Below are positions 1 through 64,000 of a stretch of 64,000 bases of DNA, one piece after another. The stretch is from an uncultured Desulfomonile sp. Its GTDB lineage: Bacteria > Desulfobacterota > Desulfomonilia > Desulfomonilales > Desulfomonilaceae. The stretch covers positions 1 to 64,000 of the forward strand of contig CAJBEZ010000003.1 in assembly GCA_903952205.1 (NCBI GenBank), given 5' to 3'. How positions within the stretch are numbered: the stretch's first letter is position 1; every line of letters starts with the position of its first letter. The notes below the pieces were generated by a model. It was given only the letters and a program-made list of their open reading frames with translations. It was not told the DNA's origin and made no database searches. Position numbers and translations under genes: made by a program.

Positions 1-1276
1 GAAAGAACTGGTCGTTGGCCTGGAGAAGGACGCCTTCGTCATGGAATATGATCCCCTCGAATGTGACATCAGCCAACTGGCGGTACCTCGTCTCGCTCGA
101 TTTAAGGTCTTCCTCCGCCTTCTTGCGCTCGGTAACATCTTCCCCTGACGAAAATATCCCGACGATTCGACCTGACTCGTCGTGAACTACGGTGTTATGA
201 AATTCAAGTATTCGTTGTTCGCCGTCTTTTGTGAAAACAGGATTTTCGTAATACTCCACAGACGCAATTCCACCCGCCATCAATTTTTCAAAAACACTTT
301 TTACCTCTCTACGCAATTCTGTTGGTAAACAAAAATCAAACCAGTTCTTGCCGATAATCTCGTCTTCCCTGTAACCGAGGATCTCACGGCCTCTTCTATT
401 CATCATCGTGATGTTACCTTGAGCGTTCAAGGCTACCAGCATAACACCCGCAATGTCCAAGTACATCTCGGCCTGATCACGCTCTCTTCCAATCGCCTCT
501 TCGTACCGCCTACGGTCGGTGATGTCTATAAGCGTCCCGCGGGCTCCCTCGAAGGTATCTTCCTTCATAATAGGTCTTGTGTATGTCCTGACATATCGGA
601 CCTCGCCAGACTTCCCCACGATCCGATATTCCAATGGATATTCAACCCCTTTAGTGAGTTCAGAAAATCTGTTCATCAACAGCTCTCTGTCTTCTGGATG
701 AACAAATTCCAGGAACGTCTTCCCTATGAGGTATTCAACTTCGTATCCAATTACATTCCGGACAACCGAGCTGATATAGGTCAGCGACCCACGACCGTCG
801 ATCTCAAAGATGACATCGCTGATGTTTTCCACCAGACTTCGATACTTCTCTTCACTTTCTCGTAGCGATCTCTCGGCCTTTTTCTTTTCCTCTCTAACGG
901 CTGCTTCCTTGAGTTCCCGCTCGATCGCGGGAATAAGCCGCGGCAGGTTGCCTTTCATGACGTAGTCGCTCGCCCCGGCCTTCATGGCTGCCACCGCAAT
1001 CTCCTCGCCAATCGTACCGGATACGATGATCAAGGGGATGTCCAGACCACTTTCCTTGAGGACTGCAATGGCGCTCAGACCATCAAAATTCGGCATCCTG
1101 TAATCCGCCAGAACGAGATCCCACGGCTTCTCAAGAAGAGCGGAACGCATTGCGTCTTCTGTTTGAACTCTCTCGAAGGATGGTTCAAAACCGCCCTTTC
1201 GGAGAATCCGAACGAGCAGCGTCACATCATCAGGAGAATCCTCCGCAATCAGCACACGCAGGGGAACGGCGCTCAT
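1..1276 (-). CDS. REC-PAS-PAS-PAS sensory protein, 3' end cut by window edge
   Basis: Read directly from the minus strand: an ATG at 1276 opens a frame that stays open to base 1, so the C-terminus is outside the window. Residues 6-125 are a response-regulator receiver with acidic pair E12/D13, phospho-acceptor D58 (ADYRMP) and a late SDYVMKG segment. A charged coiled coil then leads to three PAS domains. The first begins at ENISDVIF (about 150-260), the second at MYLDIAGV (about 275-385), and the third starts at YRQLADVTFEG near residue 400. Proteins of this architecture usually end in a histidine kinase or GGDEF domain, but this cannot be seen here. The gene starts 10 bases after the receiver gene at 1287-1730, so the two are very likely one transcript with the kinase further upstream. 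Confidence 0.85.
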   Translation of the reverse strand, partial: MSAVPLRVLIAEDSPDDVTLLVRILRKGGFEPSFERVQTEDAMRSALLEKPWDLVLADYRMPNFDGLSAIAVLKESGLDIPLIIVSGTIGEEIAVAAMKAGASDYVMKGNLPRLIPAIERELKEAAVREEKKKAERSLRESEEKYRSLVENISDVIFEIDGRGSLTYISSVVRNVIGYEVEYLIGKTFLEFVHPEDRELLMNRFSELTKGVEYPLEYRIVGKSGEVRYVRTYTRPIMKEDTFEGARGTLIDITDRRRYEEAIGRERDQAEMYLDIAGVMLVALNAQGNITMMNRRGREILGYREDEIIGKNWFDFCLPTELRREVKSVFEKLMAGGIASVEYYENPVFTKDGEQRILEFHNTVVHDESGRIVGIFSSGEDVTERKKAEEDLKSSETRYRQLADVTFEGIIFHDEGVLLQANDQFF

Positions 1277-1286
1277 GTCTATATCC

Positions 1287-1730
1287 TCACTTCAGGACAG
1301 GTGGCGATTCGTTTAACAAGATCCAGTACAAACCCAGTTCCCTGATGGCTATGTTGAACTGTTCAAAGTCAACGGGTTTCCGGATGTAGCTGTTAGCCCC
1401 CAGGCTGTAACCGTTGATGAGATCGTTTTCTTCTTTTGACGAAGTCAGAATAACTATCGGAATAAGTTTCGTCCTTTCATTACCACGTACACGTTTGAGG
1501 ACTTCCATTCCATCGAGTTTGGGGAGTTTCAGGTCCAGGAGGGTCACAACTGGCATCACGGAGGTGTCACGGCCGGCATAATCGCCCGACCCGAACAGAT
1601 AATCAAGGGCCTCCACGCCATCCTTGGCAACGACCACTTCATTGAGGATATTGTTCTTCTTTAGGGCCCGTAGAGTGAGAGTCACGTCATCAGGGTTATC
1701 TTCGACCAAGAGGATGATTTTTTCGTTCAT
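1287..1730 (-). CDS. Stand-alone receiver protein, Rcp1-like
   Basis: A 147-residue protein that is only a receiver domain with no DNA-binding output. The acidic pocket is E10/D11 (LLVEDNPDD), the phospho-acceptor is D66 in LLDLKLPKLDG, the conserved Thr/Ser is in VILTSSKEE, and the Lys is in the YIRKP segment near the end. The spacing and LDLKLP signature are those of the Rcp1/CheY-like group that commonly partners with phytochrome-type and Cache-type kinases. It sits between the kinase gene at 1752-3689 (21-base gap) and the REC-PAS hybrid at 1-1276 (10-base gap). It probably carries phosphate between these two proteins. The partner assignment is inference from gene order. Confidence 0.9.
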   Translation of the reverse strand: MNEKIILLVEDNPDDVTLTLRALKKNNILNEVVVAKDGVEALDYLFGSGDYAGRDTSVMPVVTLLDLKLPKLDGMEVLKRVRGNERTKLIPIVILTSSKEENDLINGYSLGANSYIRKPVDFEQFNIAIRELGLYWILLNESPPVLK

Positions 1731-1751
1731 GTTGTGTCACCTATGTTGGAA

Positions 1752-3689
1752 TTAGATTGTAAAAAAGAATGTAGCGCCCTTATTGGGTTCAGCCTCTGCC
1801 CAGATCCGTCCCCCGTGACGGTGGATGATCCTCTGGACCGTGACCAGACCAATACCCGTTCCCGAGAATTCTTCCGATGAATGAAGACGCTGGAACGCGC
1901 CGAAAAGTTTATCTGAATATGTCATGTCAAACCCGACGCCGTTATCCTTGATATAGTAAACATCCAGACCATCCTTCTGGGTCATTCCGAATTGGATTCT
2001 TGGTCTTGGAGTATTTCCTGTAAATTTCCATGCGTTATTTAATAGGTTTTCCATCGCTATTTCTATGAGATATGAATCCCCGTAGACAATAATCCCTTTT
2101 TCAACCACGCATTCAACGGAACGATCCGGCTCGTTTTTTTTAAGCGAGTCAATAATTTTGGTTACGATATCACTCAAAGGCACAGGTTCCGGACGCATCT
2201 CAGCTTTGGTAAGTCGGGACAGCTTCAACAGATCGTCAATCAAACGGCCCATATGTTGTGTGGAAGCCCTCACTCTCTTCAGGTAATCCCGGCCTGTTTC
2301 ATCTACTTTATCGTAATAATCTTCCAGGAGGGCCTGGCTGAAGCCGTCAATTGAACGCAAAGGCGCACGGAGATCGTGGGAAACTGAATAGCTAAACGCC
2401 TCAAGCTCTTTGTTCGTACGCTCGATCTCGGAGCTTCTTTCCTTGAGCGATTCAAGCATAGAGTTGAATGTCACAGCAAGAACGCCGATTTCGTCTGCGG
2501 CCTGCACTGGCACTCTGACTGCAAAATTGCCGGCCTCTACCTCACGCGCTGCGCGACTCAATGCATTTATCGGTCCTGATATCCTGTTTGCCACAAGGAC
2601 TACGAGCAAGATTGCGATCAGCAGCCCCAAGAAACCTACAAGACAAGTATACAATACTCCTTGCCAGAGTGGAGCGAACACCTCAGCTTCGTCACGTTTT
2701 ACTACCAATCCCCAGTTTTGGTCAGGCCCTACCGTCAGGCGCCTGACAGCGGACAAGACCCTCACGCCTCGGTAGTCATCGGCTATAGTTATCCCCTCCT
2801 GTCCTCGAGCGGCCATCATCGCAGGTAGAGCCTGAATCTTATATTCGAGGGGTTTAGGTATGGTCCCATCCGGCAAGGGGAACTTGAGTGACATCAGGAT
2901 CGTTGAATCCTGATCGATCAGGACTATGTCGCCTGTTGGGCCCAATGCGATGCCAGTGTGAAGCAAGGGTTTAAGATAAGTGTCGGCGTCGATGTAGAAC
3001 ATCGCGACGCCCAATGGGGTGTCTGTCGCTGTATCTTTGAGGGCTGGACGAAAGATGGCCCGAGAAACGACAAGGCAAGGGCGTGTTGTCGTAGGGTCCA
3101 ACTGAATGTCAACCGCCACTTTCCGTATTGAGTTTAGGGCCTTATCGAAAGACGGGTTACCCGAGACATTGAACCCAAGTTCTTTTTCGTCACAGGATGC
3201 CAGTATTATCCCTGAGGCCGCATCAGCTATCTGTATTTTTTGATACGCTTTGTAAGCGGCAATAATTTGGCTAAAACGTTGAACAAGAAGTTCATAGCTA
3301 GGTTCCCGGGTTAATTGTGTCCAAAATTGGTCGGGTGATTTCCCGTCAGGAGAGACACGCTGAATCAGAGCCAGAAGGTCATAAAATGAAGTCGAAATGT
3401 TAACTGATTCAGAGAATAGCGTGACATCATCCTTGCGCTCTCCCATCCAAAGCTCGAAGCGCTCTTTCTTCAAATCCGCAATGAGGCCGAGGGTATTCAA
3501 GACCACAGACTTTTCGTAGCCAAGAGAGCCGGTGTATTCTGTGAAGGGGACGCCAAAGATCGATACGGCAATCACTAGCGCCATGATCCCAACGATTACG
3601 GCGCCAAACTCTACAACCAGCTTGGACCGCAGGCTGAGTCCTCTGGGGTTGAACCCGTTTCCGGACCCTGAAGTCTCACGACGGCGCAT
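1752..3689 (-). CDS. Membrane sensor histidine kinase with periplasmic sensor and HAMP
   Basis: A 645-residue kinase. The first membrane helix is about residues 22-47. A large extracytoplasmic sensor (about 50-340) has the size of a double-Cache-type domain. The second helix is about 345-369 and HAMP about 370-425. The phospho-accepting His is H438 in SYSVSHDLRAPLRSI, followed by a HATPase domain with N-box ENLLNNAWKF (547-556), DNGVGFD (582-588) and GTGIGL (610-615). The dimerisation helix resembles phytochrome-type kinases. It is the first gene of a three-gene minus-strand operon, and the receiver at 1287-1730 is the obvious target. The ligand cannot be read from the sequence. Confidence 0.9.
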   Translation of the reverse strand: MRRRETSGSGNGFNPRGLSLRSKLVVEFGAVIVGIMALVIAVSIFGVPFTEYTGSLGYEKSVVLNTLGLIADLKKERFELWMGERKDDVTLFSESVNISTSFYDLLALIQRVSPDGKSPDQFWTQLTREPSYELLVQRFSQIIAAYKAYQKIQIADAASGIILASCDEKELGFNVSGNPSFDKALNSIRKVAVDIQLDPTTTRPCLVVSRAIFRPALKDTATDTPLGVAMFYIDADTYLKPLLHTGIALGPTGDIVLIDQDSTILMSLKFPLPDGTIPKPLEYKIQALPAMMAARGQEGITIADDYRGVRVLSAVRRLTVGPDQNWGLVVKRDEAEVFAPLWQGVLYTCLVGFLGLLIAILLVVLVANRISGPINALSRAAREVEAGNFAVRVPVQAADEIGVLAVTFNSMLESLKERSSEIERTNKELEAFSYSVSHDLRAPLRSIDGFSQALLEDYYDKVDETGRDYLKRVRASTQHMGRLIDDLLKLSRLTKAEMRPEPVPLSDIVTKIIDSLKKNEPDRSVECVVEKGIIVYGDSYLIEIAMENLLNNAWKFTGNTPRPRIQFGMTQKDGLDVYYIKDNGVGFDMTYSDKLFGAFQRLHSSEEFSGTGIGLVTVQRIIHRHGGRIWAEAEPNKGATFFFTI

Positions 3690-3822
3690 GGTGGCTCCCT
3701 TGTTTCAAGACTGAACAGAGTAAACCGACATTTCTTAAGATTGGCAAGTATTTTTGTTATTATGTCAATTGCGGTTGCGGTATGGTCAATCTCCCTCTTC
3801 CGCAAATATATTAGAGCCAACA

Positions 3823-4317
3823 TCAACCCTCGGTCCCTAGCAATCGATCCAGCTCTACCTTCAGGTCATCCATGTTGTAGGGCTTGTGTAATACACGAGC
3901 GGGACGGCGCCCCGGAAAGCTATTCATTACGACATCCTCAGTGTATCCACTGCTAAGGATGACTTTGACATCCGGTTTGATCCGTATGAGTTCTCCAAAG
4001 GCTTCAACTCCATTCATTTTGGGCATCTTGTAGTCGAGCATCACCAGATCTATTTCATTCATGCGCTCTCGGAAAATCTGTTCGTGGGCTTGAAGCCTGT
4101 CATCAATCTTGACTCTAATTTCGTTGCACGCGAACAGGAATTCCGTCTGCGCCTGAATATCCACGTCAGTTTTCATGTAAAGGGTGACGAGCGTGGTGAG
4201 GATAATAGCAGCCATCAGGATGCCCCATGCCGGCCAGACTCGCCGACGGCCCAAACCTCGGGTAGGGATAATTTCCTCATAGCGGTTTTGGTTCACGGAA
4301 CCTCCTTCCCAACTCAA
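3823..4317 (-). pseudogene. CHASE/receiver fusion left by an internal deletion of a hybrid kinase
   Basis: An open frame of 164 residues that joins two unrelated pieces. Residues 28-48 form a membrane helix (WPAWGILMAAI...). Residues 50-82 read like the first helix of a CHASE sensor (FLFACNEIRVKIDDRLQAHEQ). From about residue 83 the protein is the second half of a receiver: phospho-acceptor D95 in VMLDYKMPKMNG, ILSSGY, and the HKPYNMDDL end. The first 45 or so receiver residues, the rest of CHASE and the whole kinase core are missing. The simplest reading is a CHASE-...-kinase-REC hybrid that lost its middle in frame near 4060-4080. The receiver cannot fold normally without beta1-alpha2, so function is doubtful. 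Confidence 0.7.
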
Positions 4318-4741
4318 GTTGGGGGATACTGCTCTTTGCTGGGCTTTCGCTTTTAGATCAACGAGTCTATGTCCCTCAGTCGCAGCGTTCCGATTCTATC
4401 AATAGGACAATACCAATTCGTGAAACCATCCCAACAAAATTGTATAGTTACAATTGTTCCAGAAATATTAACGCCTGCAAGGATACAAGGTTCATCTTTT
4501 GCCATTTGGAACCTCGTTCGATCAGGTTTTTTCGTATCTAACAATATAGGGTAATTGTAAGCTGATCTGATTTTAGTTTACAGGGCGTAAGTTATCAACA
4601 TTATAATTAAAACCATTGCAATTAAGTTCTGGATCAGATCAAGTGAAGGATAGGTATCATTATTGCACGTTATATTTTTTGACCTGGGGCTGAGTTTCCT
4701 CTCTTGGGTTTATTTACATCGGAAGAGATAAGCCATAGAAG
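4318..4741. other. Gene-free stretch of 424 bases
   Basis: Two short overlapping frames on opposite strands (about 60 codons each, 4353-4544 and 4369-4554) are the only open frames. Neither has a ribosome-binding site or a recognisable motif. I see no RNA gene or strong hairpin. The stretch is AT-rich and lies upstream of the deletion remnant, so it may hold its old promoter. Confidence 0.5.
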
Positions 4742-5299
4742 TTAAAAAGTCTTTTCCTGCGCAGATTCGCGGCTAAACTTGCCGGCCAATTTCAGCAGCA
4801 GACTCTTGAGACTTTGCGAAGATCCGTATGATAAGGCATTCCCTGTGAAAAACTTAGAAAAGACAATGCATAGCAAAACAGTTATGCAGATTATTTCAAA
4901 CCACAATTGATAAGGGTATCGGAATTCAACATAATAAGAGGTGAGTTTTTCAGCGAAGTGGAACTTTGGTCCAGGTTCGAGGGACCCCCAAAAAGGCCAC
5001 AAAAGAACCCGCCACTGCAGGAAATCTCCTGCCAGATGAGATACCCAAAGGATGATTGCCGCGCACAACAATCTTGGATTCTTAGTCATTCTAAGCCAAT
5101 AAATACAGGCAAGTATACAGACTATGGCAAAAACAACCAAACTGTGACTCATACCCCTGCCGGGCATTCCCAGAAGAATGTTTGCAGGTTTGTCAAGAAT
5201 ATCCGGACCGAATGACGCCACGGCAAGTACGGCTAAATTCTCTCTCTCAAAAAATGTAAGTTTTGCTATGCCGACAACGGCGAGATGTCCAATTATCAT
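4742..5299 (-). CDS. YdjM-like metal-dependent membrane hydrolase family protein
   Basis: A 185-residue polytopic membrane protein. The early GHLAVVG segment, GPDILDKP, the GRGMSHSL motif and SHLAGDFLQW supply the His/Asp positions typical of the YdjM (LexA-binding inner-membrane, predicted metal-dependent hydrolase) family. Hydrophobic helices lie near residues 52-68, 78-97 and 131-150. The tail after residue 155 is polar and charged. The substrate of the family is not well established. It stands alone, divergent from the exporter at 5465, so the 165 bases between 5300 and 5464 should hold both promoters. The start ATG at 5299 has no strong ribosome-binding site. Confidence 0.65.
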   Translation of the reverse strand: MIIGHLAVVGIAKLTFFERENLAVLAVASFGPDILDKPANILLGMPGRGMSHSLVVFAIVCILACIYWLRMTKNPRLLCAAIILWVSHLAGDFLQWRVLLWPFWGSLEPGPKFHFAEKLTSYYVEFRYPYQLWFEIICITVLLCIVFSKFFTGNALSYGSSQSLKSLLLKLAGKFSRESAQEKTF

Positions 5300-5464
5300 A
5301 ATATCAATTATAATGTCTTACACGTTGCAAACGCAAGGGTGTCGATATATGCGTTCTTGGGATTCCGTTAATTTTGAAGATTTTTCCGATGACGTTGACA
5401 TACGGAATGTTGGTTGGTACAGATTGACGATCAGCTTAGTTTGTTGTCCCTCCGGATTTAACCA

Positions 5465-8014
5465 ATGAAGTTGCTGCTCTTCTTACTAAGAAAGATTGCT
5501 CGATTTTCCATGAATTATCCACGCTCAGTGGTAGTTACAAGCATGGTGATCTCTGCGCTCGGTTTTGTCACCATGCCCTGGATAGTCACGAGCACAAACT
5601 TGCTTGCAGGGGTAGGAAAGAGTAACGCAGTCATAAACCTTACCAAAGAAAACACCCAGCACTTTGGTGAAAATGAATCCCTGGTTCTTGTCCTGGAATT
5701 CCCCGAACCCCCTGGTCGGACTAGATTGCAGTTTGTTCAGGGCCTTTCGGAAATCATAGCAAAACTCCCGGGAGTTAACAGGGTCCGCTACCGAATTATT
5801 GACCCGGATGACAGGAACGAGGTCGAAACGCTTTTTAAGCATTTTTTACTCGGAATGGGCGAGAAGGAACGAGACGAGATTCAGTCAATACTGAGTCCAA
5901 ACGGGGTAAGAGATTCATTTCGAAGGACACGTAATCATTTGATCCTCTTGGAAAACGCCTATCTCCAGAAACAGCTTCTTAGTGATCCCCTCGAACTCAG
6001 CTCCTTTGTTGCCAGATCCATGGAAAAGCAAACTGGACCAATTGGTGTTGGTGATCCCTATCTCTTGATATCGAGTCCGGACGCCACTCTTTATCTCATT
6101 CAGATAGTTCCCTATTCTCCAAGTTCGGACATAGTCAAGGCCAAAGATTTGGTGGAAAGTCTTCACAAAATCATTCCCGACGAAATAGAAAAACTCAATG
6201 GTAATTGGGGGCTTCTACGGGATAGCAAGGAACTAAAATGGGATTTAACTGGTAAAACGGCTTTTCAGTATGAATCAGATGTCATATTCGACGCAGAAAC
6301 CACCAGACTGCTTTTTATATCTTTCGGGCTTGTTCTTATTACTTTTCTGACAATATACAGGAGCTTCATTTCTTCCGCAGTGTTGATGATACCATTGGCG
6401 GCTGGGATAGGCCCAAACTATGGCTTGTTGTATCTCTCTTATGATGAGGTAAACCCGGTGGTCATGGGGGCCACAGGAGTGCTTCTGGGGCTCGGAGCGG
6501 AATATGGGGTTCATCTCTGGGGTCGCTTCAGGGAGGAGTTTGACGATAATGGATCTGCTGAACAGGCTGTGATCAAAGCGTATGAGGAAACAGGCCCACC
6601 TGTCATACTCGGGGCGCTCACGGGAATCGTCGCATTTTTGTGCCTGTGCCTGTCGAACCAGCCGGCGTTGGTTCAGTTTGGCTACTTTGGGGCAACCGGG
6701 CTTGCCTTAACGATCCTGTCGACTTTGTTTCTTTTTCCTGCCCTTGTAAGGCTGATGACGGGCATGAAGCGAGACTATTTTCCAAAGATGCGGGTGAGAT
6801 TTGGATACCTGGCTGGATTGTATCGCCGGAAACCACGCGCGATTGTAGCTGCGTCGTTCGCTATAATATGCGTAGGAGCTTTTTTCGCAACTAAAGTTTC
6901 CTACGAAAAAGATCTTTTCAAAGTTTTCTTAGCTGGAAACATGCATTCAATGGAAGTTTCCCAGAAGATTTCTCGTAAGTTTCATTCAAACTTTGCTCAA
7001 TCCACACAGCTAAGTTTTGATGTTGACGATTTCCAGCAAGGCCTTGTGATTCAAAGAGAATTAGACGCTATTATTGAGCGTAGAATGCTGGAATCCTCAG
7101 ATGTCGCCTCTTTTGATTCAGTTTCGCTTTTCGTCTCTCCTGACTTGATTCGTCAGGAAAATCTCAAGGTTCTAACGGGGATAGTGAATTCGTGGCCCCA
7201 ACTCAAAAAAGTTTTTACCGAAGAGATTGAAAATTCAGATTTTTCAAAAATGGCTGTTGAAAAACTTCAGGATTCTTTCGACTCAACTGGAAAAATGATT
7301 GCTGATCTGGTCGGTCGGGACCAGAAGAACGCGGAAATCAACGACCCGGTTAAAAAATCGCAAAATGTAGCCAAAATAGGAGACAAATATAGATTCTTGA
7401 CCGATGTCAGGTACTCTGACTCAATTACTAACCCAGAAGACCTCAAGAAAGTTGACAGAGAAATACTTGGCGCCGTTCAAAACCTGCCTGTTCCAATCCA
7501 CATATCAGGAACCAGGCAGACAATGGAGGCCATTTTGTCCAGCCTTGTAGGCGAACTGGTAAGACTTGGAACTTACGCATTCGTGTCCCTGGCGCTGATT
7601 TTTCTGGTTGTCTTCCCTAACCCCCTGGGCGTAGGTCTTTGTCTCATCCCCATGATAGGTTCGTTTGCTATCACATTGGGGGTTTTTGGAATTGTCGGGG
7701 CGGGTTTACCTTTTTCGGTGGTGTGTGTGGCGCCACTGGTCTTTGGCTTTAGTATTCATAATGGTATTCACGTCGTTATGGGGAGTTTACATGAAAAAAA
7801 CAGTGATGTTGCGACAACGATGATACGAGTGACTCCGAGAGCGGTTCTAACGTCTCTAAATATCATGGCCGGTTTTGTAGCCATGATAACGTCTCACCAT
7901 TATTCGATGGAATTTCTCGGGTGGTCTATGATTGTGGGCATGATGTCCGCAGTGCCTCTGACTTTAGTAACTCTTCCAGCCTTGTTGGATCTATTACAGA
8001 AAAAGAAAGCCTGA
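5465..8014 (+). CDS. MMPL/RND-family exporter, HpnN-like
   Basis: An 849-residue transporter with the two-fold RND layout. One N-terminal helix (about 15-40) and a large periplasmic domain are followed by a block of five or six helices near 275-430 (LLFISFGLVLITF, VMGATGVLLGLGAEYGVH, LTGIVAFLCLCLS). The plan then repeats: helix at about 458, a second periplasmic domain, and a last helix block at about 700-845 (VVCVAPLVFGFSIHNGIHV). The GLGAEYGVH and GFSIHNGIHV segments are the equivalents of the GxxxDYxx motifs of MMPL proteins. HpnN relatives move hopanoids to the outer membrane, and whether this one does is inference. The membrane enzyme at 8082 follows 67 bases downstream in the same direction. 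Confidence 0.8.
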   Translation: MKLLLFLLRKIARFSMNYPRSVVVTSMVISALGFVTMPWIVTSTNLLAGVGKSNAVINLTKENTQHFGENESLVLVLEFPEPPGRTRLQFVQGLSEIIAKLPGVNRVRYRIIDPDDRNEVETLFKHFLLGMGEKERDEIQSILSPNGVRDSFRRTRNHLILLENAYLQKQLLSDPLELSSFVARSMEKQTGPIGVGDPYLLISSPDATLYLIQIVPYSPSSDIVKAKDLVESLHKIIPDEIEKLNGNWGLLRDSKELKWDLTGKTAFQYESDVIFDAETTRLLFISFGLVLITFLTIYRSFISSAVLMIPLAAGIGPNYGLLYLSYDEVNPVVMGATGVLLGLGAEYGVHLWGRFREEFDDNGSAEQAVIKAYEETGPPVILGALTGIVAFLCLCLSNQPALVQFGYFGATGLALTILSTLFLFPALVRLMTGMKRDYFPKMRVRFGYLAGLYRRKPRAIVAASFAIICVGAFFATKVSYEKDLFKVFLAGNMHSMEVSQKISRKFHSNFAQSTQLSFDVDDFQQGLVIQRELDAIIERRMLESSDVASFDSVSLFVSPDLIRQENLKVLTGIVNSWPQLKKVFTEEIENSDFSKMAVEKLQDSFDSTGKMIADLVGRDQKNAEINDPVKKSQNVAKIGDKYRFLTDVRYSDSITNPEDLKKVDREILGAVQNLPVPIHISGTRQTMEAILSSLVGELVRLGTYAFVSLALIFLVVFPNPLGVGLCLIPMIGSFAITLGVFGIVGAGLPFSVVCVAPLVFGFSIHNGIHVVMGSLHEKNSDVATTMIRVTPRAVLTSLNIMAGFVAMITSHHYSMEFLGWSMIVGMMSAVPLTLVTLPALLDLLQKKKA

Positions 8015-8081
8015 AGAACTCATGAAGTTAAACAGTAGATCTGAACACCGTTTACATGATGAGCCCGGAAAGTAGCTTGTT

Positions 8082-9767
8082 TTGTTGAGAGAAAAAGTCC
8101 AATCCAACACCCTGATACTTGTCTCAATCATTTTATTTGGGTCAAGTGTAACTCTGGCGCTGATAATAGGAGACATAGGTTTCCAGGGAGATGACTGGTG
8201 GGAGTTTTCGTGGCCCTACTGGTTTACCTTTCCTCAGTCGACGTTGGAATGTGTCAAACATTACAGCAGACCTGTTGAGGGCCTTTACTACGTGTTGTTA
8301 TATGAGTCATTCGGCTTCAACAGGTTTTTCTACACACTGACGTCATTATTTCTGTTGGCTGGTTCCTGCACGGTTCTGGTGAGATGCTTACAAAACGCTT
8401 TTCCACTCAGGATATCCCTGTCCATAACTTCGGGGATCTTTGCCTTCTTTCTGACACCGACTTCCAATCTTATTTACATGTGGCATACTGATAACTCCCG
8501 ATTGGCCAACCTGTTTTTCTGGTGTTCCGTATATGGTTTCCAAAGATGGGTAATGGAGTCATGTTCGTGGACACGGTTGGCGTTCCCTGCGTTCTTTTAT
8601 CTTCTGGCGTCTTTAACGTATGAAAACACTACCCTTATGATCTTCGGAGTCCCTTTCCTGGTATGGCCTATCTACACCAGAGGCGCCAGGACCCTGTCAA
8701 CTTCCAAATTTGTTTTTAGGCTGTTTTCGTCCCTAATGGGGGTCTTTGCACTGTTTGTAATAGCCCGGTTCATGCTTTTCGGAGGTGGAGCCGTGAAACA
8801 AAGTTCTTTGATACCCCCGATTAGCCTCATTAAGTCCTACGTTGTGGACCTTTCCGTGTACTTGAGTTATCCCTTCACCGATGCGGTTCTTGACCCCGTA
8901 TCCTGGTTGTGGGGCGTACCTATAGCCGTTGTAACAGCTGTAGCGCTGTTACATATTTCCAAGATCGAAGCCGGTTATTCAGGTGAAGACAGTGAATTAG
9001 TTCAGACCTCCACATATATTGCGGTCACTGGCATGTCATTCCTTGTTTTGGGGCTGGCCCCATATTTGATGGCTGGATATACTTCCAGCATAGGTTTTAC
9101 CAGCCAGAGCAGGATATATTCATCGGCGTCCTACGGTGTGGCGATACTGCTGGGGCTTGTGGCGTCATCGGGATCGAATCCAAAGATCCGTTTGGCATGG
9201 AGGAGTTTCGGGATTGTCTACCTATGCCTGATGGCCGTTTTTCTAGCCGGCCTCAGGAATGAATGGCAGGAAGCCCACAGACACAGGGCTCGGCTGTGCA
9301 ATAGTCTGCTTGATCAAGTTCCGGATGTGGCCCCAAACACAACCTTTCTTTTTCTGAATTTACAATCCTATATTTCCAGGGATGGAGTTGCCCGGGCGGT
9401 AGTTTTTCAAGGGGTAGAGGGTTTGAGTGAATGGATTAGAATATTATATGGAAAAAGGAGCGTTAACGCCTACTTCCTTTATCCAAAGGGAGATGTCGCG
9501 TCAGATGATCGAGAGTACAGGAGAGCCATTGTGTCGGACTCTGGGATAGCAGCGAGGGGAAGCATAGCGGATGGCCCAATCCCTTTGAATCGCTTACTGA
9601 TTTTCAAGAGAGACTCAGATCAATTGCAACTGATTGATGGATTGTCACAGGATGATGGACTTGCCGCCATTGAATGGAAGGGAAACTTCCAGATAGAGTC
9701 TAACAGAAAGCTAATTTTATTCCAATCGGATTTGGCTCCTCGGAAGAGAGCAATCTGTGGAGATTGA
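8082..9767 (+). CDS. Polytopic membrane protein, probable GT-C-type glycosyltransferase
   Basis: A 561-residue membrane protein with about ten hydrophobic segments between residues 8 and 390, then a soluble C-terminal part of about 170 residues. A GDDWWEF motif sits in the first loop, right after the first helix. An acidic pair at that site is the hallmark of GT-C enzymes, which use lipid-linked sugars on the outer face of the membrane. The family call is inference from topology and this motif. The start is a TTG with GGAAAG at 8067-8072 about ten bases upstream; the nearest upstream ATG (8056) is out of frame and stops at once. It probably shares a transcript with the exporter before it. Confidence 0.55.
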   Translation: MLREKVQSNTLILVSIILFGSSVTLALIIGDIGFQGDDWWEFSWPYWFTFPQSTLECVKHYSRPVEGLYYVLLYESFGFNRFFYTLTSLFLLAGSCTVLVRCLQNAFPLRISLSITSGIFAFFLTPTSNLIYMWHTDNSRLANLFFWCSVYGFQRWVMESCSWTRLAFPAFFYLLASLTYENTTLMIFGVPFLVWPIYTRGARTLSTSKFVFRLFSSLMGVFALFVIARFMLFGGGAVKQSSLIPPISLIKSYVVDLSVYLSYPFTDAVLDPVSWLWGVPIAVVTAVALLHISKIEAGYSGEDSELVQTSTYIAVTGMSFLVLGLAPYLMAGYTSSIGFTSQSRIYSSASYGVAILLGLVASSGSNPKIRLAWRSFGIVYLCLMAVFLAGLRNEWQEAHRHRARLCNSLLDQVPDVAPNTTFLFLNLQSYISRDGVARAVVFQGVEGLSEWIRILYGKRSVNAYFLYPKGDVASDDREYRRAIVSDSGIAARGSIADGPIPLNRLLIFKRDSDQLQLIDGLSQDDGLAAIEWKGNFQIESNRKLILFQSDLAPRKRAICGD

Positions 9768-9876
9768 ATACGTGTGAACGCAGCAATTATCTGATAGGCC
9801 CGATAACGGTAGATTTTCCTGTTTACCAAAACATAAGCCTTGGCTGATTTTTAGAAACCGTCACGAACAAGTATAT

Positions 9877-11079
9877 TCAACCCTTCTTAGTCGGCAACGC
9901 CACATAGAAGGTCGACCCTTCCCCAACCTTGCTTTCAACCCACACTCTTCCTCTGTGACCGACGACTATTTTGCGTACGATCGCCAGGCCTAGCCCCGTG
10001 CTGTCCTCGCCTCCAGTGGTTCTTACGCTGGTTCTCTGAAAAGGTTTGAAGAGCTTGTCTATTTCTTCAGCCGGTATTCCCTGTCCCTGGTCTTTGACGG
10101 AAACAATGGCGTCATCTCCTGACATGTTAAGCGCCACCTCAACAGTGCTATCCGGACTCGAAAACTTTATGGCATTGGTGATTAGATTGTTTAGGACCTG
10201 ATTAATTTTTGTAGGATCTATCATAACATCTGGAATTGCATTATCTTGCATGAAACTGAGGCGAATCTTCTTTCTCGCCGCCATCGGAGTGTTCACTGAC
10301 ACATTTCGTTCGATAAACTCACTCAAATTTGTTTTTACGAGCTCAAGTTCCAATTTGCCGGATTCGATCTTTGCAACGTCAAGCAAGTCATTGACGAGTT
10401 TAAGCATGAATTGGCTTGAGGAGTGAATTATTGAAACGAATTCCATCTGTTCCGTGTCAAGGGCGTCAACGGCCTCGTCCAACAGAAATTCGCTGTACAT
10501 CTGTATCGCGTTCAGTGGGTTTCTCAAGTCGTGAGCGGCGATTCCCAGGAAACGGTTTTTCTCTTCATTTAATTTCTCAAGTTCCATATTTTTCTTGGTA
10601 AGTTCTCTCTGGAGGTTTGCCAGTTCGTTATTGAGTCGACCGAGTTCATCATACAGAGCGCTTTCCCGTTGCTCATGCTCTTTAGTGAGATTAACCCGCT
10701 CTTTAAGGGCGGCCCTAAGACTGTTGATCTGTTCATTGCCAATTCCAGTCAGTTCGTCCACCAGTTTTCCCAATCCATTGGATGTCTTTGCCGCAACTAC
10801 GAGAATTGAGTTTTCCCACAAAGCGCCACCGAAACTAAGAATTACCACGCTACCCTTGATCGGAACGCCCAGTTGCCAGTCAAAGGTAGCGCCATGCGAT
10901 TTTATTTCATTAAGAAATGTTAGGGATTTACCGAGGCTGCCACCATCAACGACCATGGCTAAAGATCTTCCCGGTTGAATGCGGGGTTCTAGGCCCAGTT
11001 CATCTCGAACTACCTCGATGATGGTTCCATCCAGCCCACATTTGAATACTGCTCCGACATCCTGTTTTTCAGGTTTCAT
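9877..11079 (-). CDS. Soluble histidine kinase paired with the B12 sensor
   Basis: A 400-residue kinase with no membrane helix. Residues 8-100 look like a PAS-type domain (VFKCGLDGTIIEVV...FDWQLGVPIKGSVVILSFGG). Residues 115-178 are a long coiled coil. The HisKA box is at 178-190 with H183 (AAHDLRNPLNAI). The ATPase domain has N-box VLNNLITNAIKFS, DQGQGIP (330-336) and STGLGLAIV (360-368). The start codon overlaps the stop of the cobalamin-binding gene by four bases (11076-11079), which implies translational coupling and equal production. The pair probably forms one light- or cobalamin-responsive two-component input. No response regulator follows, so the output partner is elsewhere. Confidence 0.88.
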   Translation of the reverse strand: MKPEKQDVGAVFKCGLDGTIIEVVRDELGLEPRIQPGRSLAMVVDGGSLGKSLTFLNEIKSHGATFDWQLGVPIKGSVVILSFGGALWENSILVVAAKTSNGLGKLVDELTGIGNEQINSLRAALKERVNLTKEHEQRESALYDELGRLNNELANLQRELTKKNMELEKLNEEKNRFLGIAAHDLRNPLNAIQMYSEFLLDEAVDALDTEQMEFVSIIHSSSQFMLKLVNDLLDVAKIESGKLELELVKTNLSEFIERNVSVNTPMAARKKIRLSFMQDNAIPDVMIDPTKINQVLNNLITNAIKFSSPDSTVEVALNMSGDDAIVSVKDQGQGIPAEEIDKLFKPFQRTSVRTTGGEDSTGLGLAIVRKIVVGHRGRVWVESKVGEGSTFYVALPTKKG

Positions 11080-12143
11080 AACGCCCTCATTGACAACCGA
11101 TTGGCCAGCGATACGGCCTGCTGAGCGTCGTCAGCAAAACCATCAGCGCCAAGTTTAATCCAAAGGTCTTGGGATGAACGAAGCGCATAACCTCCGACCA
11201 AGATCTTTACTCGGCCATCCGTGTCATGGTCCCGCACGGCCACTATAAGCTCTTTCAGTGTCTTTCTGTGAAACGGCATCGAGGCTGATATTGCAAGCAC
11301 GTCGGGTCGATGCGAATCTATGGCCTGTATTATGGTGGATGTCGGGGTATTCGCCCCCATGTAATAAGTATCCCACCCATCCATCTCAAAGAAATCCGCC
11401 ACCATACGGATACCTATTTCATGGAGCTCTCCACCAACACATGCCGCAACCAGTCGGTGTCCGGTTTTCTCAGATGAGAATATGTATTGATAAAGCTGCG
11501 ACATAATAAGTTGAGTGGCAGCGGAACAATAATGTTCCTGGGCGACACTGGCTCTGTTCAGATGCCAAAGACGTCCGATCTCGTACTGTGACCGCTGAAA
11601 AACGTAAAGGTAGATGTCTTTTATACTGGCGCCTTTTTCAACCGCTTCCAATATCATGTTGCTGGCCAGGTGTCTTTCTCCGCAGAGGAGAGCGTCGAGA
11701 TATCTTGTGGCCAAGTCATGCAAAGGAAGGTCTTCAGTAATGAAGGAAGACTGGGATAAAGATTCGTGTTCAATTCGAGTTGCCGCCGCATCTACATATT
11801 CTTGAGTGATAGAGCTCATCTCTTCTGGAAGTTGTTCCCGCAAAACTTCCTGAGTACACTCGAGCATTTTTGTCAGAGCCTCGGGAGGGAATTTCAATCC
11901 TTCGAAAAGCTGTTTCAGCCAGGCGACATAGTTCGCAAAGATTGTTGGATCAGATTCTGTGAGGGCTTCAATGAGATACCTGAAATGGTGATTGGCGTCG
12001 CGTAGGCTGAACTCCCGCCCTTTATCTCCGTATGGTTCCCATATTTCAGGCTGAATCTCGTACTGTCTTGTCACAATCGCTTCTGATAGAAGCTCCATTT
12101 GTTCGTTGATAATTCTGGCGATCTTTGCATTGATTCCGCTCAT
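11076..12143 (-). CDS. CarH-like cobalamin-binding sensor without DNA-binding domain
   Basis: A 355-residue soluble protein. Residues 1-125 form an all-helical domain resembling the N-terminal region of RsbR-type sensors (RQYEIQPEIWEPYGDKGRE). Residues 140-225 form the four-helix cap, and residues 229-355 the Rossmann-type cobalamin-binding domain. The cap carries W193-x9-E203-H204 (LWHLNRASVAQEH), the same Wx9EH motif that holds the upper face of adenosylcobalamin in CarH photoreceptors. The lower-ligand motif is ELHEIG (239-244) with H241, a variant of DxHxxG. CarH's MerR domain is absent and the next gene is a kinase, so the signal should pass by protein contact. GAGGAGG lies five bases before the ATG. 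Confidence 0.85.
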   Translation of the reverse strand: MSGINAKIARIINEQMELLSEAIVTRQYEIQPEIWEPYGDKGREFSLRDANHHFRYLIEALTESDPTIFANYVAWLKQLFEGLKFPPEALTKMLECTQEVLREQLPEEMSSITQEYVDAAATRIEHESLSQSSFITEDLPLHDLATRYLDALLCGERHLASNMILEAVEKGASIKDIYLYVFQRSQYEIGRLWHLNRASVAQEHYCSAATQLIMSQLYQYIFSSEKTGHRLVAACVGGELHEIGIRMVADFFEMDGWDTYYMGANTPTSTIIQAIDSHRPDVLAISASMPFHRKTLKELIVAVRDHDTDGRVKILVGGYALRSSQDLWIKLGADGFADDAQQAVSLANRLSMRAL

Positions 12144-12398
12144 ATTGACCTCCTCAATGTATACGACAACCTGAAAATTATTTAGAAAATGACTTTAGAA
12201 CAAATTCTGAGCAATTGAAATCCGGCATCAATACGCAAACGCTAAATTTATCACAAAATAATTCCGTGTCACAGTGTATTGCAGAAAACGTTGGTTGACA
12301 ACCTGTCCGCAGGATGACAATGATGGTGAGCGTTTACTCAAACCTTTCAGATTCTATGCGCTGGAATTACCCGTAAACTTACAGAAGGAGGCGCTGTC

Positions 12399-12986
12399 AT
12401 GGCAATGTTCATGCCGCAACTTAGAGAGGCTATTATGCCGTTACATGATGAAGCGGAGAAACGGGGACCGCTCCGGGAAATCCCGGAAAAGACAATGACC
12501 CTTAATAATTACAAGAAGATTCTTGGCCGACTCTATGGATTTGTGTCTCCGTCTGAAGAAGTTATAGAATCTCTGTTGGCAAGCTATAGTGTTGATTTAG
12601 ATTGGGGTGAGAGAAAAAGGGTAGGGCACCTGGAAAACGATCTGACATTTCTCGGTGAGACTCGAAAAACTCTCGAAATGTTACCGAAGTGCGTAGAAGT
12701 TTCAAACATTCGTAACATGTTTCAGGCATTGGGGATCGTATATCTCTTCGAAGGGTCCCGACTCGGAGGATTGGTCCTTTCCAAGGCGCTTAGGGAGCAT
12801 TTTGGGTTTGGAAATTATCAGGGGTACGCATATTTTGCTTCTAATGGAGCGGAAGTGGTTGCCATGTGGCAAACTTTCAAGAATTTTATGGAGAACCATG
12901 TAGCCTCAAATGGAGGCGAAGCAGAAATCATTATTTCCGCTAAGCAAGGTTTCGATTTGCTCAACGGGTGGCTTGACTCATACTGA
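12399..12986 (+). CDS. Biliverdin-producing heme oxygenase (HemO/BphO-like)
   Basis: A 195-residue all-helical protein of the bacterial heme oxygenase family. The proximal heme ligand is expected to be H16 in MPLHDEAEKRGPL. The distal-helix signature is YLFEGSRLGGLVLSK (115-129), where the glycines let the helix kink over heme. Heme oxygenases open heme to biliverdin, CO and iron using O2 and an electron donor. AAGGAGG (12385-12391) lies seven bases before the ATG, so expression should be good. It is divergent from the B12-sensor/kinase pair with a 255-base shared upstream region. Biliverdin could feed a phytochrome, but none is in this window. An O2-dependent enzyme is notable if the host is an anaerobe. 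Confidence 0.85.
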   Translation: MAMFMPQLREAIMPLHDEAEKRGPLREIPEKTMTLNNYKKILGRLYGFVSPSEEVIESLLASYSVDLDWGERKRVGHLENDLTFLGETRKTLEMLPKCVEVSNIRNMFQALGIVYLFEGSRLGGLVLSKALREHFGFGNYQGYAYFASNGAEVVAMWQTFKNFMENHVASNGGEAEIIISAKQGFDLLNGWLDSY

Positions 12987-13023
12987 AATATTACTGAGTT
13001 GACGTAGCAAACACTAGTTCATT

Positions 13024-15015
13024 TCAGCTAATACCGCAGGAGAATAAATCGTTAAGGCACGCCAACTTTGTAGGGTCCCCAATTATAATCAGCACGTCAT
13101 TGTCATGAATCTGTTCATCCGGCGAAGGATTGGCGATCAATTCGGTTCCCCTTCTGATCGCCAATACGGTAACACCGAATTTGCCTCTAATATCAAGTTC
13201 TCTAATTGATTTTCCGGCGGACGGAAACCCGGGATCTATCCGAATCGAAGAGATCTCGGTCTCGGATAATTCTAAACCCAGGTCGGAAACCGTTGGGGAT
13301 TCATACACAGGCTTCCTAAAAACCTGGTAGTGATTTGATCTAATCTGCGCTACGAATTTTTCAATGTCGCTTTGAGGAATCAGATATTTCCTCAAGACGC
13401 GAGCTAGAATTTCAATGGAAGATTCATATTCCTCAGTGACCACTTCATTAGCTCCCAGGTAGTAAAGGTAGTCAATGTCTGAAACAAACCGTGTTCGAAC
13501 CATGATATAGAGGGCCGGGTTCATTCTGCGGGCTGTTTCAATGATCCGTCTATTGGCGGATGGATCCGAGATCATAATCACAAGCGCTCGGGCCTGCTTG
13601 GCGCCGGCGTGTTCCAATACAGGAGAGGTAGACGCGTCTCCATAGTTTATGGGTAGACCACCAGATTGCTCTTTTCTGACGGTGTCCGGATTGAGTTCAA
13701 TTATCACATGGGGGATTTTTGCCGCGGATGCCACCTGAGACAGATTTCTGCCTCCGATCCCAAATCCGACTATGATCAGGTGGTTGTTTTGTTTCGGAGC
13801 GTCCTCCATCGAACCGCCCCTGGAAAAGCCATTCCTTACAACTTCTGGAAGAGGCGCCAACAGCGCCAGCGACGCCATACGCTCCCCTGAAGCAATCAGG
13901 AAAGGTGTTGCCAGCATAGTAATAACCGACAGTCCCAGAAAGAGTTGATAGCTGTCTTTATCTATCAACCCTAGAACCGATCCGGTTTCAGATAATACAA
14001 AAGCGAATTCGCCTACCTGACAGAGGGCAACTCCAGTCAGAACAGCGGTTCTGACTGGAAAACCAAGGGCTATGGCCGCTGAACCGGCGGTAATGAATTT
14101 GACCATTACGACTATCGCCGCTGCAGTGAACACAAGGTAGGCGTTTTGCACAACATAGGAGATGTTCAAGAGCATGCCGATAGAAACGAAGAAAAAACTC
14201 GTGAAAAGATCCCGGAATGGTAAAATGTTACCGAGAGCGCGTTCGCTGAAGTCAGACTCCGATACTATCAGACCAGCGATAAAGGCGCCCAGCGCAAGCG
14301 AAAGGCCGAAGGCCGATGTTAACCAGGTTGTTCCGAGAGCGACCAGTACGATTCCCAAAAGAAAGAGTTGCTGGTTTCTAAGCCGTGCCAGTTGATAAAG
14401 AAACCAAGGGGCCAACCACTTGGCAGAGACAACCACGACCAGCAGAATAGACACAGATTTTATCGCCAGATCCAACAAATCCATGCCGATCGATGAGCTC
14501 TTCCCAGCTAGAATTGGAGATAGGAGTATCATGACGACAACAATGACGTCCTGAAATATCAGAATGGCGAGACTTAACTTTCCATGAGGACTTTCTGTTT
14601 CAGTTCTCTGTTGCAAGATTTTCAGGACTATAGCGGTACTGCTTAAAGACAGCATGAAGCCAAAGAAAACTGCCATGTTGCCCGGGATTCCCATCCCGTA
14701 GGCCAGCAGAGTTCCCGCAGCAATAATGAGTCCAACCTGAATAGTCCCTCCGATCATAATAAGGGATTTGATCCTGATCAAGTTTTTGAGAGAGAACTCG
14801 AGCCCTATTGTAAACAGAAGGCACACCACCCCTATTTCAGCGAGATCTTCGACTTCCGACACATGCTTGACAAGCCCTAGGCAGTGAGGCCCGGCCAATA
14901 TACCCGTCAGCAGGAATCCGACAATATTTGGAACCTTGATGCGTTGGCAGACAAAAACAACAACGATAGCCAGACCGCAGATAACGACGACGTCTTTGAT
15001 CAAAGGAATTTCCAT
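13024..15015 (-). CDS. Kef-type monovalent cation:proton antiporter with RCK domains
   Basis: A 663-residue CPA2 transporter. About twelve helices lie between residues 5 and 385, with the family segments GFLLTGILAGP, LLFTIGLEFS, LSLSSTAIVLKIL and AILIFQDVIVV; the last holds the proton/cation-binding Asp. Residues about 410-530 are a TrkA-N (RCK) nucleotide-binding domain with glycine motif GFGIGGRN. A TrkA-C domain ends the protein (about 570-660). This matches KefB/KefC/YbaL proteins, which export K+ or exchange Na+/K+ for protons under control of the cytosolic RCK domain. No KefF/G-type ancillary oxidoreductase is adjacent. It faces the heme oxygenase gene, ending 38 bases from it. Confidence 0.9.
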   Translation of the reverse strand: MEIPLIKDVVVICGLAIVVVFVCQRIKVPNIVGFLLTGILAGPHCLGLVKHVSEVEDLAEIGVVCLLFTIGLEFSLKNLIRIKSLIMIGGTIQVGLIIAAGTLLAYGMGIPGNMAVFFGFMLSLSSTAIVLKILQQRTETESPHGKLSLAILIFQDVIVVVMILLSPILAGKSSSIGMDLLDLAIKSVSILLVVVVSAKWLAPWFLYQLARLRNQQLFLLGIVLVALGTTWLTSAFGLSLALGAFIAGLIVSESDFSERALGNILPFRDLFTSFFFVSIGMLLNISYVVQNAYLVFTAAAIVVMVKFITAGSAAIALGFPVRTAVLTGVALCQVGEFAFVLSETGSVLGLIDKDSYQLFLGLSVITMLATPFLIASGERMASLALLAPLPEVVRNGFSRGGSMEDAPKQNNHLIIVGFGIGGRNLSQVASAAKIPHVIIELNPDTVRKEQSGGLPINYGDASTSPVLEHAGAKQARALVIMISDPSANRRIIETARRMNPALYIMVRTRFVSDIDYLYYLGANEVVTEEYESSIEILARVLRKYLIPQSDIEKFVAQIRSNHYQVFRKPVYESPTVSDLGLELSETEISSIRIDPGFPSAGKSIRELDIRGKFGVTVLAIRRGTELIANPSPDEQIHDNDVLIIIGDPTKLACLNDLFSCGIS

Positions 15016-15066
15016 ACAAACCTGATTATGCCTATTAGCGTTTTGAATAGAAAAAGGACGTGAACG

Positions 15067-15813
15067 TCAATGACCGATAAAATCTTCTATGACAGGAGCC
15101 AAATCCATGAAATTGAATTTATATTCTTCTTCCAGGTTTCTTTCCTGATCAGGTAGATATGTTTTGCCGAACATTTGGTCAATTTGAACTTGCTTCCCCT
15201 CACAGTATCTGGAAAGAGAAACCTTGGTCATTGATCCAATTAGAAGGGCCCCAGAACTGGCTCCCCATTCAAAATGAGGGCCATCTCCTCCGCTGTCTCC
15301 GATGACAACTGCTTTTCCTGATGGGATATCGAAATTGCGCATTGCCGCTATAGTGTTCTTGGGCTTGTCATCGATCTCACAAACTTCAAACTGGTAACGC
15401 GAATCACCAGGTGTTCTCGAATAACTTATCAGGGGATTTGCCGCGATTATGGGAACATCCGGTAAGACTTTCTTTATAAGCGCTCTTTGAAAAAACCCCT
15501 GCATACCTGTTGTGTTGATCATGAAAAGTATTTGCTGCTCTGAAGCCCATTCTATAAGATCAGAGACCCCTCGGTAGATTGAAAACGACTTGTCCAGAAA
15601 GTTGTCCATGTGGCGCTCAGAAAATGGTTCAGCCAAAAGTTGTCTAATATCATCAGAAGCTTGCCTCAATGAAATTTCATTGCTAGTGTATTTACTGAAA
15701 GTGTTGCGCAGTTCTGTTTCTAGTTCCGGGTACGCAAACGCTATTGGGTCAAACGGACCGGAGGGCGCAAGACATTCATTCCAGTCCGACGAAATGATAC
15801 CTTTGTATTTCAA
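15067..15813 (-). CDS. HAD-superfamily hydrolase-like protein
   Basis: About 248 residues with a Rossmann-type HAD layout. Motif I is SSDWNECL near residues 8-15 (Asp then Asn where phosphatases have a second Asp). A helical cap follows, motif II is MINTTG, and the acidic motif IV is VIGDSGGDGPHFEW. The in-frame frame extends to a TTG at 15843, but I prefer the TTG at 15813-15811. A perfect AGGAGG (15819-15824, minus strand) sits five bases before it, and the protein then begins with a typical MKYKGIISSD beta-strand. The Asn suggests chemistry other than simple phosphomonoester cleavage, or a dehalogenase-like enzyme; the substrate is unknown. Confidence 0.7.
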   Translation of the reverse strand: MKYKGIISSDWNECLAPSGPFDPIAFAYPELETELRNTFSKYTSNEISLRQASDDIRQLLAEPFSERHMDNFLDKSFSIYRGVSDLIEWASEQQILFMINTTGMQGFFQRALIKKVLPDVPIIAANPLISYSRTPGDSRYQFEVCEIDDKPKNTIAAMRNFDIPSGKAVVIGDSGGDGPHFEWGASSGALLIGSMTKVSLSRYCEGKQVQIDQMFGKTYLPDQERNLEEEYKFNFMDLAPVIEDFIGH

Positions 15814-15916
15814 TGACGCCTCCTGTGTCGGCAAGAAAGTCAAATACTTATCTTATGATCAATTATAGGAATTTTGTAGATGTCCAGCAACCTTAATCAA
15901 GATATCAATCATGGGA

Positions 15917-15944
15917 TTGACTCTGCTGGAATTACAGATATGCT
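15917..15944 (+). promoter_or_regulatory. Possible sigma-70 promoter before the HD-GYP gene
   Basis: TTGACT (15917-15922) and TATGCT (15939-15944) are separated by 16 bases and lie about 80 bases before the HD-GYP start. Both boxes are one or two bases from consensus. This is a visual call only. Confidence 0.3.
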
Positions 15945-16025
15945 CTGAGAATATTTTTTGGTGTCCGAACTGAAAGATTAGAATTATTTGTCTTTCTCTT
16001 TTTACTTCTTAAGGAGAACCAATCA

Positions 16026-16880
16026 ATGAGGAGCGATCTCACAGGAAAAAGTCCGATTGATTTTGAAATGCTTAAACATTACGTTGACAGGATTGCAAGT
16101 TCTAAAGAGCGCAAGGGGACTCTGAACTGGAACGAGGATGAAGAGTGTCTTGAATTGGTCGAATATGTTACAGAGAAAAACAAGTTGATCGAGGATCTCA
16201 AGATCGAATGTCGAAACTTGAAAACAGCCTTTACAGAAACGATTCTCAAGCTTGTGATGGCGGCTGAATTCAAGGACAACAGTTCGTCTGATCATGTTGA
16301 ACGAGTTGGCAAATTCAGTTCTTTCATGGCCCGTAAGACTGGTTTTTCTGACAGGGATTGCTCAAACATTGTTTTTGCCGCGGCCATGCATGACATTGGG
16401 AAGATAGGAATCTCAGAATGTGTTCTCTACAAACCTGGAAAACTAACTGCCCCAGAATACGAAATAATGAAGTCTCACACAGAGATTGGCGCTGATATAC
16501 TTGCCGGAGCAAAGTCTGAAGTGCTTCAACTTGCTGGACAAATTGCCTTGAATCATCACGAGCGTTGGGATGGCCTCGGATATCCGAGGGGATTATCAGG
16601 AGAGGACATACCTCTTGTCGCAAGAATAGTGGCGCTGGCGGACACCTTTGACGCCTTGCTTTCGCGTCGTCGTTACAAAGACGCGTATCCAGTTGAGGTC
16701 GCTGTGGAAGTACTCAAGGCTGAAAGTGGAAAACATCTTGACCCTAATCTGGTCTCAATGTTTTTAAATGATATGGATGAAATAATTGAGTTGTTGTATG
16801 AAGACGATATCCCACCCACAAAACAGTATGATCTGAGCCAGAGGGACAGAAATGTAAACTTGGAAGGTGACTGTTTTTGA
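16026..16880 (+). CDS. HD-GYP domain phosphodiesterase
   Basis: A 284-residue cytoplasmic protein. The first 75 residues are helical and charged, with a likely coiled coil near 45-75. The HD-GYP domain spans about 78-265: H90 (DHVERVGK), the metal-binding HD pair H122/D123 (AAMHDIGKIGI), H151, then HHERWDGLGYP at 177-187, the GYP loop, and ALADTFDAL. The full motif set predicts hydrolysis of cyclic di-GMP or a related cyclic dinucleotide. There is no receiver domain, so control must come from the N-terminal helices or a partner. A good AAGGAGA lies about ten bases before the ATG. The gene ends 15 bases from the convergent PhoR-like kinase. Confidence 0.92.
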   Translation: MRSDLTGKSPIDFEMLKHYVDRIASSKERKGTLNWNEDEECLELVEYVTEKNKLIEDLKIECRNLKTAFTETILKLVMAAEFKDNSSSDHVERVGKFSSFMARKTGFSDRDCSNIVFAAAMHDIGKIGISECVLYKPGKLTAPEYEIMKSHTEIGADILAGAKSEVLQLAGQIALNHHERWDGLGYPRGLSGEDIPLVARIVALADTFDALLSRRRYKDAYPVEVAVEVLKAESGKHLDPNLVSMFLNDMDEIIELLYEDDIPPTKQYDLSQRDRNVNLEGDCF

Positions 16881-16895
16881 TCAACCGGGTAATTG

Positions 16896-18671
16896 TCACT
16901 TCAACGGAATACGGATCGTAAACAAGCTCCCCTGGCCAATTCCACTACTGACATCGATCCGGCCTGAGTGAAGATTGATTATGTGACGAGCTATAGATAA
17001 TCCCAGGCCTGCGCCTCCCGTATCCCTTGCTCTTGCTCTGTCAACCCTAAAAAACCTTTCAAAAATCCGTGGGAGTTGATCTCTTGGAATTCCACATCCT
17101 TTATCTTTTACTTCTATCAAGGCTTCGTGATTGCTTTTGTGTGCCGTAACACAAACTTCTGAGCCCTTTTCGCTGTATTTTATTGCGTTGTCCAGAAGAT
17201 TTGACAGGGCTTGTTCGAAAAGCTGCCGGTTGATTTCTATTTCCAGGGATGGGTCACAGTCGGTAATAATCTGAATGTTTTTTTCCTGGGCCAACGTTTC
17301 AAGGAACTTTACAACTGAACGTACAGGCTCACACACAGAAGCCTTTTCCAGTTTCATGGCTCCCTTGTCGGCGTCCTGTTCTACCCGGGACAATTTTAGA
17401 AGGTCTTCTATGATTGAGGTTAGCTTGTCCGTGTGCTTGATGGCAATGTCGAGGAAACGTGACGCAGTTCCAGGATCATTGATGGCCCCGTCTCTTAAAG
17501 TTTCAAGAAATCCCTTGATTGAGGTCACCGGAGTTTTTAGCTCATGAGAGACGTTGGCGACGAAATCTTTACGAATCTGGTCAATGTTTTTCAGCCTGGA
17601 GATATCGTTTAGAACTATCATTGCCCCTATCGGGGTCCCTTGGGTATCTGAGATCAAAGTTCCATGGGTTTGGAGGATTTTGTCAGGGGTCCCTATTACT
17701 GTCAGTTCATCTTCAATTGGGAATGCGCTGGTGAGAGTCCTGGTGACGAACTCATTTAACCTACCGTTTCTGATGGACTCAAGGATCTGTCTGCCAGACG
17801 CTTGAGGTAAAGTGGTCTGGAAAATTTCTTCAGCCGCCTGGTTCATGCGCATTATTCTTTTGGATGAGTCCACGACTATCACTGCTTCTACCATTTCACT
17901 AAGAAGCGACTCCAGTTCGTTTCGCTGCCTCGTCATTGTTGTGAGACGAGCACGAAGCTCCGTAACCATCGAATTTATGGCCTCGGCCAATTCTTGGATC
18001 TCGGTTGCACCGCCTGCATTGACACTTTTGTCGAAGTCACCATTTGCATATCTCTGCGCCGCATTTTTGAGTTCAGCCAGGGGCTCGCTGATTCTTCTAG
18101 ATACGATCAAACTTAAGACCGCCACCACAATCACCAGCAGAAGAATCGCTATTGCAAGTTTCCCGTAAAAAAAATTGAGGATGTTGCTCAGACGCTCTAT
18201 CGAAGTGGAAGCTCTTACGATTCCAATAACGTTGCCGTCTTGTATTATGGGTAAGGCCACATATACCAAATCCTTGTTTACTGTAAAACTGTAACGAGTA
18301 GACGAACTCATTACGCCACCTATGGCCTCTCTGATTTCAGGCCGGGTAGTGTGGTTTTCCATTTTTGAAGGCGAGCCTTCTGAATCGCCAAGGATTGAAC
18401 CATCAGGCCCCAGTACTGTCAATCTATATGGGGTATTTGATCCGAGCTGATCGCAAAATGAATCTATGAAAACCTTGTCGCCAACTGAAAGACGTGGCCC
18501 CAAGATTACTCCTACCATCTCAGCCTGTTTCCTAAGGCTTTCCGAAACGGAGTTAAACTGAATTTCTTTAAGGGCAGTGGCAGCGAAGTAGCCACAAAAC
18601 AGCACGGATAAAAACAGAACGGCCATGTGTGAGCTATAAAGCCGTCCTAACAAAGTTGATCTGAATCGCAT
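16896..18671 (-). CDS. PhoR-like membrane sensor histidine kinase
   Basis: A 591-residue kinase. Helices at about 15-34 and 168-190 flank a periplasmic Cache-like domain (about 36-165). HAMP spans about 190-243 and PAS about 252-365 (MVEAVIVVDSSKRIMRMN...). HisKA holds H376 (VANVSHELKTPVTSI) and is followed by a HATPase with NLLDNAIKYS, DKGCGIP and GAGLGLSI motifs. Order and HisKA sequence match the PhoR/WalK group that senses phosphate starvation or envelope state. No PhoB-like regulator or pst/phoU gene is adjacent, so the signal is unassigned. Its start lies next to the 320-base gap before the P-type ATPase remnant. Confidence 0.88.
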   Translation of the reverse strand: MRFRSTLLGRLYSSHMAVLFLSVLFCGYFAATALKEIQFNSVSESLRKQAEMVGVILGPRLSVGDKVFIDSFCDQLGSNTPYRLTVLGPDGSILGDSEGSPSKMENHTTRPEIREAIGGVMSSSTRYSFTVNKDLVYVALPIIQDGNVIGIVRASTSIERLSNILNFFYGKLAIAILLLVIVVAVLSLIVSRRISEPLAELKNAAQRYANGDFDKSVNAGGATEIQELAEAINSMVTELRARLTTMTRQRNELESLLSEMVEAVIVVDSSKRIMRMNQAAEEIFQTTLPQASGRQILESIRNGRLNEFVTRTLTSAFPIEDELTVIGTPDKILQTHGTLISDTQGTPIGAMIVLNDISRLKNIDQIRKDFVANVSHELKTPVTSIKGFLETLRDGAINDPGTASRFLDIAIKHTDKLTSIIEDLLKLSRVEQDADKGAMKLEKASVCEPVRSVVKFLETLAQEKNIQIITDCDPSLEIEINRQLFEQALSNLLDNAIKYSEKGSEVCVTAHKSNHEALIEVKDKGCGIPRDQLPRIFERFFRVDRARARDTGGAGLGLSIARHIINLHSGRIDVSSGIGQGSLFTIRIPLK

Positions 18672-18993
18672 TCTACTTTCTCACAAGTCAGATACTATTT
18701 TTTACCGCCGCAAAGAACAAAGTTATTTGAGCTTCCTAAAAAGTTCTTAAATCAAATAATAAGCGAGATCTTGATCATCCGCTTCGGGTTTTTTACATCA
18801 TGTTCCAACCAAGACGTTCCCTGTCTGACGGGATGTCCTGCCACACTGGTGACAATATCACGGATACTTTGGTCGCTGCAAGGAAGACAATTTCTTTAAA
18901 TGGAATCACTAAATGTTGCCTGGTCAGGAACAAATCAGACGTTGTAATATGTTTTGTATATTTTGGAATAACAATTTACGCCTTCTCGCTTTT
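18672..18993. other. Gene-free stretch of about 320 bases
   Basis: This lies between the PhoR-like kinase start and the 3' end of the truncated P-type ATPase. The only open frames are short, lack ribosome-binding sites and overlap the ATPase remnant antisense. No RNA gene or clear terminator was seen. The kinase promoter should lie near 18680-18760. Confidence 0.45.
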
Positions 18994-19427
18994 TTATCTG
19001 ACGGCAATTTTGGCCACCATAACTTTCTCTATCTCGACAATAATATAAATGATTAACCCTACCACTACCGCCTTTGTCCAAGAGCCTACGCCTATCGCAG
19101 CGGAATGGAACAGGGAATTCATTACCGGAAGGTGAGTGAAGAGAACTTGCAATAAGACCATGATACCTGCCCCCACCCAGACCCAGATGTTTGTAAACAG
19201 GCCCAGTCGAAAAATCGAGCGGCTCATTGAGCGGCAATTGAATAAGTAGAAAAGCTCGCCCATAACGAAGACATTCACCGCAGCAGTGCGTGCGTGGTGT
19301 TCCGTGGTGCCGGCGGATAGCTCCCATTCGAAAACGCAAAAGGCTCCGGCGCATAAAAGTGATGAAACCAATGCTATACGTTTTGTCAAGTAACGAGAGA
19401 TGATCGGAGCGTCGGGGTCACGAGAGG
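18994..19427 (-). pseudogene. C-terminal remnant of a P-type cation-transporting ATPase
   Basis: The open frame runs from 19596 to 18994, but only its last 145 or so residues (about 19427 to 18994) make sense as protein. SRDPDAPIISRYLTKRIAL, then helices around ...CAGAFCVFEWELSAG, then RTAAVNVFVMGELFYLFNCRS, is the C-terminal membrane domain of Ca2+/Mg2+-type P-type ATPases, including its conserved NVFVxGELFYLFN segment. The phosphorylation (DKTGT) and nucleotide domains are missing. Upstream of residue SRDPD the frame is simply antisense to the IS630 transposase. The gene was therefore cut at about 19427 by the element or a later rearrangement, and no ATPase sequence appears on the other side of the element. 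Confidence 0.8.
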
Positions 19428-20431
19428 GGGAGAGCAAAAGCTCAATTGCACGACGTATCGGAGTGAGTCGACCGACTGTGCTATTGTGCATAAACAAGGC
19501 GTTGTGCGGTGGGATCCAGGTCGCCATAAGGGACTTGAAGCGACCGGGTCGAGCCAATCTAATGACCGCTGATGATAAGGTCTGGTTGGTCTCCATAGCT
19601 TGCTCAAAACCTACGGATTACGACTATGCCGCTGAAAGTTGGACACGTAGTCAACTGTCCAAGCACTTGCGTAAGACTGCTGAAGGAGCCGGGCATCCTT
19701 CTCTTCGGAAAGCAGGGAAAGCTACTGTTCAAAGAATCCTCAAAGATCATGATGTGCGGCCCCACAAGACCTCTTACTATTTGGAGAGACGGGATCCGGA
19801 TTTCGAAGAGAAAATGGCTCAGATATTGGTTGTTTACAAAGAAATTGAAGTATTTCGAGAGAATCCAGCAAAGGATGAAAATCGACGGGAGACAACCATA
19901 TCCTATGATGAGAAGCCTGGAATTCAGGCTATTGCCAATATCGCCGCTGACTTGCCGCCAGTGCCGAACCATTACTCAACCTGGGCAAGAGACTATGAAT
20001 ACAAACGTCTTGGCACAGTCAGTCTCATGGCTGGCCTTGACCTTCACGACGGGCACGTTCACGCTCTGGTAAGGGAGCGTCACAGGAGCAAGGAATTCAT
20101 TGAATTCTTGGAGGAAATAGATCAGCGTTATCCTGATGACTGGAAGATCAGGCTGGTAATGGACAACCACTCAGCCCATGTCTCCAAGGAGACCCTTAAA
20201 TGGTTGGGGGGCCGACAGAGTCGTTTCGAATTTGTATTCACTCCAAAACACGCATCATGGCTAAACATGGTAGAAATCTTTTTCAGCAAGATGGCCCGTT
20301 CATTTCTGAGAAGTCTGCGTGTGAAGTCCAAGGATGAGTTGATTCAGCGGATCTACAAATACATACAAGAAATCAACGAATACCCAGTTATCTTCCGTTG
20401 GAAATACAAGCTAGACGAAGTGCTGGTTTGA
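19400..20431 (+). CDS. IS630-family transposase, 5'-truncated
   Basis: The frame is 343 residues from an ATG at 19400, but true IS630 sequence starts only near residue 10 (EGESKSSIARRIGVSRPTV, a helix-turn-helix). The first residues are read through ATPase DNA in reverse. The usual 30-40 residues before that helix-turn-helix are missing. The catalytic DDE triad is present: YDEKPG (first Asp), VMDNHSAH (second Asp) and LNMVEIFFSK (Glu). With its DNA-binding N-terminus and left inverted repeat lost, the element should be immobile, though the catalytic domain is intact. Confidence 0.85.
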   Translation: MIGASGSREGESKSSIARRIGVSRPTVLLCINKALCGGIQVAIRDLKRPGRANLMTADDKVWLVSIACSKPTDYDYAAESWTRSQLSKHLRKTAEGAGHPSLRKAGKATVQRILKDHDVRPHKTSYYLERRDPDFEEKMAQILVVYKEIEVFRENPAKDENRRETTISYDEKPGIQAIANIAADLPPVPNHYSTWARDYEYKRLGTVSLMAGLDLHDGHVHALVRERHRSKEFIEFLEEIDQRYPDDWKIRLVMDNHSAHVSKETLKWLGGRQSRFEFVFTPKHASWLNMVEIFFSKMARSFLRSLRVKSKDELIQRIYKYIQEINEYPVIFRWKYKLDEVLV

Positions 20432-20461
20432 TCTGATAAGTTAATTATGAAACGCTATACT
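19428..20461 (+). mobile_element. Left-truncated IS630-family insertion sequence
   Basis: The right end looks intact. After the transposase stop at 20431 comes an AT-rich end finishing in GAAACGCTATACTA (about 20448-20461), typical of IS630 termini next to a TA target. The left end is missing: the element starts mid-gene at about 19428, joined directly to the P-type ATPase remnant. No TA duplication pair can be assigned. Confidence 0.65.
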
Positions 20462-20478
20462 AGAGGAATCTGAGCAGA

Positions 20479-21786
20479 TTATGGATCTCTTACTGAAGAA
20501 CTTGATGGCCTCTCAGATGTTTCGGAGTCATTGACCGTCATAATGGGCGTGAATCCTCTATTGGTCGAGGAAAGCTGAATAACTTGTGGTTCAAGTGACG
20601 TTGGCTGATAACGAGTGTAATTGTAAGTTGTGCCGCTCCACTGTAAAGGGTCTCTGAAAATAATCTTCTTAATTATCACGACAAAAATCCAGATAAGCAT
20701 CAAGTTTCCAAGCAAGAAGTAAACTGAATACTTTTTCGGAAAACCTGCCTGATCAAGAAAGAACCCCGGGATTATAACTATTTGTAACAGACAGGCCAAG
20801 GGCAACAGGAACCACAAACTGGGCCAGAGTTCCATTGCCGACTCGGTATAGAGAAAAGTCCCTAGTGCGAAAGAGGGCAAACCGACCAAGATATGCAACA
20901 ATAAGTGTTTCAGCACCGTTAAGAGTTTGAAATTCATTGCCCCGGCCAGTATTCGTGTCCAACCGTTTAACACTTCTCGCAAACCGAAATACATTTTGGT
21001 TTGTAGAAGGTTTCGGCCATTGGCAAACAGTATGCCTAGGCCGTTGGCTTTAACCCTTTTCCCGATTCCAATATCTTCGACCGCAAAATCTTTTACACTG
21101 GAATGTCCTCCGATTCTTTCATACGCCATGCGACTGATAATAAAAAACATTCCGTTAGCAGTTGCAACAGGACTGCCGGGATCGTTGACCTTGGCCAGCG
21201 GCAATATCATTGCCGCCGTCGCGGCAAATAACGGAATAAGCGCTTTTTCCCAAAAAGTGTCCAGAATAAACTTGGGAGAAAGCGTTACAAAGTTTATCTT
21301 CCTTTGTATAGCCTCGTGTAAGCACTGCCTCAATGCGGCTTTATGCAATGAGCTGTCCGCATCTAGGAATGCAAGCCATTCGCCTGAAGCGTATTTGACC
21401 CCTTCATAAAGAGCGTGACACTTGCCGGTCCATCCTACGGGTAGCTCTGTTATTGATATTAGGTGGCAATTTGTTCGTCCCTCAAATAGCTTTCCGACTA
21501 TTTCAGCGGTCCGGTCCGTGGATCTATCATCAACACAAATTATTTCCAGGTTAGGGTAATCCTGAGCAAGTATCGATCGCAGACAAGTACCAATCAAGGC
21601 TTGTTCGTTACGAGCCGGAACTATGACCGATATACGTGGCGGCGATTTGGGGAGGGATGTATCTTTGTTAGGGTCAAAGACTGGGACCCATCTGCGACTA
21701 TCAGCTATCTCACGCATACGCATGGACCAAAAATAAACAATAAACAAAAGAATGGCCGATCCTAACACTAGCGAAATATAATTCAA
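20479..21786 (-). CDS. Family 2 glycosyltransferase, HpnB-like
   Basis: A 435-residue membrane-anchored GT2 enzyme. A helix at 4-22 precedes the GT-A domain (about 50-290): ISVIVPARNE (52-61), ICVDDRSTDRT (83-93), LPVGWTGKCHAL (115-126), the metal/sugar DAD at 142-144, and VEDIGIGKRVK as the acceptor-site acidic motif. Three helices near 300-395 anchor the C-terminus. The LPVGWTGK block is diagnostic of the group that includes hopene-associated HpnB and carotenoid CrtQ enzymes. Start is a TTG at 21786 with GAGGG upstream. No squalene-hopene cyclase is in the window, so the acceptor is unproven. Confidence 0.8.
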   Translation of the reverse strand: MNYISLVLGSAILLFIVYFWSMRMREIADSRRWVPVFDPNKDTSLPKSPPRISVIVPARNEQALIGTCLRSILAQDYPNLEIICVDDRSTDRTAEIVGKLFEGRTNCHLISITELPVGWTGKCHALYEGVKYASGEWLAFLDADSSLHKAALRQCLHEAIQRKINFVTLSPKFILDTFWEKALIPLFAATAAMILPLAKVNDPGSPVATANGMFFIISRMAYERIGGHSSVKDFAVEDIGIGKRVKANGLGILFANGRNLLQTKMYFGLREVLNGWTRILAGAMNFKLLTVLKHLLLHILVGLPSFALGTFLYTESAMELWPSLWFLLPLACLLQIVIIPGFFLDQAGFPKKYSVYFLLGNLMLIWIFVVIIKKIIFRDPLQWSGTTYNYTRYQPTSLEPQVIQLSSTNRGFTPIMTVNDSETSERPSSSSVRDP

Positions 21787-22001
21787 AAGAATGCCCTCAT
21801 TGCAAAATCAAATACATCGCACTTTATAGCAGTAATCTGCCAGAACCTTGACCACAACAGGCCAAGCTAAAACACCCAGTCACGGGCTTACCCGTTATTG
21901 AGAAGTTACTTTCCCGAATAATTTAGTTGGCATGTCAGTCTGAAAAAACATCATGATTATAAATAGATGAAAATTACGCACCGGAACCAAAGTCTCCAAA
22001 A

Positions 22002-23558
22002 TCAACGGTTCAGAGCGACGATAGGTTCCTCGAATCTTGTTACCAGCCTACCGGAATAAGACTGCCTTATCAAAGCCTTTCTAATCCAGTCCGCTGTATT
22101 CGCCGGCTTAAATATAAACCTGATCCCTGTTTTTATTCCTACTACGTTGCCGATCCTCATATACTTCCAATAGGGCCCCTTTAAACGAAGGAGCCTACAG
22201 ACTCCAGCTATGGTCCTAGAAAAAGACAACATCTTTTCATCGAAACCTAGATAAATTTCCGGACATATCGATGCGGCATGAAACATTTGGGAAACCGCTT
22301 CATCCAGATCCAGGTCCTCAGACAAATACCACACCTGATCCAAAGGATTAGTCAATCCATTCACGAACCCTTGCTTTCCGGCGAGTCGCCACAGGGCTGT
22401 GTGTGGATAAAGGCGTACGCCAATAAAAAATTGCGCCACATGAGTAACTGCGCGTCCGTTTTTTCGAAGATTGTTGAGCACAAAATCCAGGGATGTCTGA
22501 AGGGTCTCATTTGTCTCTCCCGGCCCTCCTATCATGAAAAACCACCAAACCGCAAATCCTGTTTGGTTTAATGCCTCCGCCGCTCTAAAAACATCTTCGC
22601 TTTTGAAACCCTTTCTGTAATTTCCTAACATAGTGTCGGACGCGGATTCAGGAGTGATCATAAGGGACCTGAACCCGGCCCTCCACATCAAAGCCAGATA
22701 TTGCTTATCCAACCCTCTAGGGTGGACGCCCATGGCGGTAAATCGAGCTTTCCATGGTCGTTTTATAATTTCTTCTAGAATTGACATCGAATGATCAACC
22801 GGGTCATTGAACACAGAGTCCACAAACTCAAATGTGTCAGGACCATATTTTTTGAGGGCATCCTCGATTTCATCCACGACATCAATTGGGTTTCGTAAAC
22901 GTAAACGGGCGCCTTCAAGAGATTGATTATACGTACAATACACACAATGCCGCCTACATCCCCTTTTCGTTTGAATGTTGTAGGCCGCGCCGATCCTCTG
23001 ATACAGAGAGGTGTCAACCCATCTCCCGATATCGGGGGTCTGACCGCTAAATTCAGTCAACACCGGAGCGGCTAAGTGGAAACAGCCATTTATTATTGAA
23101 CCAACTCCAGGGATTTGTGATGGGTTCTTTTTGCTCTCAAGACATTCCAGCAGAACTCGAAAAGGTTCTTCACCATCAGATACAACTATGTAGTCAGCTT
23201 TTGACAGCCTCAGGATAGCCTCCGGCGCCAAACTCACAGCAGATCCTCCGAGTACAATCGGGCAATCGCTGAGACGCCTTATCTCATTTATTAGGTCTAC
23301 GGCGTCTCGAAGATAAGAAATCGGGTGCAACATGTTGACATTGTCTATATTCCTGACAGAAACACCTATGGTCTCGGGTTTAAACGATTGGATCGCGTTC
23401 CTAGTGTCGGAGACATTTTTTTTGCCCGAAAAACACAGGTCCAACACCTTTACACTGTGGCCTGCCGCCTCAACAGCGGTCGCCACATAGCACAAACCAA
23501 TAGGCGCCGCGGCTAGCATATCTCCTTTTCTGTTGCTGTTTATTAGTAGTACTTTCAT
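22002..23558 (-). CDS. B12-binding-domain radical SAM protein
   Basis: A 518-residue protein. Residues 1-140 are a cobalamin-binding-type Rossmann domain (PIGLCYVATAVEAAGHSVKVLD; VLGGSAVSL). No DxHxxG is visible, so a base-off ligand may be absent. The radical SAM barrel begins near 195 with the cluster motif C201-x3-C205-x2-C208 (RGCRRHCVYC). ITPESASD and the MIGGPGETNE loop fit class B radical SAM enzymes (methylases, cyclases and others). The C-terminal 120 residues are basic and unassigned. Its start overlaps the PPTase stop by four bases (23555-23558), so the two are translationally coupled. The substrate is unknown. Confidence 0.85.
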   Translation of the reverse strand: MKVLLINSNRKGDMLAAAPIGLCYVATAVEAAGHSVKVLDLCFSGKKNVSDTRNAIQSFKPETIGVSVRNIDNVNMLHPISYLRDAVDLINEIRRLSDCPIVLGGSAVSLAPEAILRLSKADYIVVSDGEEPFRVLLECLESKKNPSQIPGVGSIINGCFHLAAPVLTEFSGQTPDIGRWVDTSLYQRIGAAYNIQTKRGCRRHCVYCTYNQSLEGARLRLRNPIDVVDEIEDALKKYGPDTFEFVDSVFNDPVDHSMSILEEIIKRPWKARFTAMGVHPRGLDKQYLALMWRAGFRSLMITPESASDTMLGNYRKGFKSEDVFRAAEALNQTGFAVWWFFMIGGPGETNETLQTSLDFVLNNLRKNGRAVTHVAQFFIGVRLYPHTALWRLAGKQGFVNGLTNPLDQVWYLSEDLDLDEAVSQMFHAASICPEIYLGFDEKMLSFSRTIAGVCRLLRLKGPYWKYMRIGNVVGIKTGIRFIFKPANTADWIRKALIRQSYSGRLVTRFEEPIVALNR

Positions 23559-24109
23559 CGAGATCTTTTCGCTATCCTATGAGAGACTAAGACAGGGGTA
23601 TGGTACCAGACTACTGATTCGGAGTGAGAGCCCACACTAAATGATAAGAAACTATCGCCTTGACGTTCAGTCATGGTTTGACACCGAAAGGACTCTTCAA
23701 TTCCCAATCTCGATCTTAATCCGGATGAAAACGCAAAATTTATCTGCAAATCCTTGTCGTAAGGCTGATTGTCCATGACAAACATATCTCGGGGATCAAG
23801 CAGGTTAAACCCAATCCCTAAACTCTTTACTAAAGATTCTGTAGCGGACCAGGCAAGGTAAGCGGCCTGCGATACAGTAATATTATGACGCGCCATGAGT
23901 AAATCAAGTTCAAGACCTTTGAAGACCCTCTGATAAGGATACCGGGTTGAAAACTCTTGTGAAAACGCTACATCTATCCCGCAACTCATATTTCCATTGC
24001 AGATTCTCTCCCAAGCATCGTTGAATCCGCACGAAAACGAGATCGAACAATCACCAGAATTCTGGATTTGGAGAGTTGGCCGTCCTGAGTAATCTGAACG
24101 AATTCCCAA
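23555..24109 (-). CDS. 4'-phosphopantetheinyl transferase-like protein, N-terminus probably frameshifted
   Basis: The open frame gives 184 residues from a TTG. CSISFSC stands where PPTases have their first substrate motif, SCGIDVA (42-48) is the metal-binding GxD motif, and WSATESLVKSLG (87-98) is the W-S-x-x-E-S-x-x-K motif. These enzymes load acyl- or peptidyl-carrier proteins. The normal N-terminal 60-100 residues are not in this frame. They can be found upstream if one T is restored at the TTTT near 24105-24112 and one G at the GGG near 24150. The gene is therefore either decayed or affected by homopolymer errors. It overlaps the radical SAM start by four bases. Confidence 0.65.
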   Translation of the reverse strand: MGIRSDYSGRPTLQIQNSGDCSISFSCGFNDAWERICNGNMSCGIDVAFSQEFSTRYPYQRVFKGLELDLLMARHNITVSQAAYLAWSATESLVKSLGIGFNLLDPRDMFVMDNQPYDKDLQINFAFSSGLRSRLGIEESFRCQTMTERQGDSFLSFSVGSHSESVVWYHTPVLVSHRIAKRSR

Positions 24110-24428
24110 AACTGAATCAGCTCAGACAGAATAATCCTTCTGCAAATCAGCCCTGTTGCACATGGCGATTGACAAACGCCGCAAAAATACGAAAAAAGCG
24201 CTCGTCCGCATGACAATGCTTCCTACTTATCAAAATCCTATCCTCTTGTAGCTCAAATTTAATACCATAAAGAAAATCATCTCTCACTTCCACCGAATGG
24301 TGCGGAAAGTAAGAAATATCATCTGGTCGAAATAAAAAAGCTAATGAAACCGTATCATATGTGTGAAGACATTTAACACCCTTGATTGAATAAATTAGTT
24401 TAACCATATAGCCTAGCCCATTAGGCAT
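24110..24428 (-). pseudogene. Out-of-frame N-terminal part of the phosphopantetheinyl transferase
   Basis: A 93-residue frame from the ATG at 24428 ends at a TGA near 24150. A second frame then carries GLICRRIILSELIQF up to the T-run. Joined by two single-base corrections, these give DERFFRIFAAFVNRHVQQG, then LICRRIILSELIQF, then LGIRSDYSGRPTLQ. That is the spacing expected between the PPTase N-terminal half and its GxP motif. On its own the 93-residue frame matches nothing I know. The reconstruction is inference. Confidence 0.4.
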
Positions 24429-24658
24429 GGCGTGTAATCAAAAAATTCTGCAAGCAGAAAACTGGAATATTTCCGCTAAGGTATTATAATGCTGGTCCTT
24501 GTAAATGGTTAACTCTTAGATCCGAGTGAAATGACATGATGCCGTGCGGTACCTCGTTAGACAGGTTTTAGTTTGTATTACTACCGATTGTTAGGTTAAA
24601 CTAATATATTCAATTGGAATTTTTTTCTGGGCAGAGCTTAACCGCCTGCGGAGGATCC

Positions 24659-25741
24659 ATGTCCGATACTATGAATGTTCTTCTCACTGGAGGAACAGGA
24701 TTCCTTGGAGAATACCTATTAGTGGAGCTATTAGAAGGCGGGCACAGTGTATGGGCACACTATAGAAGCGAATCACGAAAACTTGACACCATAAGGTTTT
24801 TAAGCAGTCTAGGACTTCCCAGAAGCGCCGAATCTCTCAAATGGTTCAAAGGTGAAATACTGGAAGCTGACGAGCAGTGGGAACAATGGTGTCAAGAGTA
24901 TAAAGGAATTGACGAAGTTGACACATTACTGCACAGCGCGGCGTCTACCCGTTTACATATGGACGAAAGCGGCGAACCTTTAAAAACAAATCTGGGTTCC
25001 ACGACAGCTCTAAATAAGCTCATGGAACGTAAGCCATTGAATGTCCACATTATCAGCACCGCATACGTTTGCGGACTGATACAGGGAGAGGTAGTTACAG
25101 AAGTTAATCATCCAAGAGGTGATTTCGTAAACGTTTACGAGGAAAGTAAGTGGGAAGCGGAACAAATCTGGATGGGCAAAGCCACCATTTTGAGACCGTC
25201 AGTTATAATCGGGCACTCTGAGACCGGAAGATGCACTTCGTTTGGAGGCTATTATATCCTGTTTCAAGCAGCGCATCTTCTTGATAGACTCATGGCCGAT
25301 TCGAAAAACCTCGACCGTTTAAATCTTGACATTGACATTCCCGCTAATCCTAATGGTGTGACTAATGTTATACCCGTCGATTACGTGGCTAGGGCGGCCG
25401 TTAGAATCATGGAAAAACCTCAATACCATAACAATATATATCACCTAACGCACTCTAACCCGCCGACGCACGAATGGACCCTTTCACATGTTTGTAATAG
25501 ATTCAATGTAGGCGGCTTGAGATTCACCGGGGTCGGGGCGTCTTTTGTACAGCCCCGGAACAGGATTGAGAGAATGGTTTGGCGTCAAATGCAGACTATT
25601 CTGTTACATTTCGCAAGTAATCCATTGTTTGATCGGGCGAATACCGATTCTGTAATCGGAGATCTTACAGTTCCCCCTATTACTTCCGGTTATCTCGATA
25701 AGATAATTGATTACGGTATTGAAAAGGAATGGGGGCTATAG
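24659..25741 (+). CDS. Thioester-reductase-like extended SDR (NAD-binding 4)
   Basis: A 360-residue Rossmann enzyme. The nucleotide loop is LLTGGTGFLGEYLL, LLHSAASTRLHM is the NNAG-equivalent, and the catalytic Tyr-x3-Lys is YEESK. ILRPSVIIGHSETG and PVDYVARA are typical of extended SDRs of the male-sterility/thioester-reductase group. Such enzymes reduce acyl thioesters on carrier proteins or CoA to aldehydes or alcohols. A longer frame begins at 24614, but GGAGG just before the ATG at 24659 decides the start. It is divergent from the PPTase/radical SAM genes, and a PPTase beside a thioester reductase is suggestive. It may instead act on sugars or sterols. Confidence 0.75.
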   Translation: MSDTMNVLLTGGTGFLGEYLLVELLEGGHSVWAHYRSESRKLDTIRFLSSLGLPRSAESLKWFKGEILEADEQWEQWCQEYKGIDEVDTLLHSAASTRLHMDESGEPLKTNLGSTTALNKLMERKPLNVHIISTAYVCGLIQGEVVTEVNHPRGDFVNVYEESKWEAEQIWMGKATILRPSVIIGHSETGRCTSFGGYYILFQAAHLLDRLMADSKNLDRLNLDIDIPANPNGVTNVIPVDYVARAAVRIMEKPQYHNNIYHLTHSNPPTHEWTLSHVCNRFNVGGLRFTGVGASFVQPRNRIERMVWRQMQTILLHFASNPLFDRANTDSVIGDLTVPPITSGYLDKIIDYGIEKEWGL

Positions 25742-25799
25742 GGACTAGTTTTTCACTGGTTCAGATTGTTCTTTGTTGGTGAGTAAAAGAATTATGTAT

Positions 25800-25819
25800 C
25801 TCAACTTTCCTACTTGGCG
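25800..25819. repeat. IS4 left terminal inverted repeat
   Basis: It reads CTCAACTTTCCTACTTGGCG on the plus strand. The first ten bases are the exact reverse complement of the last ten of the element. It overlaps the transposase stop codon. Confidence 0.65.
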
Positions 25820-27161
25820 ATAAAGCCAGTTCTGATGAGGGCTAGGGCCTCTTTCATCGTTGCTTCAATTATTTCGAGCACCAATTGTTCCGATGACGAG
25901 TAGAATTTACGCATTTTATTCCATACCACCGAGAGAATACGCACCAATGCTTCAGTGAGAGACAGGTCTAGAATTTCGTCTGAAGTGGCGAGAAATAAGC
26001 TTCCTATGGTCCTATCATCCGAGGCGCATCGTTGTTCTACAGCCAAGAAGATGTAACGGATCATGACAATGGATGAGTGGGCGACAAAAGAGTCGAAATC
26101 CCGGACTTGTACTTCGGATTCCAATTTGAGATAGTGTTTGGCCATTTTGAAAAACACTTCGATATCCCATCGTTTTCCATAGACACGAAGCACATCCTTA
26201 TCGGGAAGCGAAAGATCAGTGCTTAACAGGGCCAACCATTTGGAGCCGTTACTCTGGTTGCGAACAAAGACCAACTTGGCCTTTTTTTCAGCGCCGATCC
26301 CTACTATCATAGATCCCTTGATCTTAGCTTTACCCCTGCGTTTCCTGGTCATGCGATAGATCTTTGACAGCGTTAAAGATTGCCCTTCAAACTCGTAGAA
26401 CACCTTCGAGGTGTTCTTTACCATGCAGATGACATGGATATGCTCCATAACAGAGCTAACCAGGGCTGGAAAACCAAACCAGGAGTCCATCAGCAATTAC
26501 TTTGCTGGAATTGAGAGATTTAAGGCTCTTTTCACCATTGGGACTATGAGTTCCGTGGATTTCACGAGAGCTTCCTGTCGTCTCCTGGAACCACAAGTTC
26601 TTCGGTCCACTCTCTTCTTGATTCCCTGGATTCGGTTTTTCTCTTTGGGGGAAGTCAATACAGTGTGGTCGCAAGGAACAAAAGTCGCTCCGTCCGACCA
26701 CCCTAAATTGAGCATTCTGAATCCCATTAGATCTTCGCACAATGATCGTACACTTTAGAGAGAAGCTCCACCTTAGAAGAACGGCTCCGATCATAGATGG
26801 TAGTGTCCAATATCAAGACCTTCTCTTTCCCTCTCTTTGTGAGAGGCTCCAAGAAAACCTTTATAACCACTTGAGACAAAAACCCGATCAACCGACGCCA
26901 ATTATGTCGAGGAGCGCTGATAAATCGATAAACAGCGTCTTTCCCCACAGGGGCGGTAAAGTTCTTGTGGATCCCGGTGAAGATGTTCCTGCCCACAAAA
27001 GCCAACTCAAAGATGATCCTCAGAACCAATAGTGGGCTGACACCACGTAACTTCTTGATCCCGGCTCGGTTTAGAAGCGTGCCAACCTTGAACCGGGCCA
27101 TAAATGCGTCGATCCGATCTCGAAGGTCTTGATCCTCTAACTCAAATGAATTAACTCTCAT
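25810..27161 (-). pseudogene. IS4-family transposase with one frameshift and one nonsense codon
   Basis: Three consecutive minus-strand frames make one protein of about 450 residues. The first (27161-26727) holds the N-terminus and the first catalytic Asp (LILDTTIYDRS). Near 26735 the frame slips by one base, where VYDHCAK should continue into DLMGFRMLNLGWSDGATF. The second frame ends at TAA 26499-26497 (SIPAK-stop), exactly where relatives have an aromatic residue before LLMDSWFGFP. The third frame (26496-25810) continues to the Y-x2-R-W-x2-E box (YGKRWDIEVFFK). Two independent lesions mean no full transposase is made. Confidence 0.85.
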
Positions 27162-27270
27162 TGTGGGGCGTCCTTTCTTGTGCGATCTTTTGTTTCCAAT
27201 ACTTTGATAGCACGTTTGGACGTCCCTTCGCGAACCTATTGTGGCGTTTTAGTTAGCTTTGTACCCTTTT

Positions 27271-27290
27271 CATCAACTGCGAAAGTTGAG
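27271..27290. repeat. IS4 right terminal inverted repeat
   Basis: On the minus strand it reads CTCAACTTTCGCAGTTGATG, which pairs with 25800-25819. It lies about 110 bases upstream of the transposase start. Confidence 0.65.
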
Positions 27291-27402
27291 TTAGAATCAT
27301 TTCTTTTTTGAGTGCATTATACACACTTGTGTCATCGTCCAATTTTCCCAGACCATCTCTATTGCGCCAAAGGCTCTCCTGCTGGCCGTACAAACCTTGC
27401 GC

Positions 27403-28641
27403 TCAGCCACTCGCACTATCATCATGGACCAATCCTCGTCTGTCCAGGTATCGAGAGTAACACGCTGTAAGGGGCACAGCGGATAGGCCATGCAGGAAGA
27501 CGCTCAGGAGGACGGTTAACGTGATGACGGCAAACCCTCGCTCGTATCCTGTGACACCCAGGTTGCTCACCGCTATGAGCGCATACAGCACCGAAGCGAT
27601 GCCTCGGGGCCCAAACCACGCGATGAACCACATTCCCGGGCCGTCAAGGCCCGTACCTTGAAGACATAAGACGACAGGTATCATGCGGATCACGGAGAGA
27701 CTCAAGATAGCATAGAAGAGGGCTTGAATGTCCCAGTAAGGGACCATCGCAGGAACCATGGCGAGACCCAATATCAGGAACACGAAAAGGGACATCTGTT
27801 GCCCCTCTGCCTCTCCGAACTCCTGAATTCGCTCACGAACAGCGTGTGTCTGTGTACCGAGAAAAAGGCCGGCACAATAGGCGGCAATGAAACCATTTCC
27901 ATGAAACGCCTCGGCTAGCGCATACGCAATTACGGCCAGCGATCCTGCAACAAGGCGCTGGAATGCAGGCTGCATCCATTCCTTATTCGATGCTTTATCC
28001 ACCAGACGTCCTCCCCACCAACCGATCATGATTCCGGCGAGGGGTCCAAGCGTGAGCTGACGCGCCATGAAGACGAGCCAGGAATCTGGGTGAGACCCCG
28101 TGTGCGTTCCTCCGGAAAGAGCTGCGATGCACATAAGGATTGGGGGCAAAGCTATTCCGTCATTGAGACCGCTTTCTACGTTGATGGCCTGTCGGATATG
28201 CTCGGGAAGGCTCTTGCTGGCCACCACTGCCTGGCCTAGCGCAGCGTCGGTGGGAGAAAGTATGAGCGCCACGAGCGCTGCAACCCAAAGGCTCTGGACA
28301 TTGACCAACCAGGCTGCGGCCACGAAACCTAGTAGCATCGTTAGAGGAAGTCCGATGCCGAGTAGACGAAGCGGCAATCCTCGATTGGCCCGCAACGTCT
28401 GCAGATTGACCGTTGAGGCGTCCACGAACAAGACGATGACCAAGGTTATCTCGGCAATCAACTTCACGATGGTGGCGTTGAGGTTGACTTCAAACAGATC
28501 AAAAGCAAGGGGGCCGGCCAATATTCCAATTCCGGCAAAGACCATTGGTGCAGAAATCGGCGAGTTCTCGGACACACGGGAGATCAGACCGTAACAAAAG
28601 ATCAGCGATGCCGCCAAAATGATGGTTGGATAATCAATCAT
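27403..28641 (-). CDS. NhaP/CPA1-type cation:proton antiporter
   Basis: A 412-residue protein with about twelve helices. LILSPTDAALGQAVV and ESGLNDGIALP are the paired helix-break and Asp motifs of CPA1 Na+(K+)/H+ antiporters. WFGPRGIASVLYAL near the end is the conserved arginine helix. There is no long cytosolic regulatory tail. By eye it looks richer in G+C than its surroundings and stands between two dead insertion sequences with a K+ channel gene, which suggests import as part of an island. Start is ATG at 28641. Confidence 0.88.
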   Translation of the reverse strand: MIDYPTIILAASLIFCYGLISRVSENSPISAPMVFAGIGILAGPLAFDLFEVNLNATIVKLIAEITLVIVLFVDASTVNLQTLRANRGLPLRLLGIGLPLTMLLGFVAAAWLVNVQSLWVAALVALILSPTDAALGQAVVASKSLPEHIRQAINVESGLNDGIALPPILMCIAALSGGTHTGSHPDSWLVFMARQLTLGPLAGIMIGWWGGRLVDKASNKEWMQPAFQRLVAGSLAVIAYALAEAFHGNGFIAAYCAGLFLGTQTHAVRERIQEFGEAEGQQMSLFVFLILGLAMVPAMVPYWDIQALFYAILSLSVIRMIPVVLCLQGTGLDGPGMWFIAWFGPRGIASVLYALIAVSNLGVTGYERGFAVITLTVLLSVFLHGLSAVPLTACYSRYLDRRGLVHDDSASG

Positions 28642-28762
28642 GCTGTCTTCCTATCGCAGGATTGTCCCTGTTCAACGATAAATCTCGTTGTCCAAGGATC
28701 TAAGAATTGCGGAATTCATGAATGCGTCGTCGCTGCGGACTAACTGCTTCCCTCGGCCAACC

Positions 28763-29467
28763 TCAATCATGAGGATCGTCTCGGTGGTTTGATCTCCCAT
28801 CGACTCCGCGAATCTCCCGGCCGATAAAAACGCTCACTAGATAAGCTACCACCACCGCTACGTAGAACTGTCCCATAATTACTTCCGTAATGGCCAGCCT
28901 CTGGGCGAATTCCGTCTTCGGTGTTATATCTCCGTATCCCAGCGACGCCAAAGTGACAAAACTGAAATAGACGAATTCCGATGCCGAGTCTCTCTGCTGA
29001 ACATTTAGGGCAAATGCTTCAGGATGAAACCAGTTAAGTATGGTGTATATGTGGGCCCAAAACATCCCCAAGATTATATACAGGTTCACCGCTGAGATGA
29101 TCAGGTTATGCGTCACATCCTTGGCCTTTAACAAAACCGAGAGAATCTGAACCGCACAGTAGCTATACAAGATGAGGATAAAGGCCAGGAACAGGAGGCC
29201 TATGGGTACTCGTGTGGCTTGGTCCGCTGCAATGGGCACAAGCCTTGCACAGGCCACAAGGAGTAAGACCGCCACCGTCGAAAAAAGTATTACGTTTCTT
29301 GAAAGACTCCTTTTCTCGCTGAGGAGCCAAGCCCCAGCCACTCCGATTGTTGCGAAAGGCAAATTTGTTAGAGAGGCGGGGACCAGTGGGTCGAGAAGCA
29401 AAAGCCCTAGGAACAAGACAAGTACCAGCAATGCCTTTTCCCGAAAGACTTGCTCGATAGTGATCAC
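28763..29467 (-). CDS. Two-pore-helix potassium channel (Ion_trans_2)
   Basis: A 234-residue membrane protein. Four hydrophobic helices lie in the first 120 residues. They are followed by a 2TM pore module: helix at about 123-146, pore helix and selectivity filter TLASLGYGDITP (about 174-185), and inner helix at about 195-215. GYGD in the filter is the K+ channel signature. The short polar tail has no RCK or cyclic-nucleotide domain, so gating is unknown. It lies 121 bases before the antiporter in the same direction, and a joint role in ion or pH balance is inference. Confidence 0.88.
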   Translation of the reverse strand: MITIEQVFREKALLVLVLFLGLLLLDPLVPASLTNLPFATIGVAGAWLLSEKRSLSRNVILFSTVAVLLLVACARLVPIAADQATRVPIGLLFLAFILILYSYCAVQILSVLLKAKDVTHNLIISAVNLYIILGMFWAHIYTILNWFHPEAFALNVQQRDSASEFVYFSFVTLASLGYGDITPKTEFAQRLAITEVIMGQFYVAVVVAYLVSVFIGREIRGVDGRSNHRDDPHD

Positions 29468-29589
29468 GTATTACGCTTCCTTTCGACATTGCATAGGGTT
29501 GTAACCCTCGAGATGCTCCTCGAAGTTCGATGTCCCGGCTGACATTCCTTAAGGGCACCTTGTATATTCATCGATTTTTCGTCGTATTG

Positions 29590-30262
29590 TGTAAGCAGTT
29601 CGCGTTCCCTGTACTCTCGAACCATATCAAGGAACCGATGGTCGCACTCCCGGCGGAGCCCAACAACTTTGAGGGCCATTGATTCTTCCAAAGCGGGGCT
29701 CGTCGTGAAACATTAGCCAGACTTTCCTTCTCTTTTTCGCTTGCCGTTTGTTCTCTTTGGCTACTACTGTTTCGAGTTTTTTTAAACCCTTTTTGGGCCG
29801 CTTCATTGGCCTTGGAATGTCGTCGTCTAGGCAATATTTTCCGCCAGCCATGTCTTGCCAGCATCCGGTATACGGTAGTTTCGACCACCTTGTGTCCGAG
29901 CTTCTTTTCCAACGCAGTGCGTATCTCTCTGACCACCAGAATCCCGCATCTTGACGCATCTTCAAAGAAACCAGACCAGAATTACTTTTCTTCTTCAAAG
30001 GTTAGATATGCCCGTCGCTGACCTCCACATTTTCTCTCTTTGTCTTGCCGACCAAAGAACCACGCACTGAATTCTGATTGGAAACGAGCCACCGGGGCCC
30101 GAGAACGCCCGATCGATTCCCCCACACGAAGCAGCGTCATGCCCATTACTCAAGACAAAACCACTGACATGGCCTGTCTCAACTCTCGGGCGTCCTTTGT
30201 CTTTTTGGCAACCTCTCGAGTCGCATCCACCAACTCTGCCGACGACGGATCTGGCCTTCTTC
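29590..30262 (-). pseudogene. Decayed IS630-family transposase fragment
   Basis: Translation of the minus strand from about 30262 gives PSSAELVDATREVAKKTKDA, the characteristic N-terminus of one IS630 subgroup. The same frame is broken by TGA at 30152-30150 and TAA at 29984-29982. It continues through EIRTALEKKLGHKVVETT and VYRMLARHGWRK, then shifts frame at KKTR/KKLE. The remainder is FHDEPRFGRI...CWAPPGVRP (first catalytic Asp region), then another shift and MVREYRERELL before it fades near 29590. The second Asp and Glu are missing. It is unlike the IS630 copy at 19428, so it is a separate insertion. Confidence 0.75.
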
Positions 30263-30488
30263 ACATGTGGCGCCCCTCTCTTGGAAACAGGCCATATCAT
30301 AGTCTCATCTTGATGGAAGTTGGTATAAGATGTTCGCAAGCCACCCTTACTACTGGGATGAGGAAGCAAGTTTTTCCTTGGCGGATCTAACTCGCGAAAT
30401 CAAATCTCGGATAATACAGGGGCTTTGCAATAGCTGAGTTCTTCACTAACTGGCCTGTCCTTGTCGTATCATCCTTTCTCAAGTCAAC

Positions 30489-33400
30489 TCAATTTTTTGG
30501 GCTGATCTTGTCATTGATTTCGTTCAAATTCTTAGATTTGCCCCCAACATTTGAAATTTTTTGCATGAACACGTAGAGGACAGGGGTAAAAAATATCCCC
30601 AGAATGGTCGCTCCCAACATTCCGGCAAACACGGCTGTCCCCAAGGCCTGCCTGCTTACCGCTCCTGCGCCTGTCGCCACAACCAGCGGAAGAACTCCGG
30701 TTATGAATGCGAACGAGGTCATCAGGATAGGGCGAAAGCGCAGCTTGGAACCCTCTATCGCCGCATCAACGACTCCCATACCTTTGGCCCTCATTTCTCT
30801 AGCAAATTCAACAATCAGGATAGCGTTTTTTGCGGAAAGCCCAACGAGCAGAACCAGGCCGACCTGAGTATAAATGTTGTTATCCATGTGACGAATCAGC
30901 AAGGCTATGACGGCCCCAAGAACAGCCATTGGAACTACAAGGACTACAGAGAACGGGTCGGCCCAACTTTCATATTGAGCCGCCAAAATCAAAAGGACCA
31001 CCAATATCGCCAGACCAAATACGACGACAGCCTGATTACCTGTTTTCTTCTCCTGGTAAGCCATAGCTGTCCACTCATAGCCCATTCCGACAGGGAGCTT
31101 GATTTGTGCGAGTTTTTCCATGCTGTTAAGCGCCTGCCCACTACTGTAACCAGGAGCTGGGGCGCCCATTACCTTAGCTGAGGCGTACAGGTTGTACCTG
31201 TCAACTTTTAATGGTCCCACAGAATCCCTGACGGTGGCCATGGCGCCTAAAGGCAACATCTTTCCGTCTTTGTTCCGAACCTGCAATTTTAAAATGTCTT
31301 CCGGCTTGCTTCGAAAAGCGGTATCAGCCTGGACCTTCACTTGCCAGGTTCTTCCGAATTTGTTGAAATCATTAACATACGCTGAGCCAAGATACGCCGA
31401 CATTGCGTCAAAAACCGTCTGAAGCGAAACCCCGAGATTGTGCACTTTTTCACGGTCCACATCGACGAACACATTCGGAACATTGGCCCGAAACGTTGAA
31501 AAGACATTCGAAAGGCTCGGCTGTTCATTTGCCGCCCTGGCAAGAACAGCGCCGTAATTTTGCATGGCCTCCAGACCCAAACCTGACTTATCTTGAAGTT
31601 GCAGTTCGAAACCTCCCCCTGTCCCCAGCCCAAAGATCGGCGGCAGCGTGAAGGCAAAAACCATCCCATCCTCAATCTTTCTAAACTTTGAGGTCAACTC
31701 TTGAATAATAGCTTCTCTGCTCCTGACCTTCTTCTCACGATCATCCCATGGGGTCAAAGGAGCGAAAAAGGTCGCGAGGTTTGGGGACGCTCCATCGATC
31801 ATGGAATAGCCCCCTAAGGCTCCATAGCTGGACACGCCCTCCGTGTCCGATAAAATTGACCCAACTTTTCGGACTAGGGCCTCAGTTCTGTCAAGACTCG
31901 CTCCATCCGGCATCTGTACGTTCACCAGAATCAGACCGTCATCTTCAAGAGGCACAAAGCCCGTTGGAACTTTGATGAACCCGAACGCAGTGAGCGCAAC
32001 CAGTCCCACGAAAAGGACCATCACCAGCCCGACCCGCCGGAGGCTAATTTTTACAATATTTGAATAAGTAAGTGTAATTTTGTCGAATACTCTGTTGAAC
32101 GCCCTGAAAAAGATATTTTTACGGCCATGACCCGATCGAAGAAGTAAAGCGCACAAGGCCGGACTGAGAGTTAAAGCGTTAATAGCGGAAAACAAAGTTG
32201 TGATTGCAATCGTCAGCGAAAACTGTCTATAGAGTTCACCCGTTATTCCTCCCATAAACGCCGCAGGCACAAATACCGCCATCAGTACCAGTGTAATGCC
32301 TATTATTGGACCTGTGACTTCTTCCATCGCTTTTATTGCGGCTTCTTTTGGGCCAAGAGACAACTGGCTCATGTTTCGCTCAACGTTTTCAACGACCACA
32401 ATAGCGTCGTCCACCACAATACCTATGGCCAGGACCATGCCAAACAGGGTTACCATGTTGATCGAAAAACCCAGCATCGCCATAATCGCAAAAGTTCCTA
32501 CTAGTGAAACAGGAATGGTAATGGCTGGAATCAAAGTGGCACGCCAATCCTGCAGAAAGATGAAAACTACTATGAAAACAAGAATAAAAGCCTCAAATAA
32601 GGTTTTGACAACTTCATGAATCGATGAACTGATGAAACGTGAAATTTCGTAGATGGCCTTGAACTCCAGGCCCGGCGGAAATTCGCCTTTCAGGCGATCC
32701 ATTACTCTATTGACGTCATCCGCCACCTGCATGGCGTTCGACCCCGGAGATTGGTAGATAATCATGGTCGCTGCCGGCTTTGCGTTGAATATTGAAAACG
32801 TGTCATATGATTTGCCCCCTAATTCTACTCGGGCTATGTCCTTGACACGCGTAAGCCTGCCGCCTTCACCGGTCTTGACTATTATGTCTTCAAATTGGGA
32901 TTCATCGGAGAGCCTGCCCAATGTGTTCACATTTAACTGAAAATCCTGGCCCTTAGGACTAGGGCGTTGCCCTATGGCGCCTGCGGCTACCTGAACGTTT
33001 TGCTGTTGCAGAGCGTCTACCACATCATTGGTTGTGATACTTCGAGACTCCATTTTGTTTGGGTCCAGCCATAGACGCATACCATAGTCTTTTTGTGGGA
33101 ACACCTCGACGTTCCCAACTCCCTTTATTCGACTCAGTTCATCCTTTAGCCTGAGGCTAACATAATTGGTAAGATACAGATCATCATATCGCCCATCCGG
33201 AGAATAAACACATAGCACCGCCACCAGAGCGGACGAAACCTTCTTTGTTGTTACACCCTGACGCTGCACTTCCTGAGGCAGCCTGGGAATGGCCGAGGAT
33301 ACCCTGTTCTGAGTAAGAACGGTGGCCATATCAATGTTTGTCCCAAGCTCAAACGTGACGCTGAGAGTGTAAGAACCATCCGCAGCGCTCGTGCTGGACA

Positions 33401-33635
33401 TATAAAGCATGCCTTCAACGCCGTTGATTTCCTGCTCAATTGGGGAGGCCACTGTGTCGGCGATTACTTTAGGGTCAGCTCCAGGAAAAAAAGCCTTTAC
33501 CTGGACAACCGGAGGCGTAATATCTGGATATTGGGCGACAGGAAGTACGAACACACAAGTAGTTCCAGCCAAAACGATCAAAAGTGAGATGACCGACGCG
33601 AAGATCGGCCGATTTATAAAAAACCGACTTAACAT
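30489..33635 (-). CDS. RND multidrug efflux pump inner-membrane subunit (AcrB/MexB-like, HAE1)
   Basis: A 1048-residue transporter of normal family length. The protein opens with MLSRFFINRPIFASVISLLI (helix 1). QNRVSSAIPRLPQEVQRQGV marks the porter domain. IGIVVDDAIVVVENVER on helix 4 holds the proton-relay Asp pair, and LLVGLSAKNAILIVEF on helix 10 holds the relay Lys. SRFISSSIHEVVKTLFEAFI and ETFxx-like segments complete the HAE1 pattern. It assembles as a trimer and drives substrate export by proton influx. The adaptor gene lies 13 bases upstream. No TolC-type outer-membrane channel is adjacent, so it must use one encoded elsewhere. Confidence 0.93.
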   Translation of the reverse strand: MLSRFFINRPIFASVISLLIVLAGTTCVFVLPVAQYPDITPPVVQVKAFFPGADPKVIADTVASPIEQEINGVEGMLYMSSTSAADGSYTLSVTFELGTNIDMATVLTQNRVSSAIPRLPQEVQRQGVTTKKVSSALVAVLCVYSPDGRYDDLYLTNYVSLRLKDELSRIKGVGNVEVFPQKDYGMRLWLDPNKMESRSITTNDVVDALQQQNVQVAAGAIGQRPSPKGQDFQLNVNTLGRLSDESQFEDIIVKTGEGGRLTRVKDIARVELGGKSYDTFSIFNAKPAATMIIYQSPGSNAMQVADDVNRVMDRLKGEFPPGLEFKAIYEISRFISSSIHEVVKTLFEAFILVFIVVFIFLQDWRATLIPAITIPVSLVGTFAIMAMLGFSINMVTLFGMVLAIGIVVDDAIVVVENVERNMSQLSLGPKEAAIKAMEEVTGPIIGITLVLMAVFVPAAFMGGITGELYRQFSLTIAITTLFSAINALTLSPALCALLLRSGHGRKNIFFRAFNRVFDKITLTYSNIVKISLRRVGLVMVLFVGLVALTAFGFIKVPTGFVPLEDDGLILVNVQMPDGASLDRTEALVRKVGSILSDTEGVSSYGALGGYSMIDGASPNLATFFAPLTPWDDREKKVRSREAIIQELTSKFRKIEDGMVFAFTLPPIFGLGTGGGFELQLQDKSGLGLEAMQNYGAVLARAANEQPSLSNVFSTFRANVPNVFVDVDREKVHNLGVSLQTVFDAMSAYLGSAYVNDFNKFGRTWQVKVQADTAFRSKPEDILKLQVRNKDGKMLPLGAMATVRDSVGPLKVDRYNLYASAKVMGAPAPGYSSGQALNSMEKLAQIKLPVGMGYEWTAMAYQEKKTGNQAVVVFGLAILVVLLILAAQYESWADPFSVVLVVPMAVLGAVIALLIRHMDNNIYTQVGLVLLVGLSAKNAILIVEFAREMRAKGMGVVDAAIEGSKLRFRPILMTSFAFITGVLPLVVATGAGAVSRQALGTAVFAGMLGATILGIFFTPVLYVFMQKISNVGGKSKNLNEINDKISPKN

Positions 33636-33648
33636 ATCGCGTCCCTCA

Positions 33649-34833
33649 CTATTCCTGAGCCTTAGTCCGTGATGAATTGCCGGAGGATTCCGGAGACGGT
33701 GTTGCAGCCTTGATCGGAGTCACTTTGCCCCCCGGTCTTGCAGACAGAAGTCCATTAACAATTACCCAATCATCCTGTTTAAGGCCTGATTCAATGACCC
33801 TCAAGTTGTCCACTTGCTGACCAATTTTTACCTGTCTCTGCTCAACTACATTGTCTTTGTTTACAACGAGGAGGTATCGACCACCCTGATCTATCCCTAG
33901 CGCAAGATTAGGCGCCAAGAGGGCTTCCCTCTTCTTGAGAGGCGCCCTCAGTCTTACGAACAAACCGGGAAGGAGCAGGCCGTCCTTATTGGCAAACACC
34001 GCACGAACAGCAAGTGTCCCTGTGCTCTGGTCCACCTGGGTGTCTACAAAATCTATCTTACCCTCATGAGGAAAATCCTTCTCATCGGCAAGCCCCAGGA
34101 AACAGGGCGATTCCGGCTTATGAGATTCTTCTTTCGAATTTTTATCCACATAGAGTCGGGTCAACATCAGGAGATCGTTTTCGCTAAGATTAAAATAGGC
34201 GTATATTGAACTGTCGTTTACTACTGACGTCAACAATGTTTTCTCCTGGGCTCCCACCAGATTGCCTAAATCGACCAGATTGCGTCCCACTCTGCCATTT
34301 ATCGGTGATTTGACTTGAGTGTAATCAAGTTGAAGTTGGGCTTCTTCGACGTCGGCCTTTGCCGCTCCCACATGGGCCAGAGCCATGTCCCGATTCGCCT
34401 TGTCTTCCAGGAAGCTTATTTCCGAGATAGAGGATGTTCTAAGCAGATTAGCGGCTTTTTCCTCTTTCACCTGCGCCAGGTTGAGCGCAGCTTCCCTAAC
34501 CTTAAGGGCGGCTTCCTGCTGATCCACCCGGGCTTTAAAAGGACGAGGATCAATTATGAACAGGAGATCTCCTGCCTTGACCTTTTGTCCGGGCTGGAAA
34601 TTCATCTTGTCGAGGAAACCTTGCACCCTGGCTCTGATCTCGACTGATTCAACCGCTTTTGTATTACCGGTGAATTCGAGATAATCAGTGACCTCATGTT
34701 TTACCGGCAGACTTATTGTCACCTCGGGAGGAGGTGGAGGAACAAAAGAGTCTGTACCTTTTTCGCACCCCGATACTGCCAATAGCAGTATTAACAAAGG
34801 CCAATATATGTTGCGAAGATTTGAGAAACTCAT
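33649..34833 (-). CDS. RND periplasmic adaptor lipoprotein (AcrA/MexA-like)
   Basis: A 394-residue adaptor. Its signal sequence ends in lipobox VSGC (Cys about residue 23), so it should be lipid-anchored in the inner membrane. The lipoyl/barrel-sandwich halves are at about 62-95 (GFLDKMNFQPGQKVKAGDLL) and 168-205 (YTQVKSPINGRVGRNLVDLG), with an alpha-hairpin of about 70 residues between them. The beta-barrel and membrane-proximal domains follow. A Ser/Pro-rich tail ends the protein. It is the first gene of the pump operon, with GGGATG before the ATG. Confidence 0.92.
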   Translation of the reverse strand: MSFSNLRNIYWPLLILLLAVSGCEKGTDSFVPPPPPEVTISLPVKHEVTDYLEFTGNTKAVESVEIRARVQGFLDKMNFQPGQKVKAGDLLFIIDPRPFKARVDQQEAALKVREAALNLAQVKEEKAANLLRTSSISEISFLEDKANRDMALAHVGAAKADVEEAQLQLDYTQVKSPINGRVGRNLVDLGNLVGAQEKTLLTSVVNDSSIYAYFNLSENDLLMLTRLYVDKNSKEESHKPESPCFLGLADEKDFPHEGKIDFVDTQVDQSTGTLAVRAVFANKDGLLLPGLFVRLRAPLKKREALLAPNLALGIDQGGRYLLVVNKDNVVEQRQVKIGQQVDNLRVIESGLKQDDWVIVNGLLSARPGGKVTPIKAATPSPESSGNSSRTKAQE

Positions 34834-34865
34834 GGCGGCATCCCTTCGAGCAATGCATTGTTGAT

Positions 34866-36953
34866 TTAAGTTCTTAGATGTCTACACTCAAACACTACTA
34901 CACTTTTTCTTTCAACCACAAGTTGGTTCTGCGCCGACATGGCTTTAATGCTATATTGGGACTCGTAAGCCGAAGGATCCGCCGTATCTATAACTCTAAA
35001 CCATTGTCGTTCTGAAACAAGAGGAAGTTCAATAAAAACGGATTCTGATGACATGTTCATCATGACGTGAATATCCGGTTCCATGTCAGATAATCCCGCA
35101 AGAGTGAAACCGAGAATCCTGGAATCGGGATCTTGCCATTTCGGATCATAAAGAGTTGAGCCATGCCATGAAATATCAGGGAACCTCTGATCATGCATTT
35201 GTTGTCCCGTAAGAAACCTGTCTCTCATTAGCGATGGATGACTTCGCCGAAACGAAATCATTTGTTTTACAAAAACGAGCATGTCCCGATTTGTTTCGCT
35301 TAAGGTCCAGTCAAACCATCCCAATTCATTGTTATGGCAATATACGTTGTTGTTTCCCTTCTGAGTCCTTAGGACCTCATCTCCGGAGAGGAGCATAGGA
35401 ACTCCCTGACTCAACAACAATATTGCAATAAAGTTTCTGGCCTGGCGCTTCCTGAGATCTACAATTTCAGGATCTCGAGTTTCACCTTCAAATCCACAGT
35501 TCCAACTCAGGTTGTCATTTGATCCGTCTCTGTTGTTTTCACCATTCGCATCATTGTGTTTTTCGTTATAACTGACCAGATCGTAGAGGGTGAAACCATC
35601 GTGACAAGTGATAAAATTAATTCCATTACTAGGTCTTCGGCCGTCTTTCTCGTACAGGTCACTGCTCCCGCTTATCCTTGTAGCGACTTCCCCAATAAGG
35701 CCGCTGTCTCCCCGAATGAAACGCCTTATGACATCTCTGTAGCACCCATTCCAGTCAGCCCATCGGAAGCCGGGAAAAGCTCCAACCTGATAGAGACCAG
35801 CGGCGTCCCATGCCTCGGCTATTACTTTTGCCTTGTCCAGGGCGAATGAAAATTCAATATTCCATAACAATGGCGCATGTTGGAGAGGATGGCCATCCTC
35901 TCCACGGGCCAGCACGCTGGCGAGATCGAACCTGAATCCATCCACGTGCATTTTTTTTACCCAAAACTCAAGAGACTCCAAAATGAATGCGGTGACAATA
36001 GGATGGTTGCAGTTGACTGTGTTGCCACATCCCGTATAGTCTCGGTAGATGCTCTTGTCGGCAGGGTCAAGGTGATATGACGTCTCATTCCCGAAACCTT
36101 TGAAATTGATGGTCGGACCTGATGCCCCTCCCTCAGCAGTGTGGTTGTAGACGACATCCAGTATGACGCCTATCCCCGCCTTGTGCAAAGCTTTGACCAT
36201 ATCCCTGAATTCATTCAGGTGAGATCCTCGTTCGGGGGTAACGCAATATCCCTGATGCGGTGAGAAAAAGCTGTGCGTGCTGTATCCCCAGAAATTCGAG
36301 AGTTTTTCTCTGTCAACGTTTTCAGGCAAGTCCTGTTCATCGAACGCCATCACAGGAAGGAATTCAACATCAGTGATACCAAGGTCTTGGAGATACGGTA
36401 TCTTCTCTATGATTCCGCCAAATGTGCCAGGGTGGGCAACTCTTGACGAATCATGGCGAGTAAATCCTCCTATATGCATCTCGTAGATTATCATGTTTTC
36501 TGGAGCATGATTAACGGGACGGTCCCCTTCCCATTCATAATTATCTTCCACAATCATGGAACGCATGGATGGCCAGTTCTCCGCATCCACTTGGCGAGCT
36601 CTATTTCTATCCCACAGTGTTGATGAAGCCGCTCTGGTCCAGGGGTCGAGTAGTTCCCTTCGTCTATCAAAACGAAACCCGTGTGCTTTCGTATCGTTAG
36701 GCCCATCGACTCTCCATGTGTAATGTATGCCTTGGGGAAGCCCACGAACGTAAATATGCCAGAAAAAAAATGTTCGATTGATTGATGGATCCAACTGGAT
36801 AACTTGAAAGGGTTCCGGACTGTCTGCTAGTTCATAAAGAACCAGCTCGGCGCCTGTGGCGTGTCTGCTAAAAATTGAGAAATTAGTCCCTTGGGGTTTC
36901 CATCTTGCTCCCATGGGATACCGCGAACCACGCATTGTTTTGAACTGTTTCAT
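34866..36953 (-). CDS. glgX: Glycogen debranching enzyme GlgX (isoamylase type)
   Basis: About 695 residues, normal for GlgX. An N-terminal CBM48-like beta domain (WKPQGTNFSIFSRHATGAELVLY) precedes the GH13 barrel. Barrel motifs are DVVYNHTAEG, GFRFDLASVL with the nucleophile Asp, VIAEAWDAAGLYQVG with the acid Glu, and FITCHDGFTLYDLVSYNEKHND. It cuts alpha-1,6 branches of glycogen limit dextrin. The frame extends to a TTG at 36971, but the ATG at 36953 (MKQFKTMRGSRYPMGA) fits better. No other glg gene is in the window. It lies 32 bases before the RND adaptor in the same direction, perhaps by chance. Confidence 0.93.
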   Translation of the reverse strand: MKQFKTMRGSRYPMGARWKPQGTNFSIFSRHATGAELVLYELADSPEPFQVIQLDPSINRTFFFWHIYVRGLPQGIHYTWRVDGPNDTKAHGFRFDRRRELLDPWTRAASSTLWDRNRARQVDAENWPSMRSMIVEDNYEWEGDRPVNHAPENMIIYEMHIGGFTRHDSSRVAHPGTFGGIIEKIPYLQDLGITDVEFLPVMAFDEQDLPENVDREKLSNFWGYSTHSFFSPHQGYCVTPERGSHLNEFRDMVKALHKAGIGVILDVVYNHTAEGGASGPTINFKGFGNETSYHLDPADKSIYRDYTGCGNTVNCNHPIVTAFILESLEFWVKKMHVDGFRFDLASVLARGEDGHPLQHAPLLWNIEFSFALDKAKVIAEAWDAAGLYQVGAFPGFRWADWNGCYRDVIRRFIRGDSGLIGEVATRISGSSDLYEKDGRRPSNGINFITCHDGFTLYDLVSYNEKHNDANGENNRDGSNDNLSWNCGFEGETRDPEIVDLRKRQARNFIAILLLSQGVPMLLSGDEVLRTQKGNNNVYCHNNELGWFDWTLSETNRDMLVFVKQMISFRRSHPSLMRDRFLTGQQMHDQRFPDISWHGSTLYDPKWQDPDSRILGFTLAGLSDMEPDIHVMMNMSSESVFIELPLVSERQWFRVIDTADPSAYESQYSIKAMSAQNQLVVERKSVVVFECRHLRT

Positions 36954-37167
36954 AATGTAAATGGACTGCAAAATCTTTGCGAATGAAGATCCAAGATTGT
37001 TAAAAGATTAGCACGCCCCCGAGTTCAGTGTCTATATATTCCGGGAAAATTACGCCGGCAAGAATTTGTTGGTTTGTCCCCCTCATTCCGACAAAATCCG
37101 ATTCGGTTTTGGCGTAAAGTATAATGTAAGGACGAAGTTTTTTCTCTTAGAACGCCAATTCAAAGGC

Positions 37168-37602
37168 TCATTCGGTTTGCGCTGAATCGTGGGCTATGAT
37201 GTACCTGTTACACTGATCCCTGAATTCAGACACAACCTCTTTAAGAGGTTGTCCTGTTTCTTTGGATTCCTTCCCCAGCATCTCCCAGAATCTGTCCAGA
37301 ATAGGGTAAACTTCTTTGGTGAAAACTATCGTAAGAGTGCTTCCACAGCGGCAATTACGATATTGCATGGTTCGAGGAACGTCTAGAACGTCAGAGTAGT
37401 CCTGAAGTCCGTGGGCTAGTGGTTCCGTAGAATGTATATAATCTGGAAAGCTTCTGAACAGAGCCCCACAAGTACCGCATTTCTTTGGGAAAATCCTAGA
37501 ATCCGCTCCTATTTTGGCAAAGAGTTCAATGAATTCAAGAAACCTCGGGTTGTAATTGAATCCTTCTCTTGTTCGTGAATATTCCAACCTCATCACCTCC
37601 AT
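37168..37602 (-). CDS. Hypothetical protein with a split zinc-ribbon-like Cys set
   Basis: A 144-residue soluble protein I do not recognise. KKCGTCGALF (about 41-50) and YRNCRCGSTL (about 81-90) place two CxxC/CxC pairs 40 residues apart, as in zinc ribbons. A helical C-terminal part (PILDRFWEML...EFRDQCNRYI) follows. A GGAGGTGATG stretch overlaps the first codons, so the start may be one of several near 37602-37593. It is divergent from the Fe-S-motif protein at 37999. Confidence 0.55.
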   Translation of the reverse strand: MEVMRLEYSRTREGFNYNPRFLEFIELFAKIGADSRIFPKKCGTCGALFRSFPDYIHSTEPLAHGLQDYSDVLDVPRTMQYRNCRCGSTLTIVFTKEVYPILDRFWEMLGKESKETGQPLKEVVSEFRDQCNRYIIAHDSAQTE

Positions 37603-37998
37603 CTGAATAACTCAATAGAGCCAATAACATTCTAAACATATTGATAAAGCATAATTGGAAAATCGCCAAGTGGGAAGACTAAGAAAATAACATTACGGTA
37701 AAAACTTCGAAAATAGTCTCTGAGAGTCAAGATCCATGTTCAAAAAACCTCCGGTGGAGCATGTTTATCTGAGGCTAGAAAAGGTTTGTTCCAAAGTCTT
37801 TTCTCTTTCTATAAGTAGCATTTCTTGATAATTACGATGGATTGCTTATTATTCCTAATTAACAGGAATATCCTGATGAAGGTGGAAGACATCGTGGTTG
37901 TTCCACATTAAGAATTGCGACTTCGGATAGACTCACTTGCACAAGTTTACCGTCGGCGCGTTTCGACGCCAACACGAGCATGAAGAAGAGGATTGAAA
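37603..37998. other. Gene-free divergent intergenic region, about 396 bases
   Basis: It lies between divergently oriented genes and should carry both promoters. It is AT-rich in its first 250 bases. The only structure I see is a short inverted repeat ATTCCT-N7-AGGAAT near 37852-37870. No RNA gene was seen. Confidence 0.4.
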
Positions 37999-38538
37999 AT
38001 GCTGATTGAGTCCTACGATCTAAAAATTGAGGTAGCCGATCATAGCGCCGAGGTCTTCGAGTATGAAGCCATAGCGTATCTACCCGTAGACATAAGAGAG
38101 GTCCTTCCTTTCCTCAACAGAACTCTTAAGAGTGGAAATTATTACACAGATGGTCCCGTCTTTTCATGGAGGATTGATGACCACAAGGTTGGATTCTGGC
38201 ATGATCGTATAGCCGCAGACCACCTTGATTCGAGAGATCAGGCAAAAGAGATCATAGATCATCTGGTGAAAATGGTCAACGATATTTGGGAGAAGCGCAG
38301 CGAGATTGAGCCAGACGATAGAACGCACGAAAATCTTCAACCGCTGGAACTCTATCGTTTGCTTCCCAAGACAAACTGTAAATTGTGCGGAGAGAACACC
38401 TGCTTCAACTTTGGCCTAAAACTGGCAGCGGGGATGACTCAATTAAGGGAATGCGGACCTCTCTTTGAAGACACTGGATTCAGGGATAATTTGCAGCGAT
38501 TGGAGTTGTTGATTTCAACGAAGCGCCCGCTTCTTTAG
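37999..38538 (+). CDS. Hypothetical protein with a C-terminal 4Fe-4S-type motif
   Basis: About 179 residues. The first 105 residues form a mixed alpha/beta domain I cannot name (IAYLPVDIREVLPFLNRTL...VGFWHDRIAADHLDSRDQA). The C-terminal part reads LLPKTNCKLCGENTCFNFGL then LKLAAGMTQLRECGPL. That is the C-x2-C-x4-C-x16-17-C pattern of the Fes domain found in corrinoid/CO-dehydrogenase partner proteins and reductive-activator-like proteins. It probably binds one [4Fe-4S] cluster. ATG at 37999 with AGAGGA eight bases before it is preferred over the TTG at 37993. The YajD-like gene follows. Confidence 0.6.
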   Translation: MLIESYDLKIEVADHSAEVFEYEAIAYLPVDIREVLPFLNRTLKSGNYYTDGPVFSWRIDDHKVGFWHDRIAADHLDSRDQAKEIIDHLVKMVNDIWEKRSEIEPDDRTHENLQPLELYRLLPKTNCKLCGENTCFNFGLKLAAGMTQLRECGPLFEDTGFRDNLQRLELLISTKRPLL

Positions 38539-38589
38539 TTATTGAGATTTGCCTATTCATTGATGAAACTAAAGCAAAGCCCGGAGTGT

Positions 38590-38967
38590 ATGAGCATGGT
38601 GAGTATTAAGCCGTCGTCTGAAAATGGGAAGCTGGACCGAATTGTCGGAGAGGCTCGTCGACAACAGGAGATCCGAGAGACTACCTATCGTGAAAAGGCC
38701 CTTAAGATGTTCCCCTGGATCTGTGGTAGATGTGGTCGAGAATTTTCCGGCAGGAGACTCCGAGAATTGACAGTCCATCACAAGGACCACAACCATGACA
38801 ACAACCCACCTGACGGTAGCAACTGGGAGTTGCTTTGCATATACTGTCATGACATGGAACACGCTAAGTATCTTGATGATGAGATCACCCCCGGCGGTGA
38901 ACAGACTTCGTCTTCAACCTTCAAGCCGTTCGCAGGTTTGGCGGATTTGATCAATCGTGAGAAATAA
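38590..38967 (+). CDS. yajD: YajD-type HNH nuclease family protein
   Basis: About 125 residues. The central block is YREKALKMFPWICGRCGREF, then LRELTVHHKDHNHDNNPPDG, then SNWELLCIYCHDMEHAKY. The HNH core (H-H...N...H) and two CxxC zinc pairs match E. coli YajD nearly motif for motif, as does the ending PFAGLADLI. HNH folds cut DNA or RNA, but YajD's own substrate is not established. The frame opens at a TTG (38542), but GGAG before the ATGs at 38590/38596 makes one of these the likely start. It follows the Fe-S protein closely and is probably co-transcribed. Confidence 0.82.
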   Translation: MSMVSIKPSSENGKLDRIVGEARRQQEIRETTYREKALKMFPWICGRCGREFSGRRLRELTVHHKDHNHDNNPPDGSNWELLCIYCHDMEHAKYLDDEITPGGEQTSSSTFKPFAGLADLINREK

Positions 38968-39066
38968 GAGCTTCGTCATAGATATGACCTCTGCCGGAAT
39001 ACCCTGAGCAAAAGGATAGCTTTAAGGGTTACTCAGGAAAGCGTTAGAAATAATCTGGAGCTTTGA

Positions 39067-40041
39067 ATGCCATTGATATCTGAGTCCGATTACAGAGCCC
39101 CTTTTTTGTTTGGAAATCCTCATTTCCAGACAATAATACCTACGCTTTTCCGGAAAGTGGCGGGAGTAGTATATAAGCGTGAAAGAATCGACACGGCGGA
39201 TGAAGATTTTCTGGACCTTGACTGGTCTTCAGTTGGATCGAAACGTTTGTGTATTGTGCTTCATGGACTGGAGGGAAATTCAGGTCGCCCCTATATGAGG
39301 GGCATGGTGAGGGCGCTGAACCGCCGCAGATGGGACGCATTGGCGCTTAATTTCAGGGGATGCTGCGGAGAGCCCAATCGAAAACTCCGGATGTATCACA
39401 GTGGCGAGACTGAAGATCTCCAAGCCGTGATCAACCATGCGTCCGCATTGGGCGCCTATTCACAATTGGCTCTTGTGGGGTTTAGCCTGGGCGGCAATGC
39501 AATTCTGAAGTACCTCGGAGAGCAGGGCGCCTGCGTGGCGCCTATCTTGAGAGCCGCTGTCACAATCTCGGTTCCTTGCGATCTTAGAGCATGTTCAATT
39601 CGTCTTGAAGAATTTCTTAATCGTCCATACTTGAAAAGATTTCTGAGAATGTTACGCGGCAAAATGGAGACTAAGTCACTGATGGCTCCCGATATAGTAA
39701 GCATTGCGGGTTATGATCAGATAAAAACTCTCAAAGAATTCGACGATAGATATACAGCCCCTTTACATGGGTTCAAGGACGCTGATGACTACTACAGTCA
39801 ATCATCATGCAAACAGTTTCTCAATACGATTTCCATCCCAACCCTCCTGATCAACGCCGCAGACGATCCTTTTCTATCACCTAGCTGCTTTCCCACCAAG
39901 GAAGCCGAAGCTAATCAAAACCTGTTTCTCGAAGTCCCTAAACACGGTGGCCATGCGGGATTCATGGCACGAAACAGGGATTTGGAATACTGGTCGGAGA
40001 CACGCGCAACCTCTTTCCTGGAGCAACATTCCCAAGCATGA
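39067..40041 (+). CDS. YheT-family alpha/beta hydrolase
   Basis: A 324-residue protein. The early GNPHFQTIIPTLFRK segment is the YheT/EMB8 family marker. LCIVLHGLEGNSGRPYMRGM supplies the oxyanion region. GFSLGGNA is the nucleophile elbow (Ser). DDPF (INAADDPFLSP) gives the acid and KHGGHAGF the catalytic His. All triad members are present, so it should be an active esterase or lipase; substrates of the family are poorly known. It stands alone, with about 100 bases before it and 285 after. Confidence 0.88.
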   Translation: MPLISESDYRAPFLFGNPHFQTIIPTLFRKVAGVVYKRERIDTADEDFLDLDWSSVGSKRLCIVLHGLEGNSGRPYMRGMVRALNRRRWDALALNFRGCCGEPNRKLRMYHSGETEDLQAVINHASALGAYSQLALVGFSLGGNAILKYLGEQGACVAPILRAAVTISVPCDLRACSIRLEEFLNRPYLKRFLRMLRGKMETKSLMAPDIVSIAGYDQIKTLKEFDDRYTAPLHGFKDADDYYSQSSCKQFLNTISIPTLLINAADDPFLSPSCFPTKEAEANQNLFLEVPKHGGHAGFMARNRDLEYWSETRATSFLEQHSQA

Positions 40042-40110
40042 ATGGGCTTCTCAACTGATAGGCTGTCTTCTCAATCATGTCAGTTTAGAGCCGAAATAGG
40101 ATATATTTAA

Positions 40111-40153
40111 GGCGGAATGAAGATTTCACGGCTTCGCTGCCCTCGTGTTGAGG
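40111..40153. repeat. Dispersed intergenic repeat, copy A
   Basis: About 43 bases with the core GAAGATTTCACGGCTTCGCT. It aligns with copy B at 51261-51306 at roughly three bases in four, both in gene-free DNA just downstream of a gene. Confidence 0.35.
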
Positions 40154-40326
40154 AGTATCCACTATGAATGCGATTCCCGTTACCTCTTTACTCTAATACC
40201 GTTATTACATGATCATGAAGATCGGTGAACCGAATCTTGCACTTTTGGATTGCCCTTCACTTCCGTATTTAGTATCAATGATAGTTGATCCAAGACTATT
40301 ATTCAAACTATGAGGGGAACTTCCAC

Positions 40327-43300
40327 ATGCCAAGACGCGACGACATTAAGAAAGTCATGATTATCGGCTCCGGTCCCATCGTAATAGGGCAGGCCTGTGA
40401 ATTCGATTACTCCGGCACACAGGCTTGCAAGGCTCTCAGGAAACTGGGTTATGAGATTGTCCTCGTGAATTCAAACCCCGCAACTATTATGACTGACCCT
40501 GGCATGTCGGATGTTACTTACATTGAACCCCTGAATCTAAAGACCATGACAAGAATAATTGACAAAGAGAGACCGGATGCCCTCTTGCCAAACCTAGGAG
40601 GGCAATCAGGCTTGAACCTTTCATCAGAGTTGCATAAAGCAGGGGTCTTGGACAAATACGGAGTGAAAATTATCGGGGTCCAGGCTGAGGCTATTGAAAG
40701 AGGCGAAGACCGAATCGCATTCAAGGAAACCATGAATCGGCTTGGAATTGAAATGCCCAGCAGCGACCCTGCATTTAGCGTTGCCGAAGCCGAAAAAATA
40801 GCGGACCAACTTGGTTACCCTGTGGTGATAAGGCCGGCCTACACAATGGGTGGCACTGGCGGAGGTCTCGTTTACAATGCTGAAGAGCTCCGGGTTATAG
40901 CCAGTCGGGGAATCGCTTCCAGTCTTGTAGGTCAAATTCTGGTCGAGGAATCTGTGCTGGGTTGGGAGGAACTCGAACTGGAAGTGGTTCGGGACTCCAA
41001 GAACAAAATGATTACAGTCTGCTTCATAGAGAATGTCGATGCGATGGGTGTTCACACGGGCGATTCATTCTGCACAGCTCCTATGCTTACCATAGATGCG
41101 AAGTTGCAGGAGAGGCTTCAGAAATATTCATACGACATAGTTGAAGCGATAGAAGTAATAGGTGGGACCAATATACAATTTGCCCACGATCCGAAGACTG
41201 GAAGGGTTGTTGTGATTGAGATAAATCCCAGAACCTCGCGCTCGTCCGCTTTGGCGTCCAAAGCCACTGGATTTCCAATTGCTTTAATCTCGGCAATGCT
41301 GGCGGGCGGTATGACCCTGGATGAAATACCATACTGGAGAGATGGGACACTCGATAAATATACCCCCAGCGGAGACTACGTAGTTGTCAAGTTCGCTCGA
41401 TGGGCTTTTGAAAAGTTCGTAGGAGCTGAAGACAAACTGGGGACTCAGATGCGAGCGGTCGGCGAGGTCATGAGCATCGGCAAGAACTACAAAGAGGCCC
41501 TGCAAAAGGCCATTCGATCGCTTGAAACAGGCCGATACGGACTTGGTTTCGCCAAGGATTTCCACCATAAGCCATTGGAAGCATTGATGGATTTGCTGGC
41601 TGAGCCTTCTAGTGAGCGTCAGTTCATCATGTATGAAGCGTTACGCAAGGGGGCCAGTATTGATAGTCTCCATCAAAAGACATACATCAAACCTTGGTTT
41701 ATTGAGCAGATGAAGGAACTAGTGGAGACTGAAGAACAAATCCTTAAGTTTAAAGGAAAGGATATCCCTGAACCCCTTCTTGAGCAAGCCAAGAAAGATG
41801 GATTTGCAGATCGCTACCTATCAAAATTGCTTGATATTCCAGAGAAAGAGATTAGGCGCAAACGAAAGTCAATAGGTATTGTCGAAGCTTGGGAGCCGGT
41901 TCCCGTTAGTGGTGTTGAAAATGCCGCATATTATTACTCGACGTACAACGCGACCGATAAAGTGGATTCGAGTGGCAGACCAAAGATAATGGTTTTAGGT
42001 GGGGGACCAAACCGTATCGGGCAAGGTATAGAATTTGATTATTGCTGCGTTCACGCTGCTTTTGCAATCCGAGATATGGGCTATGAATCCATTATGGTCA
42101 ATTGCAATCCTGAAACTGTGTCGACTGATTATGACACCTCCGACAAATTGTATTTCGAGCCTCTGACAGTCGAGGATGTTCTGAGCATTTATGAAAAGGA
42201 GAAACCCGAAGGGGTAATTGTTCAATTTGGTGGGCAGACCCCTCTAAACATAGCAACCGAGCTTGCGGAGGCAGGGGTCAAAATAATCGGGACATCCCCT
42301 GATGTTATTGATTTGGCGGAGGATAGAGACCGTTTTCGTCAGATGATGCGCAAAATTGGAATTCCTCAACCGGATTCAGGTATGGCTTCCAACCTGGAAG
42401 AAGCGCTAAAAATATCCAAGACAATAGGTTATCCATTAATGGTGAGACCATCTTATGTCTTGGGTGGACGGGCTATGGAAGTCATTCATGACGAAGAAAT
42501 GCTGAGGCATTATGTGGAGGTTGCTGTTGATGTGAGTCCTGCCAGACCCATATTGATTGACAGATTCCTGGAGAGGGCTATTGAGGCTGAGGCCGATGCG
42601 GTGTCAGACGGTACGGACGCTTTCGTGCCGGCGGTAATGGAACATATCGAGTTGGCCGGTGTTCATTCCGGAGACTCGGCGTGCGTAATTCCTCCTATTA
42701 GTATCCCAGCCAAGCATCTCGAAACTATCAATGAATATACTCGAAAGATTGCTGTCGAACTCGGTGTGGTAGGTCTTATGAACATTCAGTACGCCATTGC
42801 GAACGACACGGTATTCATTCTTGAAGCCAACCCAAGGGCTTCACGGACAGTTCCTCTCGTTTCAAAAGTATGCAATATAGCCATGGCCAGTATCGCCACC
42901 CAAATCATGCTGGGCAAGAAGCTTGCCGACTTCGACATAAAACCCAAAACCTTTGCCCATTATGGGGTCAAAGAAGCGGTTTTCCCGTTCAACATGTTTC
43001 CGGAGGTTGACCCTGTCCTAGGACCCGAGATGCGTTCCACCGGCGAGGTCTTGGGATTGGCTGATTCGTTCGGGCTGGCCTTCTTCAAGGCGCAGGAAGC
43101 CACACAGAGTCAGCTTCCGTTGCATGGTACAGTCCTAATTTCAGTTACGGGGCAAGATAGGCCGGCAGTGCTGGAGGTGGCGAGACAATTTGCTGAACTT
43201 GGGTTCGATATAAAAGCCACGGAAGGAACTCACCTATATCTCTTGGAAAACGGCATCCGTTCCGAGCTTGCGCTAAAACTTAATGAAGGTCGTCCGAACA

Positions 43301-43527
43301 TTGACGATCACATAAAGAACCGGGAAATTCATCTCGTGATCAACACGCCCAATGGCAGGCTTAGTAAAGACGACGATTCGTACATCCGAAAATCAGCAAT
43401 AAGGTACAAAGTTCCTTATGTCACGACATTGGCGGCGGCCTTTGCGGCCGCAAGAGGCATCCGTGCGGTTAGAAATAAAGAGGGCGAGATAAAGTCCGTT
43501 CAGAGCTACCATAAAGACATCATTTGA
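40327..43527 (+). CDS. carB: Carbamoyl-phosphate synthase large subunit
   Basis: About 1066 residues. Each half has a pre-ATP-grasp domain, an ATP-grasp domain and matching motifs. GSGPIVIGQACEFDYSGTQA near the start repeats as GGGPNRIGQGIEFDYCCVHA near 555. RPAYTMGGTGGG repeats as RPSYVLGGRAME. EINPRTSRSSALASKATG repeats as EANPRASRTVPLVSKV. The last 130 residues are the MGS-like allosteric domain. It makes carbamoyl phosphate for arginine and pyrimidines with CarA, which is not adjacent here. The frame opens upstream at 40285, but ATG 40327 after GAGGGG gives the canonical MPRRDDIKKV start. Confidence 0.97.
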   Translation: MPRRDDIKKVMIIGSGPIVIGQACEFDYSGTQACKALRKLGYEIVLVNSNPATIMTDPGMSDVTYIEPLNLKTMTRIIDKERPDALLPNLGGQSGLNLSSELHKAGVLDKYGVKIIGVQAEAIERGEDRIAFKETMNRLGIEMPSSDPAFSVAEAEKIADQLGYPVVIRPAYTMGGTGGGLVYNAEELRVIASRGIASSLVGQILVEESVLGWEELELEVVRDSKNKMITVCFIENVDAMGVHTGDSFCTAPMLTIDAKLQERLQKYSYDIVEAIEVIGGTNIQFAHDPKTGRVVVIEINPRTSRSSALASKATGFPIALISAMLAGGMTLDEIPYWRDGTLDKYTPSGDYVVVKFARWAFEKFVGAEDKLGTQMRAVGEVMSIGKNYKEALQKAIRSLETGRYGLGFAKDFHHKPLEALMDLLAEPSSERQFIMYEALRKGASIDSLHQKTYIKPWFIEQMKELVETEEQILKFKGKDIPEPLLEQAKKDGFADRYLSKLLDIPEKEIRRKRKSIGIVEAWEPVPVSGVENAAYYYSTYNATDKVDSSGRPKIMVLGGGPNRIGQGIEFDYCCVHAAFAIRDMGYESIMVNCNPETVSTDYDTSDKLYFEPLTVEDVLSIYEKEKPEGVIVQFGGQTPLNIATELAEAGVKIIGTSPDVIDLAEDRDRFRQMMRKIGIPQPDSGMASNLEEALKISKTIGYPLMVRPSYVLGGRAMEVIHDEEMLRHYVEVAVDVSPARPILIDRFLERAIEAEADAVSDGTDAFVPAVMEHIELAGVHSGDSACVIPPISIPAKHLETINEYTRKIAVELGVVGLMNIQYAIANDTVFILEANPRASRTVPLVSKVCNIAMASIATQIMLGKKLADFDIKPKTFAHYGVKEAVFPFNMFPEVDPVLGPEMRSTGEVLGLADSFGLAFFKAQEATQSQLPLHGTVLISVTGQDRPAVLEVARQFAELGFDIKATEGTHLYLLENGIRSELALKLNEGRPNIDDHIKNREIHLVINTPNGRLSKDDDSYIRKSAIRYKVPYVTTLAAAFAAARGIRAVRNKEGEIKSVQSYHKDII

Positions 43528-44434
43528 TAGCTGTGTCGGCTCCTGATTCGCCGAGGAATATTTCAAGACCAACAATGGAAGCCTTACTGTAAACCTGATC
43601 GAGGAGTTCGAAAAAATTATCCTGTCCCCTCCATAGGGGAAAACTACCGAGCCTCCTGGCCTGTACTGCTGGAATTGTGGGAATTGAAACCTCAGAATAG
43701 TTGGCGCCGCTGGTCTTAGCGTGCCGCCAAAATGATTCAGGGTCGCAAGGCAGTGGTTCGGGTGGAAAGATGGCGCCTACTTCCGGTTCTTCGTCGGGTT
43801 CCATCAAGTATTCATCCTGCGCAATCTCGTTGGAAGAGACCGAAACATCCATGATCTCCAAAAGTTCATCCCGATCCATACCTCTTAACTTGAAAATCAA
43901 AAAGGGGTCGCGATCGAATTCCTCGCCCAGAAGATAATATACTGCAGCAATGTGCTTGCAGGGATTAGACCAATCAGGGCACGAGCAGTCGGTATCAATG
44001 TCTTTCAATTTGTCAGGAAAAAGGCTGAGCTTGACTTCTTTAAAGACATCCTCAATGTTCTCCGGCATTTGGCCTGACAGCAATTTGGCGATGAAAAACG
44101 CTTGGCCAGTCAGGGCCGAAGCAATTTGTCCCCATTCCGTTTTAGAGAGGGTCTTGATCTTTATGATTACAGAATAAGGGGTCTTTCTGGAACCTTGAAC
44201 TTTGGCGGTGACTAAACCCTCGGAGATTTCTATGGAGGCTACTTGCCCACCACGGGCGTAAGACCTCCCTCTTTGAAGCCTTGCTCCGATATTGAAGCTC
44301 TCCAGAACTGATACCCAGCGTTTTGCCCACCAACTTTGACCAAATGCGCCTCTCTTGGTCTGAGATTTTACACCGCCTTTGACTCGTCGGGGGACCGAGG
44401 GTGTGTAGTAATTGCCATATCCCCATCCGCTCAT
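43520..44434 (-). CDS. SWIM zinc-finger protein
   Basis: A 304-residue protein. The N-terminus is basic and aromatic (GQSWWAKRWVSVLE...RLQRGRSYARGGQV). A SWIM zinc finger lies near residues 148-168: DCSCPDWSNPCKHIAAVYYLL, i.e. C-x-C-x(n)-C-x-H. SWIM domains bind DNA or proteins, and this family is regularly encoded next to SNF2 helicases. The gene starts one base after the helicase stop, so the two form an operon. Its last eight bases overlap the end of carB on the other strand. Confidence 0.85.
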   Translation of the reverse strand: MSGWGYGNYYTPSVPRRVKGGVKSQTKRGAFGQSWWAKRWVSVLESFNIGARLQRGRSYARGGQVASIEISEGLVTAKVQGSRKTPYSVIIKIKTLSKTEWGQIASALTGQAFFIAKLLSGQMPENIEDVFKEVKLSLFPDKLKDIDTDCSCPDWSNPCKHIAAVYYLLGEEFDRDPFLIFKLRGMDRDELLEIMDVSVSSNEIAQDEYLMEPDEEPEVGAIFPPEPLPCDPESFWRHAKTSGANYSEVSIPTIPAVQARRLGSFPLWRGQDNFFELLDQVYSKASIVGLEIFLGESGADTAIK

Positions 44435-44435
44435 G

Positions 44436-47400
44436 TCAGTCTCCTATGGCTTCTTTTCGAAGTTTCCAAAGTTCTTTCAAGTCTTTGTCAGATAGTTCCG
44501 TAATCCAACTTTCTCCAACGCCTACGACTTTTTCGGCGACTTCTTTCTTATTTTCGATCATATCGTCAATCTTTTCTTCAATGGTCCCGGCGCAGACGAA
44601 TTTGTGAACCTGTACATTTCGTGTTTGGCCTATGCGGAAAGCTCGATCAGTCGCCTGGTTCTCTACAGCCGGGTTCCACCATCTGTCAAAGTGGAAAACA
44701 TGGTTGGAAGCCGTCAGATTAAGACCGGTTCCACCCGCTTTCAGTGATAGAATGAAGATTGCCGGCCCGTCTCCATCGTTCTGGAAACGTTCGACCATAA
44801 GGTCCCTTTGAGTTTTTGGCACGGCGCCGTGCAGGAAAAGCGCCTCCCTTCCGAATGTTTCCATCAGATGTTTTCGCAGGAGTTTCCCCATCTCTGCATA
44901 CTGACTGAAAACCAACGCCTTCTCGCCGACTTCCATTATTTCTTCCAGCATTTCAGTAAGCCGAGAGAGTTTGCCGGAACGTCCGGGGATGGATGAATTG
45001 TCTTTCAGGAATTGAGCGGGGTGGTTGCAAACCTGCTTCAGTTTGGCAAGTGTCGCCAGAACCAGTCCCTTGCGCTGGATGCCTTCAGAAGATTTCAGAG
45101 CCTCCTCAGTTTCCCTTACCACCGCACTGTAAAGAGACGCCTGCTCTTTGGTCAGCGGGCACATTACCTTCATCTCCTGTTTTTCCGGCAGGTCTGAAAT
45201 AATTGATTTATCTGTTTTTAGACGCCTAAGAACGAATGCCCCGGTTATGCGCTTAAACCGCTCAGTTGCAGCCCTATCATGTTCGGCCTGAATCGGAACA
45301 AAGAATTTCCGTTTAAACTGCGTCTGTGTTCCAAGAAAATTTGGATTCAGAAATTCCATAATGGACCAGAGATCGCCGATGTTGTTCTCGACCGGTGTTC
45401 CTGTTAAGGCGATTCGATAATCCGACTTCAAAGATCTGGCGGCCTTAGCCTGCTTGGTCTCCGGGTTCTTTATGTTTTGAGCTTCGTCAAGTACCACACC
45501 CGCCCAATCAACTTCCTGCAAAAACTTGATGTCACGAAAAAGAAGCCCATAGCTCATGATCACCATCGCGTGATCGACCACCATCTTCTTAAAAGCGTCT
45601 TCTTTATTTCTACCGATACCATGATGAACGAGGACAGAGAGCCCAGGCGTGAATTTTTTCGCCTCTTTTTGCCAGTTGTTTACTACGGTTGTGGGGCAAA
45701 CGAGCAGCACGGGACGGCGCTCGTTGGAACATCTATTGCGCTGAATGAGCGCCAAGGTTTGAACAGTTTTGCCCAGTCCCATATCATCTGCGAGGCATGC
45801 GCCTAGGCCCCACTTGGCTAGAAACGCAAGCCAGGAAAAACCTCTTGTCTGATAAGGACGAAGTGATCCATTAAATGTCTCAGATGGCGACAGTTGCTCT
45901 AGCGGGGAGTTCCCCTCAAGTTGCTGAAGAAGGTTTCCAATCCAGCCTGTAGCGGTGACCCCAGTGAATTCAAAGCCTCGAGGCGGATCTTTTGCCCCAA
46001 CAGCCATCTTGATAATGTCTCCCACTGTTGTCCTGTCAGATTCTTTCTTTTTCCAGGAGTCAACAGCGGCCTGTATCTGTTCCAGATTTACTTCCACCCA
46101 TTGTCCGCGTAAGCGGACCAAAGGAGATTTTAGTTTGGCAAGAGCTTTCAGTTCAGCCAGGCTAAGTTTTACACCACCGAGGGCCACCTCCCAATCGAAA
46201 TCAATTATGGAGCTAAGGGATAGTTCACCTGAACTTTTAAGTTTTGGACTTTTTACTGAGGCCCTGAGTGATATTCGCTCTTTGGCTCCGGAGTTGGTCC
46301 ACCAACCCGGAAACATGACGGTGAATCCGGATTGTTTGAGCAATATCGCCTTTTCGGTGAGGAAGTCGTGAGCCCCAGCGGCGTCCAAAGTATAGCCATG
46401 CGGCTGGTTGGATTTCAGACTATCTTCGATCCTTGGACAGATACTGCCCGCCTGGCCCAACGACAGCAGGAGATACTCTCTGAGATCAGATGAGTTTGCT
46501 TTCAGCGCTTTCGCCGTCTTGGGTTTGGGGTTCCAAGCCTCTTTGGCCGGGACGATGAGACTTGGATCACTGGATGACTGGATTAAATAACTAATGCGCC
46601 AGATTTCATCGTCAACATTCCGGAGATCTTTCCCCTGCGGTTCCGTAGAGTTAGGCTCCTCGATTCGAAAACAAAGACGAAACGGGGATGATTCCGCCAC
46701 GGAAATTGGTCGGCTCCATTTACGGTTTTCCATCCAAAGCTGATTAAGCTCAGATGCGTCGCCATGAATAAGGCTTTCCGAAGATTGTAGCGAATGGATC
46801 CACGCGTCATGGACGCTGTCAAATGAGGGGCCTTTACGCGTGCTGGAACTGAAAAATCTATCCGTGTTGGAATACCTGACCAGGGAGTCAACAGCCCTAA
46901 TCACAAATACTTTTACCAACCCAATGGGGTTGTGGTCAGGGGGAACGAGCGATTCCGCAAAGCTCAGCGATCTAGCAACCGGTGGCATACTTTTTGATAA
47001 AAAGGTCAGTGTCTCGGAATCTTCCGTTGAGAATATAGCCGACCATTTAGCGTGATACTCTTCATTTTTCTTTATCACCGCCGGAATATACCGCTGACGC
47101 GCAACCATGCCTCCCGCGAATTGCAACGCTTCCGACCAGTAGGCCAGGTCATCTCCTATTACAACACCATGATCAAGGGTTCGTCGTCTAATGCATGAGC
47201 AGAGCAAGTCTATGATCTCTTCGGTTTTCAGTTCATATCCGGTTACACCCCAAGAAACGAGTTTCGACTTGGCTCGAGATGCGGGCGCATTTCCGACAAG
47301 CGGGTTAGGAATAGCTGTACGTCCTTGAGTCGGCAACCAGGCCTGCAATTGTAGGAGGCATTTTTTTTTGGGCTTGAATTTTCCTGGAATCGTCCTCATG

Positions 47401-47564
47401 ATGTTAATCAGATGTTCGGGCCCCAGGTCAAAGGCATATTGAGGGCAAACATTGGCAGCATTCTTAGTATGCTTATCCCGCTTCAACTTTTCCAGGCAAA
47501 CATCTGAAGTTTCTCCCCACAGGAAGAGCCTGTCTTCATAAATTCCCGCATGTAGTACAATCAT
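44436..47564 (-). CDS. SNF2-family helicase/translocase
   Basis: A 1042-residue protein. The first 500 residues hold the bacterial SNF2-associated region (LVRLRGQWVEVNLEQIQAAV) used by this subgroup. The motor starts near 565 (LRPYQTRGFSWLAFLAKWG). Walker A is DDMGLGKTVQT near 600, Walker B is VLDEAQNIKN, motif III is LTGTPVENN, motif V is LSLKAGGTGLNL, and motif VI is ATDRAFRIGQTR. All ATPase and coupling motifs are present, so it should move on double-stranded DNA. With its SWIM partner it likely remodels DNA-protein complexes or RNA polymerase, as RapA-like proteins do; the target is inference. Confidence 0.92.
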   Translation of the reverse strand: MIVLHAGIYEDRLFLWGETSDVCLEKLKRDKHTKNAANVCPQYAFDLGPEHLINIMRTIPGKFKPKKKCLLQLQAWLPTQGRTAIPNPLVGNAPASRAKSKLVSWGVTGYELKTEEIIDLLCSCIRRRTLDHGVVIGDDLAYWSEALQFAGGMVARQRYIPAVIKKNEEYHAKWSAIFSTEDSETLTFLSKSMPPVARSLSFAESLVPPDHNPIGLVKVFVIRAVDSLVRYSNTDRFFSSSTRKGPSFDSVHDAWIHSLQSSESLIHGDASELNQLWMENRKWSRPISVAESSPFRLCFRIEEPNSTEPQGKDLRNVDDEIWRISYLIQSSSDPSLIVPAKEAWNPKPKTAKALKANSSDLREYLLLSLGQAGSICPRIEDSLKSNQPHGYTLDAAGAHDFLTEKAILLKQSGFTVMFPGWWTNSGAKERISLRASVKSPKLKSSGELSLSSIIDFDWEVALGGVKLSLAELKALAKLKSPLVRLRGQWVEVNLEQIQAAVDSWKKKESDRTTVGDIIKMAVGAKDPPRGFEFTGVTATGWIGNLLQQLEGNSPLEQLSPSETFNGSLRPYQTRGFSWLAFLAKWGLGACLADDMGLGKTVQTLALIQRNRCSNERRPVLLVCPTTVVNNWQKEAKKFTPGLSVLVHHGIGRNKEDAFKKMVVDHAMVIMSYGLLFRDIKFLQEVDWAGVVLDEAQNIKNPETKQAKAARSLKSDYRIALTGTPVENNIGDLWSIMEFLNPNFLGTQTQFKRKFFVPIQAEHDRAATERFKRITGAFVLRRLKTDKSIISDLPEKQEMKVMCPLTKEQASLYSAVVRETEEALKSSEGIQRKGLVLATLAKLKQVCNHPAQFLKDNSSIPGRSGKLSRLTEMLEEIMEVGEKALVFSQYAEMGKLLRKHLMETFGREALFLHGAVPKTQRDLMVERFQNDGDGPAIFILSLKAGGTGLNLTASNHVFHFDRWWNPAVENQATDRAFRIGQTRNVQVHKFVCAGTIEEKIDDMIENKKEVAEKVVGVGESWITELSDKDLKELWKLRKEAIGD

Positions 47565-47788
47565 GAGGAAATCCTTTTAAGAAGCGCATGAAGATTGAAC
47601 GGCCGGAGAATTCCAGCAAAATTGTCAGGATAATGGAAGTTGACCAAATTTCCCGTGGCCAACCCGGAGCTTAATCTTGATTTCTTACGATTCATATATA
47701 TTGTGACAAAATGACTTAACAAAGCGTCGGCAACTAGTCAAGGCCGGGAATTCGGCGTCTGATATGAATATTGTGGATTGGAATAGAA

Positions 47789-48589
47789 ATGATCACAGTT
47801 ATAATAACTTACGTTGTTGTGGGGATTATTGCCGGTATTCTGGCCGGTTTACTCGGAGTTGGTGGTGGATTGGTAATTGTTCCGATGCTCGTTTACTGCT
47901 TTACTGCGCAAGATTTTTCATACGATCAGATAATGCACCTGGCCCTTGGAACTTCTATGGCGAGCATTATGTTTACTTCAATATCCAGCTTCATGGCTCA
48001 CAATAGACGTGGAGCGGTTCGATGGGACATTTTCAAACGTATAGTCCTGGGCATACTTGTAGGAACATTTCTTGGTTCATGCGTAGCAGCTAGAATGTCA
48101 ACGGCTTTCCTAAGCGTCTTCTTTGTAATGTTTTTGTATTACGTGGCCTTCCAGATGGCTCTTGACAGAAAACCCAGCGCGTCAAAGGAATTGCCCGGCG
48201 GAGTTGGAATGTTTGGGGTAGGCAACATCATAGGCGCAGTGTCAAGTTTTGTTGGAATAGGAGGGGGAAGCCTTTCTGTGCCTTTTATGATTTGGTGTAA
48301 CATTCCACCCCATCATGCCATTGGCACGTCCGCCGCGATTGGTTTCCCTATAGCGGTCGCAGGAACAGTCGGCTACATCTATTCAGGTCTGCACAAATTG
48401 AACTTGCCGGACTATTCTTTAGGCTATGTTTACCTTCCTGCTTTCGCTGGTATTGTTTTCTCAAGCGTGATGACAGCGCCTTTGGGAGCCGGACTTGCCC
48501 ATCGCCTGCCGGTCAGGAGGCTAAAACAGGTGTTTGCGGTGCTTCTAGCTGTGATGGGAACACGGGTGCTCGTGGGGTTGATTTTCTAA
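47789..48589 (+). CDS. TauE/SafE (TSUP) family anion permease
   Basis: About 266 residues with eight hydrophobic helices in two related halves. The repeated signature is GLLGVGGGLVIVPML in the first helix pair and SSFVGIGGGSLSVPFMIW in the second, diagnostic of TSUP permeases that move sulfite, sulfoacetate or related anions. HHAIGTSAAIGFPIAVAGTVGY is the second conserved block. ATG 47789 is taken as the start; the frame also has a TTG at 47771. No sulfur-metabolism gene is adjacent, though an exported rhodanese lies 9 kb on. Substrate unassigned. Confidence 0.88.
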   Translation: MITVIITYVVVGIIAGILAGLLGVGGGLVIVPMLVYCFTAQDFSYDQIMHLALGTSMASIMFTSISSFMAHNRRGAVRWDIFKRIVLGILVGTFLGSCVAARMSTAFLSVFFVMFLYYVAFQMALDRKPSASKELPGGVGMFGVGNIIGAVSSFVGIGGGSLSVPFMIWCNIPPHHAIGTSAAIGFPIAVAGTVGYIYSGLHKLNLPDYSLGYVYLPAFAGIVFSSVMTAPLGAGLAHRLPVRRLKQVFAVLLAVMGTRVLVGLIF

Positions 48590-48963
48590 TTTCCAATGGG
48601 AATTGACGTGTGGGAAAAATTATTTGGATTTTAGCGAAAATTGGTTCTTTGATTGAATTCCGTTGGCTGACACATCAATTTGCCTAAGCCATCTTTTTCA
48701 ATGCGCGGGATCTTTGTCACCGAAAAGTAATATAGGAAATGAGTTTAGAGTCTTTTTTCGAACTGAGAATTTCTACAGTTATTGCTCAATGAATAGCAAC
48801 AAATGGATTGAGTCCGTGCGGGATGAGAAAAAATACAAAATTACTTGGTGAGAAGGGAACCGGTTGGCGATTTGGATTTCACAAGAAAATGTAAGCTTTG
48901 TGACGCCAGAATGGTGACAGAGAATCAACGGTATTGACCTGAATCCTACACGGGAGATTCGTG
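48590..48963. other. Gene-free stretch of about 374 bases
   Basis: A 62-codon frame (48663-48851) is the only open one. It has a Cys/Ser-rich, motif-free product and no ribosome-binding site, so I leave it out. AATTTCC-N3-GGAATT next to the permease stop could be a weak terminator. The promoter for the secreted protein should be here. Confidence 0.4.
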
Positions 48964-50388
48964 ATGAACAAAAAATCGAATATGTTGTTTGCTATAATTA
49001 CCATATTGATTTGTGCGATAGGCTATTCAGACGCTCGCGGTCCAGGCGATAGAAAAGAAGAGCAAAAGAGAGAAATCAATGGAGGGGGAAAGACTGGACC
49101 AAAAATTGAGCCCAATAGAGCAGCTCCATCTCCGAATCGTCCTTCGATAAATAGGCAAGCTCCTTCCGGCCAGTCTTTCAGACCCAAGCAACAAGAAACC
49201 GGGCGAGCTAACCCCAATTTCTCAGGCAGGAATTCGGGCGTTCAGAGGGAGATGATACAACCTCGAATGAATGTCAAGCCTCCGGAAAGAAGAGAACCCG
49301 CTCAAAATCTTCAAGGCCGGCCGGGGCAATCATTTAGGCAGACACCGGCTCAGTTGGAGAGAGTGCCCGGTGGAGGCGCTTTTCAACCACAACGTGGTCA
49401 AGTATTAAGGAAAAGGCCTACTCAGATGGAGAGGAACCCAGCAGGTCAGGCTATTCATCCTGATTCTGGACGGGCATATAGGGAGAGACCGACTCAAGGG
49501 CAATTGCAGCAATTTCTTAATTTACCGAAAAATAACGCCGCCGGCCAACGCGGCCCCGGCTTGGGTAAACTTGGAGGAGCCGTTTTGGGAGGAGCGGCCG
49601 GCGCCGTTGCGCTTGATCACTTTTTGAACAAGGGCAATCATCCATCTGAGCAAACCTTTGTGGGTCACATGCCGGTCAGAGGAGACCATGCGAATCAGCG
49701 ATTAAACCCGCAGGCGGCAAAGCAACTTCGAGACACCTATTCCCAGCGCTACCACAATATGTCAAATAAAGGCTGGTGGGGACAGCGCCCGAATCTGACC
49801 AATTACTACTGGCATAATCATATATGGCCTCACCACCCTTGGAATTACTGGTGGCGACCGGCTACATGGGTTGCCTTGAGTTCCTGGATTGTCTGGAATT
49901 GGGGAACACCATTGTACTATGACTATGGGTCCAACTTTTATTACGACAATGGTTTCGTTTATTTGAATGACCGGCGTCTTTGCTCTTCTGTCGAGTACTA
50001 TGACCAGGCTGTTCAGATAGTTTCCAAAGCTAATGAAGTCACCGATGACGCAGATCAATGGATGCCTCTTGGTGTTTTCGCATTGACTCAGGATGTAGCC
50101 AAGACCTCCGATATGGTCCTGCAACTTGCGGTGAACAAGGATGGCGACATTCAGGGAACCTATTACAATACCAAAGATGAAACGGCCAAGCCTATTAAAG
50201 GGTTGGTGGAAAAACAGTCTCAGCGAGCTGTTTGGACATTCGCCGATGACAGCAATAATACGGTTATAATGGAAACGGGAATATATAATTTGACTCAGGA
50301 CGAGACAGAAGTCTTGATTCATTTCGGCAGTAAAAGGACTGAGGAGTGGGTCATGGTACGACTTGATCAACCGCCGAATCAGGAATAG
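48964..50388 (+). CDS. Secreted low-complexity protein with 24-residue repeats
   Basis: About 474 residues, family not recognised. A signal peptide (residues 1-24, ending near GYSDARG) indicates export. Residues 25-190 are disordered-looking and rich in Pro, Arg, Gln and Asn. They contain two and a half tandem units of about 24 residues near 121-190 (GQSFRQTPAQLERVPGGG; GQVLRKRPTQMERNPAGQ; GRAYRERPTQ). A glycine zipper-like segment follows (GKLGGAVLGGAAGAVALDHFL), then a Trp/Tyr/His-rich stretch (YYWHNHIWPHHPWNYWWRP) and a beta-rich end of about 150 residues. GTG precedes ATG at the start. A cell-surface or matrix role is a guess. Confidence 0.7.
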   Translation: MNKKSNMLFAIITILICAIGYSDARGPGDRKEEQKREINGGGKTGPKIEPNRAAPSPNRPSINRQAPSGQSFRPKQQETGRANPNFSGRNSGVQREMIQPRMNVKPPERREPAQNLQGRPGQSFRQTPAQLERVPGGGAFQPQRGQVLRKRPTQMERNPAGQAIHPDSGRAYRERPTQGQLQQFLNLPKNNAAGQRGPGLGKLGGAVLGGAAGAVALDHFLNKGNHPSEQTFVGHMPVRGDHANQRLNPQAAKQLRDTYSQRYHNMSNKGWWGQRPNLTNYYWHNHIWPHHPWNYWWRPATWVALSSWIVWNWGTPLYYDYGSNFYYDNGFVYLNDRRLCSSVEYYDQAVQIVSKANEVTDDADQWMPLGVFALTQDVAKTSDMVLQLAVNKDGDIQGTYYNTKDETAKPIKGLVEKQSQRAVWTFADDSNNTVIMETGIYNLTQDETEVLIHFGSKRTEEWVMVRLDQPPNQE

Positions 50389-50458
50389 CAGCCAGGGATC
50401 ATCAAAATGATTCTCTGGTAAGGGTGTAACAAAGACATTTTCAAGGAGGTATAGTGCA

Positions 50459-51196
50459 GTGACCCGATTTGTCGCTCTTTCTTTTATGGTTTTTTTTTTC
50501 GTTGTTTCAGTAGGCCTGGCTGAACAGAAGCTTGAAACCGACGTGATCAAAACGCAAGGTGGAGACATCGAGATTACTTTCATAGGTCATGGAACCCTTA
50601 TGCTTACTTATAATGGAAAGGTTTTTCATGTTGATCCGTGGAGTAAACTTGCAGACTATTCCAAGCTTCCTAAGGCCGACTTCATAGTCATCACCCATGA
50701 GCATCAAGACCATTTGGATGTAGACACGATTAACAAGATTCAACACAAGGACACAGTAATCGTAAGCAACGAGAAGAGTCACCAGAAATTGCCTCAGAGC
50801 CAGGTTATGAAGAATGGAGAAAGGAAAGAACTTAATGGAGTGCGAATAGAAGCAGTGCCAGCTTATAATATGGTCCACATGAGAAAACCAGGTGAACCAT
50901 ATCACCCACAAGGATCAGGTAACGGATACATTTTTACTTTTGGTGACAAACGGGTTTACGTGGCAGGGGACACGGAAAATACTCCTGAGATGAAAAAACT
51001 TGAAAATATTGATGTGGCCTTTCTGCCAATGAATTTGCCGTTCACGATGACGCCGGAAATGGTAACCGACGCTGCCAAGGCGATTAAGCCCAAAGTCCTC
51101 TATCCATATCACACAGGAGATACTGACCTTTCGAAATTGACAGGTTTGATGAAAGGCACAGATGGCGTTGAAGTAAGGTTGCGAAACATGAAATAA
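50459..51196 (+). CDS. Exported metallo-beta-lactamase-fold hydrolase (UPF0173-like)
   Basis: A 245-residue protein with a signal peptide (residues 1-21, cut near GLA-EQ). The MBL fold follows: FIGHGTLML, VDPW, the metal motif THEHQDHLD (H-x-H-x-D-H), a later His in PAYNMVH, AGDTENTPEM with the bridging Asp, and the last His in YPYHTGDTD. All metal ligands of the UPF0173/UlaG-like group are present, so two metals are expected. Substrate unknown. Start is GTG with a strong AAGGAGGT (50443-50450) eight bases before it. It follows the low-complexity secreted protein by 70 bases, probably in one transcript. Confidence 0.85.
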   Translation: MTRFVALSFMVFFFVVSVGLAEQKLETDVIKTQGGDIEITFIGHGTLMLTYNGKVFHVDPWSKLADYSKLPKADFIVITHEHQDHLDVDTINKIQHKDTVIVSNEKSHQKLPQSQVMKNGERKELNGVRIEAVPAYNMVHMRKPGEPYHPQGSGNGYIFTFGDKRVYVAGDTENTPEMKKLENIDVAFLPMNLPFTMTPEMVTDAAKAIKPKVLYPYHTGDTDLSKLTGLMKGTDGVEVRLRNMK

Positions 51197-51260
51197 TCGC
51201 ACTGAGCCACATAAATTTAATTTCGCAGACGGATGATAATTAACATGGTGGCGTGACGGT

Positions 51261-51306
51261 GGCCTGAACGAAGATTTGACGGCCTCGCTTCGGTCATAGT
51301 GTGGGG
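51261..51306. repeat. Dispersed intergenic repeat, copy B
   Basis: The core GAAGATTTGACGGCCTCGCT aligns with copy A at 40111-40153. It lies between the MBL hydrolase stop and the convergent beta-CASP gene. Confidence 0.35.
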
Positions 51307-51340
51307 CTTCCGTCACTCCGGTGTTTGCAAAATCAGGATA

Positions 51341-52945
51341 TTATCCGGAGACAACTGTCTGCAAATCATCGCGGGCGTCTCTGAGTCTCTCTATGTCGTC
51401 AGCTACTACTCTTTTATCTGATGACGCTAGTTGTTGTTTCAATTTGGCGATTTCAGCTTCGATTTCCGATACGAGAGCCATGGTGTGCCGGTTTAGGTCT
51501 TCATAGTCAGGCTCTGGCAGAATTCTTGGACTTACTTCCACTCCATCCAGGGGCAACACCTCTCGCCACTTAGGCACATAGACATCTAAGCTAAAATCCT
51601 TCCTGATCTTTCTGGCGAGAGCCTCACTTGAAAGTGGTTCTCCGTGTGTTACGAATATTTTTGGCCTGGATCTTGACGCAAAGGCGCCGACCCAGGCCAT
51701 GAGATCAGCCTGGTCGGCATGAGCCGAAAAACCCCCAATGGTAAAAACCCTGGCTTTTACAGCAACCTTCTCTCCAAAAATGGTAACAGTTTTTGCCCCG
51801 TCAACGATCTGTCTCCCCGTCGATCCCTGAGCCTGAAAACCGGCAATGATTATGCTTGCTCCTGAGCGCCACAAATTGTGTTTGAGGTGGTGCTTGATGC
51901 GCCCGGCTGTACACATACCGTTAGCGGAGATTATTATGGCGGAACCTTTGCATTCATTTATTTGCATGGACTCCTTAGTTGAAGGCGTCAACCTGAGGTT
52001 CGGCATGTCAAACGGGTCGAAGCCACTGTCTACGATAGCCTGGGTGGCCTCATCATAATAGGTTTTGTTCTTTCGGAAGATTTCAGTCGCCTTGATAGCG
52101 AGGGGGCTATCCAGATATATTGGGATGCGGCCAATTTTCCCGCTTCTGGAAAACTCCCCCAACAGATAAAGCACTTCCTGGGTTCTTTCGAGAGCAAACG
52201 CCGGAATAATCACTTTTTGGTTGTTGGATACCGCATATTGAATAGCTTCCAGAAACTCGGCCTTGCTCTGTTCAAAATTTTTGTGAATCCTGTCACCATA
52301 AGTTGACTCAACGAAAAGAAAATCAGCTTCAGCTATTTCAAAAGGATCTTTGACTATCAACTGGTCATGTTTGCCAAGATCTCCAGAAAACACTATTTTA
52401 GTTACTTTGTCATTTTCCTCTAACCAGAGTTCCACCATGGTTGATCCAAGGATGTGTCCGGCATTCCTGAGCCTTGCTTTGACCCCGGGTTCGAGTTCAA
52501 TGATCTGATCGAGTTCGGTTGGTTTGAAGAATCTCAGACTTTCCATTGCGTCCCCGGTGTCATAAAGCGCTACGGATTCTTTTCTTGCACGTCTCTTGTT
52601 CTTCCTTGTTTTCCATTCCGCTTCCATTTCCTGAATGTGAGCCGAGTCCAAAAGCATCACTTCGCAAAGTTCAGTCGTAGGAGGGGATGCGATAATTTTG
52701 CCGCGAAAACCATCTTTAACAATTTTTGGAATTCGTCCACTATGGTCAATGTGGGCATGAGTCAGAATGATAGTCTTAATTTCCACCGGGTCATATCCCC
52801 AGTCTTCCCAGTTGCGGAGTTCCATCTCCTTGTTCCCCTGGAATAGCCCACAATCTACAATTATTTTTTTACCGTCGGATGTTTCTACGAGGTAGTTGGA
52901 ACCGGTTACAGAACCGGCAGCGCCAAAACAGGTTACTCGGATCAT
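51341..52945 (-). CDS. MBL-fold beta-CASP RNA nuclease
   Basis: A 534-residue protein. MBL motifs: FGAAGSVTGSNYLVE, THAHIDHSGRIP (H-x-H-x-D-H), NAGHILGS and FSGDLGKHD. Then the beta-CASP insert: VESTYGDRIH, VIIPAFALERTQEVLY, YLDSPLA (motif A), SANGMCTAGRIKHH (motif B) and GGFSAHADQADL (motif C). This is the CPSF/Ysh1-like RNA-processing group, smaller than RNase J. The last 30 residues form a coiled coil (ALVSEIEAEIAKLKQQ). A role in mRNA turnover is family knowledge. It ends near the exported MBL gene, with which it shares only the fold. Confidence 0.93.
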   Translation of the reverse strand: MIRVTCFGAAGSVTGSNYLVETSDGKKIIVDCGLFQGNKEMELRNWEDWGYDPVEIKTIILTHAHIDHSGRIPKIVKDGFRGKIIASPPTTELCEVMLLDSAHIQEMEAEWKTRKNKRRARKESVALYDTGDAMESLRFFKPTELDQIIELEPGVKARLRNAGHILGSTMVELWLEENDKVTKIVFSGDLGKHDQLIVKDPFEIAEADFLFVESTYGDRIHKNFEQSKAEFLEAIQYAVSNNQKVIIPAFALERTQEVLYLLGEFSRSGKIGRIPIYLDSPLAIKATEIFRKNKTYYDEATQAIVDSGFDPFDMPNLRLTPSTKESMQINECKGSAIIISANGMCTAGRIKHHLKHNLWRSGASIIIAGFQAQGSTGRQIVDGAKTVTIFGEKVAVKARVFTIGGFSAHADQADLMAWVGAFASRSRPKIFVTHGEPLSSEALARKIRKDFSLDVYVPKWREVLPLDGVEVSPRILPEPDYEDLNRHTMALVSEIEAEIAKLKQQLASSDKRVVADDIERLRDARDDLQTVVSG

Positions 52946-53100
52946 GTATATTCCTCTCTGGAGACGCGCGACCTGGGAAATGCCTGATGAGAGGCATCAT
53001 GGGGTTCAGTCCCACTTTTATTCGGGCGTTGTTTAATAGGCGCCGAATGTATGAACCTGCGCGACCATTTTTGTGAGACCTTCAGTGTTTACAGATTACT

Positions 53101-53286
53101 TCAGACTTCCTCTACCAGTATGGCTTCCTCAGGGCAAACCGAGACGCAGGATTCACATCCCAGACAATCAGTCGGATTCGCAACGTAGGTTTTTGATCCG
53201 TCTATAGCCAGCACATCCGCTGGACAAACATCTATGCACTCTCCGCACTGTTTACATTTGTCGTCATTTATCTTGGGCAGAAACAT
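53101..53286 (-). CDS. 2x[4Fe-4S] ferredoxin
   Basis: A 61-residue protein carrying two cluster motifs, CKQCGECIDVCP and CLGCESCVSVCP, each C-x2-C-x2-C-x3-C-P, in the arrangement of small low-potential bacterial ferredoxins. GGAAGG six to eight bases before the ATG at 53286 picks that start over the GTG at 53295. It is a lone gene between the nuclease and polA. Redox partner unknown. Confidence 0.93.
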   Translation of the reverse strand: MFLPKINDDKCKQCGECIDVCPADVLAIDGSKTYVANPTDCLGCESCVSVCPEEAILVEEV

Positions 53287-53453
53287 GAATAACACCTTCC
53301 AGTATTATGATTAATCCTCTTGAGTGTTCAGGCTTCAAATGAAACCGGCAAGTTCAACTGTAAGGATTTAGCACACTGTGATAACATGGTCAATTCGACG
53401 TTAAAATGACTTTCCACTGGAAATTCAGTTCCAGGATCAACAAAGAGGCCAAC

Positions 53454-56120
53454 ATGGGAAAGGCAAAAGAAAAAATCCTTTTAATTGATGGGAGCGCCTA
53501 CATCTTTCGAGCCTATCATGCAATGGGCGGTCTTTCAAATTCCAAGGGCTTTCCGACCGGCGCGGTTTTAGGTTTCACCAACATGCTCATGAAAACCCTT
53601 AAAGACATGCGCCCTGAGAGAATAGCGGTCATATTTGACGCTCCAGGGCCTACGTTCAGGCTTCAGAAGTATGCGGCGTACAAGGCTAACAGGCCGCAGG
53701 CGCCAGAAGACCTGGTAATACAGATCCCTAAAATATTGGAACTCGTGGAAGCCTACAAATTGCCTATGATTAGTATATCAGGATACGAAGCGGACGATAT
53801 CATCGCCACACTCACTAAACGAGCGGAATCACTGGACTGGAATGTCGTTATAATATCCGCGGATAAAGATCTCACTCAACTTGTTTCTTCAACGGTAAGC
53901 ATGTGGGATCCACAAAAGGATTTCATTTATGACTCAAAGGGCGTGTTCGACAAATTTGGCGTTCTACCTGAGCAAATTCTGGACTATCTGTCACTCGTTG
54001 GTGATTCCTCCGACAATATCCCAGGAGTCCGAGGGATAGGTCCGAAAACAGCTTGCGGTCTTCTCAATGAATTTGGATCACTCAGGGAAATCTATAACCA
54101 AATAGAAAGAATATCCAAACAGAAACTCAGAGAATCTCTCTTGGAGAATAGGGACAACGCCTTTCTCAGCCAGGAACTAGCCACATTAGAGGAAAATGTT
54201 CCAATCGAAGTCGACATTGAATCATTGGTTCCAGGATCGCCTGACAGTGAGAAGTTGATGGGGATTTTCAAGGATCTTGAATTCAAAAGGCTTCTGGACG
54301 GACTTCCCTCTACTAAGAATCTTGATTTTTCAAAATACAGAACCATAACTGACCTCGGAGAATTGAGAGAGGTCATCAATAAAATCGCAGCCAAGGGACG
54401 TTTTTCGGTTGATGTGGAGACGACGTCACTTTCGCCGGTAAGCGCCCAACTGGTTGGAATATCACTTTGCGCTGAGCCCGGCGAGGCCTGTTACATCCCA
54501 GTGGGCCATGCAATAGGGGTTCAGGTTCCCAAGTCAGAGGCTTTGGAGCTACTCAGAACAGTTCTGGAAAATCATGAAATAGAGAAAATAGGACAAAACA
54601 TAAAGTACGATTTGATAGTTTTCAGAAACGAAGGCGTCGATATCAAAGAGATCGCCTGCGATACCATGATCGCGTCATATCTTCTTGACGCAGGCCGACG
54701 TGGACACTCACTGGCCGATCTCGCTGAAATCTACCTGGAACATAGGATGATTCCCATAAGTGATCTTATCGGAACCGGAAAAAATCAGATGTCATTTGCT
54801 GAAGTTGAAATCGATCGTGCTACTGAATATGCGGCCGAGGACGCCGATGTGACATTGAGGGTCGCTTCGATTATGGAGCCTCGTCTAAAAATCGAGGCAT
54901 TGGAGAGTCTTTTTCGTAATGTAGAATTACCCCTGATTTCGGTTTTGGCCGACATGGAATCAGTCGGAGTCAGGGTTGACACCGATTACTTGACAAAACT
55001 CTCCGAAGAATTTGCCCAAATCCTGAAAGAAATTGAACTCGACATTTATAACCTGGCTGGAGAGAAATTTAATATCAATTCTACTCAACAGGTTGGAGAG
55101 ATTCTGTTCAACAAGTTGGGCCTCAAGGGGACCAAGAAAACTAAAACCGGTTTGTCAACTTCTGTGTCTGTTCTCGAAGAATTGGCCGTGGAGAATGAAT
55201 TGCCTCGGAGGATACTTGATTACAGATCTATCTACAAACTGAAATCAACGTACTCGGATTCGCTTGTTAACCTTGTTAACCCAAAAACAGGGCGTATCCA
55301 TACCTCCTATAATCAGGCGGTGGCCGCCACTGGAAGGCTTTCCTCCTCCGACCCAAATCTCCAGAATATACCTATCCGGACACCCGAAGGGAGAAAAATC
55401 CGAAAGGCCTTTGTCCCGAAAGAGAACAATGTTTTTATAGCGGCGGATTATTCCCAGATAGAACTTCGGATAATGGCTCATTTATCTCAAGATCCACGAC
55501 TACTTGAGGCCTTTGATTCAGGAGAGGACATTCATTCCATAACGGCCGCCAGCGTTTTTGGTCTTCCTTTGCCGCTTGTGACTTCCGAAATGAGACGCAA
55601 GGCCAAAGAGATCAATTTTGGAATCATATACGGAATGGGCGCATTCAAACTATCCGGCCAGATAGGGGTGAGTCTCAAGATAGCGAAAAAATATCTGGAA
55701 GAGTATTACGAAACATACTCAGGGGTAAAACGATACATGGACGAAGTCCCGGAAAGAGCTAGTCGTGTGGGATTTGTCACCACTTTGCTCGGCAGGAAAA
55801 GGTACCTACATGATCTGACGAATCCTAACAAAACGGCTCAGCAGGCAGCCAGGCGCATAGCCATAAACACCACTATACAGGGTAGCGCCGCTGACCTCAT
55901 GAAATTGGCAATGCTAAATGTGCACAACAGACTATCAAAGGAAAATCTTGGCGCTAAATTGATACTTCAGGTTCATGATGAATTGGTGGTAGAATCCGAA
56001 TCTCAAGACATCGAGACAGCGACGGAGATCTTAAAGTTTGAGATGGAAAATGCATACAAACTCTCTGTGCCGCTCGTTGTGGATGTGTCAGTCGGTAGAA
56101 ACTGGGACGAGGCGCATTAA
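53454..56120 (+). CDS. polA: DNA polymerase I
   Basis: About 888 residues. Residues 1-300 are the 5'-3' exonuclease (LLIDGSAYIFRAYHA, YEADDIIATL, GDSSDNIPGVRGIGPKTA). Residues about 310-500 are the 3'-5' proofreading domain with its active residues present (FSVDVETTSL; KIGQNIKYDL; YAAEDADVTLR). Residues 510-888 are the polymerase: TGRLSSSDPNLQNIP, ADYSQIELR (motif A), RRKAKEINFGIIYGMG (motif B) and LQVHDELVVE (motif C). ATG 53454 after AAAGAGG is preferred to the upstream 53406. It functions in repair and Okazaki fragment maturation; cinA follows 68 bases later. Confidence 0.96.
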   Translation: MGKAKEKILLIDGSAYIFRAYHAMGGLSNSKGFPTGAVLGFTNMLMKTLKDMRPERIAVIFDAPGPTFRLQKYAAYKANRPQAPEDLVIQIPKILELVEAYKLPMISISGYEADDIIATLTKRAESLDWNVVIISADKDLTQLVSSTVSMWDPQKDFIYDSKGVFDKFGVLPEQILDYLSLVGDSSDNIPGVRGIGPKTACGLLNEFGSLREIYNQIERISKQKLRESLLENRDNAFLSQELATLEENVPIEVDIESLVPGSPDSEKLMGIFKDLEFKRLLDGLPSTKNLDFSKYRTITDLGELREVINKIAAKGRFSVDVETTSLSPVSAQLVGISLCAEPGEACYIPVGHAIGVQVPKSEALELLRTVLENHEIEKIGQNIKYDLIVFRNEGVDIKEIACDTMIASYLLDAGRRGHSLADLAEIYLEHRMIPISDLIGTGKNQMSFAEVEIDRATEYAAEDADVTLRVASIMEPRLKIEALESLFRNVELPLISVLADMESVGVRVDTDYLTKLSEEFAQILKEIELDIYNLAGEKFNINSTQQVGEILFNKLGLKGTKKTKTGLSTSVSVLEELAVENELPRRILDYRSIYKLKSTYSDSLVNLVNPKTGRIHTSYNQAVAATGRLSSSDPNLQNIPIRTPEGRKIRKAFVPKENNVFIAADYSQIELRIMAHLSQDPRLLEAFDSGEDIHSITAASVFGLPLPLVTSEMRRKAKEINFGIIYGMGAFKLSGQIGVSLKIAKKYLEEYYETYSGVKRYMDEVPERASRVGFVTTLLGRKRYLHDLTNPNKTAQQAARRIAINTTIQGSAADLMKLAMLNVHNRLSKENLGAKLILQVHDELVVESESQDIETATEILKFEMENAYKLSVPLVVDVSVGRNWDEAH

Positions 56121-56188
56121 AACACTATATGTAGTTTCCCGTCATGATTGCTTGACGGTCAATCCGGTCAGATAATTTGTGGAACGCA

Positions 56189-57466
56189 ATGGATACTATT
56201 TTAAACGCGTGGATCGTGACCATTGGTAATGAAATCATAAATGGAGTCATTACCGATACGAATCGGGAGAGCATCTCGCGAGAACTCAGGACGGTCGGTA
56301 TTTCTGTCACTGGCATGTCATCGGTTGGAGATGATATCCCCCTGATGGTGAAAGAAATCGACCTTGCAATGAGAAGGGCTAAGATTGTAGTGGTTTCGGG
56401 CGGTCTTGGGCCGACAGAGGATGATAAGACTTCCGAAGCTGCTGCGAAACTGCTTGGCGTAGGCTTGAAGCTTGATGCATCCCAATTGGAGAGAATCAAA
56501 GCCCGTTTTGCTCAGTGGGGCCGCTCCATGTCGGATAGCAACATGAAGCAGGCGTTTTTTCCTGAAGGGACTGAACCTATTCCCAATGACTATGGCACAG
56601 CCCCGGGATTCTTGATTGACCGGGATGGCACAATCGCCCTGTTTTTCCCGGGGGTTCCGAGAGAATTGATTCGAATGTTAAGGGAACAGGGGATACCAAG
56701 GATTTTTGGAAAATTTGGAAAATCTAAGCAAATATTCGCTTCTCGGACCATCATAGTCTACGGCCTGTCCGAATCGAGATTGGGTGAGGTATTGCAGGAT
56801 GTGGCGATTGACCAGCCAGGTTTTCATTTGGCTTTTCTCCCCCGGTTTCCCATTATAAGGCTGCGGTTGGACGCCTCTGGGAATGTCGCAGAGACAGTCG
56901 AAGAAATCCTTTCCAAAAAGTTGGAAATCATCACGGACAGAATAGGGGAGAACATAATCTCTGTCCATGGCAAGAGCCTGGAGCAGGTTACCTTGGATCT
57001 GCTGATCGAACGAAACATGACCCTCGCCTTGGCCGAATCCATAACCGGCGGCATGATAGGTGATTATATTACCCGAGTTCCTGGATCTTCCAGGGTTTTT
57101 AAAGGGGCTGTGGTTACCTATTCCAACGACATGAAGTCCAGTCTTCTGAATGTATCACAGGAGACTTTGCAATATCATGGAGCTGTTTCGCCCGAGTGCG
57201 CAAGAGAAATGGCCATTGGGGCCAGGCTTGTTGGTCGCTCGGACATAGGTTTGTCAGTGACGGGGATTGCTGGGCCGGATGGTGGAACAACCCAAAAACC
57301 GGTAGGCACATTCTATGTAGGCCTAGCGACTCCAAGTGATGTCTTGATCCGGGGCTTCTTTCTACCCGGTCAACGCGATTGGGTAAAAACACTGGCTGCA
57401 ACCCAGTCCCTTGACATGCTTAGAAGGTGGCTCTCCGGCATTCGACTGCACGGCGCTGCGGCTTGA
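56189..57466 (+). CDS. cinA: CinA family protein (NMN deamidase / ADP-ribose pyrophosphatase)
   Basis: About 425 residues with both CinA halves. The N-terminal MoCF-like COG1058 domain has IGNEIINGVITDTN, SGGLGPTEDD and FFPGVPREL. The C-terminal deamidase domain has LALAESITGGMIGDYITRVPGSS, KGAVVTYSNDMK and VTGIAGPDGGTTQKPVGTFYVG. CinA recycles nicotinamide mononucleotide in the NAD cycle. The frame also opens at a TTG (56177); ATG 56189 is used. Probably in a polA-cinA transcript, since only 68 bases separate them. Confidence 0.94.
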   Translation: MDTILNAWIVTIGNEIINGVITDTNRESISRELRTVGISVTGMSSVGDDIPLMVKEIDLAMRRAKIVVVSGGLGPTEDDKTSEAAAKLLGVGLKLDASQLERIKARFAQWGRSMSDSNMKQAFFPEGTEPIPNDYGTAPGFLIDRDGTIALFFPGVPRELIRMLREQGIPRIFGKFGKSKQIFASRTIIVYGLSESRLGEVLQDVAIDQPGFHLAFLPRFPIIRLRLDASGNVAETVEEILSKKLEIITDRIGENIISVHGKSLEQVTLDLLIERNMTLALAESITGGMIGDYITRVPGSSRVFKGAVVTYSNDMKSSLLNVSQETLQYHGAVSPECAREMAIGARLVGRSDIGLSVTGIAGPDGGTTQKPVGTFYVGLATPSDVLIRGFFLPGQRDWVKTLAATQSLDMLRRWLSGIRLHGAAA

Positions 57467-57522
57467 AATGATTTCAAATGACTACAGTTGAATCATGAAA
57501 ATTGTCCGGGATGGAATGGAGT

Positions 57523-57551
57523 CTCTGGGGCAAAGGCCTATAGCCCCAGAG
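57523..57551. terminator. Possible bidirectional terminator between cinA and the rhodanese gene
   Basis: A perfect 9-base stem, CTCTGGGGC (57523-57531) and GCCCCAGAG (57543-57551), with an 11-base loop, sits in the 95 bases between two convergent genes. There is no strong T-run on either side, so termination is inferred from position and stem strength. Confidence 0.45.
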
Positions 57552-57561
57552 CTATGATAAT

Positions 57562-58947
57562 TTATTCCTCGAACTTGTAAGCGCCTTTTTTCTCCTTATC
57601 AAACTCAAGTTTGGCTCTGACGAACTTTACGTTGTAACCAGCGTTCTTCAGAACATTGTATGCCATCTCGGCTCGAGCGCCGGTAGCGCAGTGCACCAAG
57701 ACCAGTTTATCTTTTGGAATATCCGACAATTTTGCTTCAAGATCGTCAAGAGGGATCTGCTTGGTATTGGGGAGCACTCCGTCCTGAACTTCTGAAGGCA
57801 TCCTAACATCAAGGATGATAGTATTTGCGGACGGTTTTTCCAGTTCAACCATGAAACCTTTGAGTTCAATCTCTCCAGGGAAAAGTTTCCTTACATAGGA
57901 AATCTTTGTCCCCGCTGGTCCTTTGGCGACAGTTTTTCCCGCCGTTTGCCAACCATGGAAACCGCCCGAAAGAATGCTTACCTGTTTGTAGTCCCAACCT
58001 GCTATTTCCTTGAACGTCGTTTTGGCTGAATCACCCGCTCCAGATTGATCGTAGACAATTACAGGGGCAGCCTTGTAGGTTGGAAATTGGGCTTTAATTG
58101 ATTCCAGACCTTCTTTGGGAATAGCGATAGCGTTGGGAATGTGTCCCTTGGAAATGTCATCCGGTGATCTGGTGTCCAACAAAATGTACGGCATCTCCAA
58201 TTTGTCGAGTTCTTCGATCCCTGCGATGTTTGAGACAACTATGTTCCCTCCCTTTTTCCAATCGGGGAGGCCGGCATGATAAATCTTAACATTCTTGAAA
58301 CCAAGTTTTTCCGCCTTCCTGGCGGCTAATGGACTAAGCACTCAAGAAAAGCCGGCGCAGTAATAAATCTGAAGAGCGTCCTTGTCTGTGAGAAGTTTCT
58401 CCGCCAGTTTGTCAAAGGCGAAAAAAGGCATTGAGGCAGCCGTTGGAATGTGTCCCTCGTTGAACATATTCGCCGGTCGGCTGTCCAGGAGGATATACTT
58501 ACCCTCCTTCGGGCCTTTTGCCACAAGTTTTTCCACTTCCTCAGTTGAAATAAGCTGTTCTTTGGGAACCTCTAGTCCCTTCTTGACTTCAACCTCTTTG
58601 GCGAATGTTTTACCATCCTTCTTAAAGTAAGTAATCTTTACGGATTCCCCTTTCGGGATCTCAGGCATGGAAGGCGCATTTTTCAAAACGGTGGATTCGT
58701 CAAAGAGAATAACATCCATTCCCTTGTCAATTTGCAACTGGAGGCAATTGGCTTTGACAGAGACTTCCTTTAGTTTTCCGGCTAGAACGTTTTCCTGCTT
58801 GTCATAATCATGACATTTGAGACAGCTTTGGTCAGATTTTGACGGCAGCTTCTCCGAGGCGTACGAGGTGAGTGGGGTTATCCCCGCAATAAGAAAAGCG
58901 ACTAAGGCCGCAAGACACATGGGGAGAATCAATCTCCTGGGCATCAT
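57562..58947 (-). CDS. Exported triple-rhodanese selenoprotein with one heme-c motif
   Basis: Two frames in the same phase are separated only by a TGA at 58344-58342. I read them as one 461-residue protein with selenocysteine at position 202. Residues 1-31 are a signal peptide. C42-x2-C-H46 (CLKCH) is a c-type heme site. Rhodanese 1 (about 130-232) has LLDSRPANMFNEGHIP and YYC(197)AGFS-Sec(202)-VLSP. Rhodanese 2 has LLDTRSPDD but Asp (VYDQSG) at the catalytic Cys site, so it looks inactive. Rhodanese 3 has VHCATGARAE with its Cys. AAGGAG precedes ATGs at 58947/58944. A periplasmic persulfide or polysulfide redox role is inference. Confidence 0.82.
58311..58344 (-). promoter_or_regulatory. SECIS-like element after the in-frame UGA
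   Basis: On the minus strand the UGA (58344-58342) is followed by 16 bases, then stem CCGCC (58325-58321), loop AGGAA (58320-58316) and stem GGCGG (58315-58311). Bacterial SECIS elements are short hairpins with an apical G or GG placed some 16-37 bases after the UGA, and this matches on both counts. SelB recognition is inferred. Confidence 0.65.
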
Positions 58948-59062
58948 GCTCTCCTTTCTTTTTGGCATTAAAACTCTTAGTAAATCTCAGTTTTTCTTCT
59001 CATTCTATATTCGAACAAAGGGCTTGGGATTGCAGATATAATACAGATATGTATATAATCAG

Positions 59063-59091
59063 ATTATAATTTGTTGTGGTCAAGCTGTCAA
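59063..59091 (-). promoter_or_regulatory. Perfect consensus sigma-70 promoter for the selenoprotein gene
   Basis: Minus strand: TTGACA (59091-59086), 17-base spacer, TATAAT (59068-59063). Both boxes and the spacing equal the consensus. Transcription should start near 59056, leaving a leader of about 110 bases before the rhodanese start. Confidence 0.75.
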
Positions 59092-59150
59092 CGGGAAACG
59101 GGCTCATCTCAAGAAATATCCAGCCTATTCGTGATAGGCGTTTTTTGGAG

Positions 59151-60113
59151 TTAACTCAAGAGTTCGGATATTCTCGCAATGTCGGCAGCCAGAGCGTGAG
59201 CGTCATCATATATGCGTTGGGAACCATGGGAGAAACGTAGGATGATTTCGTTAATTTGATCATGAATGTAGGGGTAGACCAATTTCAGATTTGCGACCTG
59301 ATTGGGGAAAATGGCCAGCATGTCGGAAGGTGTTAGATTTGAAGCTGTTTCCGGTGAAGTCCTCTTCAATTGACTGTAAGAAAGATAGTCTTTACCCACA
59401 GCGAACGCCAGGAGGGTTCCCATTTCGAAGACATCGTGAGATGTAAGATCATCCTTTTCCTTGTAGTCGTAGTCAAAATCGATCCAACGGTAGCGGCCAG
59501 TGCTTCTTTCGACGAATATATGATCCGGGGTTATATCCCCATGTATTTCTCCCATTTCGTGCAGGTCGCCTATGGCCCTGAAAGCTCGAGCCAGTCCCAG
59601 TAAAATATCCTCTAGGACCGTGTTGTAGTAATCGTAATGTTGAATTGAGATGGACCTTATAATATTGTCCAAACTGACTCCAAGTATTCTATCAACAATC
59701 CTCACGTTGTTGCCGGCGATATCCACGCCATGAATTCCTTGCATAAAATCAGGTTTCCCCCAAACTTTGTCCAGGATACGAGCTTCTTTTGCAGGATTTC
59801 TCATGCAGGAGAACTTGAGTCCGTGGATTCGACATTGGAATTCTTCCTTAAATTCCAATTTGATGACTTTCTTTTCTCCTGTTGTTAAGTCTATACCGCC
59901 CTTGACCCACGGCTTAGGTTCGCCTTCCAGGCCAAATTTCTTTTCCGTTTCCGTTCCCATGACCAAATATCCGATATCTTCAATAAGTATGACATCCCCA
60001 TAATTAACCTGGTAGAAATCAGTGGTGTCTTGGAGTATGTTTAATACCCGACACGAAGAGTTCTCCGGAAGATATTCGGTAGCTACTTTGCACCAGTCAG
60101 CAAGTTGATTCAT
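59151..60113 (-). CDS. Protein-kinase-fold protein
   Basis: About 320 residues. The N-terminal 75 residues are unassigned. The lobe has VIKLEF for the ATP-binding Lys. GDLHEMGEIHGDITPDHIFV is the catalytic loop (HGD with downstream polar residue), and YRWIDFDYDY supplies the DFD metal motif. This is the layout of Ser/Thr or small-molecule kinases of the lipopolysaccharide-kinase/RIO-like side of the superfamily; Asn after the catalytic Asp is replaced. The frame extends to an ATG at 60167, but the ATG at 60113 (MNQLADWCK) starts a more natural protein. Neither has a clear ribosome-binding site. Substrate unknown. Confidence 0.65.
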   Translation of the reverse strand: MNQLADWCKVATEYLPENSSCRVLNILQDTTDFYQVNYGDVILIEDIGYLVMGTETEKKFGLEGEPKPWVKGGIDLTTGEKKVIKLEFKEEFQCRIHGLKFSCMRNPAKEARILDKVWGKPDFMQGIHGVDIAGNNVRIVDRILGVSLDNIIRSISIQHYDYYNTVLEDILLGLARAFRAIGDLHEMGEIHGDITPDHIFVERSTGRYRWIDFDYDYKEKDDLTSHDVFEMGTLLAFAVGKDYLSYSQLKRTSPETASNLTPSDMLAIFPNQVANLKLVYPYIHDQINEIILRFSHGSQRIYDDAHALAADIARISELLS

Positions 60114-60290
60114 GTTGACAATCCAGACGCCACATAAAGTTGGAAATCCTGCGATTCCTGTCGACATAAAATATGGCCATCATACCCCGAAATCAAGTCC
60201 TAATTGTTTTGGACGAATTGTTGTGACAAAGTTGGGTGGTTGGAAGCGGGACATGCAATTATCCCACTCCCAAATTGTGAAGCGGAATAA

Positions 60291-61271
60291 TTATTCAGCC
60301 AGAATTGCTTTCAGCTCATTGTTAAATTCAGGGAGCACCTTGAACAGGTCCCCCACGATCCCATAATCGGCTTTGGTAAAGATAGGCGCTTCGGGGTCCT
60401 TGTTTATGGCCACGATAACTTTCGAAGATCCCATACCCGCCAGATGCTGTATCGAACCCGAGATGCCGCATGCTATGTACAGATTTGGCGTGACAGTCTT
60501 TCCAGTTTGTCCGACCTGGTCGGAATGTTTTCTCCACCCAGCGTCCACTGCGGCTCTAGACGCGCCGACAGTAGCCCTGGGGCCAAATATCGCCGCCATT
60601 TCCTCCAGAAGCGAATAATCGGAACCACCCATTCCTCTGCCGCCCGAAATAATGATTTCAGCCTCAGTAAGGTCCACTTTGCCACTCGTATCCAGATTGA
60701 GTTCTTTGGTCACATAAGTTGATCGACTTGTGTCCGGAGTAAAAGCTATCTTTGAAATAGCCCCTGCTTTGGCGTTCTCAACCACTTCCAAAACATTTGG
60801 CCTTGCTGTGGCAATTTGAGGGGAAGCTGTGGCTGAACATTCGGCAAAACATTTTCCGGCGAACATTGGGCGTTTCCCTATCAGAGTCGAACCTTCGAGC
60901 CTGAAAGAAACGCAGTCGGCCATAACCGCAGCTCCCAGTTTTGCAGCAGTTCTCGGAGCAAGATCCTTGCCTTGCATTGTGTGGGTAATCAAAACTATTT
61001 CAGGACTGGTTTCAGTTATGGCCTGCGCAAGCGCTTGGGCGAAATATTCTGAATTGTAATTTTCCAGTTCCGGCGCTTCCGCCACGTAAACCGTGTCAAC
61101 TCCAAATTTTGCAAGTTCAGGGCCAAAAGACTCAACTCCTGAGCCAATCAGAATTCCTCCGAGGTCTCCACCAAGAGCGTCAGCGAGTTTCCTTCCTTCG
61201 CTGGCTAATTCGAACGCTGATTTCTTGATCTTACCAGCCTTTATCTCTGCATATATCAAAACCTTAGACAT
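60291..61271 (-). CDS. etfA: Electron transfer flavoprotein alpha subunit
   Basis: A 326-residue protein of usual length. The N-terminal half is the Rossmann-like ETF domain (VLIYAEIKAGKIKKSAFELA; THTMQGKDLAPRTAAKLGAA). The C-terminal FAD-binding domain carries GGRGMGG, GASRAAVDAGW, QVGQTGKTVTPNLYIACGIS, GSIQHLAGM, and INKDPEAPIFTKADYGIVGD. With EtfB it shuttles electrons between acyl-CoA or other dehydrogenases and the quinone pool, or bifurcates. GGAGG lies about ten bases before the ATG. It follows etfB by 57 bases in one operon. No dehydrogenase or ETF:quinone oxidoreductase is adjacent. Confidence 0.95.
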   Translation of the reverse strand: MSKVLIYAEIKAGKIKKSAFELASEGRKLADALGGDLGGILIGSGVESFGPELAKFGVDTVYVAEAPELENYNSEYFAQALAQAITETSPEIVLITHTMQGKDLAPRTAAKLGAAVMADCVSFRLEGSTLIGKRPMFAGKCFAECSATASPQIATARPNVLEVVENAKAGAISKIAFTPDTSRSTYVTKELNLDTSGKVDLTEAEIIISGGRGMGGSDYSLLEEMAAIFGPRATVGASRAAVDAGWRKHSDQVGQTGKTVTPNLYIACGISGSIQHLAGMGSSKVIVAINKDPEAPIFTKADYGIVGDLFKVLPEFNNELKAILAE

Positions 61272-61328
61272 CTTATTAAAGCCTCCATCTTATTTAAGCC
61301 AATTCAATTATAGATCTGTGAATGATGA

Positions 61329-62108
61329 CTATATTACCTTCGCCTCTGACCTCAAGGCCTGAACAACTGTTTTGGCGACTTCCTGCGGTTCCATGCCTTC
61401 AAATTTTTGCCCAGCCTGACGAGATCCAGGCATGGAGAAGTTCTTGCTCACAAGCTTGGCATCCGGCGTAAGGCCAAGATCCGCGAACGTTTTCTTGTCT
61501 ACCGGTTTTTTCTTTGCTTTCATGATCCCGGGTAAGGATGCGTACCTAGGTTCGTTAAGACCCTTTTGGGAACTAACCACACAGGGCAGGGGGGACTCTA
61601 CCGTTTCTTTGCCGCCCTCGATGTCTCTCTCACATGTAATGGTTTTTTTGTCCGCCGAAACTTCAATTTTGGTCACCAGTGTAATTTGCGGAATTTTAAG
61701 CAATTCGGCAAGCATTGCGCCGGTCTCGGCAAAATCATCATCTATAGCTCTATGCCCGCAGAATATTATGTCATACTCGATGTTGCCGGATGCCGCAGCC
61801 AGAGTCTGAGCCATTACGAATGGATCTCCATTGTTGACGGCCTCATCACACACGTGAACCCCGCGATCAGCTCCCATGGCCAGCGCAGTTCGTATGGCCT
61901 CAACACACCTATCCGGACCGATACTCAATACGACTACCTCACCAGCCTTGAATTTCTCTTTGAGTTTCAGTGCCTCTTCAACACTGAACTCATCATACGG
62001 GTTGATGACATATTTGATGCCGTCCGTCACTATCCCCGAACCATCAGCGTTAACTTTAATCTGTGTCTCCGTATCAGGAACCTGTTTAAGACATACCAGA
62101 GATTTCAC
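61329..62108 (-). CDS. etfB: Electron transfer flavoprotein beta subunit
   Basis: A 259-residue protein. MKSLVCLKQVPDTETQIKV at the start, INPYDEFSVEEALKLKE, SIGPDRCVEAIRTALAMGAD and the FCGHRAIDDDFAETGAMLAE loop are standard EtfB motifs; the last matches the AMP/FAD-contacting region. The start is GTG at 62108, decided by AAAGGAG eight bases upstream. It is the first gene of the etfBA operon, with 400 gene-free bases before it. Confidence 0.95.
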   Translation of the reverse strand: MKSLVCLKQVPDTETQIKVNADGSGIVTDGIKYVINPYDEFSVEEALKLKEKFKAGEVVVLSIGPDRCVEAIRTALAMGADRGVHVCDEAVNNGDPFVMAQTLAAASGNIEYDIIFCGHRAIDDDFAETGAMLAELLKIPQITLVTKIEVSADKKTITCERDIEGGKETVESPLPCVVSSQKGLNEPRYASLPGIMKAKKKPVDKKTFADLGLTPDAKLVSKNFSMPGSRQAGQKFEGMEPQEVAKTVVQALRSEAKVI

Positions 62109-62508
62109 TTCTTGCTCTCCTTTCAGATCAACTCGGATCCGATAACATGGTTATTGCGCTAAAATTTTCGGGGGACACTCCGTCCGCGTTTTATCAAGAA
62201 TCTATAGAACCTACCAATGACTAATCCCTAATTGGATGAATGAGGACGGACGAATCTTCCCCAGATCTATGGCGTTAATAATATTAGAGAAGGAAACGGT
62301 ACTGAGTCAAGCTAAATAGAGCAGAAATTGATTGACAAGTCAACTTTTTCTCATTGAAGACAATGAATGAGGCTTCTTTCTGTGGAACATCATTGGCACG
62401 AAGACCCGTTGTGTTGGTGCGCCCAAAATTCGCCGACATGATTGAAATATGTTGATTTTAGCTGCCAGGAATCGAGGAGATATGGATAGGACAAACACAA
62501 GCCCGGGT
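62109..62508. other. Gene-free stretch of 400 bases
   Basis: Upstream of etfB. No open frame with a ribosome-binding site, RNA gene or strong hairpin was seen. It should contain the etfBA promoter and the end of the TPR-gene transcript. Confidence 0.4.
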
Positions 62509-63306
62509 CTAGCGTGAAGTCCCGATTTTCTTTTCCAGTTCCTGAATTTCTTCCTGAATTCGGGATTTCACAACATGCGAAGACTCGGATTTGAGAGCCA
62601 TTCTATACCAGCGAATCGACTTATCTAAATCTCCCTTCTGTCTTGAAATATGTCCCAGGTGTTTGAGCGCCATGGTGTTGTCGGGATCTATTGCGATTAT
62701 AGCTCCCAGGTCTTTCACTGCGTCATCATATCTTCCCAACTGTTCCAAAATATATGCTCTGTTGCCTAGAGCGTTGAACGACTTAGGATCAAGCTGAAGA
62801 ATTCTGTCAAGATCCTGAAGGGCGCTTTCATGCTCCCCCATATCAAAATACAGGGCCGCTCTATGAATTAGAGCATTAGTGTTTTTTGGATCAACATCCA
62901 CTGCTTTGGTGAAGTCCTTGACTGCCCGTGCGAAATCACCACCAAGCCTGAGGGCCATCCCTTTCGCTACGTACACGGAATCCATCTCCGGTCCAATTTT
63001 TAATGCCCTATCGAAATCCGAGATGGCCTTATCATATCTCCCTTGAATCATATAAACTTTTCCACGATTGAAAAAGGCCTGCTGATTCTTCCCTGAGGCC
63101 TTGATTGAGGCTTCAAAAAAGTTTATGGCCTCATCGTAACTTCCAGAATTCGCTTTTGTGATCGCAACGACGGCCAATTCAGCCGACTTGGCTTCATCTC
63201 CCGCGGCATTTTGACCAGTGGTTTTCTTGGCGGAATTTGCAGGTCCCACCAGGAAGACCGCACACGTTAAGAATAAAACAAATATTCTAAAAAGATTTGC
63301 GCTCAT
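62509..63306 (-). CDS. Exported TPR-repeat protein
   Basis: A 265-residue protein. A signal peptide (about 1-25, cut near NSA-KK) is followed by at least five TPR units between residues 50 and 245 (AFFNRGKVYMIQGRYDKAIS; ALIHRAALYFDMGEHESALQ; ALKHLGHISRQKGDLDKSIR). It ends in a charged helix (EEIQELEKKI). TPR proteins scaffold partners, and the periplasmic partner is unknown. Its ATG directly abuts the TAA of the upstream gene at 63307, so the two are coupled. Confidence 0.85.
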   Translation of the reverse strand: MSANLFRIFVLFLTCAVFLVGPANSAKKTTGQNAAGDEAKSAELAVVAITKANSGSYDEAINFFEASIKASGKNQQAFFNRGKVYMIQGRYDKAISDFDRALKIGPEMDSVYVAKGMALRLGGDFARAVKDFTKAVDVDPKNTNALIHRAALYFDMGEHESALQDLDRILQLDPKSFNALGNRAYILEQLGRYDDAVKDLGAIIAIDPDNTMALKHLGHISRQKGDLDKSIRWYRMALKSESSHVVKSRIQEEIQELEKKIGTSR

Positions 63307-64000
63307 TTATCGATTACTCTTCAATGTTGGGCCTGAATGGCGAGTCAGGGCCGATGTTGTCAGGGGCGTTCCCTCTTTTAGGAAGAATGCGAAGAAATCT
63401 TTGCTGTAACTGTCGTCATATCTGTTAAGGGTGTAATTTGCCTGTTCAGGAGACAACTTGACTTTTCTCACCATGTTGCCAAAAATATCCCTTATATAGA
63501 GGTTTGCCACTATGTTGTCCGGATTCGCGTCTCCATGAAGTCCACGTTCGCATCCTGCTAGAACTAGAGCTTTGGCAACGTCTTTGCTTCCGATGTGATG
63601 ACCTATGGCAAACACCAGATTCCCATCCTTTCTGATCCCAAATGCGCTACGATGGGCCACGAACCACGCGTGTTTTCCATCCATGTCCCTTCCTCCGCCA
63701 CCGAGCAGGAAGCCCAAACCTATTTCGGAATCTTCCAGCCTGCCCTTTCGCAGCACAGCTTGAACCACCATCCCATCTTTCACGATTAAATGTCTTAATT
63801 GCCTGGCGTCCTGAACAAGTTCTGTAGGAATGTCAGGGGTCCACTCCCGAACGTCAATTGAGCCGTCCTTGTAAACAATCAGGGAAGCCATACCATTTAT
63901 CATTGGATAGAGGACCTTACCCCTGAAGATAGCGCCGGCTCCCTTCGAATGCCTCTGCATCCACATGGCGTTAGTTACCGCCAGGATTTTGGCGCGTATA
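63307..64000 (-). CDS. Phosphodiester-glycosidase-like protein, 5' end outside the window
   Basis: The frame is open to the window edge: residues before the first internal Met read ILAVTNA. Visible motifs are TNAMWMQRHSKGAGAIFRG, MASLIVYKDGSIDVREW, RSAFGIRKDGNLVFAIG, and AGCERGLHGDANPDNIVAN. They resemble the phosphodiester glycosidase (NAGPA) family, where a mid-protein Asn-Gly and late RTA-like and His-Gly-Asp segments are conserved. The family call is moderate. Basic C-terminus; likely exported with the coupled TPR protein. The N-terminus and any signal peptide cannot be judged here. Confidence 0.55.
   Translation of the reverse strand, partial: IRAKILAVTNAMWMQRHSKGAGAIFRGKVLYPMINGMASLIVYKDGSIDVREWTPDIPTELVQDARQLRHLIVKDGMVVQAVLRKGRLEDSEIGLGFLLGGGGRDMDGKHAWFVAHRSAFGIRKDGNLVFAIGHHIGSKDVAKALVLAGCERGLHGDANPDNIVANLYIRDIFGNMVRKVKLSPEQANYTLNRYDDSYSKDFFAFFLKEGTPLTTSALTRHSGPTLKSNR

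Follow-up and report, generated by a model that had tools for sequence, protein, structure and literature searches.

A gene on the minus strand of the window, the whole stretch of 64,000 nucleotides analysed, is best explained as a whole by an exported selenoprotein, a reading that we regard as very probable. Selenocysteine (Sec) would be inserted at an in-frame UGA followed by a hairpin, and the product would combine a predicted haem with three rhodanese domains; it may act in sulfane-sulfur chemistry. The decoding of the UGA at 58344 as Sec, taken by itself, appears almost certain from the comparative sequence evidence given below. The features of the gene are the following.

59063..59091, minus strand: sigma-70-like promoter TTGACA-17-TATAAT, 12 of 12 positions, a consensus match only
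58951..58957, minus strand: Shine-Dalgarno-like AAAGGAG preceding ATG 58947/58944, by eye
57562..58947, minus strand: whole predicted selenoprotein gene, 461 codons plus stop; ATG 58947 or 58944, with ATG 58968 possible
58855..58947, minus strand: putative N-terminal hydrophobic export signal, residues 1-31, by eye
58810..58824, minus strand: c-type haem-binding motif CLKCH, residues 42-46, predicted from the motif
58228..58560, minus strand: rhodanese domain 1, about residues 130-240, active loop C-A-G-F-S-U; boundaries approximate
58357..58359, minus strand: Cys197, catalytic-position Cys of domain 1, Cys in 48 of 51 homologues
58342..58344, minus strand: in-frame UGA, predicted Sec202, TGA in 34 of 51 homologues and TGC/TGT in 13 of 51
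58311..58325, minus strand: bSECIS-like stem-loop, five G-C pairs, loop AGGAA, loop 21 nt past the UGA
57913..58227, minus strand: rhodanese domain 2, about residues 241-345, catalytic position without Cys; boundaries approximate
57613..57870, minus strand: rhodanese domain 3, about residues 360-445, canonical C-x-T-G-x-R; boundaries approximate
57688..57690, minus strand: Cys420, catalytic-position Cys of domain 3, Cys in 51 of 51 homologues

The reading frame and the UGA column in homologues

Read on the minus strand from 58947 to 57562, the frame contains a single internal stop, the TGA at 58344-58342, with YYCAGFS before it and VLSPLAA after it in one phase. The initial annotation had described two same-phase frames parted by this TGA, which is seen directly in the sequence, and had placed the interrupted residue five positions after a rhodanese active-site Cys, which corresponds to Sec202 at +5 from Cys197. 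The mechanical list of open reading frames (ORFs) breaks the gene into two fragments, an upstream ORF (58342-58968) and a downstream ORF (57562-58341), and automatic annotation may likewise split the selenoprotein gene into two pieces. The downstream ORF starts at the GTG immediately 3' of the TGA. It had been said to lack a ribosome-binding site of its own and to begin mid-domain; no Shine-Dalgarno-like run is visible ahead of it by eye, and the break lies within the active-site loop of domain 1. The upstream ORF by itself covers only model positions 6-70 of 102 of PF00581, the split severing domain 1 in that loop, and the read-through protein scores 143.6 bits against the same Pfam model (gathering score 22.2) over three rhodanese stretches. 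Promoter-like sites number five in the 64,000-nt stretch, against 2.4 expected. A six-frame scan of the window for stops with more than 120 open codons on either side returned seven sites, including 58344; the two ORFs at another of these, 15069, are separate genes, as judged by their starts.

The family of the window was searched in 18 genomes, its own genome included, several of which are only 80-86% complete. A full-length orthologue, with 56-72% identity to the window's protein, was found in 11 of them; among the seven without one, G015 has a fragment of the C-terminal part where a contig ends. The codon at the UGA column is TGA in nine of the 11 orthologues and TGT in two. When the family profile was applied to 395 genomes of the phylum at a threshold of 1e-30, 40 genomes matched, giving 44 matches, of which 29 have one TGA and 15 have no internal stop. 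Both searches were pooled into a set of 51 homologues, without L030 and five duplicate loci. As alignment A1, that of the family rows, prints Sec as C, Sec and Cys were counted from the codons. The column holds Sec in 34 homologues, Cys in 13 (8 TGC, 5 TGT), Gly in two, Asp in one and a gap in one, and neither TAA or TAG nor a Trp codon occurs at this position in any of the 51.

At this column, for which an alignment of homologues had been proposed as a check, 47 of the 51 therefore have Sec or Cys, and the C-x-G-x-x-C-x-x-S pattern that had been given for relatives is correct. A misread codon had been named as a possible refutation; the UGA recurs in other genomes, which makes a sequencing slip very unlikely. 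The two paralogues with Gly at the column (L082 and L087) have a loop that is one residue shorter (CVGGC; DIGGC), and the DIGGC paralogue also lacks the catalytic-position Cys. A contig search gave two relatives: a Cys-bearing orthologue (L048), which comes from a metagenome-assembled genome (MAG) titled Desulfomonile tiedjei and duplicates L019, and a partial match with 35% identity (L049). In a tblastn search of plasmids with 282 records, none covered 80% of the query, and the 20 matches listed were about 23% identical.

Hairpin after the UGA and selenocysteine machinery

According to the accessible text of a 2026 review, bacterial SECIS (bSECIS) elements have a loop of 3-9 nt, a stem of 4-16 bp, a G in the first two loop positions, a distance of 16-37 nt from the UGA, and a minimum free energy of -7.5 or lower (PMC13188914). 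The window's hairpin lies within these limits, with its AGGAA loop, 5 bp and 21 nt, and a 54-nt segment folds at -13.3 kcal/mol. Of the background positions, 56% also satisfy the bare published rule, as do 6 of the 13 Cys genes. As it is unspecific, a stricter form was used that asks for four or more G-C pairs in a stem at SECIS spacing, and only this form discriminates: all 34 Sec genes have such a stem, against 1 of 13 among the Cys genes and 9.0% of the 15,502 background positions. Its threshold was picked after the window's own hairpin had been seen and was counted within the same script.

The stem covaries among the Sec genes. For the covariation analysis, alignments A3 (33 of 34 Sec rows, without L099) and A4 (12 of 13 Cys rows, without L097) were used, these two loci having been dropped because the motif pattern required Y or F before the Cys. 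The covariation score of the Sec rows is 0.254, against a shuffled mean of 0.097, and none of 500 shuffles reaches it; as the rows are related, and kinship can inflate shuffle tests, this count is not a probability. The 33 Sec rows, 32 of which are distinct, have 96.3% of their cells paired, two-sided changes are observed in three of the five pairs, and sliding the stem partner drops the score to 0.067 or less. In the 12 Cys rows covariation is absent, 55% of the cells pairing, the same as in shuffles. Codon choice in the nine family Sec genes is also unusually conserved near the UGA, with a maximum at codons +3 to +11, where the excess codon identity of the best 9-codon window is 0.496 against a mean of 0.032 (sd 0.084, 369 windows).

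Folding energy of the window hairpin alone is unremarkable (z -1.36 for 54 nt and -2.24 for 66 nt). It separates Sec from Cys genes weakly, with a mean z of -1.30 (n=34) against -0.54 (n=12) and p 0.044, in a comparison that includes the TsoB-like L030 and leaves out L099 (Sec) and L097 (Cys). Single-sequence folding energy was dropped as proof of a SECIS element, being too weak alone. Rfam gave no match anywhere in the window.

The initial annotation had suggested a search of the genome for selA, selB, selC and selD. All four exceed their cut-offs in the window's genome: selA with 595.2 bits, selB with 398.6, selD with 364.2 and tRNA-Sec with 70.3, the last also being called by ARAGORN with anticodon TCA. 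At E 0.001, matches are found in 14 control genomes for selB (14), tRNA-Sec (14), selA (4) and selD (14), and above the cut-offs for selB in 2, tRNA-Sec in 5, selA in 1 and selD in 2. As the controls match freely at E 0.001, only the cut-offs count, and that of tRNA-Sec is the least specific. The selD gene itself (L050, G000:C10:29947-30867) has one in-frame TGA, as does each of four formate-dehydrogenase-type (FDH-type) matches (L052-L055), two of which exceed the family cut-off; UGA is therefore probably read as Sec elsewhere in the genome. Together with the Sec or Cys found at the column in 47 of 51 homologues, this machinery bears out the earlier proposal that the two frames form one selenoprotein gene. 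That proposal had included neither the predicted export, the CxxCH motif and the three rhodanese domains nor the rhodanese selenoproteins, one with UxxS, that are already published.

A lone in-frame stop looks like a nonsense mutation, and a pseudogene or sequencing error splitting a former rhodanese gene would leave such a trace. Yet nine of the 11 family orthologues and 34 of the 51 pooled homologues have the stop, each time as TGA and with frames open on either side, and the hairpin pairing persists among the TGA genes but not among the Cys genes, which leaves this explanation a negligible chance. It is very improbable, too, that the UGA terminates translation and a restart at the adjoining GTG yields two half-rhodanese polypeptides. 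A GTG does follow the UGA directly in the window and in six of nine family Sec genes, but it is the next codon in no more than 13 of the 34 Sec genes, the other 21 having GGC, GCC, GTA, GCG, GTC, GTT, ACT, CCT or CCG; moreover, Cys without any stop is seen in 13 of the 51 homologues, and the split point lies within the active-site loop. Reading of the UGA as Trp, or unguided read-through, would account for the open frame and nothing more, whereas the 51 homologues include no Trp codon, Cys is the sole common alternative, the Sec machinery is complete, and the selD and FDH-type genes carry TGA too; we give this reading practically no weight. Under the preferred reading, i.e., Sec insertion, SelB and Sec-tRNA would decode UGA 58344, guided by the hairpin at 58325-58311.

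Domain architecture and related rhodaneses

The product would be a periplasmic protein in which a small N-terminal domain and one predicted c-type haem accompany three rhodanese domains. In domain 1, Cys197 and the predicted Sec202 would share one active-site loop, with the motif C-x-G-x-x-U-x-x-S, here U-V-L-S; the column of this Ser is S in 45 of 51 homologues and T in 4. Domain 2 lacks a catalytic-site Cys in 50 of the 51 homologues; in one further row, L026, a Cys stands one residue ahead of that site. Domain 3 is canonical, and its R425 is kept in 50 of 51. The residues C42, C45 and H46 of the predicted haem site are invariant in the 11 family rows. A strict CxxCH occurs anywhere in the protein in 27 of 51 homologues (19 of 34 Sec, 6 of 13 Cys) and is absent from 24, including 15 of 34 Sec; four more (L075, L076, L077 and L080) have CX4CH, and L085 fits CX4CH by pattern in a frame that extends beyond the domain. 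The combination of haem and triple rhodanese is the less usual part of the protein; no paper in the partial literature covered describes it, a weak negative. A structure model built from a two-row alignment (A2) was discarded, with a mean pLDDT of 43.2.

Rhodanese selenoproteins are already catalogued, and the window's gene is a solid further example. The accessible text of the 2026 review distinguishes five forms, with the motifs UxxS (form 1), UxxG (forms 2 and 4), CxU (form 3) and UxxxxU (form 5, TsoB), and its table gives form 1 as PF00581 with UxxS and WP_010941598.1 (PMC13188914). The table of a 2016 survey contains a 'sulfurtransferase homologous to a rhodanese-like protein' with the numbers 24 and 25. 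Form 1 and the window's protein have in common a rhodanese domain and UxxS, in the latter with a Cys at -5, and may belong to the same family, the comparison being made by the listed motif alone. Since the known forms are listed and no NCBIfam model reaches its cut-off on the window's protein, we counted the gene among the known rhodanese selenoproteins.

The selenoprotein profile nearest to domain 1 is that of TsoB (NF045694), with 60.3 bits over residues 121-243, far below its cut-off of 805. TsoB has UxxxxU and a DsbD-like part, whereas the window's protein has one predicted Sec and no DsbD part in the Pfam scan. The TsoB-like genes of sister genomes have a Sec at the loop position of the window's Sec and a second Sec at the catalytic position. 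These genes (L030, L031, L035, L036, L040 and L047) contain two in-frame UGAs within a rhodanese loop, FYUAGxxU, and continue into a membrane part that looks DsbD-like by eye; the window's own genome gave no such match at E 0.001. In a second rhodanese type, L038, L041, L042, L044 and L045 have UGA in place of the catalytic-position Cys (VYUAxGGRSR), and L039 has Cys. The C-terminal part of this type may be rubrerythrin-like. The model of the rhodanese-related (seleno)protein rhodanese_LYCAU (NF041203, form 3) scores 50.6 bits, below its cut-off of 115, and its listed motif is CxU, as against CxxxxU in the window's protein.

Among more distant comparisons, the best solved relative of the family profile is PDB 1yt8, a 539-residue 'thiosulfate sulfurtransferase' (E 1.7e-20, positions 251-435), whose best stretch covers domains 2-3 and not the Sec domain; among the matches listed, PDB entries reaching domain 1 are weaker, e.g., 3nhv at 1.7e-09. 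Geobacter ExtH (GSU2940) is an extracytoplasmic rhodanese protein of similar size, 49.0 kDa; as far as the accessible descriptions go, by which alone it was compared, it is a lipoprotein in a cytochrome-porin cluster and is not termed a selenoprotein (PMC5877670, PMC6148476).

Possible function and Sec/Cys exchange

Gene neighbourhoods were compared in 54 context stretches, several of them overlapping. A PhsA-like molybdenum reductase gene lies near the rhodanese gene in G115, G170, G263 and G377, these PhsA-like genes being 55-100% identical to the G115 query; in G115 and G170 it is directly downstream on the same strand. Remoter PhsA relatives are near the rhodanese gene in G372 (39%), G230 (35%) and G321 (24%). 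The four PhsA-adjacent members, all Cys-type, fall in one five-row tree group, whose fifth member, the Sec-type L071, has no PhsA-like neighbour in its stretch. Two of the neighbours score 520 and 552 bits for PhsA, below the curated cut-off of 694. These PhsA-like neighbours support a putative role in sulfane-sulfur respiration. In one group (L107, L109, L133 and L138), Cys-type triple rhodaneses have a PhsA-like reductase gene nearby, with an NrfD gene seen in L107 and L109 and a DUF3373 gene in three of the four. Those of the window's own neighbours that were compared, CinA, a Pfam-less protein and EtfA, recur outside the window only in the G001 stretch among the 54, and the window's neighbours provide no functional hint.

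The position of Sec five residues after the catalytic-position Cys most likely points to persulfide resolution or to a Cys-Sec redox pair. With polysulfide or thiosulfate as the donor, Cys197 would accept sulfane sulfur and form a persulfide, Sec202 would then attack this persulfide, freeing sulfide and leaving a Cys-Sec bond, and this bond would be re-reduced, perhaps with electrons arriving via the haem, while domain 3 may store the sulfur or hand it on. We propose the persulfide mechanism because Cys197 and Sec/Cys202 are both conserved and PhsA-like genes lie near one clade; that Sec202 resolves the Cys197 persulfide is nevertheless a tentative assignment, held at somewhat under even odds. 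Sec may instead serve peroxide or general thiol redox, selenium delivery or oxyanion reduction, which we consider a serious alternative at about one chance in three. The Geobacter ExtH cluster is in line with it, its porin ExtI mattering for selenite/tellurite reduction according to the accessible text (PMC5877670), as is a Cys-type paralogue of one genome that adjoins yedF and a selD-like sequence. Against these stand the two conserved rhodanese catalytic Cys positions and the PhsA-type neighbours in one clade, both of which indicate sulfur. The paralogue in question (L114, 11457-14828) lies just past the yedF gene and the selD-like sequence, and a Sec-type paralogue of the same genome sits on another contig.

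A further proposal is a haem-linked selenoenzyme of one chain, acting on sulfane sulfur as a reductase outside the cytoplasm, in which the rhodanese Cys would bind the sulfur, a Sec in the same loop would resolve the persulfide, and a covalent haem on that chain would donate electrons. We consider this full scheme rather unlikely; if true, such an enzyme would be a simple counterpart to the polysulfide and thiosulfate reductases that use molybdenum.

With the UGA column removed and L100 and L101 omitted, a quick tree was built from 49 rows, 47 of them labelled. It requires at least eight Sec/Cys changes, seven of which are forced by starred branches, and the Sec/Cys label is also clustered on it, 2 of 500 shuffles being as low. 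The window's genus holds both Sec and Cys versions. Both of its Cys-bearing genomes, one of which is the MAG titled Desulfomonile tiedjei, have SelB, so that an exchange between Sec and Cys need not follow the loss of the machinery. The window's phylum gains a selenoprotein family that is well supported, has a SECIS element that covaries and has undergone several Sec-Cys exchanges. As natural Sec and Cys versions exist in neighbouring genomes, the benefit of selenium in a rhodanese would be directly measurable.
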